Shown here one piece after another: positions 1 to 64,000 of a DNA stretch of 64,000 bases (positions are counted from its first letter, which is position 1; each line of letters begins with the position of its first letter). Origin of the DNA: Sphingomonas sp. JUb134 (GTDB lineage: Bacteria > Pseudomonadota > Alphaproteobacteria > Sphingomonadales > Sphingomonadaceae); NCBI RefSeq assembly GCF_004341505.2, contig NZ_SLYP02000001.1, positions 941,001 through 1,005,000 on the forward strand. Reading direction: 5' to 3'. The position numbers and the translations under genes are program-made. The notes beneath the pieces were generated by a model, which was not told where the DNA came from, did no database searches, and saw only the letters and a program-made list of their open reading frames with translations.

Positions 1-1
1 C

Positions 2-817
2 GACTTCCGGCGGCTGGCGCGGGTGTCGACGCTGGGCGCCGATCCTTGCCATCTCGCGCTGAGCCCGGACGGTCGTGCGCTGGCGGTGGCGAATTATTCG
101 AGCGGGAGCGTGGCCGTCTGGAAGCTCGACCCCGCGACCGGGCTGCCGATAGACGAGGCGGCGCGCATCGTCCATGCGGGCAGCGGCCCGGACCGGGAGC
201 GGCAGGCGGGGGCCCATGCGCACTGGGTCGGCTTTGCGCCGGGAGCGCCGCTGCTGCATTCGGTGGACCTGGGCGCCGACGCGATCTTTGCCCACCACCT
301 CGATCCGCGATCGGGCGCGCTGGCGAAGACGACGGTCGCCTATCGTGCCGAACCGGGATCGGGGCCCCGCCACCTGGCGCGGCATCCGCGGCTGCCGGTC
401 GCGTATCTGGTGGCGGAGCTCGCCAACACGGTGACCATCCTCGGTGCGGAGGGGGACGGGAGCTTTCGTCGGCGGGGCGTGGTGTCGACGCTGCCGGCGG
501 GGTTCGCCGGGTCTTCGGCGGCGGGGCACATCGCCCTCAATCGCAAGGGCGACCGGCTCTATGTCTCCAATCGCGGGCACAACAGCATCGCGGTGTTCGC
601 CGTCGCCCGGGACGGCGGGCTGTCGCTGCTCCAGCATGTCGGGTGCGGCGGGGACTGGCCGCGGATGTTCCTGCTGCTGGAAGAGCGGGGCGAGATGCTG
701 GTGGCGAACCAGCGTTCCGGCACGGTGGCGAGCCTGCGGGTCGGGAGCGACGGGAGGTTGCGGGCGGCGGCATCCCAGGGCGTTCCGGTGCCGGGTGTTG
801 CGTATCTGACGGTCTGA
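2..817 (+). CDS. Lactonase family beta-propeller protein (6-phosphogluconolactonase-like), 5' partial
   Basis: The open frame enters at the left edge, so the N-terminus is missing; 271 residues are visible, and the family is usually around 350. The visible part shows beta-propeller features of the YbhE/lactonase family: the strand-turn pattern HLALSPDGRALAVANYSSGS, the segment HAHWVGFAP, the motif EPGSGPRHLARHP, and LYVSNRGHNSIAVF. The family includes cytosolic 6-phosphogluconolactonases and carboxy-cis,cis-muconate lactonases. The substrate cannot be told from sequence alone. The gene converges on the M3 peptidase, with a palindromic repeat between them. The family call is confident; the exact reaction is inference. 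Confidence 0.85.
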   Translation, partial: DFRRLARVSTLGADPCHLALSPDGRALAVANYSSGSVAVWKLDPATGLPIDEAARIVHAGSGPDRERQAGAHAHWVGFAPGAPLLHSVDLGADAIFAHHLDPRSGALAKTTVAYRAEPGSGPRHLARHPRLPVAYLVAELANTVTILGAEGDGSFRRRGVVSTLPAGFAGSSAAGHIALNRKGDRLYVSNRGHNSIAVFAVARDGGLSLLQHVGCGGDWPRMFLLLEERGEMLVANQRSGTVASLRVGSDGRLRAAASQGVPVPGVAYLTV

Positions 818-857
818 AACCGCGAAGCGATAGCGAGGACCCGATCGGAGCTTCTCG

Positions 858-886
858 CAACTGGGCCCCGGCCTTCGCCGGGGTAC
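858..886. repeat. Short intergenic palindromic repeat, family B, copy 1
   Basis: A 29-base element with the perfect stem CCCCGGC-CTTC-GCCGGGG (866-883), flanked by CAACTGGG and TAC. It lies between two convergent genes. Near-identical copies occur at 10994-11022 (inverted), 11068-11095, 40809-40837 and 49935-49963, always outside genes. Confidence 0.85.
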
Positions 887-953
887 TGGTTGGGTCTGGC
901 GTCGAGGCCGCGCCAAAGCGGGCAGGGGAGGCGTCGCCGCCTCCCCTCTAGCC

Positions 954-2828
954 TCAGCCCAGCAGAGCCTCGGCCTGGTCGAGCGTTTCCTTGAAGCTCT
1001 GGACGAGCTGGCGGTACGGCTCCGGGCTCGTCATATCGAGGCCGGCGCGCTTGAGGATATCGATCGGATAGTCCGATCCGCCTGCCTTCAGCACCGTCAG
1101 GTAACGATCGCGCTCCGCCGCGCTGCCGGTGAGCACCGAGCGGGCGAAATACTCGGCCGCGGTGATCGAGGTAGCGTACTGGTAGACGTAGAAGTTGGAG
1201 TAGAAGTGGGGGATGTACGCCCACTCGATCGCATAGGCCGGATCGATCGCGACCTTGGGGCCGTGGTAGCGCTTGAGCAGGTCGAGGTAGAGCGCGGTGA
1301 AGCGCGCGCCGGAGACACCCTCGCCCTTTTCGGCCAGCTCGTGCGCCTCCAGCTCGAACTCGGCGAACATCGCCTGGCGGAAGAAGGTGCCGCGGATGCT
1401 CTCCATGCGCTGGCCGAGGTAGAAGAGCTTCTCCTCGCGGGTCTTGGCGCGCTTGAGCATCATGTCGACCAACAACGCCTCGTTCGCGGTCGAGGCGATT
1501 TCCGCGAGGAAGATCGGATAGTCGGCCATGTCATAGGGCTGGGCGCGGTTGGAGAGCAGCGAGTGGATCGCATGGCCCCATTCGTGCGCATAGGTCGACA
1601 GCCCCTCGTAGTTCTCGCCGAGGTTGAGCAGCAGATAGGGGTGCACGTCATAGGCGCCGGGGTTCATATAGGCGCCCGAGCGCTTGCCGGTGCGGGGGAA
1701 GGGATCCATCCAGCGGGCGGCGGTACCCTGCGCGATCAGCTTGGCGTACTCGGGCCCTAGCGGCTTGGTCGCCTCCAGCGTCAGCGTGCGCATGTCCGAC
1801 AGGGTGAAGCGGCGGTCGAGCGACACCAGCGGCGGGTAGATGTCGTAGTACGCCATGTCCGGAAGCTTGAGCATGCGACGGCGTAGCTCGAAGTAGCGGT
1901 GGAGCTGCGGCAGGCCGGCGTTGGTCTCCTGCACCAGCGTGCGATAGACGCCCTCGGGGATGTTGCCGCCCGACACCGCGGCTGCCAGCGAGCTCGGATA
2001 TTTGCGCGCGCGGGCGTTGAAGATGTCGCCCTTGATCTTGGCGACATAGGCCGAGCCGAGCGAGCTTTCGAACGCGCCGTAGCTCTTCCAGAAGGCGTCG
2101 AACACCTGCTTGCGATCGGCGCGGTTGGGCGCGTCGCGGTTGAGCGAATAGCCCTGGTCGTCGAGCCGCACCGACTTGCCGGTCGAAAGCTGGACGGTCG
2201 GGCGCGGCATGTCGGAAGAGCGCAGCTGCTCGGCGGTCTCGCCCGGGCCCGACAGCGCGGCACCGGCGCTGGCGAGCAGTGCCTCGCCCTCGGGGCTGAG
2301 CGTGTGCTCGGCCTGACGCAGGACGTTTTTCAGCACCATGCCGAAGCGGGTGCGCAGCGTCGCGTTCTGGGCGGTGAACGCCTCGATCTTCGGGCGGCCG
2401 AGCGCGATCAGCTCCGGGCTGGTCCAGGCGGTCGCCTCGCCGAGCGCCATCCACAGGTCGGTCGCCTGGGCGCGGCGTTCCTGGTTGGCGGCGACGCGTA
2501 CGTCCTCGTCGGCCTTGAGGCTGATGTAGGTGTAGATGCGCGACACGGTGCGGCCGACGTCGGACTGGGCCGAGAGGGCTTGGGCGAGCACGTCGGCGCT
2601 TTCGCCGAGCCGGCCCTTCCATTGGGCAAGCGCCTTGGCATCGGCGAGCGCCTTCACGCGGGCGGCGTCCCAGGCGGCATCGGTCGGGTAGAGCTCGGTC
2701 AGGTCCCAGGCGGCGGTGGTGCTGCCGGGCGCGGGGGCGGCGGGCTGCTGAGCCCAGGCGGGGGTGGCGGCGGCGAGCCCGGCAAGCGCAGAGGTGGCGA
2801 GGGCTTCGCGGCGGCTGAGATCGGTCAT
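954..2828 (-). CDS. pepF: M3 family oligoendopeptidase F, Tat-exported
   Basis: A zinc metallopeptidase of family M3 that cleaves short peptides. The zinc site HEWGH (within THAHEWGHAIHSLL without the first TH) is clear, in the usual C-terminal third. The 624-residue length fits the family. The start at 2828 was chosen because it gives MTDLSRREALATSALAG, a twin-arginine (SRREAL) signal followed by a hydrophobic stretch and an AWA cleavage site; the longer open frame upstream reads through the groEL terminator and is unlikely to be coding. The export prediction places the enzyme in the periplasm, whereas classical PepF is cytosolic. It is transcribed in the same direction as groEL but lies behind that operon's terminator. 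Confidence 0.9.
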   Translation of the reverse strand: MTDLSRREALATSALAGLAAATPAWAQQPAAPAPGSTTAAWDLTELYPTDAAWDAARVKALADAKALAQWKGRLGESADVLAQALSAQSDVGRTVSRIYTYISLKADEDVRVAANQERRAQATDLWMALGEATAWTSPELIALGRPKIEAFTAQNATLRTRFGMVLKNVLRQAEHTLSPEGEALLASAGAALSGPGETAEQLRSSDMPRPTVQLSTGKSVRLDDQGYSLNRDAPNRADRKQVFDAFWKSYGAFESSLGSAYVAKIKGDIFNARARKYPSSLAAAVSGGNIPEGVYRTLVQETNAGLPQLHRYFELRRRMLKLPDMAYYDIYPPLVSLDRRFTLSDMRTLTLEATKPLGPEYAKLIAQGTAARWMDPFPRTGKRSGAYMNPGAYDVHPYLLLNLGENYEGLSTYAHEWGHAIHSLLSNRAQPYDMADYPIFLAEIASTANEALLVDMMLKRAKTREEKLFYLGQRMESIRGTFFRQAMFAEFELEAHELAEKGEGVSGARFTALYLDLLKRYHGPKVAIDPAYAIEWAYIPHFYSNFYVYQYATSITAAEYFARSVLTGSAAERDRYLTVLKAGGSDYPIDILKRAGLDMTSPEPYRQLVQSFKETLDQAEALLG

Positions 2829-2903
2829 GCGGGTTCCCGTGGATGGCTGCGTCGGACGACGCCTGGCTCCGATCATCGGGATTCGCGGGGCGGAAGGAAA
2901 GAG

Positions 2904-2945
2904 GGCGAAAAGAAAAGGGCCGGAAGGTTTCCCCTCCGGCCCTTT
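2904..2945 (-). terminator. Intrinsic terminator of the groES-groEL operon
   Basis: Perfect 11-bp stem AAAGGGCCGGA (2914-2924) with TCCGGCCCTTT (2935-2945) and a 10-base loop. Read on the minus strand it is followed by TTTTCTTTTC (2904-2913). It lies about 120 bases beyond the groEL stop codon, before the pepF start. Confidence 0.88.
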
Positions 2946-3065
2946 CTTTGGGACGGCACCGGCAAAGCCGGTGCTGGCGTCGGACGGACTTCGGCGGGCC
3001 GAAGTCCGCCGGCCGATCCGGTGCGGGTCCCGGGCCAGCACAGGCTGACCCGGGCCGCAGCCGGA

Positions 3066-4721
<1,656 letters not shown>

Positions 4722-4765
4722 TCAGGCTCCAGCAGACGCAGGAACCTAGGATTCTGGATGCTTGG

Positions 4766-4793
4766 CTCTGGGCTCCTGCCTGAGCAGGAGCAC
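4766..4793. repeat. Short palindromic repeat, family A, inside groES-groEL
   Basis: Contains the perfect inverted arms GCTCCTGC (4772-4779) and GCAGGAGC (4784-4791) around a CTGA loop, followed by AC. It is the same element as the copies at 7853, 9376, 9438, 39598, 40649 and 40699, but here it lies in the gap between two co-transcribed genes. Confidence 0.8.
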
Positions 4794-4810
4794 CGAACCG
4801 GGTCAGGAAA

Positions 4811-5098
4811 TCAGCCGACGATCCCCAGGATGTCGCTTTCCTTCATGATCAGCAGGTCTTCGCCATTCACCTTGACCTCGGTGCCCGACCACTTGCCGAA
4901 GAGGATGCGGTCGCCGGCCTTGACGTCGAGCGGGGTGACCTTGCCGTCTTCAGCCTTGGTGCCGTTGCCAGCGGCGACGACTTCGCCTTCCTGCGGCTTT
5001 TCCTTGGCGGTGTCGGGGATGATGATCCCGCCGGCGGTCTTTTCCTCGGCTTCGACGCGGCGAACGAGCACGCGGTCGTGCAGCGGACGAAAGTTCAT
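4811..5098 (-). CDS. groES: 10 kDa co-chaperonin GroES
   Basis: The heptameric lid of the GroEL chamber. The 95 residues from the ATG at 5098 match the family length exactly. Landmarks are [13 protein letters not shown], the mobile loop [18 protein letters not shown], and the [15 protein letters not shown] beta-barrel segment. The frame stays open further upstream, but that extension crosses the promoter and CIRCE element and was rejected. The AGAAAGGAAA ribosome site is close to the ATG. It is the first gene of groES-groEL, with sigma-70-type promoter and HrcA operator sequences directly upstream. Confidence 0.98.
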
Positions 5099-5125
5099 GC
5101 GCGCTTTCCTTTCTGTGAACAGTGA

Positions 5126-5152
5126 TTGGCACTCACCCGCAGCGAGTGCCAG
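5126..5152 (-). promoter_or_regulatory. CIRCE operator (HrcA binding site) upstream of groES
   Basis: TTGGCACTC, nine bases, GAGTGCCAG: an inverted repeat with eight of nine positions paired, close to the CIRCE consensus TTAGCACTC-N9-GAGTGCTAA. It lies between the promoter and the groES start. CIRCE is the established binding site of the HrcA heat-shock repressor. Confidence 0.92.
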
Positions 5153-5159
5153 CAGCCCG

Positions 5160-5188
5160 CATATGCGATCGCCCTCGCACCTCGTCAA
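5160..5188 (-). promoter_or_regulatory. Predicted groES-groEL promoter
   Basis: On the minus strand TTGACG (5183-5188) is followed after 17 bases by CATATG (5160-5165), directly upstream of the CIRCE element. This spacing and position fit a vegetative promoter under HrcA control. No clear heat-shock sigma-32 signature was identified. Confidence 0.65.
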
Positions 5189-5348
5189 CGGGTCGCCGAC
5201 CCGAAAAAATGCGGTCCGCGCCAGTGCGTGGTGGAAACGCGAGCGGCACCTGCGGAGCGGCAGGTTCGTCCTCCCCCGAACTCGGGAGACGCGCGGTTTA
5301 CTCGCCTCTGGCGCTGCTTTAGCACCGCCATGACCTGACAAGGGGAAG

Positions 5349-7247
5349 ATGCGCGTGAGACTGGTTCGGGGTGCCTGGAAGTTGCTGGTCGCGGTCAAGG
5401 ACGGGCTCGTCCTGCTGGCGATGCTGCTGTTCTTCGGCCTGCTGTTCGCGGCGCTGGCCGCCAAGCCCAACCCGGCGATCAAGCCCGGCGCGCTGCTGGT
5501 GGCGCTGGACGGCACCGTCGTCGAGCAGCCGAGCGAGATGGACCCGTTCGCGACGCTGAGCGGTGCGAGCGTGGCGCGCGAACACCGGCTGCGCGACGTG
5601 GTGCACGCGCTGGACAAGGCGCGCGACGACAAGCGGGTGACGGCGGTGGTGCTGGACCTGGACCGGTTCGTCGGCGGCTATCCCTCCGTGGTGGCGGAGG
5701 TCGCCGCCGCGGTCGGTCGCGTGCGGGCAAGCGGCAAGCCGGTGCTCGCCTATGCGACCGGCTACACCGACAGCAGCTATCTGGTGGCAGCGAACGCCAG
5801 CGAGATCTGGGTCAACCCGATGGGCGGCGCGATGTTCACCGGGCCGGGCGGGGCGCAGCTCTATTACAAGGGGCTGATCGACAAGCTGGGCATCAACGCC
5901 CACGTCTATCGCGTCGGCGAGTTCAAGTCGGCGGTGGAGCCCTATACCCGCGCCGACCAGTCCGAGCCGGCGCGCGCCGCCAACCAGGCGCTCTATGGCG
6001 CGATCTTCGGACAGTGGCGCGAGGCCGTGGCAAAGGCCCGTCCCAAGGCGAAGGTCGCCGACTTCCTGACCCAGCCGGACCGGCTGGTGGTCGCGGCCGG
6101 CGGCGACATCGCCAAGGCCAATCTGGCGGCGGGGCTGGTCGACCGCCTGGGCGACCGCGTCGCGTTCGGCAAGCGCGTGGCCGAGCTGGAGGGCGTCGGG
6201 ATCGGCGACAAGAAGATCGCCGGAAGCTTCAAGGCGATCCCGCTCCGGAACTGGGTGGCGGCCAACCCGCTGCCCCAGACGGGCGACGCGATCGGCATCC
6301 TGACCATCGCGGGCGAGATCGTCGACGGCGACTCCGGCTCCGGCACCGCCGGCGGCGACACGGTGTCGAAGCTGCTGCTCAAGGGTCTGGCCGAGAAGGA
6401 GCTGAAGGCGCTGGTGGTGCGCGTCGATTCGCCCGGCGGCTCTGCGCTCGCGTCCGAGCAGATGCGCCAGGCGATCCTGCAGGCCAAGCAGAAGGGCCTG
6501 CCGGTGGTCGTCTCGATGGGCGGCCTGGCCGCCAGCGGCGGCTACTGGGTGTCGACGCCCGGCGACGTGGTGTTCGCCGAGCCGAACACCATCACCGGCT
6601 CGATCGGCATCTTCGGGCTGATCCCGACGTTCGAGAACACGCTCGCCAAGATCGGCGTGACGACGGACGGCGTGCACACGACGCCGCTGACCGGCCAGCC
6701 CAACGTGATGGGCGGCACCAACGCCACCTTCGACGCGCTGGTGCAGGCGACGATCGAGAACGGCTATCGCCGGTTCATCGGCCTGGTGTCGCAGGCGCGG
6801 CGGATGAGCCCGGAGCGGGTCGACCAGATCGGCCAGGGCCGGGTGTGGGACGGCGGCACCGCGCGACAGCTGGGGCTGGTCGACCGGTTCGGCACGCTTT
6901 CCGACGCGGTGGCCGAAGCCGCGCGCCGCGCCAAGCTCGACCCGGCCAAGGTCCATGCGGAGTATCTGGAGAAGGAGCCGGGTGCGCTGGAGCAGTTCCT
7001 GGCGGCGATGAACGCGGGCGAGGAGGACGAGGATCGCGTCGGATCGGCCTCCACCGACCTGGTCTCGCGTCTGGCGGGCGAGCGGCGTGCGCTGCTGGCG
7101 CAGGCGCTGGGCGACGCCCGGCGGCTGGTAAAGGGTGGCGCCGCGATGCAGGCACGCTGCCTGGAGTGCGCCGGATTGGGGCCGGTGGTGCCGGCGCGCG
7201 AAGACGTGCGGCTGATGGACCTGATGCTGGCGCGGTTCGGCCTGTGA
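5349..7247 (+). CDS. sppA: Signal peptide peptidase SppA, 67K type
   Basis: A membrane-bound serine protease that clears cleaved signal peptides. The 632 residues match the long, tandem-domain type. An N-terminal membrane anchor (about residues 17-40, [19 protein letters not shown]) is followed by two ClpP-fold halves. The Ser-Lys dyad is visible: Lys193 in [16 protein letters not shown] and Ser396 in [12 protein letters not shown], matching the E. coli positions in motif context. AAGGGGA precedes the ATG. The next gene begins within its stop codon (GTGA), so the two are probably translated together. Confidence 0.95.
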
Positions 7248-7819
7248 TCGCAATCCGCGCGGCGACTTCCGACGATGCCGAGGCGATCGCGCAGATCTAC
7301 GCTGCCTATGTGACCGGCAGCACGATCAGCTTCGAGGAGCAGCCGCCCGATGCAGCCGCCATCGCCGAGCGGATGGCGGAGCACGACGGCTTCTATCCGT
7401 GGCTGGTCGCGGCCGGCACCGATCCGCTGGGCGAAACCGGCCCGGGCAAGATCCTGGGCTATGCCTATGCCGGGCCGTTCCGGTCGCGCGCCGCCTATCG
7501 GTTCTCGGTCGAGACGACGATCTACCTTGCGGGTGGCGCGCACGGGCAGGGCGCGGGGCGGCTGCTCTACGAGGCGCTGATCGTGACGCTGCGTGCGCAG
7601 GGCTTCACCCAGGCGATGGGGGTGATCGCGCTGCCGAACGGGCCGTCGATCTCGCTGCACGAGGCGGTGGGGTTCCGCCGCGCCGGCGTGATCCGCTCGA
7701 TCGGCTACAAGCAGGGTCAGTGGGTCGACATCGGCCTGTGGCAGTGCGAGTTGGCGCACACCAGCATGCCGCCCGCCGAGCCGCGGCCGTTCCGCGATGT
7801 CGGCGTCGTGCGGGGCTAG
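7244..7819 (+). CDS. GNAT family N-acetyltransferase (phosphinothricin acetyltransferase-like)
   Basis: A predicted acetyl-CoA-dependent N-acetyltransferase of 191 residues. The start is GTG at 7244, overlapping the sppA stop by four bases, and gives [19 protein letters not shown], a typical GNAT opening. The segment FEEQPPDAAAIAERM, the strand ILGYAYAGPFRSRAAYRFS, the acetyl-CoA loop GGAHGQGAGRLLYEALI and the ending LHEAVGFRRAG resemble the Pat/Bar and MnaT group. Such proteins act on methionine sulfoximine or related amino acids. The true substrate is unknown. Coupling to sppA is positional only. Confidence 0.85.
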   Translation: MIAIRAATSDDAEAIAQIYAAYVTGSTISFEEQPPDAAAIAERMAEHDGFYPWLVAAGTDPLGETGPGKILGYAYAGPFRSRAAYRFSVETTIYLAGGAHGQGAGRLLYEALIVTLRAQGFTQAMGVIALPNGPSISLHEAVGFRRAGVIRSIGYKQGQWVDIGLWQCELAHTSMPPAEPRPFRDVGVVRG

Positions 7820-7852
7820 GCTTCGTTCCAGGAGCAGAGGCCCGCGCCCGCG

Positions 7853-7881
7853 GCCCTGGGCTCCTGCCTTCGCAGGAGCAC
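7853..7881. repeat. Short palindromic repeat, family A, copy 2
   Basis: Arms GCTCCTGC (7860-7867) and GCAGGAGC (7872-7879) around CTTC, preceded by GCCCTGG. It occupies the gap between two convergent genes and may serve as a two-way terminator. Confidence 0.8.
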
Positions 7882-7888
7882 GGAGGCG

Positions 7889-8512
7889 TCAGTGTCGGCC
7901 GCGATAGGTCGGCAGGCCGAGCTTCCAGTGGATGGCGGCGGCGCGAAGCAGGAAGCCGGCGGCGGAGGCGCAGAGCGCCGAGGCGAAGCTCGGCAGTCCG
8001 AGCGAGACCAGCACCACGTAGAGGCCGGAGGCGAGCGCTGCGGCGGTGACGTAGAGCTCGGGGCGCATGAGGATCGACGGCTCGCCTGCCAGCATGTCGC
8101 GCAGGATGCCGCCTGCGCAAGCCGTCACCACGCCCATGATCGCGGCCGGGATCGGCGGTACGCCGAACTCCAGCGCCTTGGCGACGCCATAGACCGCATA
8201 GGCGGCGAGCCCTGCCGCATCGAGCCACTCCAGCGCCTGCTGGCGCCACCAGCGTTGCGGGGTGATCCAGATCAGCACCGCCACCGACAGGCACAGCGCC
8301 GCGGTCTGCGCGTCGCGGACCCAGAAAACGGGCGCGCCGATCAGCAGATCCCGGATCGTCCCGCCGCCGACGCCGGTGATGAGCGCGAAAAAGGTGGCGG
8401 TCACCAGCGTCTGCGCGCGCTGCGCCGCGGCGAGCGCGCCGGTGGCGGCGAAGACCGCGATGCCGAGCAGGTTGAGAACCTGCAGCACGGGCCCGAGCGA
8501 GAGGGTTTCCAT
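7889..8512 (-). CDS. Trimeric intracellular cation channel family protein (UPF0126/TRIC)
   Basis: An integral inner-membrane protein of 207 residues with about seven hydrophobic segments arranged as two glycine-rich repeats. The hallmarks are FAATGALAAAQRAQTL with FFALITGVGGGTIRDLLIG in the first repeat and VTACAGGILRDMLAGE in the second. Bacterial TRIC homologues (YadS, YicG) form monovalent-cation channels of uncertain physiological role. ATG 8512 was chosen because GGAGG lies eight bases before it; the in-frame GTG two codons earlier sits too close to that site. It is transcribed divergently from the YoaK-type gene. Confidence 0.88.
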   Translation of the reverse strand: METLSLGPVLQVLNLLGIAVFAATGALAAAQRAQTLVTATFFALITGVGGGTIRDLLIGAPVFWVRDAQTAALCLSVAVLIWITPQRWWRQQALEWLDAAGLAAYAVYGVAKALEFGVPPIPAAIMGVVTACAGGILRDMLAGEPSILMRPELYVTAAALASGLYVVLVSLGLPSFASALCASAAGFLLRAAAIHWKLGLPTYRGRH

Positions 8513-8599
8513 CGGCACGACCTCCGCTCGCTAGCGGTTCGTCGCAGATTGCGGAAGCCCGGGGGTTGGCGATGGCGGACGAAGGAGGGAAAAGGGGCC

Positions 8600-9244
8600 A
8601 TGCAACGTCTTCCGCTCTCCGTCCTGCTGGTCGCCGTGCTGCTCGCGGCGCTGGCCGGCTTCGTCGACGCCATCGCCTTTTCGGCGTTTGCGGGCTTCTT
8701 CGCCTCCTTCATGAGCGGCAACACCACCCGGCTCGGCGTGGCGATCGCATCCGGGCTCCAGGCCGAACTGCATACGGCGATCTCGCTGATCCTGGCGTTC
8801 GTCTCCGGCGTGATGGGGGGTGCGATCGTGGCGCGCGCGGGCGGCGTGCGGGGGCGCGAGGCGGTGATGCTGCTGGTGACGGCGCTGCTGGCGCTGGCGG
8901 CGCTGTGCCTGGGGTTCGGGCCGCGGCAGCTCGCGCTGGTGCTGCTGGCGGGTGCGATGGGGGCGGAGAATGCCGTGTTCAGCCGCAACGGCGAGGTGCA
9001 GGTGGGGCTCACCTACATGACGGGCACGCTGGTGCGCTTCGGCCAGCGGCTGGCGGACGCCCTGATGGGCGTGGGGCCGCGCACCGGCTGGTGGCGCGAC
9101 CTGCTGTTCTGGGGCGGGTTCCTGTTCGGCACGCTGGGCGGCGCGGGGGCGTACCAGCTGGCAGGCGACGGTGCGGTGTGGATCGCGGCGGTGCTGGCGG
9201 GGCTGCTGACGCTGCTGGTGGGGCGGATGCCGGCGGGGGAGTGA
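8600..9244 (+). CDS. YoaK/DUF1275 family membrane protein
   Basis: A 214-residue membrane protein with about six hydrophobic segments. It shows the DUF1275 landmarks: the N-terminal GFVDAIAFSAFAGFFASFMS, the GNTTRLGV motif, and GAENAVFSRNGEVQVGLTYM leading to TGTLVRFGQRLADAL. The function of the family is not established; a transport role is often assumed. The ATG at 8600 follows GGAGGGAAAAGGGG. The open frame upstream is antisense to the TRIC gene and was not used. Confidence 0.87.
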   Translation: MQRLPLSVLLVAVLLAALAGFVDAIAFSAFAGFFASFMSGNTTRLGVAIASGLQAELHTAISLILAFVSGVMGGAIVARAGGVRGREAVMLLVTALLALAALCLGFGPRQLALVLLAGAMGAENAVFSRNGEVQVGLTYMTGTLVRFGQRLADALMGVGPRTGWWRDLLFWGGFLFGTLGGAGAYQLAGDGAVWIAAVLAGLLTLLVGRMPAGE

Positions 9245-9375
9245 GGGCGATTAGGCTGTTCGGGCGGGGACAGGGCAGGTTCGCTCCGGGCGCCGTTTTC
9301 CTTCTTCGTACCCCGGCGGAGGGCGGGGTACGGGTGGTCTGTAAGTATGCTTAGGCCGCCAGGATAGCGCTGGTG

Positions 9376-9466
9376 GCCCTGGGCTCCTGCCTGCGCAGGA
9401 GCACGCGAGAGAAAGCGGGCGGGCGTCTCCCCCAGCCGTGCTCCTGCGCAGGCAGGAGCCCAGGGC
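9376..9466. repeat. Inverted pair of family A palindromic repeats
   Basis: Two 29-base copies, at 9376-9404 and 9438-9466, are exact reverse complements of each other and are separated by 33 bases. Each copy is itself palindromic (GCTCCTGC with GCAGGAGC). Transcripts can therefore form either two small hairpins or one 29-bp stem. Confidence 0.88.
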
Positions 9467-9521
9467 GGGGGGGCGGGGCGCTTGTTGTCTTGGACTGCTC
9501 CCCGCTCAACGGCACAGGGCC

Positions 9522-9562
9522 GGATTCGAAAACGGCGCCGGTGGGGTGCCACCGACGCCGTT
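9522..9562 (-). terminator. Intrinsic terminator downstream of lpdA
   Basis: Arms 9531-9544 and 9549-9562 pair at 13 of 14 positions around a four-base loop. On the minus strand the hairpin is followed by TTCGAATCC, and the arm itself ends in TT, giving TTTTCG. It lies 24 bases beyond the lpdA stop and would end the mdh-to-lpd transcript. Confidence 0.75.
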
Positions 9563-9585
9563 TCGCTAGGCCAGAGGCCGGCCGA

Positions 9586-10980
<1,395 letters not shown>

Positions 10981-10993
10981 TGTTCTCTTCCTT

Positions 10994-11095
10994 GTACCCC
11001 GGCGCCGGCCGGGGCCCAGTTTCGAGACGTATCTGGGGGCCGTCTCGTGTCGTTACAAACAGCGGCGCAACTGGACCCCGGCCTTCGCCGGGGTG
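10994..11095. repeat. Inverted pair of family B palindromic repeats between sucB and lpdA
   Basis: Copies at 10994-11022 (inverted) and 11068-11095 (direct) fill most of the sucB-lpdA gap. Each carries CCCCGGC/GCCGGGG-type arms. Because both flanking genes lie on the minus strand in one apparent operon, the pair would be transcribed as internal hairpins. Confidence 0.85.
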
Positions 11096-11109
11096 CCGAT
11101 TGCGTGTTC

Positions 11110-12342
<1,233 letters not shown>

Positions 12343-12391
12343 GGGTCTTCCTCTTGGTTCCCCGCCAGGGGACGCAGACATTGGGTTCGGA

Positions 12392-15367
12392 TCAGGCGGT
12401 AGGCTTGCCGACGGGCGCGTCGTCGGTCTTGCGCGTGCGGCGGATTTCCTCGCGCACGTTGTGGCCGAGCGCATCGGCTACCAACGCACCCTGTTCCGCG
12501 GTGTGGCGCTTCATGAGGCCGGTCGCAGGCGAGGCGGCAGCGGCACGGCCCGCGTAGCGAGCGCGCGACACGCGGGTGCCCGCCTTTTCCAGCGCTTCCT
12601 CGATCAGCGGCTCGACGAAGAACCAGTAGCCGTTGTTCTTCGGCTCTTCCTGAGCCCAGACCACGTCCTGGAGGTTCGGCATGCGCTTCAGGCGCTCGAC
12701 CAGCGGCTCGCCCGGGAAGGGATAGAGCTGCTCGACGCGCACGATCGCGGTGTTCTTGTCGCCGGCCGCATCGCGTGCCTCGATCAGGTCGTAAGCGACC
12801 TTGCCCGAGCACAGCACCAGGCGCGTGACCTCCGTGTCGGCCGGGGCCGAGGGATCGGAGAGCAGGCGGTGGAACTGGCTGTCACCCAGGAACTCCTCGG
12901 TCGTCGACACGGCCATCTTGTGGCGCAGCAGCGACTTCGGCGTCATGAGGATGAGCGGCTTGCGGAAGTTGCGATGCATCTGGCGACGCAGCAGGTGGAA
13001 ATAGTTCGCCGGCGAGGTGACGTTGGCGACCTGCATGTTGTCCTGTGCGCACAGCTGCAGGAAGCGCTCGGGGCGTGCGGAGCTGTGCTCCGGACCCTGG
13101 CCTTCATAGCCGTGCGGCAGCAGCATCACGAGGCCGTTGGCACGCAGCCACTTGGCTTCGCCCGACGCGATGAACTGGTCGATCATGATCTGCGCGCCGT
13201 TCACGAAGTCGCCGAACTGCGCCTCCCACAGCACCAGCGTCTTGGGATCGGTCAGCGCATAGCCGTATTCGAAGCCGAGCACGCCATATTCGCTGAGCGG
13301 CGAGTCGAGCACCTCGAACCGGCCGTGCTCGACCTGCTGGAGCGGCACGTACTTGTGCTCGTCCTTCTGGTCGACCCAGACGGCGTGGCGCTGCGAGAAG
13401 GTGCCGCGGCCCGAGTCCTGGCCCGAAAGGCGGACGCCGAAGCCTTCCGACAGGAGCGAGCCGAACGCCAGCGCTTCCGCGGTCGCCCAGTCGAAGCCCT
13501 GGCCGGTCTTGAACATCTGCCGCTTGGCCTCGAGCACCCGGCCGAGCGTCTTGTGGATCTCGATGTCCGCCGGGATCTCGGTCAGCGTGCGGCCGAGCGA
13601 GTCGAACAGCTTGGCCTCGATGCCGGTATCGGCCGTGCGGCGCGCGGTCTCCGGGTCGGCCGGCATGTGCAGGCCCGACCAGCGGCCGGCGAACCAGTCC
13701 GCGCGATTGGCCTTGTAGCTCTTGGCGCTCTCGAACTCGCCTTCGAGCAGCGTGGTGAACTCGTGCGTCTTGCCGTCCACGAACGCCTGGTCGACTACGC
13801 CTTCCGTGATCAGGCGCTTGGAATAGATTTCCGAGACCGGCGGGTGGGTCTTGATCTTGGCGTACATCAGCGGCTGGGTGAACGAGGGCTCGTCGCCCTC
13901 GTTGTGGCCGAAGCGGCGGTAGCACCACATGTCGATCACGACGTCGCGCTTGAACGTCTGGCGGAACTCGATCGCGACCTTGCAGGCGAAGGTAACGGCT
14001 TCGGGATCGTCGCCGTTGACGTGCAGGATCGGCGCCTGGACGCCCTTGGCGACGTCCGACGGATAGGGGGAGGAGCGCGCGAACTGCGGGCTCGTCGTGA
14101 AGCCGACCTGGTTGTTGATGACGAAGTGGACGCAGCCGCCTGTGTTGTAGCCGCGGATGCCGGAGAAGCCGAGGCACTCCCAGACGATACCCTGGCCGGC
14201 AAAAGCCGCGTCGCCGTGGATCAGCACCGGCAGCACCTGCTCATGATCGGCGAGGTCGTTGCGCACCGTCTGGATCGCGCGCGACTTGCCGAGCACGACC
14301 GGGTTCACCGCCTCGAGGTGCGAGGGGTTGGCGACCAGCGACATGTGGACGGTGATGTCGTCGAAGCTGCGGTCGGTGGAGGTGCCGAGGTGATACTTCA
14401 CGTCGCCCGAGCCGCCGACGTCCTCCGGGTTGGCCGAGCCGCCCGAGAATTCGTGGAAGATCACGCGGAAGGGCTTTGCCATCACGTTGGCGAGAACGTT
14501 CAGGCGGCCGCGGTGGGCCATGCCGTAGACGATCTCGCGGACGCCCATCTGGCCGCCGTACTTGATGACCGACTCGAGCGCCGGGATCATCGATTCACCG
14601 CCGTCCAGGCCGAAGCGCTTGGTGCCGACGTACTTGCGGCCCAGGAACTTCTCCCACTGCTCGGCCTCGATGACCTTGGAGAGGATCGCCTTCTTGCCGT
14701 CGACCGTGAACTGGATGGCCTTGTCCTTGCCCTCCATGCGGTCCTGAAGGAAGCGGCGCTCCTCCACGTCGGCGATGTGCATGTATTCGAGACCGACGTT
14801 GCCGCAATAGTTGGCGCGAAGGATCGTCACCAGCTCGCGGATGGTCGCGGTCTCGAGGCCCAGCGTCCCGCCCAGATAGACCGGACGGTCGATCTCGGCA
14901 TCGCTGAAGCCGTAATATTCGGTGGTGAGATCGGCCGGCAGCTCGCGATGGGGCGAGAGGCCGAGCGGATCGAGATTGGCGGCCAGGTGACCGCGCACGC
15001 GATAGGTGCGGATCAGCATCTGCGCGCGGATCGCGTCGCCGGCTGCCTTGGCGATGTCGGCGGTGGAGGCCTGCGCGGGGGCCGCGGCCGGTGCCGGCGC
15101 GGGCTTGCCGCCGCCCTTTGCGGGCTTGAGCGCGGGCTCCATCTGGGTCGGGTCGAGCGCCGCGGTGAGCGCGTCGGTTTCGGTCAGCGGCCAGCGCTTG
15201 CTCTGCCAGCTGGGGCCGGAGACCGCACCCTCGAGCCCGTCGAACCACTGGCGCCAGCCAGCGTCGACGCTGGCGGGATCCGCCTTGTAGCGGGTGTAGA
15301 GCGTCTCCACGAACGCCGGGCTGACGCCGGCTGCGATATCGGAGAAATCCTGGCCTTCGTAGCCCAT
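12392..15367 (-). CDS. sucA: 2-oxoglutarate dehydrogenase E1 component
   Basis: The thiamine-diphosphate-dependent decarboxylase that commits 2-oxoglutarate to the TCA cycle. At 991 residues it is slightly longer than E. coli SucA. Landmarks are the N-terminal E1o-specific region [20 protein letters not shown], the substrate-contacting [13 protein letters not shown], the ThDP/Mg segment [16 protein letters not shown] followed by [11 protein letters not shown], and [20 protein letters not shown]. The start at 15367 gives [14 protein letters not shown] with a GGAC ribosome site; an upstream extension exists but is Arg-rich and unlike the family. sucD lies upstream and sucB 49 bases downstream. 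Confidence 0.97.
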
Positions 15368-15472
15368 GGTGCGTCCTGTCCGTCCGTTCGTCCCGAGAAA
15401 CCGTCGAGGGACGTGCCGCGCGCTCCGGCGTGTCGCGGGCGACACGCAAGATGGGAACGCGCGGCGGTGTCT

Positions 15473-16353
15473 TTAACCCTTCAGCACTTCCAGCAGCGTC
15501 GAGCCGAGCTCGCTGGGTGAAGCGGCGACCTTGATGCCGGCTGCTTCCATCGCCGCGATCTTGTCCTCGGCGCCGCCCTGGCCGCCGGAGACGATCGCAC
15601 CGGCGTGGCCCATGCGGCGGCCCGGAGGCGCCGTGCGGCCGGCGATGAAGCCTGCCATCGGCTTCTTGCGGCCGCGCTTCGCCTCGTCCTTGAGGAACTG
15701 GGCTGCTTCTTCCTCGGCCGAGCCGCCGATCTCGCCGATCATGATGATCGACTCGGTCGCGTCGTCGGCCAGGAACAGCTCGAGCACGTCGATGAAGTTG
15801 GTGCCGTTGACCGGATCGCCGCCGATGCCGACCGCGGTGGTCTGGCCAAGGCCCGCGTTCGAGGTCTGAAACACCGCCTCATAGGTGAGGGTGCCCGAAC
15901 GCGACACGACGCCGACCGAACCCTTCTTGAAGATCGAGCCCGGCATGATGCCGATCTTGCACTCGCCCGGCGTCAGCACGCCCGGGCAGTTCGGGCCGAT
16001 CAGGCGCGACTTGGAACCCGACAGCGCGCGCTTCACGCGGACCATGTCGAGCACGGGAATGCCCTCGGTGATGGCGACGATCAGCGGGATCTCCGCGTCG
16101 ATCGCTTCCAGGATCGAGTCGGCCGCGAAGGGCGGCGGCACGTAGATGACCGAGGCGTCGGCACCGGTCTTCGACTTGGCTTCGGCGACGGTGTTGTAGA
16201 CCGGCAGGCCGAGGTGCTCGGTGCCGCCCTTGCCCGGCGTCACGCCGCCGACCATCTGGGTGCCGTATTCCAGCGCCGCCTTGGTATGGAAGCTGCCGGT
16301 CTCGCCGGTCATCCCCTGGGTGATGACCTTGGTGTTCTTGTCGACAAGGATGC

Positions 16354-16357
<4 letters not shown>
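15473..16357 (-). CDS. sucD: Succinyl-CoA ligase alpha subunit
   Basis: Forms succinate and a nucleoside triphosphate from succinyl-CoA. The 294 residues include the CoA-binding fold ([36 protein letters not shown]), the segment [20 protein letters not shown], and the phosphorylated His in [13 protein letters not shown]. The start codon shares ATGA with the stop of the preceding gene. The obligate beta subunit gene sucC, normally directly upstream, is not in this block or anywhere in the window; its place is taken by a small unknown gene. Confidence 0.97.
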
Positions 16358-17965
<1,608 letters not shown>

Positions 17966-18040
17966 TCAAGCGCAAACGGTTGCCCCATTCACGGCACCGC
18001 TGGCCGGGTTGGGGAGGCGGCCGGACGCCCCCCGGTCGGG

Positions 18041-19174
18041 TCAGGCGCCGTCCGCCGCTGCCTCGCCATGGCCGGCGGCGAGATAGTCTTCCGACCGCAT
18101 CTCGTTGAGGCGCGACACGGTGCGTTCGAACTCGAACGCGCCGTCGCCCTGCTCGTAGAGGTGCTCGGGAAGCGCGTCGGCGGCAGCGAGCAGCTTCACC
18201 TTGTGCTCGTAGAGCGCGTCGATGAGGGTGACGAAGCGGGCGGCTTCGTTGCGGTTCTCCGGCCCCAGGCGCGGGATGCCGACCAGGATGACGGTGTGAT
18301 AGTGGCGCGCGATGGCGAGATAGTCGGGCGCGCCGCGTGCCTCGCGGCACAGCCGCTTGAAGCTGAAGACGGCGACGCCCTTCAGCGACTTGGGCACGTG
18401 GAGCGTGCGGCCGCCGTGGACGGCGAGCTCTTCGCTCGGCACATGGTCGCGATCCTCGACCGGATAGTCGGTGAGGCGGAAGAAGGCGGCGGAAAGCTTG
18501 GCGGTCGCCTCCGGCCCGTTGGGCACCAGCCAGGTGTCCATCACGCCCAGGCGGTCGCGGCGATAGTCGACGGGCCCGTTGAGCGGCATCACGTCGAGCC
18601 GCTCCTTGAGCAGCGCGATGAAGGGCAGGAAGCTCTGCCGCTGGAGGCCGTTCTTGTAGAGGTCGTCGGGCGGGCGGTTGGAGGTTGCGACGACCGTCAG
18701 GCCGTGCGTCATCATCTCGCTGAACAGGCGCGAGAGCACCATCGCGTCGGCGGTGTTGTTGATGACCATCTCGTCGAAGGCGAGCAGGCGCAGGCCCTCC
18801 GCCATCGCGGCGGCGACGGGCGGCACGGGATTGCCTGCTTCGCGCTTACGCTCGACGTTCAGGCGGTCATGCACCTCCAGCATGAACTCGTGGAAGTGGA
18901 CGCGGCGCTTCTCGGGAATCGCAACGCAGTGGAACAGCAGGTCCATCAGCATCGACTTGCCGCGGCCGACCCCGCCCCAGAGGTAGACGCCGCGTGGGCT
19001 GGGTGCCTGCCGCCCGGTGAGGCGCGCGAGCAGCCCGCGGGACGGCGGTGCCTCAAGTTCTGTGGCGAGGCGGTCGAGGCGGACGGCGGCGGCGCGCTGG
19101 TCGGGATCGGCGCGCAGTTCGCCGGCGGCAATTAGCGAGTCGTAACGGGCGAGAACCTGGGACAAGCGGGACAC
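18041..19174 (-). CDS. zapE: Cell division protein ZapE (AFG1-family ATPase)
   Basis: A P-loop ATPase of the AFG1/LACE1 family; ZapE in E. coli binds the Z-ring and affects its stability. About 377 residues, with Walker A in YLWGGVGRGKSMLMDLLF, Walker B in LRLLAFDEMVINN, the sensor segment VATSNRPPDDLYKNGLQR, and the family motif YLAIARHYHTVILVGIPRL. The start is uncertain: GTG 19174 gives VSRLSQVLARYDSLI, which fits the family; a TTG at 19204 lies ten codons upstream and another TTG at 19165 has better-spaced GGGAG. It lies alone between mdh and the sdhB terminator. Confidence 0.92.
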   Translation of the reverse strand: MSRLSQVLARYDSLIAAGELRADPDQRAAAVRLDRLATELEAPPSRGLLARLTGRQAPSPRGVYLWGGVGRGKSMLMDLLFHCVAIPEKRRVHFHEFMLEVHDRLNVERKREAGNPVPPVAAAMAEGLRLLAFDEMVINNTADAMVLSRLFSEMMTHGLTVVATSNRPPDDLYKNGLQRQSFLPFIALLKERLDVMPLNGPVDYRRDRLGVMDTWLVPNGPEATAKLSAAFFRLTDYPVEDRDHVPSEELAVHGGRTLHVPKSLKGVAVFSFKRLCREARGAPDYLAIARHYHTVILVGIPRLGPENRNEAARFVTLIDALYEHKVKLLAAADALPEHLYEQGDGAFEFERTVSRLNEMRSEDYLAAGHGEAAADGA

Positions 19175-19249
19175 TCCCGCACCGCCGGTTCGCGCAGTCG
19201 GCAACGGTGCGTCGGGCGCCGCAGAGGGGCGCTAGGTGTCGCGACTGCG

Positions 19250-19287
19250 ACCGACAAAAAGGAAAGGGGCCGCCCACAGGCGGCCCC
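19250..19287 (-). terminator. Intrinsic terminator downstream of sdhB
   Basis: Perfect nine-bp stem GGGGCCGCC (19266-19274) with GGCGGCCCC (19279-19287), loop CACA. On the minus strand it is followed by TTTCCTTTTTG. It lies eight bases after the sdhB stop. Confidence 0.88.
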
Positions 19288-19295
19288 GGAAAGGA

Positions 19296-20081
19296 TCAGA
19301 GCGTGCGCTCGAGCTCCAGCTTCTTAACCTCGGCGATCGCCTTGGCCGGGTTCAGGCCCTTGGGGCAGACGTTCGCGCAGTTCATGATCGTGTGGCAGCG
19401 ATAGAGGCGGAAGGGATCTTCCAGCTCGTCGAGTCGCTCGCCGGTCATCTCGTCGCGGCTGTCGGCGAGCCAGCGATAGGCCTGGAGCAGGATCGCCGGG
19501 CCCAGGAACTTGTCGCTGTTCCACCAGTAGCTGGGGCAGGACGTCGAGCAGCAGGCGCACAGGATGCACTCGTAGAGGCCGTCGAGCTTCGCGCGGTCCT
19601 CCGGCGACTGCAGCCGCTCCTTGCCCGAGGGGGCCGGGGTGACGGTCTGCAGCCACGGCTTGATCGAGCTGTACTGCGCGTAGAAATGGGTAAAGTCGGG
19701 GACCAGGTCCTTGATCACATCCATGTGGGGGAGCGGCGTGATGCGCACCTCACCCTTGATGTCCTCGATCGCGGTCGTGCAGGCGAGGCCGTTGCGGCCG
19801 TCGATGTTCATCGCGCAGGAGCCGCAGATGCCCTCGCGGCACGAGCGGCGGAAGGTGAGCGAGGGATCCTGCTCGCTCTTCATCTTGATGAGCGCGTCGA
19901 GCACCATCGGGCCGCATTCGTCGAGGTCGATCTCGAACTTGTCGTAGCGCGGGTTCTCGCCCGTATCGGGGTCGTAGCGATAGACCTTGAACTTCTTGAC
20001 CCGGCCGGCGTCAGCCGCCGCCTTGTGCTCGCGGGACTTGCCGGTGATCTTGCTGTTCTTGGGCAGGGAAAATTCGGCCAT
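19296..20081 (-). CDS. sdhB: Succinate dehydrogenase iron-sulfur subunit
   Basis: Carries electrons from the flavoprotein to ubiquinone in complex II. The 261 residues show all three clusters: [2Fe-2S] in [21 protein letters not shown], here split by its usual loop, [4Fe-4S] in [16 protein letters not shown], and [3Fe-4S] in [20 protein letters not shown] 20081 gives [15 protein letters not shown], the expected beginning. Unlike the common sdhCDAB order, this gene is separated from sdhA by a ClpP-like gene, a terminator and a pair of repeats, so it probably has its own promoter within 20082-20326. Confidence 0.96.
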
Positions 20082-20222
20082 TGCGCGGATTCCGTCAGCT
20101 CTGGATGCGGTGGGGCGACGCAGGCCCCGGGGCGATTTGGGCTTCCGATACATGACCCCTGCCGCTGTCGCAAACGGCAAGCGCGCTTTTCTGGGGGGAG
20201 GGCGTTTGCGGCCCCCTCCTTC

Positions 20223-20313
20223 CGTCATGCTGAACTTGTTTCAGCATCCATCGTGCCGCCAGGACCCCCGTCGCCAATGGAGAGATGGACCCTGAAACAA
20301 GTTCAGGGTGACG
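20223..20313. repeat. Inverted pair of family C palindromic repeats
   Basis: Copies at 20223-20252 and 20284-20313 are inverted. Each folds on itself: ATGCTGAA with TTCAGCAT in the first and ACCCTGAA with TTCAGGGT in the second, with shared flanks CGTC and CCATC. The differing stem bases are compensated on both sides. The pair fills part of the gap upstream of sdhB. Confidence 0.85.
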
Positions 20314-20326
20314 AAGGCCCCGCGCC

Positions 20327-20890
20327 TCAGATGACGTCGAGCACCAGGCGGCGGCGCTTGGCTTCCTCCGCCTCGATGTACCAGTTGGAGGGGGCCTTTT
20401 CGACCAGCTCCTCGAACGGCACGTCGGAGCCGGCGACGAGATCGCGGAAGCCCTCTTCCTCGATGCGGATCGAATGCTCGATCTCGTGGAGCTTGGCCTT
20501 GAGCGTGTAGCTGAGCGTCTTGAGCGGCCCGGAAAGCTCGACGGAGCTGGACATGAGTCGCTCGTGCAGCATCAGGCGCGTGCCCTTGGTGAGGAAGCGC
20601 GTCTCGACCGGGAACGCGGCCATGAAGGTAGCGCCGGCCGAATAGACGGCGACCTTGCCGAGGAACAGGATCTCGCGCCCGGAATATTCGCGCAGCAGGC
20701 GTACGTCGTCGCCCATCGCGCGCGCGACCTCCGGATCGCCACCCAGGGTGGAGATCGAGATCACCAGCGAGCCTTCGGCAGGGGCGTTGGCCATCTGCTG
20801 CCGGAAGTTGGTGTACATGGAATGATCCACCGGCCCGGCAAGGTGGACATGCGGGGCGGCGAGGAGCGGGTACTGGGTGGCGTCGGTCAT
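20327..20890 (-). CDS. ClpP-like serine peptidase (S14 fold)
   Basis: A 187-residue protein with the ClpP/crotonase-like fold. The expected nucleophile Ser84 is in AVYSAGATFMAAF, His109 is in TRLMLHERLM, and the oxyanion segment is TLGGDPEVA. Housekeeping ClpP has a GQAAS-type nucleophile context and a more conserved body, so this is a divergent paralogue, not the main ClpP. No ClpX/ClpA lies nearby. It may process a specific substrate or act without an unfoldase partner. It lies between the sdhA terminator and sdhB. The ATG at 20890 is the only plausible start. Confidence 0.75.
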   Translation of the reverse strand: MTDATQYPLLAAPHVHLAGPVDHSMYTNFRQQMANAPAEGSLVISISTLGGDPEVARAMGDDVRLLREYSGREILFLGKVAVYSAGATFMAAFPVETRFLTKGTRLMLHERLMSSSVELSGPLKTLSYTLKAKLHEIEHSIRIEEEGFRDLVAGSDVPFEELVEKAPSNWYIEAEEAKRRRLVLDVI

Positions 20891-20940
20891 GGCGCGCTAA
20901 CCGAGGCGCTGTCCGATGGTTCCGGCGAGGCGCGAGTCGC

Positions 20941-20980
20941 GCCCAAAGAAAAAGGGGCAGACGTTGCCGTCCACCCCTTT
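20941..20980 (-). terminator. Intrinsic terminator downstream of sdhA
   Basis: Arms 20951-20963 and 20968-20980 form a 13-bp stem with two G-U pairs around a GCAA tetraloop on the minus strand, followed by TTCTTTGGGC. It lies about 25 bases after the sdhA stop and separates sdhCDA from the downstream ClpP-like gene and sdhB. Confidence 0.85.
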
Positions 20981-21004
20981 GTCGAGTTCGTCGTTTCGAC
21001 GGGA

Positions 21005-22807
21005 TCAGTACACGCGCTTCTTGGGCTTGATGTAGTCGATCTCGTCGGTGAGCGTGTAGTCGTGCACCGGACGCGTATCGAGGCTGGTCGAGCCGCCCTT
21101 GCCGCCCCAGCCATCGAAGGTCGCGATGGTGTGCTTCATCCAGTTGGCGTCGTCGCGCTCCGGGAAATCCTCGTGCATGTGCGCGCCGCGGCTTTCCTTG
21201 CGGTTGATCGCGCCGCGGATCGTCACCAGCGCCTGGCCCACCAGGTTGTCGAGCTCCATGGTCTCGACCAAGTCGGTGTTCCAGATCAGCGAGCGATCGG
21301 TGATGCCGATGTCCTGCATGCCCGCATAGATGCCCTCCATCTTGGTGACACCCTCGGCCATCAGCTCGTCGGTGCGGAACACGGCGCAGTGGCGCTGCAT
21401 CGTCTTCTGCATGTCGAGGCGCAGCTGCGCGGTGGGCGTGCCGCCCTTGGCATTGCGGAAGTGGTCGAGGCGGCCGAGCGCCATTTCTTCCGAGCCCTTG
21501 GGCAGCGGGTTGTGCGCGGTGCCGGGCTTGATCGTCTCCTTGATGCGCAGGCCGGTCGCGCGGCCGAACACCACGAGGTCGATCAGCGAGTTGGAGCCGA
21601 GGCGGTTGGCGCCGTGCACCGACACGCAGGCCGCTTCGCCCACCGCGAACAGGCCGGGGACGACCGCATCCGGGTTGCCGTCGCGCTTGTGCACGACCTC
21701 ACCGTGGAAGTTCGTCGGGATGCCGCCCATGTTGTAGTGGACGGTCGGGACGACCGGCAGCGGCTGGCGCGTCAGGTCGACGCCGGCAAAGATCTTGCCG
21801 GTCTCGGTGATGCCCGGAAGCCGCTCGGCCAGCACCTTGGGATCGATGTGATCGAGGTGCAGGAAGATGTGGTCGCCTTCCTTGCCGACGCCGCGACCCT
21901 CGCGGATCTCCATCGCCATCGAGCGCGACACGACGTCGCGCGACGCCAGGTCCTTGGCCGACGGGGCATAGCGCTCCATGAAGCGCTCACCCTCGGAGTT
22001 GGTGAGGTAGCCGCCTTCGCCGCGCGCACCCTCGGTGATGAGGACGCCGGCACCATAGATGCCGGTCGGGTGGAACTGCACGAACTCCATGTCCTGGAGC
22101 GGCAGCCCTGCGCGCAGCACCATGCCGCCGCCGTCGCCGGTGCAGGTGTGGGCCGAGGTCGCCGAGAAATAGCAGCGGCCGTAGCCGCCGGTCGCGAGCA
22201 CCGTCGCATGGCTGCGGAAGCGGTGGATCGAGCCGTCTTCCATGCACAGCGCGATCACGCCGCGGCACTGACCATTCTCCATGATCAGGTCGAGCGCGAA
22301 ATACTCGATGAAGAAGTCGGCGTCGTACTTCAGGCTCTGCTGGTAGAGCGCGTGGAGCATGGCATGGCCGGTGCGGTCCGCCGCGGCGCAGGTGCGCTGC
22401 GCGGGCGGGCCTTCGCCCATGTTCTGCATCATGCCGCCGAACGGGCGCTGGTAGATCTTGCCTTCCTGCGTGCGGCTGAACGGCACGCCGGCGTGCTCCA
22501 GCTCGTACACGGCGGCAGGCGCCTCGCGGCAGAGATATTCGATCGCGTCCTGGTCACCGAGCCAGTCGGAACCCTTGACGGTGTCGTACATGTGCCAGGT
22601 CCAGTGGTCCGGACCCATGTTGCCGAGCGAGGCGGCGATGCCGCCCTGCGCCGCGACGGTGTGGCTGCGGGTCGGGAACACCTTGGTAATGCAGGCGGTC
22701 TTCAGGCCCGACTCGGCGATGCCCATGGTGGCGCGCAGGCCGGAGCCGCCGGCGCCGACCACCACCGCGTCATAGGTGTGGTCGATGATCTTGTAGGCTT
22801 CAGACAT
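21005..22807 (-). CDS. sdhA: Succinate dehydrogenase flavoprotein subunit
   Basis: Oxidises succinate to fumarate; catalytic subunit of complex II. The 600 residues are normal. Landmarks are the FAD site [18 protein letters not shown], the FAD-attaching His in [18 protein letters not shown], the active-site segment [19 protein letters not shown] with [11 protein letters not shown], and the second FAD segment [20 protein letters not shown]. The start overlaps the sdhD stop by one base (TGATG), so sdhC, sdhD and sdhA are translationally linked. A strong terminator follows. Confidence 0.98.
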
Positions 22808-23193
22808 CAGGCGGGCGTCCCCGTGAAAGCGATGCGCAGGATCGAGAAGATGGCGAGGCCGGCCCCGAGCGCAGTGAGCAGGTTGAGCACGACGAGCAGA
22901 ACGACTCGCGTCTCGTCATGCTGATAGTCCTCGATCACGACCTGGAGGCCGAGTCGCGCATGATAGAAGAGGGTGGCGATCAGCAGCGCCATCGGCAGCG
23001 CCGCCCAGCCCGAGCTCAGCCACTTCGTGAGGCTGGCGAAGTCGTAAGACGGCAGCATCGCGATCGAGAAGAGGAACCACAGGAGCAGCAGCAGGTTCGA
23101 ACCTGCTGTCAGCCGCTGGTGCCACCAGTGATGGGTGCCCTGCTTGGCGGATCCCAGGCCGCGGACGCGACCGATGCTCGTACCGTTACCCAT
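22807..23193 (-). CDS. sdhD: Succinate dehydrogenase membrane anchor subunit
   Basis: A 128-residue inner-membrane anchor with three hydrophobic segments (about residues 33-50, 60-78 and 97-120). [21 protein letters not shown] and the heme-ligand-type [19 protein letters not shown] are typical of SdhD. Together with SdhC it binds heme b and forms the quinone site. Both ends share TGATG junctions with sdhC and sdhA. Confidence 0.95.
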
Positions 23194-23606
23194 CAGTGCT
23201 TCCCCACCAGCAGCCAGGCCCAGAAGGCGATCGTCGCGAGCGGCGAGAAGACCATGGTGGCCATTGCCGTCATCTTGCCCTTGCGCAGCTCATAGCCGGC
23301 GCCGATGTCGAGCACGAGGTGGCGGACGCCGCTCGCCATGTGCTGGAACACGGTCAGGGTCAGGCCGATGCCGACCACATAGCCGATCACGTTCAGCCCG
23401 CCGCCCGACACCGTGAAGACGTCGACAAAGGTGGCATAGCTGTCTTCGCCGCCGGCGATCGCCGCCAGCCACCAGACCAGCAGGCCGAGACCCACGGAAT
23501 TGGCGACGCCGGTGGCGCGGTGCAGAATCGAGACCAGCATGTGCGGGCCCCAGCGCCAGATGCCGAGGTGTGGCGACAGCGGGCGCGCATATGGTTTGGA
23601 AGCCAA
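23193..23606 (-). CDS. sdhC: Succinate dehydrogenase cytochrome b556 subunit
   Basis: A 137-residue, three-helix membrane subunit of complex II. The family signatures RPLSPHLGIWRWGPHMLVSI, LHRATGVANS and HMASGVRHLVLDIG are present; the His in the last one is the usual heme ligand. The start is a TTG at 23606, supported by AAAGGAA six to seven bases before it; no ATG lies in a suitable place. It is the first gene of sdhCDA and is divergent from a short-chain dehydrogenase gene across a 210-base gap. Confidence 0.93.
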   Translation of the reverse strand: MASKPYARPLSPHLGIWRWGPHMLVSILHRATGVANSVGLGLLVWWLAAIAGGEDSYATFVDVFTVSGGGLNVIGYVVGIGLTLTVFQHMASGVRHLVLDIGAGYELRKGKMTAMATMVFSPLATIAFWAWLLVGKH

Positions 23607-23631
23607 GTCAGTTCCTTTCGCGAACCGCGCC

Positions 23632-23659
23632 TATCTACCCGGGGGGCGGTGTGATGCAA
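23632..23659 (-). promoter_or_regulatory. Candidate promoter of sdhCDA
   Basis: On the minus strand TTGCAT (23654-23659) precedes TAGATA (23632-23637) with 16 bases between them, about 25 bases before the sdhC start. This is a pattern match without further support. Confidence 0.35.
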
Positions 23660-23816
23660 GACGCAAGAGCCCGGGTAGGCCGACGTAACCGGCCTGACGG
23701 CGAATATCGTGATGCGCCAGTTCTGTACGGCAAGTTGCGCCGGCGCCAAAGCGCCGATGTGGATCGGCGAATTCGCGGCTCTGGCGTGGCGGCCGGCCAG
23801 CCTCTATCGCCGGGGC

Positions 23817-24515
23817 ATGACGCACATCCTCCTTACCGGCAGCTCGCGCGGCATCGGCGCCGCGATCGCGGGGGCGCTCGATGCGCCGGGCCTGCGCGTG
23901 GTCGGCCACGGCACCGCGAGCGGCATCCCGGCCGACTTCTCCGATCCTGCGGCGCCCGCGCGCCTGTGGGAGCAGGCGCTCGACGCGCTCGACGGGCGCA
24001 TCGACGTGCTGGTCAACAACGCCGGCGTGTTCGAGGCGACGCCGCTCGACCTGCCGCACGACGACTGGGTCGCCGGCTGGGAGCGGACGATGCGCATCAA
24101 CCTGACGGCGGCGGCCGAGCTCTGCCGGCTGGCGGTGCGTCACTGGCAGGCGCGCGGCACGGGCGGCCGCATCGTCAACGTCGCCAGCCGCGCCGCCTAT
24201 CGCGGCGACAGCCCGGCGCACTGGCATTATGCCGCCGCCAAGGCGGGCATGGTGGCGATGACCAAGACCATCGCGCGCGGCTATGCGGCGCAAGGCATTC
24301 TGGCGTTCGCGATCTGCCCGGGCTTCACCATGACCGGCATGGCCGACGATTATCTGGAGAGCCGCGGCGGCGACACGCTGCTGGCCGACATTCCGCTGGG
24401 CCGAGTCGCGATGCCGGAAGAGGTGGCGACCGCCGCGCGATTCCTGGCGCTGGAGGCGCCGCCGTCGATGACGGGCGCGGTGCTCGACATCAACGGCGCG
24501 AGCTACGTGCGTTGA
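23817..24515 (+). CDS. Short-chain dehydrogenase/reductase family oxidoreductase
   Basis: A 232-residue classical SDR: the NAD(P)-binding TGSSRGIGAAIAG, the NNAG motif in VLVNNAGVFEATP, catalytic Ser in IVNVASRAAYRG, and the YxxxK pair in HWHYAAAKAGMVAMTK. Closest in layout to FabG-like 3-oxoacyl reductases, but acyl-carrier and elongation genes are absent here, so the substrate is unknown. ATG 23817 gives MTHILLTGSSRGIG; upstream in-frame starts would add an unrelated stretch. prmA follows 54 bases downstream and may be co-transcribed. Confidence 0.88.
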   Translation: MTHILLTGSSRGIGAAIAGALDAPGLRVVGHGTASGIPADFSDPAAPARLWEQALDALDGRIDVLVNNAGVFEATPLDLPHDDWVAGWERTMRINLTAAAELCRLAVRHWQARGTGGRIVNVASRAAYRGDSPAHWHYAAAKAGMVAMTKTIARGYAAQGILAFAICPGFTMTGMADDYLESRGGDTLLADIPLGRVAMPEEVATAARFLALEAPPSMTGAVLDINGASYVR

Positions 24516-24569
24516 ATTTGTTCGGTGCCGCCATGGTCCGGCACCGCCGGACCGCCAAGAAGGACTCCC

Positions 24570-25508
24570 ATGCCTAGCTGGAAGCTTACCCTGCCGTGCA
24601 CCCGCGCCGAGGCCGAGGCGATCGACGCCGCCGAGGACCTGGGGCTCGACTCCGCGCCCGTGCTGATGACCACCGAGGACGTCGAGGACGATGCCGAGCG
24701 CTGGCACCTGGACGCCTATTTCGAGGTCGAGCCCAATGACGCGGCGATCGCGGCGCTGCAGGCGCTGGTGCCGAGCGCGCGCGGGCGTGCGCCCGCGATC
24801 GAGCAGCTGGACGACGAGGACTGGGTGACGATGAGCCAGGCCGGGCTCGAGCCGCTCCACGTCGGCCGCTTCTATGTCCACACCGCCGCCCAGGACGCGC
24901 CGCCGCCGGAGGGCGCCCGCGTGTTCCGGATCGAGGCGGGGCGTGCGTTCGGGACCGGGCATCACGAGACCACCAGCGGGTGCCTGGCGATGCTCGACGG
25001 GCTGGCAGGCGAGCGTTTCACCGACGTGATCGACATCGGCACGGGTACGGGCCTGCTCGCCTTTGCCGCGCGCGAGCTCTGGCCCGAGGCGCGGGTGCTG
25101 GCGACCGACATCGATCCGGTCGCGGTCGATGTCACGCGCGAGAATGCCGAGGTGAACGCGGTTCCGGGGATCGACCTGGTGGTCGCGGACGGGGCGCTTG
25201 CCGATGCGATCACCGAGCGCGCGCCCTATGACCTGCTGATCGCCAACATCCTGGCGGGACCGCTGGTGTCGATGGCGCCGGAGGTGGCGGCGATCGCTGC
25301 CCCGCACGCGACGGTGGTGCTGGCGGGACTGCTCGGCCGGCAGGCGAGCGAGGTGATCGGCGCGTACTCGGCATGCGGCTGCACGCTGGAGGCGCGCGAC
25401 GATCGCGGCGACTGGACGATCCTGCGGCTGCGCGCGGGCGCGGAACGCTATGTCCCCACTGCGCCGATCGATCCGGCCGGGCGCGACGGCTGGGCGCTGG
25501 ACATCTGA
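24570..25508 (+). CDS. prmA: Ribosomal protein L11 methyltransferase
   Basis: Uses S-adenosylmethionine to trimethylate ribosomal protein L11. The 312 residues have the N-terminal substrate-recognition domain (SWKLTLPCTRAEAEAIDAAE) and a class I methyltransferase domain with DIGTGTGLLAFAARELWP, ATDIDPVAVDVTRENAEVN and the NILAGPL motif that follows the catalytic loop. GRAFGTGHHETT is the PrmA-specific linker motif. ATG 24570 follows AAGGAC. The next gene probably begins at or near its stop codon. Confidence 0.95.
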   Translation: MPSWKLTLPCTRAEAEAIDAAEDLGLDSAPVLMTTEDVEDDAERWHLDAYFEVEPNDAAIAALQALVPSARGRAPAIEQLDDEDWVTMSQAGLEPLHVGRFYVHTAAQDAPPPEGARVFRIEAGRAFGTGHHETTSGCLAMLDGLAGERFTDVIDIGTGTGLLAFAARELWPEARVLATDIDPVAVDVTRENAEVNAVPGIDLVVADGALADAITERAPYDLLIANILAGPLVSMAPEVAAIAAPHATVVLAGLLGRQASEVIGAYSACGCTLEARDDRGDWTILRLRAGAERYVPTAPIDPAGRDGWALDI

Positions 25509-26197
25509 CCGCCAGCCGGCCTCTGCTCGGCCGCACCGGGCGCGGCCTGCTGCTCCTGCTGGCAGGGGTGGGCGCGCTGGTCGTCGCCTATGGCGTCGCG
25601 GGGCTGGTCGGCGGCGCCTTTGCGCTCAACCGCGGCTGGTCGCCGCCGGAGGCGGGCGTGCGCGTCTGGGTCGAGGACAATGGCATCCACACCAGCATCA
25701 TCGTGCCGGTGGCGGCGGAGGGCGTGGACTGGCGCGACCTGGTGCAGCCGCAGGACCTGCGCGACCCGCGCTTTGCCGGGCACAGCCACCTGTCGATCGG
25801 CTGGGGGGATCGCGGCTTCTACGTCGGTACGCCGACCTGGGGTGAGCTGAATCCGAAGACGGTGCTGCGGGCGGCAGTCGGCAGCGAGGACACGGTGATG
25901 CACGTCGGCCATCTGGCCGAGCCGGTGGAGGAGGCGAGCGTCCGGTCCGTGCTGCTGCGCCCGGAGGAGTATCGCCGGCTCGCCGGCTTCATCCGCGCGA
26001 GTTTCGCAGTGGGCCCGGATGGGCGGGCGGGAAGCGTGCCGGGCTATGGGCGGTCGGACGCCTTTTACGCGGCGCACGGCCGCTACAGCGCGATCCGCAC
26101 CTGCAACAGCTGGACCGGCGAGGCGCTGCGCCATGCGGGCGTGCGCATGGGGGCGTGGACGCCGTTTTCCGCAACGGTGATGGCATGGCTGCGGTGA
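25505..26197 (+). CDS. DUF2459 / TIGR02117 family protein
   Basis: A predicted membrane-anchored periplasmic protein of unknown function. A hydrophobic segment (GLLLLLAGVGALVVAYGVAG) precedes the family signature VWVEDNGIHTSIIVPV and the later motifs GWGDRGFYVGTPTWGELNPK and RTCNSWTGEALRHAGV. The Cys in TCNSW and the His in GIHTS are in positions suggesting a cysteine-peptidase-like fold, which is inference. There is no good ATG or GTG: the only ATG upstream (25373) would overlap prmA by 136 bases, and a GTG at 25568 would cut the membrane segment. CTG 25505, overlapping the prmA stop as CTGA, is the best-placed candidate. Confidence 0.75.
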   Translation: MTASRPLLGRTGRGLLLLLAGVGALVVAYGVAGLVGGAFALNRGWSPPEAGVRVWVEDNGIHTSIIVPVAAEGVDWRDLVQPQDLRDPRFAGHSHLSIGWGDRGFYVGTPTWGELNPKTVLRAAVGSEDTVMHVGHLAEPVEEASVRSVLLRPEEYRRLAGFIRASFAVGPDGRAGSVPGYGRSDAFYAAHGRYSAIRTCNSWTGEALRHAGVRMGAWTPFSATVMAWLR

Positions 26198-26901
26198 GAC
26201 CGCCGCTGGGGCCGCCGCCGCTTCGCCACACATTGGTCGAATGGCCGCGCGCCGCCTGGGGCGTGGCGCAGCTGGCGATCGAATGGCGGGCGCTGGTGAC
26301 CAGTCCGGCCGGCGACGGCCGGCCCGTGATGGTCTTGCCCGGGCTGTTCAACTCCGATCGATCGAACCTGGTGATGGTCCGCTACCTCACCGCGCTCGGC
26401 TACCGGGCGAGCGGCTGGGGGCTGGGGCGCAACCTGGGCCGCCGGACCATCGGTGCGGAGGGCGAGCGGCTGTTCGCGCGCGTGGACGAACTGGCCGAAA
26501 AGGCAGGTGCGCCCGTCACGCTGATCGGCGTCAGCCTGGGCGGGATCATGGCGCGGCTGTCCGCGCACCGCATGCCGGGCCGGGTGCGGGAGGTGATCAC
26601 CGTCTCCTCCCCCTATGCAGGGCCCGCGCGTGCGACGCGGGTGTGGCGCGCCTATCAACGGATCACCGGCGACCGTATCGATGCGGCGGAGACGCTGGCG
26701 CTGGCGGAGCTGGTGCGAAGCCCGCTGCCGGTTCCCGCCACCGCGATCTGGAGCCGGAGCGATGGGCTGGTGAACGGGCTCGCGTGCCGGAGCGACGACT
26801 GCCGCGCGATCGAGATCCGCAGCAGCCACCTGGGCGTTCAGCTGCGGCCCGACGTGCTCCGTGTGATCGCCAGCATTCTGGCGGAGGGCGCCGATCAGTA
26901 G
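26185..26901 (+). CDS. Alpha/beta fold hydrolase
   Basis: A 238-residue predicted serine hydrolase. The nucleophile elbow GVSLGGIMARLSAHRM has the GxSxG pattern; the oxyanion segment is VMVLPGLFNSDRSN; an acidic candidate is in IWSRSDGLVNG and the catalytic His in IRSSHLGVQL. The layout resembles lipase-class and PGAP1-like proteins acting on lipids or esters. ATG 26185 overlaps the end of the DUF2459 gene by 13 bases; a GTG at 26155 is an alternative. It converges with a small lipoprotein gene, overlapping by seven bases. Confidence 0.82.
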   Translation: MAAVRPPLGPPPLRHTLVEWPRAAWGVAQLAIEWRALVTSPAGDGRPVMVLPGLFNSDRSNLVMVRYLTALGYRASGWGLGRNLGRRTIGAEGERLFARVDELAEKAGAPVTLIGVSLGGIMARLSAHRMPGRVREVITVSSPYAGPARATRVWRAYQRITGDRIDAAETLALAELVRSPLPVPATAIWSRSDGLVNGLACRSDDCRAIEIRSSHLGVQLRPDVLRVIASILAEGADQ

Positions 26902-27188
26902 GGCTGGTCGCGCTGGATGCGCTCGGCGTCCTTGCGGGCGCGCTTTTCCTCCTCGCGGGCGCGCTTTTCTTCCTTGCGGCGCTGGCGTTCTTCCTCGGCC
27001 TGCTGCTTGCGCAGCTTGCGGCCCGCGTTGCGATCGGCCTCGTCCTGGCTGGTGGTGGTCCAGTCGACCACTTGCGACCCCGCGCGCACCGGCGCGGTGG
27101 CGACATCCCAGGCGGTCTTGGCGACGCAGCCGCCGGCCAGCAGCGGCACCAGGGCCAGGGGAAGGATCAGGCGCGGGGACAAACGCAT
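26895..27188 (-). CDS. Small lipoprotein with a charged C-terminal helix
   Basis: 97 residues; no named family recognised. The N-terminus is a lipoprotein signal with lipobox LAGGC (Cys at about residue 22). After VAKTAWDVATAPVRAGSQVV comes a long, highly charged, probably helical tail rich in Glu, Arg and Lys (about residues 55-95). The start at 27188 was chosen because it places the signal at the very N-terminus. It is probably an envelope protein with a rod-like or coiled-coil tail. Confidence 0.75.
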   Translation of the reverse strand: MRLSPRLILPLALVPLLAGGCVAKTAWDVATAPVRAGSQVVDWTTTSQDEADRNAGRKLRKQQAEEERQRRKEEKRAREEEKRARKDAERIQRDQPY

Positions 27189-27274
27189 GGGAACAGCTCC
27201 TCGTGGGGCCGCGGCGCGGCGAGGCGACCCTAGCAGCATAACGCCCGGGTGGCAGGGGCGATGCGGCGGATGGA

Positions 27275-28003
27275 TCAGGCGGCCGCGCGCGCCTTTGCGA
27301 CTGCCGCGGAAAGCCCTTCATAGCCGACCGCGCCGCTCAGCATCTGGTCGCCGACCACCCAGGTGGGCGTGCCGGTGACGCCGAGTTGCCCCGCCTGCTG
27401 CAGGTTGCGGGCGATCTCCTGCGCGATCGCCGGCGAGGCGATGGCGGCGCGCGCGCGTGCGACATCGAGCCCGGCCTTGGCCGCGGCGCGCGCGATCGCA
27501 TCCTCGCCGAGATCCTGCTCGGCATAGAGCGCGGCGTGGAAGGGGCGGAACTTGCCCTGTTCGGCGGCGGCGAGCGCCCATTCGGCGGCGGTGCGGCTGC
27601 CGGGGCTCAGGATCGGCAGCTCGCGATAGACGACGCGGACCTTGGGATCGTCCGCGAGGAGCTTTTCGATGGCCGGCAGGCTCGCGCGGCAATAGCCGCA
27701 GGCATAGTCCATATAGGCGACCAGCGTGACGTCGCCCTGCGGGTTGCCGGCCCAGGCGCCGGCGAACGGGGTCTCGATGCCGCTGCGGTTGGCGGCGACG
27801 GCCTTGCCGACCTCGCGCTCCTGGAGCTTCTGCATCGCTTCCGGCAGGATTTCGGGATGCGAGAGCACATAGTCGCGGACGATCGCCTCGGTACGGGCGC
27901 GGTCGCTGCCGGGAAGGAGCGGCTGCAGCAGGGCGAAGGCGGCGGCGCCCAGCAGCGCGGCGAGCAGCAGCGCGCCGAAGGCGAGGATAGGATTACGCGG
28001 CAT
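27275..28003 (-). CDS. DsbA family thiol:disulfide oxidoreductase, periplasmic
   Basis: A 242-residue thioredoxin-fold protein with an N-terminal membrane/signal segment (ILAFGALLLAALLGAAAFAL), an N-terminal helical region (RDYVLSHPEILPEAMQKLQE, as in the Com1/ScsC group) and the active site in MDYACGYCRASLPAIEKL. The cis-proline is in VTGTPTWVVGDQ. It should form or isomerise disulfides in the periplasm. It lies eight bases after an M48 protease gene, and its AAGGA ribosome site overlaps that gene's stop, so the two form an envelope protein-quality pair. Confidence 0.9.
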   Translation of the reverse strand: MPRNPILAFGALLLAALLGAAAFALLQPLLPGSDRARTEAIVRDYVLSHPEILPEAMQKLQEREVGKAVAANRSGIETPFAGAWAGNPQGDVTLVAYMDYACGYCRASLPAIEKLLADDPKVRVVYRELPILSPGSRTAAEWALAAAEQGKFRPFHAALYAEQDLGEDAIARAAAKAGLDVARARAAIASPAIAQEIARNLQQAGQLGVTGTPTWVVGDQMLSGAVGYEGLSAAVAKARAAA

Positions 28004-28011
28004 CGGGGTCC

Positions 28012-29373
28012 TTATTGCGCGGAAAGGCGCCGGCGGTTGTGCTTGCGCTCGTCGAGTTCGTTCTGCGCGATCATCTGGATGTCCTGGGCGCGGAGCCGCT
28101 CGGAGCTTCCCTCGGGCAGGCCCGCGACCGCCGCGCGGGCGCTGGCGAGCGCCATCTGCGGCTCCCCGATCAGGCTCGCCCGCTCTGCCATCGCAAGCGC
28201 CACGCGCGGCTGATCGCCCTTGCGCTCGTAGATGGTGGCAAGCTGGGTCCAGGCGAACGGGTTTTCGCGATCCCGGCCGACCGCCTGGCGCAGCACCTTC
28301 TCGGCCTCCGCCAGGTGGGCGGGATCCTCGGTGGCGATCAGCGCGTGGCCGAAGGTGGCGGCGATCAGCGGTTGCGCATTGGTGCGCTGGGTGGCTTCGC
28401 GCAGCGGCGCGAGCGCGTCGGCGGGACGGCCGGACTCCAGGAGGATCTGGCCCTGGAGCTCCAGAAAATAGGGGTCGTGGGGCTTGGCCTTGACCAGGGC
28501 GGCGGTCTCCTGCTGCGCCTGATCGGGATAGCCCGTCAGATGATAGGCATAGGCGCGGGCGTAATGGGCCGGGATGCTGTTGTCGCTCGCCGGATAGCGC
28601 CGCAGCGTTTCCTTGGGATCGTTGACGTAGCCGCGCAGCTTCGCCTGGACGCGCAGGAAGCGTTCCTGGAGCGCGGGATCGGTCGGCTTGCCCCAGGCGG
28701 GCTGCGCCTGAAGATCTGCGGTCAGCGCACTGATGCGCTCGCCGCTCAAGGGATGGGTGCGGTTGTAGCTGTTCTCCTGCGGGATCGCGAGGCGGTACTC
28801 CATGTTCTGGAGCTTCTTGAAGAAGGACAGCATGCCCGCGCCATTGACCCCGGCCGCGCCGAGATAGCGTGCGCCGGCGGCGTCCGCCGAGGTTTCCTGC
28901 GTGCGGCTGAAGGCGAGATAATTGCCGAGCGCGGCCTGCTGGCCGGCGGCGAGGATGCCGGCTCCAGCCGAGCCCGCGCCCGCGGCCACGGCGGCGACGC
29001 CGAGCAGCAGGCTGAGGATCGAAATGCTCGTGGCAGGGCCGGCCCCGCGGCCGGCGAGCGCGACATGGCCGCCGACGATGTGGCCGACCTCGTGCGCGAC
29101 GACGCCCTGCACTTCGTTGATGTTGTCGGCTTCGTCGATGAGGCCGGAGTGCAGATAGACCGCCTGGCCGCCCGCTACGAAGGCGTTGACGCTGGGATCG
29201 TTGAGCAAGACGACGGTGAAGTTCTTCGGGTCGAGCCCGGCGGCGACGGCGATCGGCCGCGCCATGTCGGCGAGCAGCGACTCGGTTTCCGCATCGCGCA
29301 GGATCGACTGGGCGGCGGCCGGCTGCGCGCAGACGAGGAGCGCGGTGGCGAGGCCTGCGAGGATGCGCTTCAT
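28012..29373 (-). CDS. M48 family metalloprotease with TPR region (BepA-like)
   Basis: A 453-residue periplasmic zinc protease. A signal peptide (ILAGLATALLVCAQPAAAQ) leads into the M48 domain with HEVGHIVGGH and the downstream third-ligand Glu in TSADAAGARYLGAAG. The C-terminal half (from about residue 240) is TPR-like helical repeats. This architecture matches BepA/YfgC, which maintains outer-membrane protein assembly and LptD maturation. ATG 29373 follows AAGGAC. The downstream DsbA-type gene is consistent with a role in disulfide-containing outer-membrane proteins; this link is inference. Confidence 0.92.
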   Translation of the reverse strand: MKRILAGLATALLVCAQPAAAQSILRDAETESLLADMARPIAVAAGLDPKNFTVVLLNDPSVNAFVAGGQAVYLHSGLIDEADNINEVQGVVAHEVGHIVGGHVALAGRGAGPATSISILSLLLGVAAVAAGAGSAGAGILAAGQQAALGNYLAFSRTQETSADAAGARYLGAAGVNGAGMLSFFKKLQNMEYRLAIPQENSYNRTHPLSGERISALTADLQAQPAWGKPTDPALQERFLRVQAKLRGYVNDPKETLRRYPASDNSIPAHYARAYAYHLTGYPDQAQQETAALVKAKPHDPYFLELQGQILLESGRPADALAPLREATQRTNAQPLIAATFGHALIATEDPAHLAEAEKVLRQAVGRDRENPFAWTQLATIYERKGDQPRVALAMAERASLIGEPQMALASARAAVAGLPEGSSERLRAQDIQMIAQNELDERKHNRRRLSAQ

Positions 29374-29460
29374 GGCAGTCCTTATCGGCAATGCCGGCGC
29401 TAGGTTCAATGCCGGCAACGCGCTGCTGGCGATGTGCGGATGAACCGATGGTGAAGCGAG

Positions 29461-29488
29461 CCCCTCCCGCCCGGGCAGGCGGGAGGGG
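29461..29488 (-). terminator. Hairpin downstream of rne
   Basis: Perfect 11-bp inverted repeat CCCCTCCCGCC (29461-29471) with GGCGGGAGGGG (29478-29488), six-base loop, ten bases after the rne stop. There is no T-run, so it may act as a 3' end stabiliser or an imperfect terminator. Confidence 0.5.
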
Positions 29489-29497
29489 TCACGTGGC

Positions 29498-32287
29498 TTA
29501 TGCGCCGAAGGTACGCTGCCACCAGCCGCGGCGCGGCGTGGCGCCCTCGGTCGCCTCGGACGACGCGTCGCCCTGGGCGGTGTCGGCGTCCGTGTCCGCC
29601 GGTGCTGCTTCCGGCTGCGCGGCAGGTTCGAGCGCGGCCTCGGCTGCAGGCGCTGCCGCTTCCGGTGCCGCCTCGGCTGCCGGCTCTGCCTTGCGGCGAC
29701 GGGTGCGCTTGGGCTTTGCCGGTGCTTCCTCGGCCGGAGCCGGGGTGGCGGCCTCGACCGGTGCCGGGGCCTCAGCCTCGACGGCAGGCTCCGCTGCCTT
29801 GCGGCGGCGGGTGCGCTTGGGCTTGGGCGCTTCCTCGGCGGCGGGAGCCTCGGCCTCGGGAGCGGGAGCCTCGACGGCCGGGGCGGGAGCCGCCTCGACC
29901 GCTGCCGCCTCGGCAGGGCGTGCCGACGGACGGCGACGCGTGCGCTTGGGCTTGGCAGGTGCCTCTTCCGCAACCGGTGCCGGAGCCTCGGCGACTGGCT
30001 CGGCGGGGGCTTCGGCCGGAGCCGGTTCCGCCGCGGCCTCTACCGGCGCTTCCTCGGCAGGCGCGCCGGTCTCGACCGGAGCCTCGTCCTGCGCGGTCTC
30101 GGTTTCGCCCGCTGCCGCCGGTGCATCGCTGCGGCGGCCGCCACGGCGGCCACGGCGACGACGGCGACGGCCTTCGCCACCGGCTTCGCTCTCGCCTGCG
30201 GGAGCTGCCTCGGCTTCGTCGAGTGCCTCGACCTCGACGACCTCGGTTTCCTCGTCGGCGTCCGCGGCGTCGGCACCGGCGTCCTCGGCCTCGCCGCTGT
30301 CGCCTTCCTCGCGGTTGCGACCGCGGCGACCGCGACGGCGACGGCGGCGCTTGCGGCCTTCGCCTTCGTCCTCGTCGCGGCGACGCTGCGGCTGTTCCTC
30401 GCGCGCCTCAGTCGCCTCCTCGGCTTCGTCGAGCTCCTCCTCGTCCTCGATCTCGTCGAGGAACTCGTCCTCGGGCAGCTCGAGCAGGGGCGCGATCTTG
30501 GGCGGATAGGCCGGGGGCGGGCCGGCGGCCTCGACCGTCATGCGCGCACCTTCGAGCGTGCCGTCCGCCGCGACCTCGACGCTCACGCCGTAGCGATCCT
30601 CGATCTCGGCGATGTCGGCGCGCTTCTTGTTGAGGACGTAGAAGGCCGCTTCCTGGCTGCAGCGCAGCAGCAGTTCGGAGCCGCGGCCGCGGGCGGCCTC
30701 GTCCTCGATCATCCGCAGTGCCGACAGGCCGGCGGACGACGCGGTGCGGACCAGGCCCGAGCCTTCGCAATGCGGGCAGGTGCGGGTCGACGCCTCAAGC
30801 ACGCCGGTGCGCAGGCGCTGGCGGCTCATTTCCATCAGGCCGAAGGCGGAGATGCGGCCGACCTGGATGCGGGCGCGGTCGTTCTTGAGCGCCTCCTTCA
30901 TCGCCTTCTCGACCTTCCGGACGTTGGACCCGTGGTCCATGTCGATGAAGTCGATGACGACGAGGCCGGCCATGTCGCGCAGGCGCAGCTGGCGGGCGAT
31001 TTCCTGTGCCGCTTCCAGGTTGGTGGCGGTCGCGGTCTGCTCGATGTTGTGCTCGCGCGTCGACCGGCCGGAGTTGATGTCGATCGAGACCAGCGCCTCG
31101 GTCGGGTTGATGACCAGGTAGCCGCCCGACTTCAGCTGGACGACAGGGTTGTACATGGCCGCCAGCTGATCCTCGACCCCTGCGCGCTGGAACAGCGGCA
31201 CCGCGTCGGCGTACTGCTTCACCTTGCGCGCGTGGCTGGGCATCAGAAGCTTCATGAACTCGCGGGCCTGGCGATAGCCGTCCTCGCCCTCGACGATCAC
31301 TTCCTCGATGTCGCGGTTGTAGATGTCGCGGATCGCGCGCTTCAGCAGATCGCTGTCGCCATAGACCAGCGCGGGCGCGGTCGAGTGCAGCGTCTGTTCG
31401 CGGATGCCGTCCCACACGCGGGCGAGATAGTCGAAGTCGCGCTTGATCTCGGTCTTGGTGCGCTGGAGCCCGGCGGTGCGCACGATGCACCCCATCGAGG
31501 GCGGCAGCTGCAGCTCCGACATGATCGACTTCAGCCGCTTGCGGTCCGACGACGAGCTGATCTTGCGGCTGATGCCACCGCCGTGCGCGGTGTTGGGCAT
31601 GAGCACGCAATAACGGCCGGCGAGCGACAGATAGGTGGTGAGGGCGGCGCCCTTGTTGCCGCGCTCTTCCTTGACGACCTGGACCAGCAGCACCTGGCGG
31701 CGGCGGATCACGTCCTGGATCTTGTAGCGGCGGCGCAGGTTCATGCGGCGCTGGCGCAGCGCGTCCACGGCGGCATCGTCGCCACCGCCGCGGCGCTTGC
31801 GCTTGCGGCTGGAGGGCGCAGGCGCGCCTTCCTCGTCGCCGGCATCTTCGCCCGCGTCGTCGTCGTGCTCGTCCTCGTCGTGCTCCAGCACGTCGACGTC
31901 GCCGTCCGCGTCCAGCGCGATCGCGTCTTCGTCGTCGTAGCCTTCCTCGTCCTCGTCCTCGTCGTCCTCACGGGCGCGCAGGGCGGCTTCCTCGGCGGCG
32001 TGCTCCGCCTCCTCGCGCAGCAGCGCCTCGCGATCCTCCTTGGGGATCTGGTAATAGTCGGGGTGGATTTCGGAAAAGGCCAGGAAGCCGTGGCGGTTGC
32101 CGCCGTACTCGACGAACGCGGCCTGGAGCGACGGCTCGACGCGCGTCACCTTGGCGAGATAGATATTGCCCTTGAGCTGCTTGCGCTCAGCGGATTCGAA
32201 GTCGAACTCCTCGATCCGGTTCCCTTTGACGACAGCCACGCGGGTTTCCTCCCGGTGGCGTGCGTCGATCAGCATACGCGTGGTCAT
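29498..32287 (-). CDS. rne: Ribonuclease E
   Basis: The essential endoribonuclease of RNA decay and rRNA processing, and scaffold of the degradosome. At 929 residues it has a catalytic half (S1 domain near residues 40-130, with an acidic and basic insertion as in other alphaproteobacteria; DNase-I-like part with VVIDFIDMDHGSNVRKVE; zinc link in TCPHCEGSGLVR) and a disordered C-terminal third rich in Ala, Pro and Glu. That tail holds three repeats of the basic motif KPKRTRRR and two Arg-rich patches (RKRRRRRRGRRGRN and RRRRRRGRRGGRR), probable RNA-binding sites. The start MTTRMLIDARHREETRV follows GGAG eight bases upstream. Confidence 0.95.
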   Translation of the reverse strand: MTTRMLIDARHREETRVAVVKGNRIEEFDFESAERKQLKGNIYLAKVTRVEPSLQAAFVEYGGNRHGFLAFSEIHPDYYQIPKEDREALLREEAEHAAEEAALRAREDDEDEDEEGYDDEDAIALDADGDVDVLEHDEDEHDDDAGEDAGDEEGAPAPSSRKRKRRGGGDDAAVDALRQRRMNLRRRYKIQDVIRRRQVLLVQVVKEERGNKGAALTTYLSLAGRYCVLMPNTAHGGGISRKISSSSDRKRLKSIMSELQLPPSMGCIVRTAGLQRTKTEIKRDFDYLARVWDGIREQTLHSTAPALVYGDSDLLKRAIRDIYNRDIEEVIVEGEDGYRQAREFMKLLMPSHARKVKQYADAVPLFQRAGVEDQLAAMYNPVVQLKSGGYLVINPTEALVSIDINSGRSTREHNIEQTATATNLEAAQEIARQLRLRDMAGLVVIDFIDMDHGSNVRKVEKAMKEALKNDRARIQVGRISAFGLMEMSRQRLRTGVLEASTRTCPHCEGSGLVRTASSAGLSALRMIEDEAARGRGSELLLRCSQEAAFYVLNKKRADIAEIEDRYGVSVEVAADGTLEGARMTVEAAGPPPAYPPKIAPLLELPEDEFLDEIEDEEELDEAEEATEAREEQPQRRRDEDEGEGRKRRRRRRGRRGRNREEGDSGEAEDAGADAADADEETEVVEVEALDEAEAAPAGESEAGGEGRRRRRRGRRGGRRSDAPAAAGETETAQDEAPVETGAPAEEAPVEAAAEPAPAEAPAEPVAEAPAPVAEEAPAKPKRTRRRPSARPAEAAAVEAAPAPAVEAPAPEAEAPAAEEAPKPKRTRRRKAAEPAVEAEAPAPVEAATPAPAEEAPAKPKRTRRRKAEPAAEAAPEAAAPAAEAALEPAAQPEAAPADTDADTAQGDASSEATEGATPRRGWWQRTFGA

Positions 32288-32765
32288 TGAAAAGTCTCCG
32301 GGCGCGGCGGGCGGCCTGTGGCCGGCGCGGCGCGCCATGGGCGGCGCTGCCGGGCGGATCGGGATCCGCGGCGGCGCTGCATGGGTCGATGAATGCCTCT
32401 GCCGCACGGGCATGGCCGGACCGGTGGTCCGGGCCAAACGTCACCGACCAGCGTCCGCCTGTCGCGGTGCTGCTGGAACGGGACGGAACATGCCTCATGC
32501 GAGCGTCAACCTGGTTTCCCCGCTGGTCGGCGCAGATGCGGCGGGCGGGTGTGAGAGCGCCGGCCGTCCAGCGGACGACAAACGGCGTATCCGTTGCGTA
32601 GCATTGCCGTTGCGATGCGGCAACAGCGCGCTACGGCACCTGACGGCCGCACGTGGCTTGCATCGGCAGACAGGCTTAGGAAGACTTTAACCCGATGCTT
32701 TCACCATCGCTCGGGCAAAGGGGGTGCGCCCCCGGCAAGACTGCACGCGGACAACGAGTAGGCTT
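32288..32765. other. 478-base divergent region between rne and the amidase gene, possible rne leader
   Basis: No gene seen. Read toward rne it holds a GC-rich bulged hairpin at 32414-32435 (GGCCGGACC with GGTCCGGGCC, loop GGT). In E. coli a long rne leader with hairpins mediates autoregulation; a comparable role here is inference. Near the amidase start there is a small GGGGG/CCCCC hairpin (about 32720-32733). No promoter could be placed with confidence. Confidence 0.45.
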
Positions 32766-33653
32766 ATGATTTCACGCTGGGCCGGGTTCGGACCCACCCT
32801 TCGCACCGCTGGGCTCTGCGCCGCCGCGCTGGCGATGCTGGCGTCGCCACTGGCCGCGACCGCAGCGCCGCCGCCGGGAGGCGATGCGGCCCGGGCGCGG
32901 ATGACCGTGCCCGCCGCCCGCAAGGCCGGGCGCCTGCCGCGCATCGAGGGCGTGGCGGGGCGGCCGCTGGTGGTGATCGATGCGGGCCATGGCGGGCATG
33001 ATCCCGGCGCGCTGGCGTCCTGGGACGGGGGCCTGCGCGAAAAGGACCTGACGCTCAAGCTCGCGCGCGAAATGCGCGACCGGCTGCTGGCCTCCGGCCG
33101 GGTGCGCGTGGCGCTGACCCGCGACCGCGACGAGTTCCTGATCCTGCAGGAGCGATTCGGCATCGCCCGCCGGTTGGGCGCGGACCTGTTCATTTCGGTG
33201 CATTGCGACAGTGCGGAGAACCAGGGCGCATCGGGGGCGTCGATCTACACGCTGTCCGAAGTCGCGTCCGATCGCGAGGCGGCACGCCTGGCGGCGCGCG
33301 AGAACAAGGCGGACATTCTCGCGGGCGTCGACCTGGCGGATGCCTCGGCCGACATTTCGTCGATCCTGATCGATCTCACCCAGCGCGAGACCATGAACGC
33401 CTCGGCCGGGTTCGCCCGTCTTCTCGGCCGTGAGGCGAAGCCGCTGGTGCCGCTGAAGCCCAACTACCATCGCATGGCATCGCTGATGGTGCTGAAGGCA
33501 CCGGACATGCCGTCGATCCTGTTCGAGACGGGATACATCTCCAACGAAGACGACGCCAAGCGGCTGAATTCGGACTCGGGCAGGCGCGCCCTTGCCGAGA
33601 GCGTGCGCCGTGCGGTGGAGGTGCATTTCGCGCGCCGGCTCGCCGCGCGCTGA
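32766..33653 (+). CDS. N-acetylmuramoyl-L-alanine amidase (Amidase_3)
   Basis: Cleaves the amide bond between MurNAc and the stem peptide, used in septum splitting. The 295-residue protein has an N-terminal signal (LCAAALAMLASPLAATAA) and a single amidase_3 domain: zinc ligand and start in VVIDAGHGGHDPGALAS, Glu-containing REKDLTLKLAREMRD, second zinc His in FISVHCDSAENQGASG, and the terminal catalytic Glu in SILFETGYISNEDDAK. No AMIN domain is present, so it resembles a short AmiA/AmiC form. A PBP1A gene follows 81 bases downstream and is probably co-transcribed. Confidence 0.93.
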   Translation: MISRWAGFGPTLRTAGLCAAALAMLASPLAATAAPPPGGDAARARMTVPAARKAGRLPRIEGVAGRPLVVIDAGHGGHDPGALASWDGGLREKDLTLKLAREMRDRLLASGRVRVALTRDRDEFLILQERFGIARRLGADLFISVHCDSAENQGASGASIYTLSEVASDREAARLAARENKADILAGVDLADASADISSILIDLTQRETMNASAGFARLLGREAKPLVPLKPNYHRMASLMVLKAPDMPSILFETGYISNEDDAKRLNSDSGRRALAESVRRAVEVHFARRLAAR

Positions 33654-33734
33654 CGCCCGGGTGGGACGGGTCGACCGTCGCCCCGCGGCCAAGCTGCTGG
33701 CACGGCGGTCCAAACCTGCTACATCGCGCGGCCG

Positions 33735-36245
33735 ATGAGTGCCGCTTTCGATCCCGCGACCGCCCGCCCAGAACCCGCGCCCGAGGGTCGGCGCGCCCGT
33801 TTCCGCCGCATCCGGCGCCGCTGGTGGTTCCGCCTGCTCGCCTGGGCCGCGCTGCTGGCGGGGCTGGCGATGGTGGTGATCTGGTTCTTCCTGATCCGCA
33901 CCCTGCCGTCGGTGGAGGCGCTGCGCAGCTACGAGCCGCCGCTGCCCACCAACGTGCGCGGGATCGAGGGAACGCCGATCCACAGCTATGCCCGAGAGCG
34001 TCGGGTCGAGCTGTCCTATCCCGAATATCCGCCGCTGCTGGTGAAGGCATTCCTGGCCGCGGAGGACCGCACCTTCTTCGAGCATCACGGCGTCGACTAT
34101 CCCGGCATCGCCAGCGCGATGCTGACCAACCTGCGCAACGACGGCCGCCCGATCGGCGCCTCGACCATCACCCAGCAGGTGGCCAAGAACCTGCTGCTGA
34201 GCAACGAGGTGAGCTACGTCCGCAAGGCGAAGGAGGCGTTTCTCGCCTATCGCATCGAAGACGTGCTGACCAAGCAGCAGATCCTGGAGCTCTACCTCAA
34301 CCAGATCGCGCTCGGCCGGAACGCGTTCGGCGTCGAGGCGGCGAGCCACGCCTATTTCGACAAGGACCTGGAGCAGCTGTCGCTGGCGCAGATGGCGTAT
34401 CTGGCGATCCTGCCGAAGGGTCCGTCCAACTACACGCCCGAGCGCGGGTACGATCGCGCGATCGCCCGGCGCAACTGGGTGCTGGGCGAGATGCTCCGCA
34501 ACGGCTTCATCACCCAGGGGCAGCATGACGGTGCAGTCGCCCAGCCGCTCGGCACCACGCCCCGCCAGACGCCGCGGTTCGAACGCGTCGGCGGCTATTT
34601 CATCGAGGAAGTGCGCCGCCAGCTGCTCGGCCGCTTCGGCGAGAACGACAAGGACGGGCCGCACAGCGTCTATGCGGGCGGCCTGTGGGTGCGCACCTCG
34701 CTCGACCCGCGGCTGCAGGGCTTTGCCCAGGACGCGCTGCGGCGCGGGCTGATCCGCTACGAGTCGGGTCGCGGCTGGTCCGGGCCGGTACGGCAGGTCG
34801 AGATCGACGGCGACCGCTGGCAGCAGGCGCTGCTCAACACCAACATCGGGCTGGACTATAGCGACTGGCGCGCCGGCATCGTGGTGTCGCGCGACAGCGG
34901 TTCGGCGGTGATCGGCTTTGCCGACGGCAGCACGGGCACGCTGCCGCGCTCGGCCGCACAGATGCCGGTGCGAGGCAAGGGCGGCGCTGCCTTTGGCGCG
35001 CTCAAGGCCGGTGACATTATCGCGGTGGCGCCCGAGGGCGGCCATTTCGCGCTCCGCTCCGTGCCCCGTATTTCGGGCGGCATGGTGGTCGAGGAGCCGC
35101 GGACCGGGCGCATCCTGGCGATGCAGGGCGGGTTCGATTCGCGGCTGCAGGCGTTCAACCGCGCCACCCAGGCCAAGCGCCAGCCGGGATCGACCATCAA
35201 GCCGATCGTCTATTCGGCCGCGCTGGAAAAGGGGATGACTCCGGCGACCATCATCACCGACGCACCCTATTGCGTGGACCAGGGCGGACGGCTGGGCACC
35301 AAGTGCTTCCGCAACTTCTCCGGCTCCTATGCCGGGCCGCACACCATGCGCTGGGGCATCGAGCAGTCCCGCAACCTGATGACGGTGCGCGCGGCGGCGG
35401 CGACGGGCATGAAGAACGTCACCGACCTGATCCAGCGGCTGGGCGTGAGCGAGGGGCGCTATCCGTCCTACCTCTCCTATGCGCTGGGCGCGGGCGAGAC
35501 GACGGTCGCGCGGATGGTCAACGCCTATTCGATCCTGGTGAACCATGGCCGCGCGCTGAAGCCGAGCGTCATCGACTTCGTGCAGGACCGCCATGGCAAG
35601 GTGATCTGGCCGCAGGACTGGCGCGCGTGCGACCGGTGCAACGCACGCGATTGGGACGGCAAGGCGATGCCGCGGCCGGTGATCCGGTCGCGCCAGCTGC
35701 TCGATCCGCTCACCGCCTACCAGATGGTCCATATCACCGAGGGCGTCGTCCAGCGCGGCACCGCCGTCACGCTGCGCGACCTCGACCGGCCGATGATGGG
35801 CAAGACCGGCACCAACAACGGGCCGACCGACGTGTGGTTCGTGGGCGGCACGCCGCAGATGATCGGCGGGCTCTACATCGGCTATGACACGCCCCGGAAC
35901 CTGGGCGGCTATGCGCAGGGCGGGACGCTGGCGGCGCCGATCTTCAAGGCGTTTGCGGTCAAGGCGTTCGAGGGGATGGAGAAGCTGCCGTTCACCGCGC
36001 CCGCCGGCATCCGCATGGTGCGCGTCGACCGGGGGAGCGGCAAGCCGGTCTATGGCGCCTGGCCGACGACCGATCCCAAGGCGTCGGTGATCTGGGAAGC
36101 GTTCAAGCCGGAGAGCGAGCCGCGCCGCCGCGCGCGCCGTTCGCGCGAGGGCGAAGATGCGGCACCGGTCCAGAAGGCCGCACCGCGCGCGCAGACGGCC
36201 CCGCAGGACGGCGATTTCTTGCAAAGGGAGGGCGGCATTTACTAG
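33735..36245 (+). CDS. mrcA: Bifunctional penicillin-binding protein 1A
   Basis: Polymerises glycan strands and crosslinks peptides in the periplasm. The 836 residues comprise a basic cytoplasmic tail, a membrane anchor (LLAWAALLAGLAMVVIWFFL), a glycosyltransferase domain with catalytic Glu in AAEDRTFFEHHGVD and the later TITQQVAKNLLLS, an OB-like insertion, and a transpeptidase domain with Ser486 in RQPGSTIKP, the SxN-type SRN motif, and KTGTNNG. The C-terminal tail is Arg-rich and probably disordered. The amidase gene upstream makes a peptidoglycan pair. Confidence 0.95.
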   Translation: MSAAFDPATARPEPAPEGRRARFRRIRRRWWFRLLAWAALLAGLAMVVIWFFLIRTLPSVEALRSYEPPLPTNVRGIEGTPIHSYARERRVELSYPEYPPLLVKAFLAAEDRTFFEHHGVDYPGIASAMLTNLRNDGRPIGASTITQQVAKNLLLSNEVSYVRKAKEAFLAYRIEDVLTKQQILELYLNQIALGRNAFGVEAASHAYFDKDLEQLSLAQMAYLAILPKGPSNYTPERGYDRAIARRNWVLGEMLRNGFITQGQHDGAVAQPLGTTPRQTPRFERVGGYFIEEVRRQLLGRFGENDKDGPHSVYAGGLWVRTSLDPRLQGFAQDALRRGLIRYESGRGWSGPVRQVEIDGDRWQQALLNTNIGLDYSDWRAGIVVSRDSGSAVIGFADGSTGTLPRSAAQMPVRGKGGAAFGALKAGDIIAVAPEGGHFALRSVPRISGGMVVEEPRTGRILAMQGGFDSRLQAFNRATQAKRQPGSTIKPIVYSAALEKGMTPATIITDAPYCVDQGGRLGTKCFRNFSGSYAGPHTMRWGIEQSRNLMTVRAAAATGMKNVTDLIQRLGVSEGRYPSYLSYALGAGETTVARMVNAYSILVNHGRALKPSVIDFVQDRHGKVIWPQDWRACDRCNARDWDGKAMPRPVIRSRQLLDPLTAYQMVHITEGVVQRGTAVTLRDLDRPMMGKTGTNNGPTDVWFVGGTPQMIGGLYIGYDTPRNLGGYAQGGTLAAPIFKAFAVKAFEGMEKLPFTAPAGIRMVRVDRGSGKPVYGAWPTTDPKASVIWEAFKPESEPRRRARRSREGEDAAPVQKAAPRAQTAPQDGDFLQREGGIY

Positions 36246-36367
36246 GGGCGGGGACGACCATCCTGCCCGAGCCGGCAGTTCCTTTTCTGACGATACATTG
36301 AAGCGCCGCCCTTGCGGCCCGAGATTCCCGGGTTCATCCGGGATCTTCGAAGGTGGAGAGAATTTCG

Positions 36368-37495
36368 ATGCGCGCCGAAGCGCAAGCCCATGTCGACAAG
36401 ATCAACGACGCGCTGGCGCTGTTGCGCCGCTTCCTCGACTGGGACCGCGCGCTGCGCCGCCTGGACGAGCTGAACGCGCGCGTCGAGGACCAGAGCCTGT
36501 GGAACGACCCCAAGGCCGCGCAGGAAGTGATGCGCGAGCGGCGGCGGCTGGACGAGGCGATCACCGCGACCCGTGCGATCGAGGCGGAGCTGTCCGACAC
36601 GGTCGAGCTGATCGAGATGGCGGATGCCGAGGGCGACGCCGAGATGGCGGACGAGGGCACGCAGAGCCTGGCCCAGCTGGCGGAACGCGCCGAGCAGGAC
36701 AAGGTAAAGGCGCTGCTGTCGGGCGAGGCCGACGCCAACGACACCTATATCGAGATCAACTCGGGCGCCGGCGGTACCGAAAGCCAGGACTGGGCGGGCA
36801 TGCTGCAGCGCATGTACACGCGCTGGGCCGAGCGGCGCGGCATGAAGGTCGAGCTGATCGACTATCACGCCGGCGAGCAGGCGGGCATCAAGTCGGCGAC
36901 GCTGCTGGTGAAGGGCGAGAACGCCTATGGCTATGCCAAGACCGAGAGCGGCGTGCACCGGTTGGTGCGCATCAGTCCGTACGACAGCGCGGCACGGCGC
37001 CACACCAGCTTTTCGAGCGTGTGGGTCTATCCGGTGATCGACGACAACATCGACATCGAGATCAATGAGAGCGAGCTGCGCATCGACACGTATCGCGCGT
37101 CGGGCGCGGGCGGTCAGCACATCAACACGACCGATTCGGCCGTGCGCATCACCCACCTGCCGACCGGTATCGTCGTGCAGTGCCAGAATCAGCGTTCACA
37201 GCACAAGAACAAGGCCGAGGCGTACAACCAGCTGCGCGCGCGCCTGTACGAGCGGGAACTCGCCGAGCGCGAGGCGGTGGCGAACGCGCAGAACGCCACC
37301 AAGACGGACATCGGCTGGGGCCACCAGATCCGCTCCTATGTCCTCCAGCCGTACCAGCTGGTGAAGGACCTGCGCACGGGCGTGACCTCGACTGCGCCGG
37401 GCGACGTGCTCGACGGTGCGCTCGACCCGTTCATGGCAGCGGCGCTGTCGCAGCGCGTGACCGGCGAGACGGTCGAGGTGGAGGACGTCGACTGA
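36368..37495 (+). CDS. prfB: Peptide chain release factor 2
   Basis: Recognises UGA and UAA stop codons and triggers peptide release. The 375 residues include the catalytic GGQ at 248-250 ([19 protein letters not shown]). The recognition motif, SPF in E. coli RF2, reads SPY here ([15 protein letters not shown]). The frame is continuous: where E. coli has an in-frame UGA and a programmed +1 shift near codon 26, this gene reads straight through [16 protein letters not shown] 36368 is preceded by GGAGAG; a GTG at 36353 lies within that site. The downstream methyltransferase gene starts two bases after its stop. Confidence 0.97.
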
Positions 37496-37497
37496 TC

Positions 37498-38280
37498 GTG
37501 GGGCGGGTCCTGCCTGGGCTGGATGGGGGACGCGCGGCATGGGCCGGGGCGGCGGCGGTGGCGTGCGCCCTGCTGCTCGGCGCCTGCGATGCGACCGAGC
37601 CCAAGCTGCCCGAGCGCAAGTCCGAGGCGAAGGCCTCCGACTTCCCGGCGGCCGACCGGCCGGTGGCGACCATCGTGTCGGCGCGCTGGTCGACCGAGGA
37701 AGCGCGCGACCGGCTGAACGAGGCCGAGGAAGTGATGGACGGCGCCGGCATCGCCAAGGGGATGACGGTCGCCGACATCGGCGCGGGCGAGGGCTATTAC
37801 ACGATCCGCCTGACCCAGCGCGTCGGCCCGGACGGCCGGGTGCTGGCCGAGGACATCGTGCCGGAGGTACGCGACGCGCTGGCCCAACGCGTGGCGCGCG
37901 AGCGGCTCGACAATGTCAGCGTGCGGCTGGGCAAGGCCGACGACCCGCGGCTGCCCGAGGCGAGCTTCGACCGGGTGCTGATGGTGCACATGTACCATGA
38001 GATCGCCGAGCCCTATGCGTTCCTGTGGCACCTGCGCCCGTCGCTGCGCCCGGATGGGCTGGTCGTGGTGGTGGATGCCAACCGTGCAACGCAGAACCAC
38101 GGCACGCCGCCGGCGCTGCTGCGCTGCGAGTTCGAGGCGGTCGGCTATCGCCAGGTGTCGATGCGGCCGATGCCGTCCGCGGGCGGCTATCTGGCGACCT
38201 TCCAGGCGGTGGGGCCGCGGCCGGAGCCCAGCGCGATCCGCCCGTGCCGGCTGAACCCGCCGGCGCCCAAGGCAGGCTAG
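37498..38280 (+). CDS. Class I SAM-dependent methyltransferase with lipoprotein signal
   Basis: 260 residues. The methyltransferase domain shows motif I in [20 protein letters not shown], the acidic residue in [14 protein letters not shown], and [20 protein letters not shown]. The best start, GTG 37498, gives a hydrophobic N-terminus ending in [11 protein letters not shown], a credible lipobox. If used, the enzyme would be exported away from its cofactor, which is unexpected. Either this family works differently or the apparent signal is a chance feature; a start inside the hydrophobic stretch would still leave most of it. It follows prfB by two bases. RF2 is methylated by PrmC, but this protein lacks the PrmC NPPY motif. 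Confidence 0.8.
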
Positions 38281-38312
38281 GCTTCCGCACGCGCAGCCGC
38301 TACGCCGGCGGC

Positions 38313-39107
38313 ATGCAGCAATATCTCGACCTGATGCAGCGCGCGCTCGACACGGGCGTGGAGACGATGGACCGCACCGGCGTCGGCACCCGTTCGGTCT
38401 TCGGCCACCAGATGCGCTTCGACCTTTCGGCGGGCTTTCCGGTGCTCACCACCAAGAAGCTGCACCTGCGCTCGATCATCGTCGAGCTGCTGTGGTTCCT
38501 ACGCGGCGACACCAACGTCCGCTGGCTGCAGGAGCGCAAGGTGAGCATTTGGGACGAGTGGACCGACGAATCGGGCGACCTCGGCCCCGTCTATGGCAAG
38601 CAGTGGCGCGACTGGGAGACGGCCGATGGGCGTCACCTGGACCAGATCGCCGAGCTGATCGCCACGCTGAAAAGCAATCCGGCGTCCCGGCGGATGGTGG
38701 TCTCCGCCTGGAACCCGGGCGACCTGCCGGCGATGGCGCTGGCGCCGTGCCACTGCCTGTTCCAGTGCCATGTCGCGAACGGCAAGCTGTCGCTGCAGCT
38801 CTACCAGCGCTCGGCCGACATTTTCCTGGGCGTGCCGTTCAACATCGCGAGCTATGCGCTGCTGACCCATATCCTGGCGGACCAGTGCGGGCTGGAGGTC
38901 GGCGAGTTCGTGTGGACGGGCGGGGACTGCCACCTCTACCTCAACCACCTGGACCAGGCGCGCGAGCAGCTGTCGCGCACGGCCACCGCGCTGCCGCGGC
39001 TGAAGATCCTGCGCCGGCCGGACGGCATCGACGGCTATGAACTGGAGGATTTCGTGCTCCACGACTACCACGCGCAACCGCATATCAAGGCGCCGGTGGC
39101 GGTATGA
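38313..39107 (+). CDS. thyA: Thymidylate synthase
   Basis: Makes dTMP from dUMP using methylene-tetrahydrofolate. The 264 residues equal the E. coli length, and the catalytic Cys falls at position 146 ([16 protein letters not shown]). Further landmarks are [19 protein letters not shown], the dUMP-binding [20 protein letters not shown], and the ending IKAPVAV. ATG 38313 gives [15 protein letters not shown]. It shares ATGA with folA, which recycles the dihydrofolate it produces. Confidence 0.98.
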
Positions 39108-39571
39108 TCGTCTTCCACCTGGCGCGGGCCGACAATGGCGTGATCGGACGCGACGGGCAGCTGCCCTGGCACCTGCCGGCCGACCTCAAGCGGTTCAAGG
39201 CGGGCACCATGGGCAAGCCGATGGTGATGGGCAGGAAGACGTTCGAGAGCTTCCCGAGCCCGCTGCCGGGGCGGCGGCACATCGTGCTGACGCGCGACCC
39301 CAGCTGGAATGCACCGGGTGCCGAGGTGGCGCATGATCCGGAGGCGGCGCTGGCGCTGGCCGGCGATGGCGAGGTGGCGGTGATCGGCGGGGCCGAGGTG
39401 TTCGCGCTGTTCCTGCCGCAGGCGGACAGGATCGAGCTGACCGAGGTCCATGCCGCACCCGAGGGGGATGCGGTGGTGCCGACGTTCGAGGGCTGGCGGG
39501 AAGTGGCGCGGGAAGAATTTCCGGCCGAGGGCGAGCGGCCGGGTTGCAGCTTCGTAACACTGGTGCGGTAG
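39104..39571 (+). CDS. folA: Dihydrofolate reductase
   Basis: Reduces dihydrofolate to tetrahydrofolate with NADPH, regenerating the cofactor used by ThyA. The 155 residues carry [20 protein letters not shown] (with the acidic substrate residue in HLPADLK), the NADPH-binding [15 protein letters not shown], and [20 protein letters not shown]. The ATGA overlap with thyA indicates coupled translation. No sign of an acquired resistance-type DHFR. Confidence 0.97.
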
Positions 39572-39597
39572 CAAGGCCGCGAACGGTAGCACCCGGT

Positions 39598-39626
39598 GCC
39601 CTGGGTTCCTGCCTGCGCAGGAGCAC
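39598..39626. repeat. Short palindromic repeat, family A, copy 5
   Basis: Identical to the 9376 copy except one base (GGTTCCTG in place of GGCTCCTG), which breaks one pair of the stem. It lies in the folA-ribF gap. Confidence 0.8.
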
Positions 39627-39701
39627 GGTAGAGTTGGAGCGCGGCCGCCGTTGACGCGCACATGGTTTGCCTGCGCGTCGGCTTTCCCTATAGCGCGGGG
39701 C

Positions 39702-40640
39702 ATGGAGCGGCTGGACGGCAGCTCGGCGGTCCCCGCAGGGTTGCGCGGCGGGATCGTCGCGCTTGGCAATTTCGATGGTTTCCACCTCGGGCACCAGGCG
39801 GTGGTGCGCCGGGCGGTGACGCGCGCGCATGCCGAGGGCCGGCCGGCGATCGTCGCCACCTTCGACCCGCACCCGATTCGCCACTTCCGGCCCGATGCCG
39901 CGCCGTTCCGCCTAACGACGCTCGACCAGCGCGAGCGGCTGTTCGCCGAAGCCGGCGCCGATGCGATGCTGGTGTTCCGGTTCGATGCCGCGCTCGCGAG
40001 CCTGTCGGCCGCGGCGTTCGTCGAAGAGCGGCTGCGCGGGCTGGCGGGGATCGGCGGGGTGGTTACGGGCGCCGACTTCACCTTTGGCAAGGGGCGTGAC
40101 GGCGATGTCGCGGTGCTGGCGGCGCTGGGCGCGGTGCAGGGCTTCTCCGTCGACACGGTGGCACCGGTCGAGGACGGGGGCGAGCCGGTCTCGTCCAGCC
40201 GCATTCGCGCGCTGTTGGAAGCGGGCAAGCCGGCGGAGGCCGCAGCGCTGCTGACCCGGCCGTTCGCGATCCAGGGCGTGGTGGAGCCGGGCGCGCGCCT
40301 GGGGCGGGAACTGGGCTTCCCGACCGCCAACCTGACGCTCGGCAGCTATCTGCGCCCCGCCTATGGCATCTATGCGGTGCGCGGGCGGCTGGCGGACGGG
40401 CGCGTGCTCGACGGGGTCGCAAACCTGGGAATCCGGCCGATGATCGAGCCGCCGCTGGAGCTGCTCGAGCCGCACTTCTTCGACTTCTCCGGGGACCTGT
40501 ATGGGCAGCGGATCGAGGTCGACCTGATCGAGTATCTGCGGCCGGAGTGGCGGTTCGACGGGCTGGATGCGCTGAAGGCGCAGATCGCGCGCGATTGCGA
40601 GGACGCGCGGGCGGTGCTTGCGGGGACGGCGCGCCCATAG
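39702..40640 (+). CDS. ribF: Bifunctional riboflavin kinase / FAD synthetase
   Basis: Converts riboflavin to FMN and FMN to FAD. The 312 residues show the nucleotidyltransferase part (VALGNFDGFHLGHQAVVRRA, TFDPHPIRHF, the SSSRIRALLEAG loop) and the C-terminal kinase part (RLGRELGFPTANLTLG, with the PTAN motif, and LEPHFFDFSGDLYGQRIEVD). ATG 39702 gives MERLDGSSAVPAG. In many proteobacteria ribF precedes ileS and lspA, but here it is followed by repeats and a convergent hemA. Confidence 0.96.
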   Translation: MERLDGSSAVPAGLRGGIVALGNFDGFHLGHQAVVRRAVTRAHAEGRPAIVATFDPHPIRHFRPDAAPFRLTTLDQRERLFAEAGADAMLVFRFDAALASLSAAAFVEERLRGLAGIGGVVTGADFTFGKGRDGDVAVLAALGAVQGFSVDTVAPVEDGGEPVSSSRIRALLEAGKPAEAAALLTRPFAIQGVVEPGARLGRELGFPTANLTLGSYLRPAYGIYAVRGRLADGRVLDGVANLGIRPMIEPPLELLEPHFFDFSGDLYGQRIEVDLIEYLRPEWRFDGLDALKAQIARDCEDARAVLAGTARP

Positions 40641-40648
40641 CGCGCACC

Positions 40649-40727
40649 GTGCTCCTGCGGAGGCAGGAGCCTAGAGGTATCCGCCGTTGCGCTTTGCTGC
40701 CCTGGGCTCCTGCCTGCGCAGGAGCAC
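40649..40727. repeat. Inverted pair of family A palindromic repeats downstream of ribF
   Basis: Copies at 40649-40674 (inverted, slightly diverged) and 40699-40727 (identical to the 9376 copy). Together with the family B copy at 40809 they fill most of the gap between convergent ribF and hemA, where they may act as terminators. Confidence 0.85.
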
Positions 40728-40808
40728 GACCGGGGCACAAAGATCCCGCGAAGGCAGCTGGCCAGTATCGGTGATTCCGAAGCGGAGCGCGCCCTCTCGT
40801 AGCGCTCC

Positions 40809-40837
40809 CAACTGGGCCCCGGCCTTCGCCGGGGTAC
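40809..40837. repeat. Short palindromic repeat, family B, copy 4
   Basis: Identical in sequence to the copy at 858, with the CCCCGGC-CTTC-GCCGGGG stem. It lies 20 bases beyond the hemA stop. Confidence 0.85.
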
Positions 40838-40856
40838 GAGCGCGGTGATGACGCCC

Positions 40857-42110
40857 TTAGGCGGCGCGGCGCATTTCCAGGCGACCCCAGATTTCGACCA
40901 GCGCGTCGGTGAGTTCGCGCATCATCGACTCGTCATGGGCGGGGCCGGGGGTGAAGCGGAGGCGCTCGGTGCCGCGGGGCACGGTCGGGAAGTTGATCGG
41001 CTGAACATAGACGCCGTACTCGGCGAGCAGGATGTCGCTGACGCGCTTGGCCTTGACCGGATCGCCGACCATCAGCGGCACGATGTGGGTGGTCGAATCC
41101 ATCACCGGCAGGCCGGCGTCGCGGAACATCGCCTTGAGCTTGGCGGCAGCGACCTGCTGCCCCTCGCGCTCGGCCGAGGAGGCCTTCAGGTGGCGGACGC
41201 TGGCGAGGGCGCCGGCGACCAGCACCGGCGACAGCGAGGTCGTGAAGATGAAGCCGGGCGCATAGCTGCGGATCACGTCGATGATCGTGCGATCGGCCGC
41301 GATATAGCCGCCCATCACGCCGAACGCCTTGCCGAGCGTGCCCTCGATGATGTTGAGGCGGTCGGCGACGCCGTCACGCTCCGAAATGCCGCCGCCGCGT
41401 GCACCGTACATGCCGACGGCATGGACCTCGTCGAGATAGGTCAGGGCGTTGTACTTGTCGGCGAGGTCGCAGATCTCGGCGATCGGGGCGATGTCGGCGT
41501 CCATCGAATAGACGCTTTCGAACGCGATCAGCTTGGGCGCCTGCGGATCCGACTCGGCCAGCAGCTCCTCAAGGTGCTCCAGGTCGTTGTGGCGGAAGAC
41601 TCGCTTCTCGCAGCCCGAGTTGCGGATGCCCGCGATCATCGAGGCGTGGTTGAGCTCGTCCGAAAAGATGATGCAGCCCGGCAGCACCTTGGCCAGCGTC
41701 GCCAGCGTCGCCTCGTTCGAGACATAGCCGCTGGTGAACAGCAGCGCGCCTTCCTTGCCGTGCAGGTCGGCCAGCTCGCTTTCGAGGTCGATGTGATAAT
41801 GGGTGTTGCCACCGATGTTGCGGGTGCCGCCGGAGCCGGCGCCGACGTCGTGCAGCGCCTCTTCCATGGCGGCGATCACCTTGGGGTGCTGCCCCATCGC
41901 CAGATAGTCGTTGGAGCACCAGACCGTGATCGGCTTGGGCCCGTTATGCCCGGCGAAGCAGCGCGCGTTGGGGAACATGCCCTTGTTGCGCAAAATGTCG
42001 ATGAAGACGCGGTAGCGCCCCTCGGCATGGAGCCTGTCGATCGCCTGGTTGAAGACGCGGCTGTAATCGACCGCGCGAACGGTTTCGTCGCTGGACATGC
42101 CGGTCTGCAT
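40857..42110 (-). CDS. hemA: 5-aminolevulinate synthase
   Basis: Condenses glycine and succinyl-CoA to 5-aminolevulinate, the first step of heme synthesis by the C4 (Shemin) pathway used by alphaproteobacteria. The 417 residues include [54 protein letters not shown], and the PLP lysine in [16 protein letters not shown]. The start could be ATG 42110 or ATG 42098; neither has a strong ribosome site. Its substrate succinyl-CoA comes from the 2-oxoglutarate dehydrogenase encoded earlier in the window. Confidence 0.97.
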
Positions 42111-42171
42111 AACGACAGGACCCTTGTTTTTCTACTCTCAAAGCCTCGTTTAGAGCGAGCGTCGCGTTCGA

Positions 42172-42969
42172 TTACAGCAGTTTGATCTGGGTCAAGCCGA
42201 AGCGGGCGAGGGCAGGCCGGAGCAACTCGATCCCCGGATCGGCGCCGGTGAACACCGCCGTGCCTTCGCCCGGAGCGTCGGGCCAGTCGGCGCCATCGAG
42301 GAGATGCGCGACGCGACGGGCGATGCCCTCGCCGCCATCGACGAACTGCACCGGGCGCCCGGCGGCGGCCTCCAGCCGGTCCGCGACCAGCGGGAAATGG
42401 GTGCAGGCGTTGACGACCACGTCGATGCGGTCGCCGTCGGGCTGATCGAGCAGCCCTGCGAGCACGACGCGATAGGCGTCGTCCTCCGCCTCCTCGCCGC
42501 GCAGGCGTGCCTCGGCGAGGGCGACCAACGCGGCGGAGCCGTGGCGCAGGACGCGGCAATCGGCGGCGAATCGGGTGGCCAGGTCGTCGACATAGGGTTG
42601 GCGCACCGTCGCCTCGGTCCCGAGCACGCCGATGACGCGCGTGCGGCTCAACTCGGCCGCGGGCTTGATGGCGGGAACGGTGCCGACCACGGGCAGGTCG
42701 AGCGCGGCGCGCACCGCCGGCAGCGCGATGGTGGAGGCGGTGTTGCAGGCGATCACGATCAGCCGGGGATGAAAGCGCTCCGCCAGCCGCCCCAGCAGTG
42801 CCGGGACGCGTGCGGCGATCTCCGCCTCGCTGCGGGTGCCATAGGGGTAGCCTGCCGAGTCGGCTGCGTAGACGATCGGCGCCTGTGGCAGCAGCCGCTG
42901 GGTGGGGGCGAGCACCGACAGACCGCCGACGCCGGAGTCGAAGAACAGGATCGGGCGGGAGTCGGGCAT
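42172..42969 (-). CDS. murI: Glutamate racemase
   Basis: Supplies D-glutamate for peptidoglycan precursors. The 265 residues hold both catalytic cysteines, in IVIACNTASTIALP and VVNACTHFPLVADRL, with the opening ILFFDSGVGGLSVL and the SAGYPYGTRSEAEI loop. ATG 42969 gives MPDSRPILFFDSGVG; the frame is open far upstream but that region is antisense to plsY-dprA. It is divergent from plsY. hemA follows on the same strand 61 bases downstream... read on the minus strand, hemA lies just upstream of nothing else, so murI comes after hemA's start only in coordinate order; the two need not form an operon, murI being transcribed first toward hemA. Confidence 0.94.
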   Translation of the reverse strand: MPDSRPILFFDSGVGGLSVLAPTQRLLPQAPIVYAADSAGYPYGTRSEAEIAARVPALLGRLAERFHPRLIVIACNTASTIALPAVRAALDLPVVGTVPAIKPAAELSRTRVIGVLGTEATVRQPYVDDLATRFAADCRVLRHGSAALVALAEARLRGEEAEDDAYRVVLAGLLDQPDGDRIDVVVNACTHFPLVADRLEAAAGRPVQFVDGGEGIARRVAHLLDGADWPDAPGEGTAVFTGADPGIELLRPALARFGLTQIKLL

Positions 42970-43076
42970 GCGGGGCAGATCCTTGCGCGCGGAGAGACGT
43001 TCCCGCTTTGATCGAGGTTGTTGCGCCCCGATACCGAAACGCCTAGCGTCGGGGCAACAGGGGTACGAAATCAGTC

Positions 43077-43685
43077 TTGCCAACCGACTTCTCATCGGCG
43101 CCGGCGCTTTGCGCAATGTTGCTCGGCTATCTGCTGGGCGCGATCCCGTTCGGGCTGCTGCTCGCGCGGTGGTTCGGCGCGGGCGACCTGCGGGCGATCG
43201 GATCGGGCAACATCGGCGCGACCAACGTGCTGCGCACCGGGCGCAAGGGGCTGGCGGCGGCGACGCTGCTGCTCGACGCCGCCAAGGGCGCGCTCGCAGT
43301 GGTGTTGGCCGAATGGCTGTTCCCCGGCCATGGCCCGTTCGCCGCGGCGACGGCGTTTCTGGGCCATTGCTATCCCGTCTGGCTGCGGTTCCGCGGTGGC
43401 AAGGGCGTCGCGACGATGCTGGGCGTGGTGCTCGCGCTCCATTGGCCGAGCGCGCTGGTGTTCGCGGTCGTGTGGTTGGGGCTGCTCGCGCTGCTGCGCA
43501 TCTCCTCGGTGGCGGGCATGACCGCCTGCATCTCCGCACCGGTGAGCGCCGCCTGGTTCGGGCAGTTCGACCTGGTCCTGCTGCTGCTGGGAATGGCCGC
43601 GGTGGCGCTGTGGAAGCATCGCGAGAATCTGGGCCGGTTGCTCGACGGCACCGAACCCCGCGTCGGCAGCCGCAAGGGTGGCTGA
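43077..43685 (+). CDS. plsY: Glycerol-3-phosphate acyltransferase PlsY
   Basis: An inner-membrane enzyme that transfers the acyl group from acyl-phosphate to glycerol-3-phosphate, starting phospholipid synthesis. About 202 residues with five or more membrane segments and the three PlsY motifs: IGSGNIGATNVLRTGRKG, FLGHCYPVWLRFRGGKGVAT, and ALWKHRENLGRLLDGTE. The TTG at 43077 is used here; ATG 43116 (MLLGYLLGAIPFG) is an equally possible start. Its end overlaps dprA by eight bases. Confidence 0.93.
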   Translation: MPTDFSSAPALCAMLLGYLLGAIPFGLLLARWFGAGDLRAIGSGNIGATNVLRTGRKGLAAATLLLDAAKGALAVVLAEWLFPGHGPFAAATAFLGHCYPVWLRFRGGKGVATMLGVVLALHWPSALVFAVVWLGLLALLRISSVAGMTACISAPVSAAWFGQFDLVLLLLGMAAVALWKHRENLGRLLDGTEPRVGSRKGG

Positions 43686-44769
43686 CGCCGACCCGCGGAT
43701 CGATCGGCTCCGGCTGATCCGTTCCGCGAACGTCGGCCCCATCACCTATCGCCAGCTGGTTGCGCGCTTCGGCAGCGCGACCGCCGCCTTGGAGGCCCTG
43801 CCGCACCTGGCCGCGCGCGGCGGCGGGCGCGCGCCGGTGATCGCGTCCGAGGACGCGGTGATGCGGGAGATCGCGCGGACCGAGCGGCTGGCCGCGCGCT
43901 ATCTGTTCCTGGACGATGCCGACTATCCGCCGCTGCTGGCGGAGATCGAGAATGCGCCGCCTGCGCTGATCCTGCGCGGGAGGCTGGAGCTGGTTGCACG
44001 GCCGTGCGTGGCGATGGTCGGCGCGCGCAATGCGTCGGCTGCCGCCTGCCGATTCGCACGCCAGCTGGCCGAGGCGCTGGCAGGCGAGGGAATCACCGTC
44101 GTCTCCGGCCTGGCGCGCGGGATCGATACCGCGGCGCATGCGGGATCGCTTGCCGGCGGGACGGTGGGGGTGATCGCGAGCGGGATCGACATCGCGTTTC
44201 CGCCGGAGAATGCCGCGCTGCAGGAGTCGGTGGCGGAGCGGGGCCTGCTGGTGGCGGAGCAGCCGCCGGGAACGGAGCCGCGCGCGCGGCACTTTCCGTA
44301 TCGCAACCGGATCATCGCTGGCCTGTCGCAGGGGACGGTGGTGGTGGAGGCGGCGCCGAAGTCCGGATCGCTGATCACCGCACGACTCGCGGCGGAAGCA
44401 GGGCGCGAGGTGATGGCGGTGCCCGGCAGCCCGCTAGACCCGCGGGCGCAGGGCTGCAACCTGCTGATCCGGGAAGGGGCGACGCTGATCCAGTCGGCAG
44501 CCGACGTGGCGGAGATGCTGCGCCCGATCGATCCACGCAGCGTCCGCTCACCGAGCAGCCGGTATGCGGCCGAGCCGGTCGCCGAGGATGCCGGCGAGGC
44601 AGAGCGGCGGCGGGTGACGGACTTGCTCAGCCCCGTGCCGGTGCCGGTGGACGAGCTGGTCCGCCAATCCGCGCTTCCCGCAGCCGTGGTGCAGATCGTG
44701 CTGCTGGAGCTGGAGCTTGCCGGGCGGCTGGAGCGGCATGCGGGCGGGCGGGCGAGCCTGGCGGGCTGA
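43678..44769 (+). CDS. dprA: DNA-processing protein DprA
   Basis: Loads RecA on incoming single-stranded DNA in natural transformation. The 363 residues have an N-terminal SAM-like region, the Rossmann-fold core (VAMVGARNASAAACRFARQL, VVSGLARGIDTAAHAGSLAG, FPYRNRIIAGLSQGTVVVEA, GSLITARLAAEAGREVMAVP), and a C-terminal winged-helix region (LLSPVPVPVDELVRQSALP). The start is GTG 43678, overlapping plsY by eight bases. DprA is also linked to GTA DNA uptake in Rhodobacter, which makes its presence some 9 kb from a GTA cluster worth noting. Confidence 0.96.
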   Translation: MADADPRIDRLRLIRSANVGPITYRQLVARFGSATAALEALPHLAARGGGRAPVIASEDAVMREIARTERLAARYLFLDDADYPPLLAEIENAPPALILRGRLELVARPCVAMVGARNASAAACRFARQLAEALAGEGITVVSGLARGIDTAAHAGSLAGGTVGVIASGIDIAFPPENAALQESVAERGLLVAEQPPGTEPRARHFPYRNRIIAGLSQGTVVVEAAPKSGSLITARLAAEAGREVMAVPGSPLDPRAQGCNLLIREGATLIQSAADVAEMLRPIDPRSVRSPSSRYAAEPVAEDAGEAERRRVTDLLSPVPVPVDELVRQSALPAAVVQIVLLELELAGRLERHAGGRASLAG

Positions 44770-44811
44770 GGCAAGGTCAGCGACGCCGTCGCCGGGCGCG
44801 GGAGTGTCACA

Positions 44812-45516
44812 TCAGGAGCGAGGACGGGGGGCGTCGTCCTCAAGGGCGGTGCCGCCGCCCATGCCCATGCCGCCCATGCCTCCTCCCATGCCGCCGCCGC
44901 CGCCACCACCACCACCACCGCTGCCGCCGCGCTCGCCTTCCTTTCCGCGCGCCCCGGAACTGGCCGGACGGCTGGGGCCCTGGAGCGGCATGGCGAGGTC
45001 GGCGGGGATCGGATCGAGGCCCAGCGCCTCCCGGATGAAGTCGCGCAACGCCACCACCAGCGCATGGGTGTGGACCGGGCGGCCGGCGACGAGTTCCTCC
45101 ACCGCCTGCCGGGCCAGACGGACGTGCTGCTCGGTTCCGAGCAGGATGATGTCGGAAAGCGCCGCTTCGACGGCGTCGCGGATGCGGCGGGTGCGCTCGG
45201 AGCCGGCGGCGCGCTCTGCCGTGAGGTCGAGCGCCGCCATCGGTTCGGTAGCGGCGCCGGCATCGCTGCGGCGGCGCAGGTCGCGCAGGTGGGTGGGGTC
45301 GACGGTCAGGTCCCCGGTGAACGAGCCGCCGAGCGTCTTGTAGGCGGCGATCAACGTGCGGAGCCGCTCGTTGATCTGCCGGTTCATGCGCTCCCGGCGC
45401 TGCTGGATGGTCATCATCATCACCAGCCGGGTGCCGACGCCGATCAGGGTGAAGAGCGCGAGCCCGACCAGCGTCGTGAGCACGCTGTGCCAGTCGGTGA
45501 AATCCAGATTCCGCAT
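44812..45516 (-). CDS. Unknown membrane-anchored protein with Gly/Met-rich tail
   Basis: 234 residues; no family recognised. A single N-terminal membrane segment (VLTTLVGLALFTLIGVGTRL) is followed by a soluble helical domain (about residues 40-175) with MNRQINERLRTLIAAYKTLG and RIRDAVEAALSDIILLGTEQ. The C-terminus is low complexity: a run of nine or more glycines, then GGMGGGMGGMGMGGG. The tail is coded by GCC/ACC-type triplet repeats on the plus strand. ATG 45516 follows GGGAGG, so expression is likely. It lies between dprA (convergent) and panC (same strand, upstream). Confidence 0.75.
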   Translation of the reverse strand: MRNLDFTDWHSVLTTLVGLALFTLIGVGTRLVMMMTIQQRRERMNRQINERLRTLIAAYKTLGGSFTGDLTVDPTHLRDLRRRSDAGAATEPMAALDLTAERAAGSERTRRIRDAVEAALSDIILLGTEQHVRLARQAVEELVAGRPVHTHALVVALRDFIREALGLDPIPADLAMPLQGPSRPASSGARGKEGERGGSGGGGGGGGGGMGGGMGGMGMGGGTALEDDAPRPRS

Positions 45517-45576
45517 ATCCTGCCTCCCGCGGCGATCCCTGGGGTGGGGAACGCCCGGGCGGGAGGCTGGTGCCGG

Positions 45577-46416
45577 TCAGGCAGGCAGGACCGCGACGTT
45601 GTCGATCAGGCGGGTGTTGCCGATCCGTGCGGCGGCGAGCAGCCGCATCGGCTGGCCGGGAACAGGATCGCCCAAGGTCTCCGCATCGACCAGCGCGATA
45701 TAGTCGGTCTCGAACCCGGCCTGGGCGAGCATGTCGCGGGCCTGGGAGAGCGCCTCGTCGGCAGCCCCGCCCTTTTCAAGCGTGCGCGCGGCGATGCCGA
45801 GCGCGCGGGGGAGGGCGACGGCACGCTGGCGCTCGTCGGGATCGAGGTAGAGGTTGCGGGACGACAGGGCGAGGCCGTCGTCGTCGCGCTGGGTCGGCAC
45901 GCCCACCACCTCGATGCCCAGGTCGAGATCGGTCGCCATGCGGCGGATCACCGCGAGCTGCTGGAAATCCTTTTCGCCGAACAGGGCGACGTCGGGGCGG
46001 ACCTGGCCGAAGAGCTTGGCGACGACGGTGGCGACGCCGTCGAAGTGGCCGGCACGATGCGCGCCCTCAAGGATGTCGCTGACGCCCGACACCGAGACGG
46101 TGGTGGCGAAGCCCTCGGGATAGATTTCCTCGACCGACGGCATCCACAGGACGTCGGCGCCTGCTTCCGTCAGCATGCGGGCATCCTGCATCTCGCGCCG
46201 GGGATAGCGGGCGAGATCCTCATTGGGGCCGAACTGCTTGGGATTGACGAAGATCGACACCACCACGCGGTTGGCGCGGCGGCGCGCGGCATCGACCAGG
46301 GCCATGTGGCCGGCATGCAGCGCGCCCATGGTGGGAACGAGGGCGACGCTGTCCCCTGCGGCGCGGTAAGAAGCCAGCGCGTCGCGAAGCGCGTCGAGCT
46401 GACGGATGGTTTGCAC
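45577..46416 (-). CDS. panC: Pantothenate synthetase
   Basis: Joins pantoate and beta-alanine with ATP, the last step of pantothenate synthesis. The 279 residues show VPTMGALHAGHMALVDAARR (the HxGH nucleotidyltransferase site), VSIFVNPKQFGPNEDLARYP, GVSDILEGAHRAGHFDGVAT, GEKDFQQLAVIRRM, and the KMSKS-like region LALSSRNLYLDPDERQ. The start is GTG 46416, with GGAGG upstream. It is divergent from mipZ; the gap holds a perfect 15-base palindrome. Confidence 0.96.
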   Translation of the reverse strand: MQTIRQLDALRDALASYRAAGDSVALVPTMGALHAGHMALVDAARRRANRVVVSIFVNPKQFGPNEDLARYPRREMQDARMLTEAGADVLWMPSVEEIYPEGFATTVSVSGVSDILEGAHRAGHFDGVATVVAKLFGQVRPDVALFGEKDFQQLAVIRRMATDLDLGIEVVGVPTQRDDDGLALSSRNLYLDPDERQRAVALPRALGIAARTLEKGGAADEALSQARDMLAQAGFETDYIALVDAETLGDPVPGQPMRLLAAARIGNTRLIDNVAVLPA

Positions 46417-46526
46417 GGCCCCAATGCCTCCGGTAAGAATGAGAAGGCGGCCTTCTATGGGGGTGCCGCCACGGGATCAACACCATGGCACCAGCACCAG
46501 GGTACCAACAGGGGACAGCAGGCACC

Positions 46527-47324
46527 TTGAGCACGGCCTCAAACGGATTGCACGTCATCGTGTTCGCCAACGAGAAGGGCGGCACGGGCAAGTCGACGAC
46601 CGCGGTTCACGTCGCGATCGCACTTGCCGCCAAGGGGGCGCGGGTGGCGGCGTTCGACCTGGACCATCGCCAGCGCACGCTGGGTCGTTATCTGGACAAT
46701 CGCGCGGAGACGGCGCGGCGGCAAGGCGGCACCCTGCCGATGCCGATCCATGCGACGCACGACGGCGAGAGCATGGACTTCTTCACCGACACGCTGGAGC
46801 GTCTGTCGGAAGAGGCCGACTATCTGGTGATCGACACGCCGGGCCGCGACGATCCGTTCGCGCGCATGGCCGTCACCAACGCCGACACGCTGGTCACGCC
46901 GATGAACGACAGCTTCGTCGACTTCGACCTGATCGGCCAGGTGCATCCGGAAACGTTCAAGGTCACGCGGCCGAGCTTCTATTCGGAGCTGATCTGGGAA
47001 ACGCGCAAGCATCGCGCCCGCGCCGACGGGTCGACGATCGACTGGGTGGTGCTGCGCAACCGCCTGCAGCACATCGAGGCGCGCAACATGCGGCGCGTGT
47101 CCGAGGCGATCGAGCAGCTGTCCAAGCGCGTCGGCTTCCGGGTGATCCCGGGGCTGTCGGAGCGCGTGATCTATCGCGAGCTGTTCCCCAAGGGTCTGAC
47201 CATGCTCGACAGCCGCGAGTTCGGCGCGATGGGGCTGAGCCACGTCGCCGCGCGCCAGGAACTGCGCGAGATGATGGCCGGGCTGGCGCTGCCGGACCCG
47301 GTCGTGCCTTCTGCCGCAGCCTGA
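46527..47324 (+). CDS. mipZ: Division-plane positioning ATPase MipZ
   Basis: A ParA/MinD-type ATPase that forms a gradient from the cell poles through ParB and blocks FtsZ assembly away from midcell, replacing MinCDE in many alphaproteobacteria. It shows the deviant Walker A ANEKGGTGKSTTAVH, FDLDHRQRTLGRYLDNR, LVIDTPGRDDPFARM, the MipZ signature TPMNDSFVDFDLIGQV, and DWVVLRNRLQHIEARN, all close to Caulobacter MipZ. Two starts are possible: TTG 46527, giving LSTASNGLHVIVFANEKGG, preferred because the extra residues from ATG 46485 look non-coding. The next gene shares a TGATG junction. Confidence 0.95.
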   Translation: MSTASNGLHVIVFANEKGGTGKSTTAVHVAIALAAKGARVAAFDLDHRQRTLGRYLDNRAETARRQGGTLPMPIHATHDGESMDFFTDTLERLSEEADYLVIDTPGRDDPFARMAVTNADTLVTPMNDSFVDFDLIGQVHPETFKVTRPSFYSELIWETRKHRARADGSTIDWVVLRNRLQHIEARNMRRVSEAIEQLSKRVGFRVIPGLSERVIYRELFPKGLTMLDSREFGAMGLSHVAARQELREMMAGLALPDPVVPSAAA

Positions 47325-47578
47325 TGCTGAAGGTCCTTCTGGTCGCGGCGGTGCTGGTGGGGCTGTGGCTGTACCTGCGCCCGCGCAAGCCTGTGCTGAC
47401 GGGCGAGGCCGAGGCGCGGCAGGTGCTGGGCGTCGGCCCAGATGCGGACGAGGCGACGATCCGCGCCGCCCATCGGCGGCTGGTGGGCGCCGTCCATCCC
47501 GACCGCGGCGGCTCAGCCGACCTCACCCGTCGGGTGAATGCAGCCCGCGACGTGCTGCTCGGCCGGTTGCGACATTGA
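47324..47578 (+). CDS. Small membrane-anchored J-domain protein
   Basis: 84 residues: an N-terminal membrane segment ([18 protein letters not shown]), a short basic linker, then a compact J-domain with the essential HPD tripeptide in [14 protein letters not shown]. This single-helix-plus-J layout resembles Pam18/Tim14 and the DnaJ-like membrane proteins of alphaproteobacteria. It would recruit DnaK to the inner-membrane surface. Its ATG overlaps the mipZ stop (TGATG), so the two are translationally coupled; a functional link with MipZ is not established. pgmG follows 52 bases downstream. Confidence 0.85.
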
Positions 47579-47630
47579 ACTTTCCGCGGCGTCGCGCGAT
47601 CTGACGCCACCGAATTCCAGGGAGAAAGCC

Positions 47631-49013
47631 ATGAGCCACGTCTTCGACCCCACCTCGCTGCGCGAATATGACATCCGCGGGGTGGTCGGCAAAACCCTGG
47701 GCACGGCGGACGCGACCGCGATCGGCCGCGGCTTCGGCACGATCGTGCGCCGCGCCGGCGGCACCCGCGTGGCGGTGGGCCGCGACGGCCGCGTGTCCTC
47801 GCTCGAGCTCGAGGCGGCGCTGGTCCAGGGCCTGACGCAGAGCGGTGTCGACGTGGTGCGGGTCGGCCTGGGGCCGACGCCGATGCTCTATTACGCCGAG
47901 GCGACGCTGGAGGTCGACGGCGGCATCATGATCACCGGCAGCCACAACCCGGCCGACTACAACGGCTTCAAGATGGTGCTGCAGCACAAGCCGTTCTTCG
48001 GCGAGGACATCCAGAAGCTGGGCCGCATGGGCGCCGAGGGCGACTGGGAAGAGGGCGAAGGCACCGTCAGCGACTATGACATCGAGGACGCCTATGTCGG
48101 GCGCCTGATGGCAGGCTATGCCGGCGGCGCGTACCGGATCGGCTGGGACGCCGGCAACGGTTCGGCAGGCCGGGTGATCGAGAAGCTCACCGAGCTGCTG
48201 CCGGGCGAGCACCACCTGCTGTTCACCGACATCGACGGGCGCTTCCCCAACCACCATCCCGACCCCACCGAGGAAAAGAACCTGGCGGCGCTCAAGCAGC
48301 TGGTGGCGGACAAGAACCTCGACTTCGGCATCGCCTTTGACGGCGACGGCGATCGCATCGGCGCAATCGACGGCACCGGCCGGGTGATCTGGGGCGACCA
48401 GCTGCTGTCGATCCTGGCCGAGCCGGTGCTGAAGGAACTGCCGGGCGCGACGATCATCGCCGACGTGAAGGCGAGCCAGGCGCTGTACGACCGCATCGCC
48501 GAGCTGGGCGGCGAGCCGCTGATGTGGAAGACGGGCCACAGCCTCATCAAGACCAAGATGAAGGAAACCAACTCGCCGCTCGCCGGCGAGATGTCGGGCC
48601 ACATCTTCTTCGCGCACGACTATTACGGGTTCGACGACGCCCCCTATGCGGCGGTGCGGCTGATCCGCGCGGTGCACATGATCGGCAAGTCGATGACCGA
48701 GATCCGGTCTGCGATGCCCGAGATGATCAACACCCCGGAAATGCGTTTCCAGGTGGACGAGAGCCGCAAGTTCGCGGTGGTCGACGAGATCCTGGAGCGG
48801 CTGGAAGCGGCCGGCGCGGACGTCAACCGCACCGACGGCGCGCGCGTCAACACGCCGGACGGCTGGTGGCTGCTGCGCGCGTCCAACACCCAGGACGTGC
48901 TGGTGGCGCGCGCCGAGGCCAAGAGCCAGGAAGGGCTGGACCGGCTGATGGCGCAGATCGACGAGCAGCTGGCGCTGAGCGGGCTGCAGCGCGGGCCGCA
49001 GGCGGCGCACTGA
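47631..49013 (+). CDS. pgmG: Phosphoglucomutase/phosphomannomutase PgmG
   Basis: Interconverts hexose 1- and 6-phosphates, feeding GDP-mannose, UDP-glucose and dTDP-rhamnose; in sphingan-producing Sphingomonas, PgmG supplies exopolysaccharide precursors. The 460 residues of the alpha-D-phosphohexomutase family have the phosphoserine Ser104 in [16 protein letters not shown], the metal loop [13 protein letters not shown], the sugar-specificity loop [18 protein letters not shown], and the phosphate-binding end [22 protein letters not shown] 47631 follows AGGGAGAAA. Confidence 0.95.
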
Positions 49014-49124
49014 TCGGGCGCGGGCCGGGCGAGGGTGCCTGGCCCGCCGCCTGCCGCGGCAAGCGGCAACCGGTCTGAAACGCGCGGGCTGGCAATTCGC
49101 GCCCGCCTGCCCCATTTCGGGGCC

Positions 49125-49880
49125 ATGGCTTCCCCCCAGATCGTTCGCGTCATCGACCTCGAAACCACCGGCAACGCACCCCCCGCGCATGGGGTGTGCG
49201 AGATCGGCTGGCAGGATGTGGCGCTGGGCGAGGACGGGCGCTGGGAACTGGTGGGCGAGGGCGGATCGCAACTCGTCAATCCGGGCCGGATGATCCCGCC
49301 GGTCACCCAGGCCATCCACCATATCCTCGACGAGCAGGTCGCCGACGCGCCCTATTGGCACGACGTCGCGCGGCGGGTGCTGGACCCCTATCCGCGGCGG
49401 ATCGCGCTGGCGGCGCACCGGGCGGATTTCGAGCAGAAGTTCTGCACGGCGCCCCTGACCCATGGCGCCGACTGGATCTGCACCTGGAAATGCGCGCTGC
49501 GGCTGTGGCCGGACTCGCCGGGCTTTTCCAACCAGATGCTGCGCTATTGGCGGCGGCCGCACGGCATCGAGCATGAGCGCGGCCTGCCGGCGCATCGCGC
49601 CTTCCCGGACGCCTATGTGACCGCATTCCACCTGCGCGACATGCTGAACGAGGCGAGCATCGCGCAGCTGATCGAATGGTCGAACCTGCCCGGGCTGCTG
49701 CCGCGCGTGCGCTATGGTCCGGACCGGGGGCGCGAGTGGACGGAGATCGACGACGATTCGCTCGACGGCTTCCTGTCGGACCGGGACGAGGACGTGCGGT
49801 ACACCGCGGAGCAGGAGCTGGCGCGGCGGCAGAACGGCGGCGCGGTCGGCCGTACGCGCGAGGACTGGTTGCTGCTGTAG
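49125..49880 (+). CDS. DnaQ-like 3'-5' exonuclease (DEDDh)
   Basis: A 251-residue protein with an N-terminal exonuclease domain: ExoI in VIDLETTGNAPP (Asp and Glu), ExoII near ALAAHRADFEQKF, and ExoIII in LPAHRAFPDAYVTA (His and Asp). All four metal-binding acids and the catalytic His are present, so it should be active. The C-terminal 80 residues (IEWSNLPGLLPRVRYG onward) are a separate segment found in some bacterial exodeoxyribonuclease X-like proteins. It is not the polymerase III epsilon subunit by length and context. ATG 49125 was preferred over an upstream in-frame start. Confidence 0.85.
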   Translation: MASPQIVRVIDLETTGNAPPAHGVCEIGWQDVALGEDGRWELVGEGGSQLVNPGRMIPPVTQAIHHILDEQVADAPYWHDVARRVLDPYPRRIALAAHRADFEQKFCTAPLTHGADWICTWKCALRLWPDSPGFSNQMLRYWRRPHGIEHERGLPAHRAFPDAYVTAFHLRDMLNEASIAQLIEWSNLPGLLPRVRYGPDRGREWTEIDDDSLDGFLSDRDEDVRYTAEQELARRQNGGAVGRTREDWLLL

Positions 49881-49934
49881 AGTACGCAAGGCAAGAAGGC
49901 TTGGCGGCTGGATCGTTAGAGCCGCTAGGTTCCC

Positions 49935-49963
49935 CAACTGGGCCCCGGCCTTCGCCGGGGTAC
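49935..49963. repeat. Short palindromic repeat, family B, copy 5
   Basis: Identical to the copies at 858 and 40809. It lies between convergent genes (the exonuclease and DUF1440 genes). Confidence 0.85.
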
Positions 49964-49998
49964 GATGAAGGGTTGGGGGCGGGTGTGCCGCCCGGCGC

Positions 49999-50481
49999 TC
50001 AGCGGCGGCCGGCGATCAGGGTGCGGGTGCCTTCCAGTGCCATGCCGTAGACCAGGTGCGAGGCGAGGCCGTAGCCGTGGCTGGCGAGCGACGCCTGCCA
50101 GGGGCCGGGCGCCAGGCCCGCGGCCGGGACGGCGGCTTCGTCGACCAGCAGCGAGGTGACGAGGCCATAGGCGCCGCCGAAACCGCGGCGGGTGGCGGGC
50201 TGATATTCCGCGAGCACGCCGTAGATGCCGCCCAGGGCGGCGCCGACCAGATAATGGACCGCCTGCCCGGCGGCGGCGCGGTTCGGCTCGGCGACCGGGT
50301 GGCCGGTGGCAGCCCGGCTGACGCGGTCGGCGGCCTTCACCGTCGCGGGATCCTCGTCGCTGTCAGAGGGCATGAGGCGGGCAGCGGCGGCCTGGAAGCC
50401 GGCCATGGCGGCGGAGGCGACGACCCCGGCGGCGATGCCGGCAACGAGGCCGAGGAAGGGGCGGGGAGCGGTGTCGGCCAT
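49999..50481 (-). CDS. DUF1440 (YagU-like) membrane protein
   Basis: A 160-residue inner-membrane protein with about four hydrophobic segments. It resembles DUF1440/YagU, seen in FLGLVAGIAAGVVASAAMAG, HYLVGAALGGIYGVLAEYQP, and SHGYGLASHLVYGMALEGTR. YagU has been connected with acid tolerance in E. coli; the role here is unknown. AAAGGA precedes the ATG at 50481. It is transcribed in the same direction as the TraB/GumN and SBF genes upstream of it. Confidence 0.78.
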   Translation of the reverse strand: MADTAPRPFLGLVAGIAAGVVASAAMAGFQAAAARLMPSDSDEDPATVKAADRVSRAATGHPVAEPNRAAAGQAVHYLVGAALGGIYGVLAEYQPATRRGFGGAYGLVTSLLVDEAAVPAAGLAPGPWQASLASHGYGLASHLVYGMALEGTRTLIAGRR

Positions 50482-50545
50482 GCGGCGTCCTTTGCTGGAG
50501 GCTGTGGCGACAACGAGCGTCCGCGCGAACCGCTCCCTGGCCGGA

Positions 50546-51460
50546 TCAATAGGGGACGCGTTCGGCCTTCAGGCGGTGGGCGGCGAGTTGCGCCTGGACG
50601 CTGTCCTTGCCCGCGAGATGGCCGGCGCCGACCGCGACGAAGACGGTGCCGGGCTTTGCCATGCGATCCGCGATCCAGTTGGCCCAGCGGACGTTGCGGT
50701 CCAGCAGCAGGATCTTGGCGACTTCCGGGGTCGCATCGAGCCCCTCGTTCATCGTCTCGGCCAGCGCATCCGGATCGCCCGCCGACCACTGGGCCACCAT
50801 CTTGCCGACTTCCTTCTCGGCATCGGGCAACTGCTTGATGGTGTCGGTGAGGAAGGCGATCTGGGACTTTTCGGACAGGCTGTCGAAATAGCCGAACTGT
50901 TGTTCGAGGGTTTCCAGGCCCGTGACGCGCTTGCCCGCCTGTTTGGCGGCGGCGGTGAGCGCCTGTTCGGCGCCGCTGTTGGGATCATAGCCGGCCTTCA
51001 CCAGCTTGAGCACCGTCAGGTTGGTGGCCGCAAACCACGGATCGAAGCGGTCGAAGCTCGCCGCCGGCACGCCGACATCGGCGAGCGCTGCCAGATAGGC
51101 CTTGCGGGTGTCGGCGGGCAGCCGCTCTTCGAGGCCGGGACCGGTGGGGTTGATGGCGGTGGCGATCAACGCCTTTTGCACCGTCTGCGGATCGGGGAGC
51201 ACGACCTCCTGCACCAGCTCGTCGCTGCGGTCGAAGGCGGTCTTCACCGCCTCGTCGAACCAGCTGAGGCCGGGTTTCAGCAGATGGATGGTGCCGAAGA
51301 GATAGACGGTGGTGTCCGCGTCCTTCACCACCCAGAGCGCGGGATCGGCATCGACGGTCTGCGCCTGGGCGGCGGGTGCGGCCGCCTGATGCGCGGCGAG
51401 CGGTGTCGTCCAGGCGGCAAAGGCGAACAGGCCGGCGGCACGCAGCAGGGTCTTGATCAT
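50546..51460 (-). CDS. TraB/GumN family protein
   Basis: A 304-residue exported protein. A signal peptide (LLRAAGLFAFAAWTTPLAAH) precedes the TraB/GumN domain with LWVVKDADTTVYLFGTIHLL near the start and the closing motif FVAVGAGHLAGKDSV. The GxxH pair of motifs relates this family to metal-dependent Tiki-type proteases; enzymatic activity for this member is unproven. ATG 51460 follows AAAGGA. Confidence 0.88.
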   Translation of the reverse strand: MIKTLLRAAGLFAFAAWTTPLAAHQAAAPAAQAQTVDADPALWVVKDADTTVYLFGTIHLLKPGLSWFDEAVKTAFDRSDELVQEVVLPDPQTVQKALIATAINPTGPGLEERLPADTRKAYLAALADVGVPAASFDRFDPWFAATNLTVLKLVKAGYDPNSGAEQALTAAAKQAGKRVTGLETLEQQFGYFDSLSEKSQIAFLTDTIKQLPDAEKEVGKMVAQWSAGDPDALAETMNEGLDATPEVAKILLLDRNVRWANWIADRMAKPGTVFVAVGAGHLAGKDSVQAQLAAHRLKAERVPY

Positions 51461-51515
51461 CCGGTTCTCATCCTTTGGCAGCAGCCGTGCGTTGCGCCCG
51501 AGCGGGCGGGCTGTG

Positions 51516-52520
51516 TCAAGCATCGGCGGGAAGATCCGCCTCGGCATAGCGCCGGGCGATGACGGCGCAGGCGAGCAGCTGGAGCTGGTGGAAGATCATC
51601 AGCGGCAGTATCAGCGCGCCGACCTGGGCTGCCGGGAACAGCACGCCCGCCATGGGCACGCCCGAGGCGAGGCTCTTCTTCGAACCGCAGAAGACAATCG
51701 CGATCTCGTCCGCGCGCGAGAAACCGAGGCGGCGCGCCAGCGTACGGGTGGCGAACAGCACCACCGCGAGCAGCAGGCAGCAGACGATCGTGACCAGCAC
51801 CAGCTGCCAGGCGGGGACGCGGTGCCAGAGCCCCTCGATCACCGCGGCGCTGAAGGCAGTGTAGACGACGAGCAGGATCGAGCCGCGGTCGACCGTGGAG
51901 ACCAGCGGCTTGTGCCGTTCGATGAAGCCGCCGACGAGCGGGCGGGCGAGATGGCCGACGATGAAGGGGAGCAGCAGCTGGAGCGCGATCTCCTCGATGG
52001 CGGCAAGCGAGTCGCCGCCGCTCGCGGATACGCCCATCAGCAGCGCGACGAGCACGGGCGTGATGAAGATGCCGGCGATGTTGGAGAGGGATGCGCTGCA
52101 CACCGCCGCCGGGACGTTGCCGCGGGCTATGGCGGTGAAGGCGATCGAGGACTGGACCGTGGAGGGCAGGAGCGTGAGGAACAGCAACCCTTGCGCGAGT
52201 GCCGGGGAGAGGAACCAGGACGAGCTCCACTCGACGCCCAGCCCCAGCAGCGGGAACATCAGGAAGGTGGCGGCGAACACGACCAGGTGCAGCCGCCAGG
52301 CGGTGAGGCCGGCGACGATCGCGGCGCGCGACAGCTTGGCGCCGTGGAGGAAGAAGAGCAGCGCGATCGCCGCCTGCGTCAGCAGGGCAAAGCCCTCCGC
52401 CACGCGGCCGCGGCAGGGAAGCAGCGTCGCCACCACCACCGTCGCGATCAGCAGCATGCTGTAGCCGTCGATGCTGGCGGTGAGTCGGCGGAAGAGCGGC
52501 GGGCGGGGCAAGGACGTCAT
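51516..52520 (-). CDS. SBF-like (bile acid:sodium symporter superfamily) transporter
   Basis: A 334-residue protein with about nine to ten hydrophobic segments, typical of the SBF-like/YfeH group. Landmarks are FFLHGAKLSRAAIVAG, FLTLLPSTVQSSIAFT, SLSNIAGIFITPVLVALL, and IVFCGSKKSLASGVPMAGVL. The substrate is not predictable; members transport organic anions with sodium. A strong GGGAGG precedes the ATG. Its 5' end faces the GTA cluster across a 177-base region that carries the LexA-like site. Confidence 0.88.
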   Translation of the reverse strand: MTSLPRPPLFRRLTASIDGYSMLLIATVVVATLLPCRGRVAEGFALLTQAAIALLFFLHGAKLSRAAIVAGLTAWRLHLVVFAATFLMFPLLGLGVEWSSSWFLSPALAQGLLFLTLLPSTVQSSIAFTAIARGNVPAAVCSASLSNIAGIFITPVLVALLMGVSASGGDSLAAIEEIALQLLLPFIVGHLARPLVGGFIERHKPLVSTVDRGSILLVVYTAFSAAVIEGLWHRVPAWQLVLVTIVCCLLLAVVLFATRTLARRLGFSRADEIAIVFCGSKKSLASGVPMAGVLFPAAQVGALILPLMIFHQLQLLACAVIARRYAEADLPADA

Positions 52521-52592
52521 GCGGCCTCCCTACCGGAGAGCAGCGGAGGCGCCGAGTAGAATCCTGCGACGAACCAAACAGGTACAAAGCGC

Positions 52593-52629
52593 TTGACATC
52601 GTCACGCTGATGTGGAACAAGACAGGAAC
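52593..52629 (+). promoter_or_regulatory. Candidate LexA-box promoter upstream of the GTA cluster
   Basis: TTGACA (52593-52598) is followed by GAACAAGACAGGAAC (52615-52629), an exact GAAC-N7-GAAC direct repeat, the reverse-complement form of the alphaproteobacterial LexA consensus GTTC-N7-GTTC. With a 17-base spacing the -10 hexamer would be AACAAG, inside the box; this is a poor -10 match. The site lies 69 bases before the first cluster gene and 95 bases from the divergent transporter gene. Function is inference. Confidence 0.5.
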
Positions 52630-52697
52630 GCTGAGGAATTGCGGGCGGGGCTGAAGCCGAAGGGCTGCGGCCCCGTCTTGCGTTCGGGGGAGGGGCG

Positions 52698-53195
52698 ATG
52701 GCGCGGCAGATCGGGACGGGATCGAAAGCAGCATCGGGAACGGGGCGCACCCGCTCGATCGGGGTAGGGGTGCAAAGCGCGTTCCTGGACCACCTGGCGG
52801 CGACCGGCAGCGTGGAGGCAGCCGCCGAGGCGGTCGCGATCGCGCCGCTGCAGGCCTATGCCGCGTGCCGGAGCGACGCCGGCTTTGCCGAGGGCTGGCG
52901 CGCCGCGCTGCGGGTCGGATACGACCGGCTGGAGGCGATGCTGATCGAGCGCACGGCCGCGGTGCTGACCGGCGCGTCGAACGATCCGCTGGAAACGCCG
53001 GACGTGCTGTTCGCGCTGCGGCTGATCGAGCGGCAGCGCGAGGCGGAAGCGCCGAGCGGCAAGCGCGCCAGGGCAGGCGCGGGCGCGGCGGACAAGACGG
53101 ATGCGGCGATCCTCAAGCGGCTGGCGATGCTGAGCAAGCGCCATGCCGCCGAGGAGGCGCGGGCGCGCCGGACCCAGGAGGGGGGCGATGCGTGA
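52698..53195 (+). CDS. GTA small terminase-like protein (g1 position)
   Basis: 165 residues at the head of the GTA cluster. It is mostly helical, with a DNA-binding-like start (GVQSAFLDHLAATGSVEAAA, then EAVAIAPLQAYAACRSD) resembling a helix-turn-helix, then LEAMLIERTAAVLTG and DVLFALRLIERQ, and a basic, Ala-rich C-terminus. This fits a small terminase (RcGTA g1-like), which would recruit DNA to the packaging motor. ATG 52698 follows GGGGGAGGGG. Its stop overlaps the large terminase start (GTGA). The call rests largely on position. Confidence 0.72.
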   Translation: MARQIGTGSKAASGTGRTRSIGVGVQSAFLDHLAATGSVEAAAEAVAIAPLQAYAACRSDAGFAEGWRAALRVGYDRLEAMLIERTAAVLTGASNDPLETPDVLFALRLIERQREAEAPSGKRARAGAGAADKTDAAILKRLAMLSKRHAAEEARARRTQEGGDA

Positions 53196-54502
53196 GCCCC
53201 GCGGAAGAACGCGAGGCGGCGATGCGGGCGCTGGCCCGTGCCGACCCGGCCACGCAGGCGGCTACGCTGGCGATCCTGTCGCCGGAGCAGCGGCGTGAGC
53301 TGCTGCATCGCTGGGAGCGCTGGGCGCATCCCGGCCAGCTGCCGACCGCGGAAGGCTGGCGGATCTGGCTGATCCTGGCCGGCCGCGGCTTTGGCAAGAC
53401 GCGGGCGGCGTCCGAGTGGGTGTCCGAGTTCGCGCGCAGCCACCCCCAGGCGCGGATCGCGCTGGTGGGGGCGACGCTGGACGACGTGCACCGGGTGATG
53501 GTGGGCGGCGAGGGCGGGTTGCAGGCGAGCGCGCACGACGACGAGCCGATGCTGTGGAAGGGAGGCGTGCTGCACTTCGCCTCGGGGGCAAAGGCGTTCG
53601 CCTATTCGGCGGAGGCGCCCGAGAAGCTGCGCGGACCCGAGCACCATGCCGGCTGGTGCGACGAGATCGCCAAGTGGCGCCTGGGCGACGCGGCCTGGGA
53701 CAATCTGATGATGGGAATGCGGCTGGGAACGCATCCGCAGCTGGTGGTGACGACCACGCCCAAGCCGGGCGCGCTGCTGCGGCGGGTGCGGACGCTGCCG
53801 GGCGTGCACGAGACGCACGGCCGGACGGTGGACAACCCGCACCTGCCGGCAAGCTTCGTCGAGGCGATGGCCGCGCAATATGCGGGCACGCGGCTGGGGC
53901 GGCAGGAGCTCGACGGGGAGTTGCTGGAGGATGTGCAGGGAGCACTGTGGACGCGCGGGCTGATCGAGCGGTGCCGGGTAGCGGCCGCGCCCGAACTGGT
54001 GCGGGTGGTGGTGGGCGTCGACCCGCCCGCGAGTGCGGAAGGGGATGCGTGCGGGATCGTGGCGGCGGGCCTGGGCGGGGACGGGCGCGGATACGTGCTG
54101 GAGGATGCGAGTGCCTCCGGACTGACGCCCGACGGTTGGGCCCGAGCGGTGGCAGCGTGCGCCGCGCGCCACGATGCGGATCGGGTGGTGGCAGAGGCGA
54201 ATCAGGGCGGCGCGATGGTGGAGACGGTGCTGCGCACGGCCGAGGCGGCGCTGCCGGTGCGGCTGGTGCATGCCTCGCGCGGCAAGTCGGCACGGGCCGA
54301 GCCGATCGCCGCCCTCTATGAACGCGGCCGGATCGCGCATGCCGGCAGCTACCCGGCGCTGGAGGACGAGCTGTGCGGGCTGGTGGCGGGCGGCGGCTAT
54401 GAGGGTCCCGGCCGGTCCCCCGACCGTGCCGACGCGCTGGTGTGGGCAATGGACGAGCTGATGCTCGGCCGCCGCGGGGCTGCCTCGGTACGGGGGCTGT
54501 GA
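53192..54502 (+). CDS. GTA large terminase / DNA-packaging ATPase
   Basis: The motor that fills capsids with host DNA (RcGTA g2). 436 residues: Walker A in LAGRGFGKTRAASEW, a Walker B-type segment in HHAGWCDEIAKW, and a C-terminal RNase-H-like nuclease with acidic residues in VVVGVDPPASAEGDACG, DRVVAEANQGG and SPDRADALVWAMDEL. In GTAs the motor packs host DNA by headful cutting. The start is GTG 53192, overlapping the previous stop. The next cluster gene on this strand is 250 bases away; a minus-strand gene lies between. Confidence 0.93.
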   Translation: MSPAEEREAAMRALARADPATQAATLAILSPEQRRELLHRWERWAHPGQLPTAEGWRIWLILAGRGFGKTRAASEWVSEFARSHPQARIALVGATLDDVHRVMVGGEGGLQASAHDDEPMLWKGGVLHFASGAKAFAYSAEAPEKLRGPEHHAGWCDEIAKWRLGDAAWDNLMMGMRLGTHPQLVVTTTPKPGALLRRVRTLPGVHETHGRTVDNPHLPASFVEAMAAQYAGTRLGRQELDGELLEDVQGALWTRGLIERCRVAAAPELVRVVVGVDPPASAEGDACGIVAAGLGGDGRGYVLEDASASGLTPDGWARAVAACAARHDADRVVAEANQGGAMVETVLRTAEAALPVRLVHASRGKSARAEPIAALYERGRIAHAGSYPALEDELCGLVAGGGYEGPGRSPDRADALVWAMDELMLGRRGAASVRGL

Positions 54503-54509
54503 GCCTGGA

Positions 54510-54725
54510 TCAGGTGAAGAGCGACAGGAACAGGAGCACGAAGGCGGCGGCGCAGACGCTGCCGCCGATGGTGAGGTGGCGGGTGGCGGAGCGGGCATAG
54601 GGCTCGCCCCCGGCGGGGCGGACCTGCTGGCGGCGGATGCGCCAGCCGGCCCAGACGAACATGCCGCCCAGCCAGAACAGCATCAGCGATGCGGGGAACA
54701 GGGCGAAGTGTGCGCTTTGCGGCAT
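54510..54725 (-). CDS. Small two-helix membrane protein on the opposite strand inside the GTA cluster
   Basis: 71 residues, no family recognised. Two membrane segments (ASLMLFWLGGMFVWAGW and LTIGGSVCAAAFVLLFLSLF) are joined by a basic linker (RIRRQQVRPAGGEPYARS). The ATG at 54725 has an excellent AAGGAG ribosome site seven bases upstream. It faces against the terminase and lies back-to-back with the portal gene, and the plus strand has no cluster gene here, so it is not a shadow. It could act in the host membrane during GTA production or release, which is a guess from position and topology. Confidence 0.75.
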   Translation of the reverse strand: MPQSAHFALFPASLMLFWLGGMFVWAGWRIRRQQVRPAGGEPYARSATRHLTIGGSVCAAAFVLLFLSLFT

Positions 54726-54754
54726 CCAGACTCTCCTTGGCGGAGGAAGCTAGC

Positions 54755-55936
54755 ATGAAATGGTTCGGCAGGAAGAGCCTGGGCGCACAGGGCACACAGG
54801 GCACACAGGGCGCACAGGGTGCACAGGGCGCGGCGGGCGAGGGACGGCGGCCGGCGCTGTCGCCGGGCGGATCGGTCGCGGCGCTGGGCAGCTGGCCAAC
54901 GAGCTACGAGGCGCAGGTGCGCGCGGGTTATCTGGAGAATGCGATCGCGCAGCGCGCGGTGCGGATGGTGGCCGAGGGCGTCGCGGCCGCGCCGGTCACG
55001 GGCGTGGACCCGGAGCTGGTGCGGCTGGTGTGCCGCCGCTCGGCGGGCCAGGTGCTGGTGGAGACGATCGCGGCGCAGCTGCTGCTGCACGGCAATGCCT
55101 TCGTGCAGTTGCTGGACGATGGGCGCGGCGGGGTGGGCGAGCTCTATGCGCTTCGGCCCGAGCGGGTGAGCGTGGAGCCGGACGCCAATGGCTGGCCGGT
55201 GGCGTTCCGGTACCGAGTGGGGGCGCAGGTGCAGCAGCTGGCGGCGGAGGATGCCCGGGGGCGGGCGGCGGTGGTGCACATCAAGGCGTTCCATCCGCTC
55301 GACGATCATTATGGGCTGGGGTGCCTGGGGGCGGCGGCGGGAGCGATCGCGGTCCACAATGCGGCGGCGCGCTGGAACAAGGCGCTGCTCGACAATGCGG
55401 CGCGGCCCTCGGGGGCGCTGGTCTATGACCCCGGCGACGGCGGCGTGCTGTCGCGCGACCAGTTCGATCGGTTGCGCGCGGAGATGGAAGCGGGCTTTGC
55501 GGGTGCCGCCAACGCGGGGCGGCCGATGCTGCTCGAAGGCGGGCTCAAGTGGCAGGCGATGAGCCTGACGCCGGCCGACATGGATTTCAACGGGCTGAAG
55601 GCACAGGCGGCGCGGGAGATCGCGCTCGCGTTCGGGGTGCCGCCGATGCTGCTCGGGCTGCCCGGCGACAACACCTACGCCAATTATCGCGAGGCCAATC
55701 GCGCGCTGTGGCGGCTGTCGATCCTGCCGCTTGCCGAGCGGATCCTGGCGGAGCTGAGCCAAGGATTGGCCGGGCATTTCGCGGAGCCGGCGCTGTCGGT
55801 GGACCTCGATCGGGTGCCGGCGCTGGCGGAGGACCGCGAGCGGCTGTGGGGCCAAGTGAGCGGGGCGGAGTTCCTGACGCGCGAGGAGAAGCGGGCGATG
55901 GTGGGGGTGGGGCCGGTGGTCGGCGCCGGCCTCTAA
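54755..55936 (+). CDS. GTA portal protein (HK97 family)
   Basis: Forms the dodecameric channel at the capsid vertex (RcGTA g3). 393 residues with SYEAQVRAGYLENAIAQRAV, LLLHGNAFVQLLDD, ARPSGALVYDPGDGG, and the conserved tail IALAFGVPPMLLGLPGDNTY ANYREANRALW. Residues 10-27 form an unusual collagen-like run of Gly-X-Gln triplets, coded by a 9-base tandem repeat. ATG 54755 follows GGAGGAAG. It is downstream of the minus-strand membrane gene and converges with a second one. Confidence 0.93.
   Translation: MKWFGRKSLGAQGTQGTQGAQGAQGAAGEGRRPALSPGGSVAALGSWPTSYEAQVRAGYLENAIAQRAVRMVAEGVAAAPVTGVDPELVRLVCRRSAGQVLVETIAAQLLLHGNAFVQLLDDGRGGVGELYALRPERVSVEPDANGWPVAFRYRVGAQVQQLAAEDARGRAAVVHIKAFHPLDDHYGLGCLGAAAGAIAVHNAAARWNKALLDNAARPSGALVYDPGDGGVLSRDQFDRLRAEMEAGFAGAANAGRPMLLEGGLKWQAMSLTPADMDFNGLKAQAAREIALAFGVPPMLLGLPGDNTYANYREANRALWRLSILPLAERILAELSQGLAGHFAEPALSVDLDRVPALAEDRERLWGQVSGAEFLTREEKRAMVGVGPVVGAGL
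54782..54835 (+). repeat. 9-base tandem repeat in the portal gene
   Basis: Five 9-base units of the GGCGCACAG type (GGCGCACAG, GGCACACAG twice, GGCGCACAG, GGTGCACAG) followed by a degenerate sixth. They code Gly-Ala-Gln or Gly-Thr-Gln. Such repeats can expand or contract by slippage without a frameshift. Confidence 0.88.
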
Positions 55937-56088
55937 CCTCGCAGGGGCAGGGTGCAGGTGAGGGTGGTCCGTTCGAAGCGGCCGCCCTGGGCCGCGCATT
56001 GCTTGCCGCGGACGAAGGGCAGCACGAACGCGATCGAGACCAGGGCCGCAAGTGCGGCGAACAGGACGATGCGGAGCCGGCGACGCAT
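55933..56088 (-). CDS. Tiny membrane protein on the opposite strand between portal and DUF6127 genes
   Basis: 51 residues; no family recognised. A basic start (MRRRLRIVLFAALAALVSI) leads into one membrane segment (about residues 6-26). The short outside part holds two cysteines (KQCAAQGGRFERTTLTCTLP) spaced like a disulfide hairpin, a pattern seen in small exported proteins of alphaproteobacteria. It overlaps the portal stop by four bases, tail to tail. There is no strong ribosome site, so this call is weaker than for the 54510 gene. Confidence 0.5.
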   Translation of the reverse strand: MRRRLRIVLFAALAALVSIAFVLPFVRGKQCAAQGGRFERTTLTCTLPLRG

Positions 56089-56116
56089 GGCCGGGACGTA
56101 ACAGGCGGAGGCGGCG

Positions 56117-56425
56117 ATGGACAATGCGCAGGTGCTGGCGCAGCTGATGGGCCAGGCGCGGCAGGATGGTGCCGACCTGGCGACGCTGCGCGCGATGGTG
56201 GAGGAAGCGGGCGAGGTCGGCGCGACGCGTGCGCTCACCCGGCTGGGGCTGGAGGACGCGGCCGCCCATGGCGACATGAAGGAGCTGCGCGAACTGCTGG
56301 CCGCCTGGCGCGACGCCAAGCGATCGGCGGCGCGCGCGGCGATCGGCTGGGTGGTGCGGATGCTGCTTGCGCTGGTGCTGGTGGGCGTGGCGGTGAAGAC
56401 CGGTTTTGGCGCGTGGGTGCGATGA
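56117..56425 (+). CDS. DUF6127 family protein of the GTA cluster
   Basis: A 102-residue protein found between portal and protease genes in GTA clusters. It has a helical N-terminus (VLAQLMGQARQDGADLATLR), the segment EVGATRALTRLGLEDAAAHG with ELRELLAAWRDAKRSA, and one C-terminal membrane segment (VVRMLLALVLVGVAVKTGF). The role is unknown; the membrane segment suggests it acts in the producing cell rather than in the particle. It shares ATGA with the prohead protease gene. Confidence 0.82.
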   Translation: MDNAQVLAQLMGQARQDGADLATLRAMVEEAGEVGATRALTRLGLEDAAAHGDMKELRELLAAWRDAKRSAARAAIGWVVRMLLALVLVGVAVKTGFGAWVR

Positions 56426-56796
56426 GCGTGCGCTTTGCCGGCTATGCCGCGATCTTCGACGTGCCGGATCGCGGCGGCGACGTGGTGCGTGCGGGTGCTT
56501 TTGCTGGCTCCGGGCCGGTGCCGCTGCTTTGGCAGCACCGGGGAGCGCCGGTCGGACGGATCGAGCAGCTGGCGGAGGACAGCCGGGGCCTGCGCGTCAT
56601 CGGGCGAGTGGAGCTGCCGGAGCTTGCCCAACTGGTTCGGGACGGCGCGCTGGGTGGGCTGTCGTTCGGGTATCGCGTGCAGGCGGCGCGGCACGGGCGG
56701 TGGCGCGAGCTGGAGCGGCTGGACCTGATCGAGGTGAGCCTGGTGGCGGTGCCGATGCAGCCGCTGGCGTGGGTGCATGCGGTGGCGCCCGGGTGA
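56422..56796 (+). CDS. GTA prohead protease (HK97 family)
   Basis: Matures the capsid by cleaving scaffold and capsid (RcGTA g4). At 124 residues it is short for the family but has its core: SVRFAGYAAIFDVPDRGGD, the catalytic His in LLWQHRGAPVGRIEQ, the Ser in GALGGLSFGYRV, and the strand LDLIEVSLVAVPMQP. The start lies in an ATGA overlap with the DUF6127 gene. A terminator-like hairpin follows 26 bases downstream, before the capsid gene. Confidence 0.9.
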   Translation: MSVRFAGYAAIFDVPDRGGDVVRAGAFAGSGPVPLLWQHRGAPVGRIEQLAEDSRGLRVIGRVELPELAQLVRDGALGGLSFGYRVQAARHGRWRELERLDLIEVSLVAVPMQPLAWVHAVAPG

Positions 56797-56822
56797 AGGT
56801 GCAGAGTTTTGAAACGTGGTGA

Positions 56823-56853
56823 GGGCGTCCCGGGTGGGGCGCCCTTTTCTTTT
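56823..56853 (+). terminator. Intrinsic terminator or attenuator between prohead protease and capsid genes
   Basis: Arms GGGCGTCCC (56823-56831) and GGGGCGCCC (56836-56844) form a nine-bp stem with one G-U pair and a GGGT loop, followed at once by TTTTCTTTT (56845-56853). It is a complete intrinsic terminator structure 13 bases before the capsid start. Confidence 0.85.
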
Positions 56854-56866
56854 GCGGGAGACGGTG

Positions 56867-57925
56867 ATGATCGAGATCAAGGCAGATGCGCTGGAAGTGA
56901 GCTTCGCAGGCGTGGAGGGTGCGGGGACGCCGGCGGCGCGGCCGATGCTGACGGGGGCGGCGGCCCGGCCGGGTGGCGCCGCGTTCGAGGGCTTCGTGCG
57001 CAGTGGCGCAACCCTGGAGATGAAGGCGTTCACCGGCACGACCGGGGAGAGCGGCGGCTATGCCGTGCCGACCGAAATCGACCGGCAGATCGACACGCTG
57101 CTGAAGTCGGCGAGCCCGATCCGTGCCATCGCCAACGTCGTGAAGGTCGGGAGTGCCGGCTATCGCAAGCTGGTGACGAGCGGCGGCACGCCGTCGGGCT
57201 GGGCGTCGGAAACGGCGGCGCGGCCGGAGACGGCGACGCCGACCTTCCATGAGGTGTCGCCGCCGATGGGCGACCTCTATGCCAATCCGGCGGCGAGCCA
57301 GGCGATGCTGGACGATGCCGCCTTCGACGTGGAGGAATGGCTGGCGGGCGAGATCGCGGCCGAGTTCGCGGCGGCCGAGGGGCGGGCGTTCGTCGATGGC
57401 AGTGGCATCAACCAGCCCAAGGGCTTCCTGCGCGAGCCGGTCTCCACGGCGGGCGATGCGGCGCGGGCGTTCGGGACCTTGCAGTATCTGCCGAGCGGGG
57501 AGGCCGGCGATTTCGGCAGCGAGCCGCAGGACCGGCTGATCGACCTAGTGCAGAGCCTGCGCGCGCCGTACCGCCAGGGGGCGGTGTTCGTGATGAATGC
57601 GGCGACCTCGACCCGCATCCGCAAGCTCAAGACGGCGGACGGCGCCTTCCTGTGGCAGCCGGGACTCGTGTCCGGCCAGCCCGATACGCTGCTCGGCTAT
57701 CCGGTGGTGGAAGCGGAGGAGATGCCGGACATCGCGCCGGGCAGCCTGTCGATCGCGTTCGGCAACTTCCGGCTGGGGTATCTGATCGCGGAGCGGCAGG
57801 AGACGCAGATCCTGCGCGATCCCTATTCGAACAAGCCGTTCGTGCACTTCTACGCGACCAAGCGCGTGGGCGGGCAGGTGAGCAATTCGGAGGCGATCAA
57901 GCTGATGAAGTTCGCCGCGGCCTGA
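56867..57925 (+). CDS. GTA major capsid protein (HK97 fold)
   Basis: Forms the icosahedral head (RcGTA g5). 352 residues, beginning with a short N-terminal region likely removed on maturation, then MKAFTGTTGESGGYAVPTEI, SPIRAIANVVKVGSAGYRK, GWASETAARPETATPTFHEV, DLYANPAASQAMLDDAAFDV, and IAFGNFRLGYLIAERQETQI. ATG 56867 follows GGGAG. The gene is bracketed by two strong hairpins, suggesting a separate mRNA segment for the most abundant virion protein. Confidence 0.95.
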   Translation: MIEIKADALEVSFAGVEGAGTPAARPMLTGAAARPGGAAFEGFVRSGATLEMKAFTGTTGESGGYAVPTEIDRQIDTLLKSASPIRAIANVVKVGSAGYRKLVTSGGTPSGWASETAARPETATPTFHEVSPPMGDLYANPAASQAMLDDAAFDVEEWLAGEIAAEFAAAEGRAFVDGSGINQPKGFLREPVSTAGDAARAFGTLQYLPSGEAGDFGSEPQDRLIDLVQSLRAPYRQGAVFVMNAATSTRIRKLKTADGAFLWQPGLVSGQPDTLLGYPVVEAEEMPDIAPGSLSIAFGNFRLGYLIAERQETQILRDPYSNKPFVHFYATKRVGGQVSNSEAIKLMKFAAA

Positions 57926-57933
57926 GCGACCCT

Positions 57934-57960
57934 TCCGGCGCGGGGAGAGCCCGCGCCGGA
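57934..57960 (+). terminator. Strong hairpin just after the capsid gene
   Basis: Perfect 11-bp stem TCCGGCGCGGG (57934-57944) with CCCGCGCCGGA (57950-57960), five-base loop, followed by CCCTTCTG. The weak T content suggests partial termination or a 3' stabiliser rather than a full stop. Confidence 0.65.
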
Positions 57961-57991
57961 CCCTTCTGCCCAACAGTGACGGAGCTGCCCC

Positions 57992-58543
57992 ATGGAGACG
58001 CCACCCATCCCGGAGGCGGCGATCGCTGCCGCCTGCGCGGCCGCGCTTGCGCACCTGCGCATGGCGGCGACCCACGAGCAGGCGGTGCTGGAGCAGGCCG
58101 CCGCGACCGCCTTTGCCGTGTGCGAGACGTTCACGGGCCATGCGCTGATCGCGCGCGAATGGCAGGCGGTGGTGCCGGCGACCGCGGGCTGGACGCCGCT
58201 GCCGGTGCAGCCGGTGACGGCGATCACCCGGGTCGACGGCCTGCCGGCGGAGGGCAGCGCCTTTCCCCTGCCGGCCGGGAGCTATGCGATCGACCTGACC
58301 GCCGATGGTGTCGGCTGGGTGAAGGCGATGCTCCCCGGCAGCGCGGGGCGGCTGCGCATCGGCTTTCGTGCGGGGCTGGCCGAGGGTTGGGAAACGCTGC
58401 CGGCGCCGATTGCGCAAGGCATGGTGCTGCTGATCGCGCATTTGTTTGCAAGCGGCAGCGCGGGCGGGGAGCCGCCCGCTGCGGTGGCGGCGCTGTGGCG
58501 GCCGTGGCGGCGACTGCGGCTGGCGCCGGAGGTGCGGCGATGA
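57992..58543 (+). CDS. GTA head-tail connector protein (gp6/phiE125 gp8-like)
   Basis: The adaptor ring below the portal (RcGTA g6). 183 residues with helices at the N-terminus (IAAACAAALAHLRMAATHEQ), ETFTGHALIAREWQAVVPA, a beta part (LPVQPVTAITRVDGLP), and a C-terminal helix (IAQGMVLLIAHLFAS). It shares ATGA with the next small gene. It follows the capsid gene after a hairpin-containing 66-base gap. Confidence 0.88.
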   Translation: METPPIPEAAIAAACAAALAHLRMAATHEQAVLEQAAATAFAVCETFTGHALIAREWQAVVPATAGWTPLPVQPVTAITRVDGLPAEGSAFPLPAGSYAIDLTADGVGWVKAMLPGSAGRLRIGFRAGLAEGWETLPAPIAQGMVLLIAHLFASGSAGGEPPAAVAALWRPWRRLRLAPEVRR

Positions 58544-58755
58544 GGGCGCGGCTGCTGGCGCGGGGCGAGGCGGCGGGCGCGCATGCGGTCGCGGCGGCGG
58601 TGGCGCGGATCGGCGAGGCTGCGCGGGAAGGTGCCGCCGGGGTGCGGGGCATCCGGGTCGAGAGCGACGACCGATCGGTGACGATCGAAGGGCGTGGGCT
58701 GTGGCGGCGCCGGATCGAGGATGCGCGGGTGCGCTGGCTGGGGGCGGAGCGATGA
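58540..58755 (+). CDS. Small protein in the stopper (g7) position of the GTA cluster
   Basis: 71 residues, joined to its neighbours by ATGA overlaps on both sides. The sequence is a helix (AAVAARIG-type Ala/Arg-rich region) followed by a beta-like part, GIRVESDDRSVTIEGRGLW, and RWLGAER. By position it matches the RcGTA head-closure (stopper) gene, but it is shorter and not recognisably similar. It might resemble the HK97 gp10-like family; homology is unproven. Confidence 0.7.
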   Translation: MRARLLARGEAAGAHAVAAAVARIGEAAREGAAGVRGIRVESDDRSVTIEGRGLWRRRIEDARVRWLGAER

Positions 58756-59153
58756 GCGCGCAAACGGTGCTGGGCGAGGCGCTGGTGGCGGCCCTCAAGG
58801 CGCATGCGGGCGTCGCGCGGGTGGTGACGGCGGTGTTCGACGCGCCACCGGTGCGCGCGGCGCGACCCTATGCGGAGGTGGCGGAGGCGCTGCTCACCGA
58901 CTGGAGCACCAAGGACATGGCGGGCCGGGAAGGCCGGATCACGATCGTGCTGCGCGACGCGGGCGAGCGGCCGGTGCGGCTGCGCGTGCTGGCGGGCGAG
59001 GTGGATGCGGCCGTCGAGGCGCTGCCGCGCGACTTGGGCGAGGGCTGGCGGATCGCGAGCCTGGTGCCGGTGCGCAGCCGCATCGTGCGCGAGGGCGAAG
59101 GGCTGTGGGCCGGCACCAACGAATATCGGGTGCGCATGCTGCGGATGCAGTGA
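58752..59153 (+). CDS. GTA DUF3168 protein (tail terminator)
   Basis: Caps the tail tube at its head-proximal end (RcGTA g8). 133 residues with the DUF3168 layout: LGEALVAALKAHAGVARVV, PYAEVAEALLTDWSTKDMAG, GRITIVLRDAGERPVRLRVL, and the ending LWAGTNEYRVRM. It starts inside the previous stop (ATGA) and ends 15 bases before the tail tube gene. Confidence 0.88.
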   Translation: MSAQTVLGEALVAALKAHAGVARVVTAVFDAPPVRAARPYAEVAEALLTDWSTKDMAGREGRITIVLRDAGERPVRLRVLAGEVDAAVEALPRDLGEGWRIASLVPVRSRIVREGEGLWAGTNEYRVRMLRMQ

Positions 59154-59168
59154 CGAAGGAGGCAAGAC

Positions 59169-59576
59169 ATGGCGGCGGAAAAGGGAAGCGCGTTCCTGCT
59201 GAAGGTAGGCGACGGCCAGGTGCCACCCGGCTTCACCACGGTGGCGGGGCTGCGCACGACGCAGCTGTCGATCAACGGCGAGGCGGTGGCGATCACGTCC
59301 AAGGATTCGGGCGGGTGGCGCGAGCTGCTGTCGGGTGCCGGTGTGCGATCGGTCAGTGTGTCGGGGGCGGGGGTGTTCACCGGATCGGCGGCGGAGGCTC
59401 GGCTGAAGGCGAACGCGCTGGCGGGCACGATCGACGATTATCGCCTGAGCTTCGAGAGCGGCGAGACGATGACCGGGCGCTTCCTGCTGACCCGGCTCGA
59501 CTATGCCGGCGATTACAACGGCGAGCGCAGCTACACGCTGGCGCTGGAAAGCTCGGGCGCGGTGGTGTCGGCATGA
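59169..59576 (+). CDS. GTA major tail tube protein
   Basis: Builds the short non-contractile tail tube (RcGTA g9, TP901-1-like major tail protein). 135 residues: GSAFLLKVGDGQVPPGFTTV, INGEAVAITSKDSGGWRELL, SVSGAGVFTGSAAEARLKAN, and SGETMTGRFLLTRLDYAGDY. A separate strong ribosome site GGAGG precedes its ATG, unlike the overlap-coupled neighbours, consistent with a need for high expression. Confidence 0.92.
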   Translation: MAAEKGSAFLLKVGDGQVPPGFTTVAGLRTTQLSINGEAVAITSKDSGGWRELLSGAGVRSVSVSGAGVFTGSAAEARLKANALAGTIDDYRLSFESGETMTGRFLLTRLDYAGDYNGERSYTLALESSGAVVSA

Positions 59577-59890
59577 GCGGGGACCCTGCCAATCCGGTGC
59601 GCGGCGAGGCGGAATTGCGGGTGGCGGGCGAGCGGCTGGTGCTGCGGCCGAGCTTTGCCGCGCTGGTAGCGGCGGAGGGCGAGCTGGGGCCGTTGTTCGC
59701 GCTGGTGGAGCGGGCGGCGGCGGGCAAGCTGGCGCTCGGCGAGCTGGTGGCGCTGTTCTGGCACTGCCTGCGCGAACGGCCCGAGGCGCTGACCCGCGAG
59801 GCGCTGGGCGAGGCGGTGGTTGCCGGAGGCTTGGCGGCGGCGACGCCGGCGTTGCGGCAGTTGCTGGCGCAGATCCTGGGCGGGCGATGA
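59573..59890 (+). CDS. GTA gp10-family tail-assembly chaperone
   Basis: 105 residues in the RcGTA g10 position. AELRVAGERLVLRPSFAAL, LAAAE-type helices around FALVERAAAGKLALGELVAL, and WHCLRERPEALTREALGEA match the Phage_TAC_11/GTA_gp10 layout. It probably guides tail assembly with the next gene. The start overlaps the tail tube stop (ATGA). Confidence 0.87.
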   Translation: MSGDPANPVRGEAELRVAGERLVLRPSFAALVAAEGELGPLFALVERAAAGKLALGELVALFWHCLRERPEALTREALGEAVVAGGLAAATPALRQLLAQILGGR

Positions 59891-60087
59891 GCGAGCGCTT
59901 CGCCGACGCGACGGTGCGATTGGCGGGGATGGCGGGGCTGTGGTTCGGCTGGAGCCCTGACGCCTTCTGGCGGGCTACCCCGGCCGAGCTTGGCGCGCTG
60001 GTGAAGGCGGCGGGCGGCGAAGCGGGCACGGCGCCGCCCGATGCGGGCACGCTTGCCCGGCTGATGGAGGCATTCCCCGATGGATGA
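59887..60087 (+). CDS. GTA phage tail-assembly chaperone (g10.1-like)
   Basis: 66 residues. WFGWSPDAFWRATPAELGAL is the hallmark of the small TAC_6 family that follows gp10 in GTA clusters. It should bind the tape measure during tail assembly. It starts inside the gp10 stop and overlaps the tape measure gene by eight bases. Confidence 0.87.
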   Translation: MSERFADATVRLAGMAGLWFGWSPDAFWRATPAELGALVKAAGGEAGTAPPDAGTLARLMEAFPDG

Positions 60088-60643
60088 GGAAATCGAGCGG
60101 CTGGTGGTGTCGGTGCGCGCCGATACCGCCGGCTTCGCGCGCGACGTGGCGGCGATGCAGAACAGCCTGGAGGGGCCGTTCGCGAGCGGCGTCGACCGCG
60201 CTGGCCGTGCTTTGGAGACGACGCTCGTACGGGCGGTGCGCAGCGGATCAATGGGCTTCGAGGACCTGGGGCGGATCGCCAACCAGGTGCTGGGCGAGAT
60301 CGCCGCGGGCGCGATGCGCAGCGGGCTCGACACGCTGCTGGGCGGAGCGGCGAGCGGGGGCGGGTTGCTGGGATCGTTGCTGGGGCTGGTGTCGGGCGCG
60401 CCGGGGCGGGCTACGGGCGGCCCGGTCAGCCCGCAGCGGCCTTATTGGGTCGGCGAGCGCGGGCCGGAGCTGTTCGTGCCCACCAGCAGCGGCAGCGTGG
60501 TGGCACCGCAAACCGGCGGCGGGCGAGACGTGCGGATCGCGATCTCGGTCCAGGCCGGGTCGGGAGACGCCCCGCGCGCGCTGGCCCAATCGAGCCGGCA
60601 GGTCGCGCGCGCGGTGAAGGCCGCGCTGGCGGACCTCGACTGA
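60080..60643 (+). CDS. GTA tail tape measure protein (short)
   Basis: 187 residues in the RcGTA g11 position. An N-terminal helical part (EEIERLVVSVRADTAGFARD) is followed by a Gly-rich hydrophobic stretch (LGGAASGGGLLGSLLGLVSG), and RPYWVGERGPELFVPTSSG with SVVAPQTGGG, which are typical ends of lambda-tape-measure-like proteins in GTAs. Tape measure length sets tail length, so the tail should be short. It overlaps the previous gene by eight bases. Confidence 0.85.
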   Translation: MDEEIERLVVSVRADTAGFARDVAAMQNSLEGPFASGVDRAGRALETTLVRAVRSGSMGFEDLGRIANQVLGEIAAGAMRSGLDTLLGGAASGGGLLGSLLGLVSGAPGRATGGPVSPQRPYWVGERGPELFVPTSSGSVVAPQTGGGRDVRIAISVQAGSGDAPRALAQSSRQVARAVKAALADLD

Positions 60644-60656
60644 GCGGGAGGGCTTC

Positions 60657-62945
60657 ATGGGATATTGGCTGGCGCGCACGCGGACCGTGCAGGCGGAGGA
60701 TGTGCTCACCCGCTTCGACCCGCGCTTCTGGACGGTGAACTTTCCGCGGCCGATGATGGCCTCGGTCGTGTCGAGGGCGCCCGATGCGCTGCGGGTGGAT
60801 GCCGTCTTCTACCGCAGGGACGATCTGGCGGGACTGATCTGGGAGTCGGAGGACCGGCACGACCACCCGTTGCTCGGCTATGCGACCGAGCGCGACTATC
60901 GCCGGTGTCGCCTGCGCTTCCGCTGGCGATCGGGCGGGGTGCGGCCGCTGGACGCGGTGCATGGGCCGGTGCTGACGATCGAGGGGCGCGACGCTGGGGG
61001 CACGCCGCGGGCCTGGTACGTGCGGCTGTGGAATTATGCCTCCGGCACGCCCGAGGACGCGGTGGTGGAGATCGACTTCGCCACCGCGATCGGCGGGTTC
61101 GAACTTCCTCCGGACGCGGACCCGGTCTGGGCCGGGGACGTCGACCGCATGTTCGTGTCGCTGGTGGCGCCGGACTATGATGGCGAGGACGCGCTGCTGC
61201 CGGGGCCGGCGAAAGGATGGGTCGAGCTGTCCGAGATCGCCTGCGACGGTCCGGATTCGGTGCTGGCGATCGGAGCGCCGATCCTGCCCGAGCATGGCCT
61301 GTCGATCGCGAGCGGCTATGACGACAGCTATCACCTGACGCCGGCCCGGCTGCTGCGCAACGCGCTGCACCTGGGGTATCGCGGCAGCATCGTCCATTAT
61401 GTCGGGATGAGCCACTATTTCCGGCTCGAGGCGAACGGCGGGGGCCTGTACGCGAGCCTGGCAGGGGGCGTGCTCAACACACCGTGCGTGGCGTGGCACC
61501 GGCATTTCGCCGCGGAGGCCAAGGCGCTCGGCTATGGCGTGATCTGGTCGCTGTCGTACGAGCTGCTCGACCAGCATTGCTGGGGCGATTGGAAGCAGCG
61601 CGCAGGCGACGGATCCCCGGCGCTGACCGGGTGGGAGCCGCCGTCGGCGCTGCTCTCGCCGGCGCATGGCGGCGCGATGGCGTATCTTCAGCAGGTGGCG
61701 CAGGCGTTCGTGCGGCTGGCGATCGAAGCGGGGCTCCTGGTCCGGTTCCAGGTCGGCGAGCCGTGGTGGTGGGTGATGCCGGACGGGCGGCCGTGCCTGT
61801 ACGACGCGGCCGCCCAGGCGCTGCTCGATCCGGTCGAGATCCCGAGCGTGCGAGGGCCGCTCGACGACGCGCAGACGGCGACGCTCGACCGGGCCGGTGC
61901 GGTGCTGGCGGCGTCGACGGCTGCGCTGACGGACGCGGTGCGGCAGGTGGCACCGGAGGCGGAGACGCTGCTGCTCGCCTATCTGCCGACAGTGCTCGAT
62001 GCCGCCGCGCCCGAGCTCAAGCGCGCGAACCTGCCGATCGGCTGGGCCTCACCCGCGTTCGACGTGCTCCAGCTGGAGGATTACGACTGGGCGGCCGTCG
62101 GCAATGTCGCGGCGACCGCGCGCGGGATCGCGGCGGCCGAGGCGCGGCTGGGCTATCCGCCCGAGCGCCAGCAGTATTTCGCCGGCTTCGTGCTGCGTCC
62201 GGAAGATGCCGGACAGTGGCAGGCGATCGACTGGGCTGCGGAGACGGCGCGGGCACGTGGCGTAACGGGCACCTTCATCTGGGCACTGCCGCAGGTGATC
62301 CGCGACGGCTTCGTGCATTTCGACGAGGGAGAGGATGCGATGCAGGCGTTCGACGACGTGCGCTTTCCGCTGGCGCTGGGGCGAGAGGCCGAGGTGGCGC
62401 CGGAGCTGTCGACCGCGATCGTCACCAGCGCGGGTGGCGCCGAGAAGCGGAACGCGGACTGGGCGCAGCCGCGGACCCGCTACGATGTGGGGCCGGGTGT
62501 GCGATCGGAGGCGGACATCGCGACGCTGCTCGCCTTTTTCCGCGCGCGGATGGGGCCGGCGCGCGGGTTCCGGCTGACGGATCCCTTCGACAACAGTTCC
62601 GGCGAGGATGTCAGCCCCGAAGACCAGGTGATCGGGGTCGGAGACGGCATCACGACGCGCTTCCCGCTCCTCAAGCACTATGGCGAGGTGGCGCGGCGGA
62701 TCACGCGGCCGGTGGCGGGCAGCGTCCGGGTGGCCGTGGACGGGATCGAAACGCACGGCTTCTCGCTCGATTCGGGCGGGATCGTCGCACTCGACCTTGC
62801 CCCGAACCGCGGAGCGGTGGTGACGGCCGGGTTCCGCTTCGACGTGCCGGTGCGCTTCGCCGAGGATCGGCTGGCGGTAAACCGGGCGACCTTCCTGGCC
62901 GGCGCCGCGCCTTCGGTGCCGCTGATCGAGGTGCGCGAGGCATGA
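60657..62945 (+). CDS. GTA distal tail protein: DUF2460 domain with a large N-terminal glycoside-hydrolase-like region
   Basis: 762 residues; the RcGTA counterpart g12 is only about 210. Residues from about 564 to the end are DUF2460 (FDDVRFPLALGREAEV, AIVTSAGGAEKRNADWAQ, RYDVGPGVRSEADIATLLAF, GFRLTDPFDNSSG). The first 560 residues are extra: a beta-rich opening (MGYWLARTRTVQAEDV, DHPLLGYATERDYRRCRLRF), then alternating strands and helices resembling a TIM barrel, with ASGYDDSYHLTPARLL, VIWSLSYELLDQHCWGDW, VGEPWWWVM (Glu368, possible catalytic acid) and VLQLEDYDWAAVGN. It may bind or degrade surface glycans. The frame is continuous, so it is one protein. Confidence 0.88.
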   Translation: MGYWLARTRTVQAEDVLTRFDPRFWTVNFPRPMMASVVSRAPDALRVDAVFYRRDDLAGLIWESEDRHDHPLLGYATERDYRRCRLRFRWRSGGVRPLDAVHGPVLTIEGRDAGGTPRAWYVRLWNYASGTPEDAVVEIDFATAIGGFELPPDADPVWAGDVDRMFVSLVAPDYDGEDALLPGPAKGWVELSEIACDGPDSVLAIGAPILPEHGLSIASGYDDSYHLTPARLLRNALHLGYRGSIVHYVGMSHYFRLEANGGGLYASLAGGVLNTPCVAWHRHFAAEAKALGYGVIWSLSYELLDQHCWGDWKQRAGDGSPALTGWEPPSALLSPAHGGAMAYLQQVAQAFVRLAIEAGLLVRFQVGEPWWWVMPDGRPCLYDAAAQALLDPVEIPSVRGPLDDAQTATLDRAGAVLAASTAALTDAVRQVAPEAETLLLAYLPTVLDAAAPELKRANLPIGWASPAFDVLQLEDYDWAAVGNVAATARGIAAAEARLGYPPERQQYFAGFVLRPEDAGQWQAIDWAAETARARGVTGTFIWALPQVIRDGFVHFDEGEDAMQAFDDVRFPLALGREAEVAPELSTAIVTSAGGAEKRNADWAQPRTRYDVGPGVRSEADIATLLAFFRARMGPARGFRLTDPFDNSSGEDVSPEDQVIGVGDGITTRFPLLKHYGEVARRITRPVAGSVRVAVDGIETHGFSLDSGGIVALDLAPNRGAVVTAGFRFDVPVRFAEDRLAVNRATFLAGAAPSVPLIEVREA

Positions 62946-63754
62946 CGGGCTGGCTCGAGGGTGCCCTCACCACGACCACCTTGTGCTGGCGGCTGGAGCG
63001 CATCGACGGCGTCACGATCGGCCTGACGGCGCATGATCGCGACGTAACCGTGGAGGGCCTGCGTTATCGCGCCGCGCCGGGCATGACCCCGTCCGCCATC
63101 CGCCGCGGCGACCGGATGGATGCCGACGACATGGAGGCAAGCGGCCCCCTCAGCATGGACGCGATCGGCGAGACCGACCTGCTCGCCGGGCGGTGGGATG
63201 GCGCGCGGATCGCCGTGTTTGCGGTCGATTGGACGAGGCCCACGGAACCGTTGCTGCTGGGCGAGGGGCGATTGGGCGCTGTCGAGACGGCGGACGGTGC
63301 GTTCACCGCGGAGCTGCGTGGCGCCGCGTTCGCGCTGGAACAGGCGGTGGTGGAGGAAACCTCACCCGGGTGCCGGGCGCACCTGGGGGATCGGCGCTGC
63401 CGCGTCCCCATGGCCGGCAGGCGGCGGTTCGCGCGCGTGGTCGCATCGGAAGGGCGGCAGCTGACGCTCGACCGGGTGGAGCCGGCCGCGGATGCCTATG
63501 GCGCAGGCCGGTTGCGCTGGTTCGGCGGCGCCAATGCGGGGCTGGAGTCGGCGATCGCCGCGTCCGATGGCGCGACCCTGACGCTGGAGCGCGTGCCGCC
63601 GCTGCCCGTCACAGGAGGCGAGCTGCTGGAGCTGGTCGAAGGGTGCGACAAGAGGCTGGAGACCTGTGCCGGCCGCTTCGCCAACGCAGTCAACTTCCGC
63701 GGCGAACCCTATCTGCCGGGGATCGACCTGCTCACCCGCTATCCCGGCGCATGA
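62942..63754 (+). CDS. GTA DUF2163 / phage BR0599-like tail protein
   Basis: The tail hub protein (RcGTA g13). 270 residues: DUF2163 part with TTTTLCWRLERIDGVTIGLT, HDRDVTVEGLRYRAAPGMTP, and GRLGAVETADGAFTAELRGA; the C-terminal BR0599-like part has cysteines in ETSPGCRAHLGDRRCRVPM and VEGCDKRLETCAGRFANAVN, which in RcGTA hub proteins bind an iron-sulfur cluster. It shares ATGA with both neighbours. Confidence 0.92.
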   Translation: MTGWLEGALTTTTLCWRLERIDGVTIGLTAHDRDVTVEGLRYRAAPGMTPSAIRRGDRMDADDMEASGPLSMDAIGETDLLAGRWDGARIAVFAVDWTRPTEPLLLGEGRLGAVETADGAFTAELRGAAFALEQAVVEETSPGCRAHLGDRRCRVPMAGRRRFARVVASEGRQLTLDRVEPAADAYGAGRLRWFGGANAGLESAIAASDGATLTLERVPPLPVTGGELLELVEGCDKRLETCAGRFANAVNFRGEPYLPGIDLLTRYPGA

Positions 63755-64000
63755 GCGGCAACCTGCGGATCGTCGCCGGGGCGCGGCGGGCGGTGGGAAG
63801 CCGGTTTCGCCTGCATGGGCGCGACCCCGCGCTGGGGCTCGACTGCGTCGGCCTGGTGGCCGTGGCGCTGGCAGCGGACGGGCATCCAGGGAGCGTGCCT
63901 GCCGATTACGCGCTTCGATCGGGCGACGTCGCGAACGCCGAAGCCCTGCTGCGCGCAGCGGGGCTGGTGCTGATCGCGGAAGGCGAACCGGGCGATGTGG
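63751..64000 (+). CDS. GTA NlpC/P60 family peptidase, 3' partial
   Basis: The RcGTA g14 counterpart, cut by the right edge; 83 residues are visible. The catalytic Cys is in ALGLDCVGLVAVALA, the usual DCxGL motif of phage NlpC/P60 proteins, preceded by VAGARRAVGSRFRLHGRDP. The enzyme should cut peptidoglycan stem peptides during DNA delivery. It starts in an ATGA overlap with the DUF2163 gene. Confidence 0.9.
   Translation, partial: MSGNLRIVAGARRAVGSRFRLHGRDPALGLDCVGLVAVALAADGHPGSVPADYALRSGDVANAEALLRAAGLVLIAEGEPGDV

Follow-up and report, generated by a model that had tools for sequence, protein, structure and literature searches.

The flagged stretch at 52593 to 52629 of the window (the whole 64-kb piece of DNA that was analysed) is, by comparison with related loci, probably the core promoter from which the GTA head-tail cluster is transcribed. 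This promoter is common across the family that shares it, which is probably the Sphingomonadaceae. The exact LexA box in the stretch reads as a one-base variant of the conserved promoter bases, and if LexA binds it, as it may well do, this would be a local extra and not the GTA switch of the family. From its distribution, we infer that a palindrome, AACC-N5-GGTT, is a family-wide GTA operator, probably bound by a divergently encoded XRE repressor.

The box, GAACAAGACAGGAAC (= gaacaagacaggaac), is an exact GAAC-N7-GAAC at 52615-52629 on the forward strand. It is located in the 177 bp that separate the first GTA cluster gene from a divergently oriented SBF-like transporter gene (Table 1), and 16 bases lie between it and TTGACA. 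The initial annotation had described such a site before the first cluster gene, with TTGACA 16 bases upstream, and the sequence confirms it. There is a single exact copy in the window. The same annotation allowed for one to two chance matches per 64 kb, a fair estimate: dinucleotide shuffles of the window contain 0.89 copies on average, and at least one copy is present in 54 of 100 shuffles.

Table 1. Positions of the promoter elements and genes in the window
Feature	Position	Strand	Basis or remark
SBF-like transporter gene, outside the GTA system	51516..52520	-	PF13593, E 1.3e-98
Putative palindromic operator copy AACC-N5-GGTA	52572..52584		Begins 21 bp before TTGACA
-35 element TTGACA	52593..52598	+	Sequence; common to relatives (TTGAC or TTGAAA was the census entry condition)
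Near-palindromic spacer ACA-K-CG-N3-CGCT-G-W, candidate GafZ-binding element	52596..52610	+	
Predicted -10 element AACAAG	52616..52621	+	Column profile and hexamer census
Conserved start/initially transcribed region GAACGCTGAGGAAT	52626..52639	+	Putative start site
GC-rich leader hairpin, then TCTTG only	52646..52675	+	Fold z-score -2.99
First cluster gene g1, terminase small subunit-like	52698..53195	+	phrog_4044, E 6.7e-6
Terminase large subunit gene, start unsettled	53195..54502	+	Terminase_6N and 6C within open frame 52865-54502
Remaining RcGTA-type head-tail cluster in the window	54689..63754	+	

The GTA cluster and its promoter

The cluster is of the RcGTA head-tail type, with terminase, portal, protease, capsid, GTA-gp10 and tail genes in order. 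The terminase small subunit-like gene has no Pfam match. Downstream of the large terminase are genes for the portal, protease (prohead), capsid, tail completion, tail tube and GTA-gp10 proteins, and also for the tail assembly chaperone, tail sheath/DUF2460 and baseplate hub. A small DUF6127 gene (56117-56425) is found in the portal/protease interval. The large terminase is present in 167 of 249 family genomes (E ≤ 1e-60). By this protein, the closest named relatives are Sphingomonas desiccabilis CP1D (97%) and Sphingomonas sp. PL-96 (93%), with the next at 69%.

A total of 150 GTA loci were compared, 80 of them named loci and 70 from a search of the 249 family genomes (the 70 upstream regions read, own genome included). 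Entry to the core promoter census required at most four mismatches to the window's own 16-mer together with TTGAC or TTGAAA, a condition that biases conservation upward within the 16 columns and leaves the columns outside them unbiased. The core promoter is present in 135 of the 150 loci. With the 15 core-less loci left out and five repeats of the same promoter sequence collapsed, 130 distinct promoters remain.

Upstream of the -35 element, AACC-N5-GG (with at most one mismatch in six bases) is found 20-22 bp before TTGACA in 116 of the 130 promoters and is absent in 14. Its start is 21 bp before TTGACA in 103 promoters, 20 bp in 11 and 22 bp in two. The spacer ACA-K-CG-N3-CGCT shows a conservation that is unusual for a spacer, though the census admitted loci by similarity there. 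Its pairs 8/12 and 5/15 are kept in all 130 promoters and pair 7/13 in 115, in columns (0-15) where the entry condition introduces a bias. The full 6-bp palindrome arms are found in 19 of 130, and the spacer sequence is unlike the Caulobacter ZBE.

The -10-like hexamers in the relatives are TACATA, CACAAA, TACAAA, CACATA and TAGAGA. The first GAAC of the box would overlap this weak -10 element, and the second GAAC would correspond to the conserved start region. A hairpin with a T-containing tail is present in 99 of 130 leaders, compared to 50 expected from mononucleotide shuffles; the hairpin of the window has a poor U-tract. Neither a strict sigma-70 promoter scan nor a strict terminator scan of this region of the window gave a match.

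In a sample of the class (385 genomes), the cluster promoter (at most two mismatches) is found in 12 genomes, including all five family members. The seven other matches have two mismatches each and were judged to be due to chance. The same judgement was made for the single additional match to the cluster promoter pattern AACC-N5-GG-N10-TTGAC in the own genome, which is GC-rich.

Regulator genes and the shared palindrome

The own genome contains one DUF6456 gene (C1:1193729-1194118, E 2.1e-42), referred to here as gafZ-like. DUF6456 is the domain of GafA/GafZ homologues (PMC9765227 and PMC9638019 for gafA), and it is found in 220 of the 249 family genomes. The gafZ-like product has 158 aa from the chosen start and matches DUF6456 alone. 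A 187-aa XRE protein (L171 768-1331; G000 C1:1192996-1193559) is encoded divergently from this gene, and a divergent XRE gene is located beside the gafZ-like gene in all 30 loci compared (the best 30 of 220 genomes). In the own-genome neighbourhood of the gafZ-like gene, no GafY gene stood out.

The XRE protein has HTH_3/HTH_31 matches and no Peptidase_S24 match, and no invariant or nearly invariant Ser or Lys is found in its C-terminal part among 56 homologues. Self-cleavage is unlikely for these two reasons. For the structure comparison, an AlphaFold model (mean pLDDT 89.2, pTM 0.65) of P0001, a homologue with 98% identity, was used. Its best match is the lambda-186 hybrid repressor (7jvt), followed by LexA chains, with low whole-chain TM scores of 0.34-0.57. 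The model suggests a CI/LexA-like fold, and the sequences show no catalytic pair. This is the architecture of RogA, and the gene is called rogA-like for its architecture, not for orthology. In five loci (L177, L184, L185, L186 and L197), 260-314 bp separate the rogA-like start from the conserved gafZ-like part, and this gap may hold an extra N-terminal part of the gafZ-like protein or a small intervening gene.

The strict palindrome AACC-N5-GGTT is located between the rogA-like and gafZ-like genes in 23 of the best 30 loci (of 220), often close to the start codon of the XRE (rogA-like) gene. The copy in the own genome is CAAACC-ATATC-GGTTTG. TCCTACA is found in 28 of these 30 intervals (best 30 of 220). 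It forms a second conserved element beside the palindrome at the gafZ-like promoters (L171 1348-1380; L172-L200), possibly a -35-like or activator element. At the holin and endolysin promoters, TCCTACA and the palindrome are in the other order.

Another copy in the own genome begins 41 bp upstream of the probable ATG of an endolysin gene (GH108/PG_binding_3). A search of 59 genomes for GH108 found the domain in 20 genomes and 29 loci, of which 22 have a readable motif (two are probably one gene). The strict palindrome is just upstream in seven of the 22, and one more has a single mismatch. It starts some 40-50 bp upstream of the probable start codon and lies between TTTCCT or TGTCCT (TTGACA in one case) and a TA-rich element.

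The composite TCCTACA-N1-5-AACC-N5-GGTNA is present in 115 of 249 genomes, compared to six for the reversed control. Among the matches listed, 30 loci were analysed. Fifteen of them precede one protein cluster (GTA_holin_3TM in three of three tested), four a GH108 cluster (one of one tested), four terminase-small-like genes and seven other or unclear frames. The terminase-small-like genes behind this GTA accessory promoter are in L334, L355, L356 and L357 (phrog_4044 in three of three tested), and in one genome (G050) the terminase-small-like gene and the large terminase are on different contigs. The exact composite is absent from the own genome, and the palindrome at its cluster is imperfect (GGTA).

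As background, the coding part of 80 GTA loci (279,186 bp) contains no AACC-N5-GGTT. The own genome has 21 copies, compared to 19 for the reversed pattern. Among these 21 places, the copy at the rogA-like/gafZ-like pair and six more in five stretches were examined, and three copies inside coding frames were dismissed. One copy is just before a squalene/phytoene synthase-like gene (L294 1488; G000 C1:1984287) and may be due to chance; a gene of this type appears in a published table on GTA-like codon trends (PMC9765227 Table 1). Another copy is at a GDSL lipase gene. The CtrA motif has the direct arrangement TTAA-N7-TTAA. A CtrA site was set aside for the palindrome, as its TAACC/GGTTA halves are inverted.

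The LexA box

By the genes that it marks, the host LexA motif is GAAC-N7-GAAC. The initial annotation had named this motif as the alphaproteobacterial one, and a scan of the whole genome finds it at lexA, recA, dinB, an mmcB-like gene and others. One box is 14 bp before the lexA start (C1:1748876) and another is upstream of recA (C1:2036969). Further boxes are found at dinB (DNA polymerase IV; L004), a UvrD-like helicase gene (L066), two radical-SAM genes, two S24 peptidase-domain genes and a pair of SRAP genes. The MmcB-like DNA repair gene (L014) has two exact boxes, 32 bp apart. The genome contains 115 exact matches, compared to 60 for the reversed pattern, and both counts are slightly inflated because the ends of contigs C1 and C2 appear repeated. 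The same matches occur near both ends (C1 4640/3400005, C2 9031/397734), which suggests an untrimmed overlap of circular contigs. In the family, a LexA box with a lexA-like start pattern is present in 156 of 249 genomes, some of the matches being away from lexA.

A LexA matrix was built from 11 SOS-gene sites of the own genome, and 96 distinct matches, among those listed of the 115, were ranked with it (the called starts are rough). The GTA copy has a score of 19.56 and rank 7 of 96 among the matches listed. The leave-one-out scores of the 11 SOS sites are between 10.48 and 20.25. Of 70 sites within called frames, three reach the score of the GTA copy, and two of these are matrix-building sites. 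In its predicted quality, the sequence of the GTA copy is as good as a real LexA site.

At this register, the exact box is found in three of the 130 promoters, that of the own genome and those of the two relatives nearest to it. The most frequent forms of the first half-site are GTAC (47), GCAC (44) and TTAG (23), and the second half-site is GAAC in 99 of 130. The base that creates the box is A in the own genome and the two closest relatives only, and T or C in the others. Sphingomonas sp. Leaf10 (L210) carries GCACAAAACAGGAAC at this register in place of the exact box. As many as 69 of the 130 promoters have seven of the eight box letters, so that chance creation of a LexA box would be easy. 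In the three box-bearing species, the stretch that runs from the palindrome through the hairpin hardly varies, and the flanks differ. The box is therefore not separately kept in them, as the whole promoter block is conserved.

The initial annotation had suggested that the site, if real, would tie the cluster directly to DNA damage, and had named relatives with the same cluster and no site as the result that would speak against this. At this register, 127 of 130 promoters lack the exact box, which comes close to that result, and a conserved LexA operator was set aside as the general explanation. Of the claim, the host motif and the SOS-like score of the box are supported; LexA control as the purpose of the element is not.

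Exact GAAC-N7-GAAC is also observed at the upstream palindrome, at offset -22 from TTGACA, in seven other Sphingomonas promoters (L204, L206, L210, L213, L220, L221 and L227). These seven boxes have C at position 5, and the 11 SOS sites of the own genome all have A. Two forms among the seven have matrix scores of 13.5 and 14.8. Exact boxes are present in three of the 30 rogA-like/gafZ-like intervals as well (L172, L177 and L186; best 30 of 220), and those of L177 and L186 come from one genus and are at the likely ribosome-binding site. No box is found in the 3390-bp rogA-like/gafZ-like locus of the own genome. When the 256 four-letter words are ranked by N7 repeats in the promoters, ACAT/ATGT alone comes ahead of GAAC (counted with its complement). 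Such GAAC repeats are found in 10 of 130 promoters, compared to a mean of 0.6, and both registers overlap conserved promoter bases. The recurrent boxes may reflect repeated chance completion or occasional recruitment, and the data fit both.

Regulatory readings and known systems

The best explanation, and one that we consider probable, is a core promoter combined with an AACC-N5-GGTT operator of the XRE repressor and with GafZ-like activation. The XRE repressor, with its CI/LexA-like fold, would bind AACC-N5-GGTT and would silence the gafZ-like activator, the structural cluster and the lysis genes together. On release, the GafZ-like protein would load at the -35/-10 spacer and would assist the polymerase in getting through the leader hairpin. 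A further lock, placed by LexA on the -10 element and the start site, may exist in the S. desiccabilis clade. The palindrome-binding protein is taken to be the XRE repressor because of the gene order. The nearly constant spacing at which the palindrome precedes the cluster -35 would suit an activator too. The absence of the palindrome from 14 of 130 promoters, and of its strict form from seven of 30 rogA-like/gafZ-like intervals, also counts against this explanation, as do a spacer palindrome that is complete in only 19 of 130, a window hairpin without a good U-tract, the empty strict promoter and terminator scans, and an own genome that lacks the exact composite and has GGTA in its cluster palindrome. 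That AACC-N5-GGTT is an activator site, with a role like that of GafY or GafA, and not a repressor operator, is unlikely. The fixed distance to the -35 would agree with it, and GafA of Rhodobacter capsulatus binds the same three kinds of loci, namely GTA, gafA and lysis promoters (PMC6363796). On the other hand, the location of the endolysin palindrome between the TTTCCT/TGTCCT and TA-rich elements would be unusual for an activator, and at rogA-like genes the palindrome is often next to the start codon.

The readings with and without LexA binding concern the same 15 bases and compete with each other; neither competes with the promoter reading. A working operator, in which LexA would cover the -10 element and the start site and DNA damage would directly release GTA production in the clade, is a tentative reading, to which we give somewhat less than an even chance. 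Its position is that of a classic repressor, the motif is identical to that of the host, and the score (rank 7 of the 96 among the matches listed) is within the SOS range. The box is identical in the two closest relatives, its creating base being A in these three of 130 promoters only. Exact boxes occur at another register in seven Sphingomonas promoters and in three of 30 regulator intervals, and only ACAT/ATGT is ahead of GAAC in N7 repeats. Against it, 127 of 130 promoters have no exact box at this register and 69 are one base away from it, the box is conserved in the three species no more than the promoter block around it, two forms among the other seven boxes score only 13.5 and 14.8, and the regulator locus of the own genome has no box. 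That the match is a coincidence, without LexA binding in the cell, has about equal chances of being right and wrong. The 0.89 matches expected in the window would allow for it, and conserved promoter bases with one substitution explain the box. Nonetheless, every host consensus base is present and the score is SOS-like, and a protein that reads DNA alone would be expected to bind. A layered arrangement, with the S. desiccabilis-clade cluster brought under LexA by a single base change in the -10 element on top of the family-wide operator of the XRE repressor, is on the unlikely side. DNA damage itself would then release GTA production in this clade, and holin, endolysin, gafZ-like activator and structural cluster would all be silenced by one cleavage-deficient repressor of CI/LexA fold.

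The literature found on GTA regulation concerns Rhodobacter, Dinoroseobacter and Caulobacter, and GTA clusters are common in the present family. In the literature searched, the tie between LexA and GTA is already known, and the GTA promoter and operator of the family are apparently undescribed: no description was found in the open-access papers searched. A conserved promoter and an operator shared by activator, particle and lysis genes would offer a handle on the timing of GTA production and release. A promoter of this kind can easily acquire a LexA box, and damage-induced release can be tested with promoters that differ at one base.

In Caulobacter crescentus, GafZ binds a palindrome between the -35 and -10 elements of a GTA promoter that involves GafY, IHF and GafZ (PMC11150451). 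As in this organism, the present genome has an RcGTA-type cluster and a GafZ/DUF6456 homologue, and the promoter has a near-palindromic -35/-10 spacer that may correspond to the GafZ site and a possible need to pass a hairpin. The Caulobacter -35 element is degenerate (AATCAT) and needs GafY and IHF (PMC11150451), in contrast to TTGACA here. Moreover, the terminator in Caulobacter is after the first gene, whereas the hairpin here is before the first gene, and the spacer sequence is a different one.

RogA of C. crescentus is a repressor of the GTA activators, and has an XRE helix-turn-helix and a LexA/CI-like C-terminal part without catalytic residues (PMC9632790), like the rogA-like protein. 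RogA is reported to be enriched at gafYZ and CCNA_02002 only, with GGAA-N4-TTCC sites (PMC9632790). By comparison, the palindrome here is AACC-N5-GGTT and is also located at the structural cluster and the lysis genes. The GafA regulon of R. capsulatus is similar in that a single regulator connects the genes for the structure with the activator gene and the lysis cassette. There the connection is activation by GafA under CtrA and quorum sensing (PMC6363796), in contrast to the 158-aa DUF6456 protein and divergent XRE gene found here.

Links between LexA and GTA are also known from R. capsulatus and Dinoroseobacter shibae. LexA is reported to act through cckA in the former (Kuchinski 2016, cited in PMC9638019 and PMC6363796), and an in silico LexA site at the GTA cluster has already been reported for the latter (PMC6473078). 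Unlike the route through cckA, the match described here overlaps the core promoter, in one small clade. In sequence it is identical to the alphaproteobacterial LexA operator, an exact GAAC-N7-GAAC as at the host's own lexA and recA, but it differs from that operator in overlapping bases that are already conserved for promoter function.
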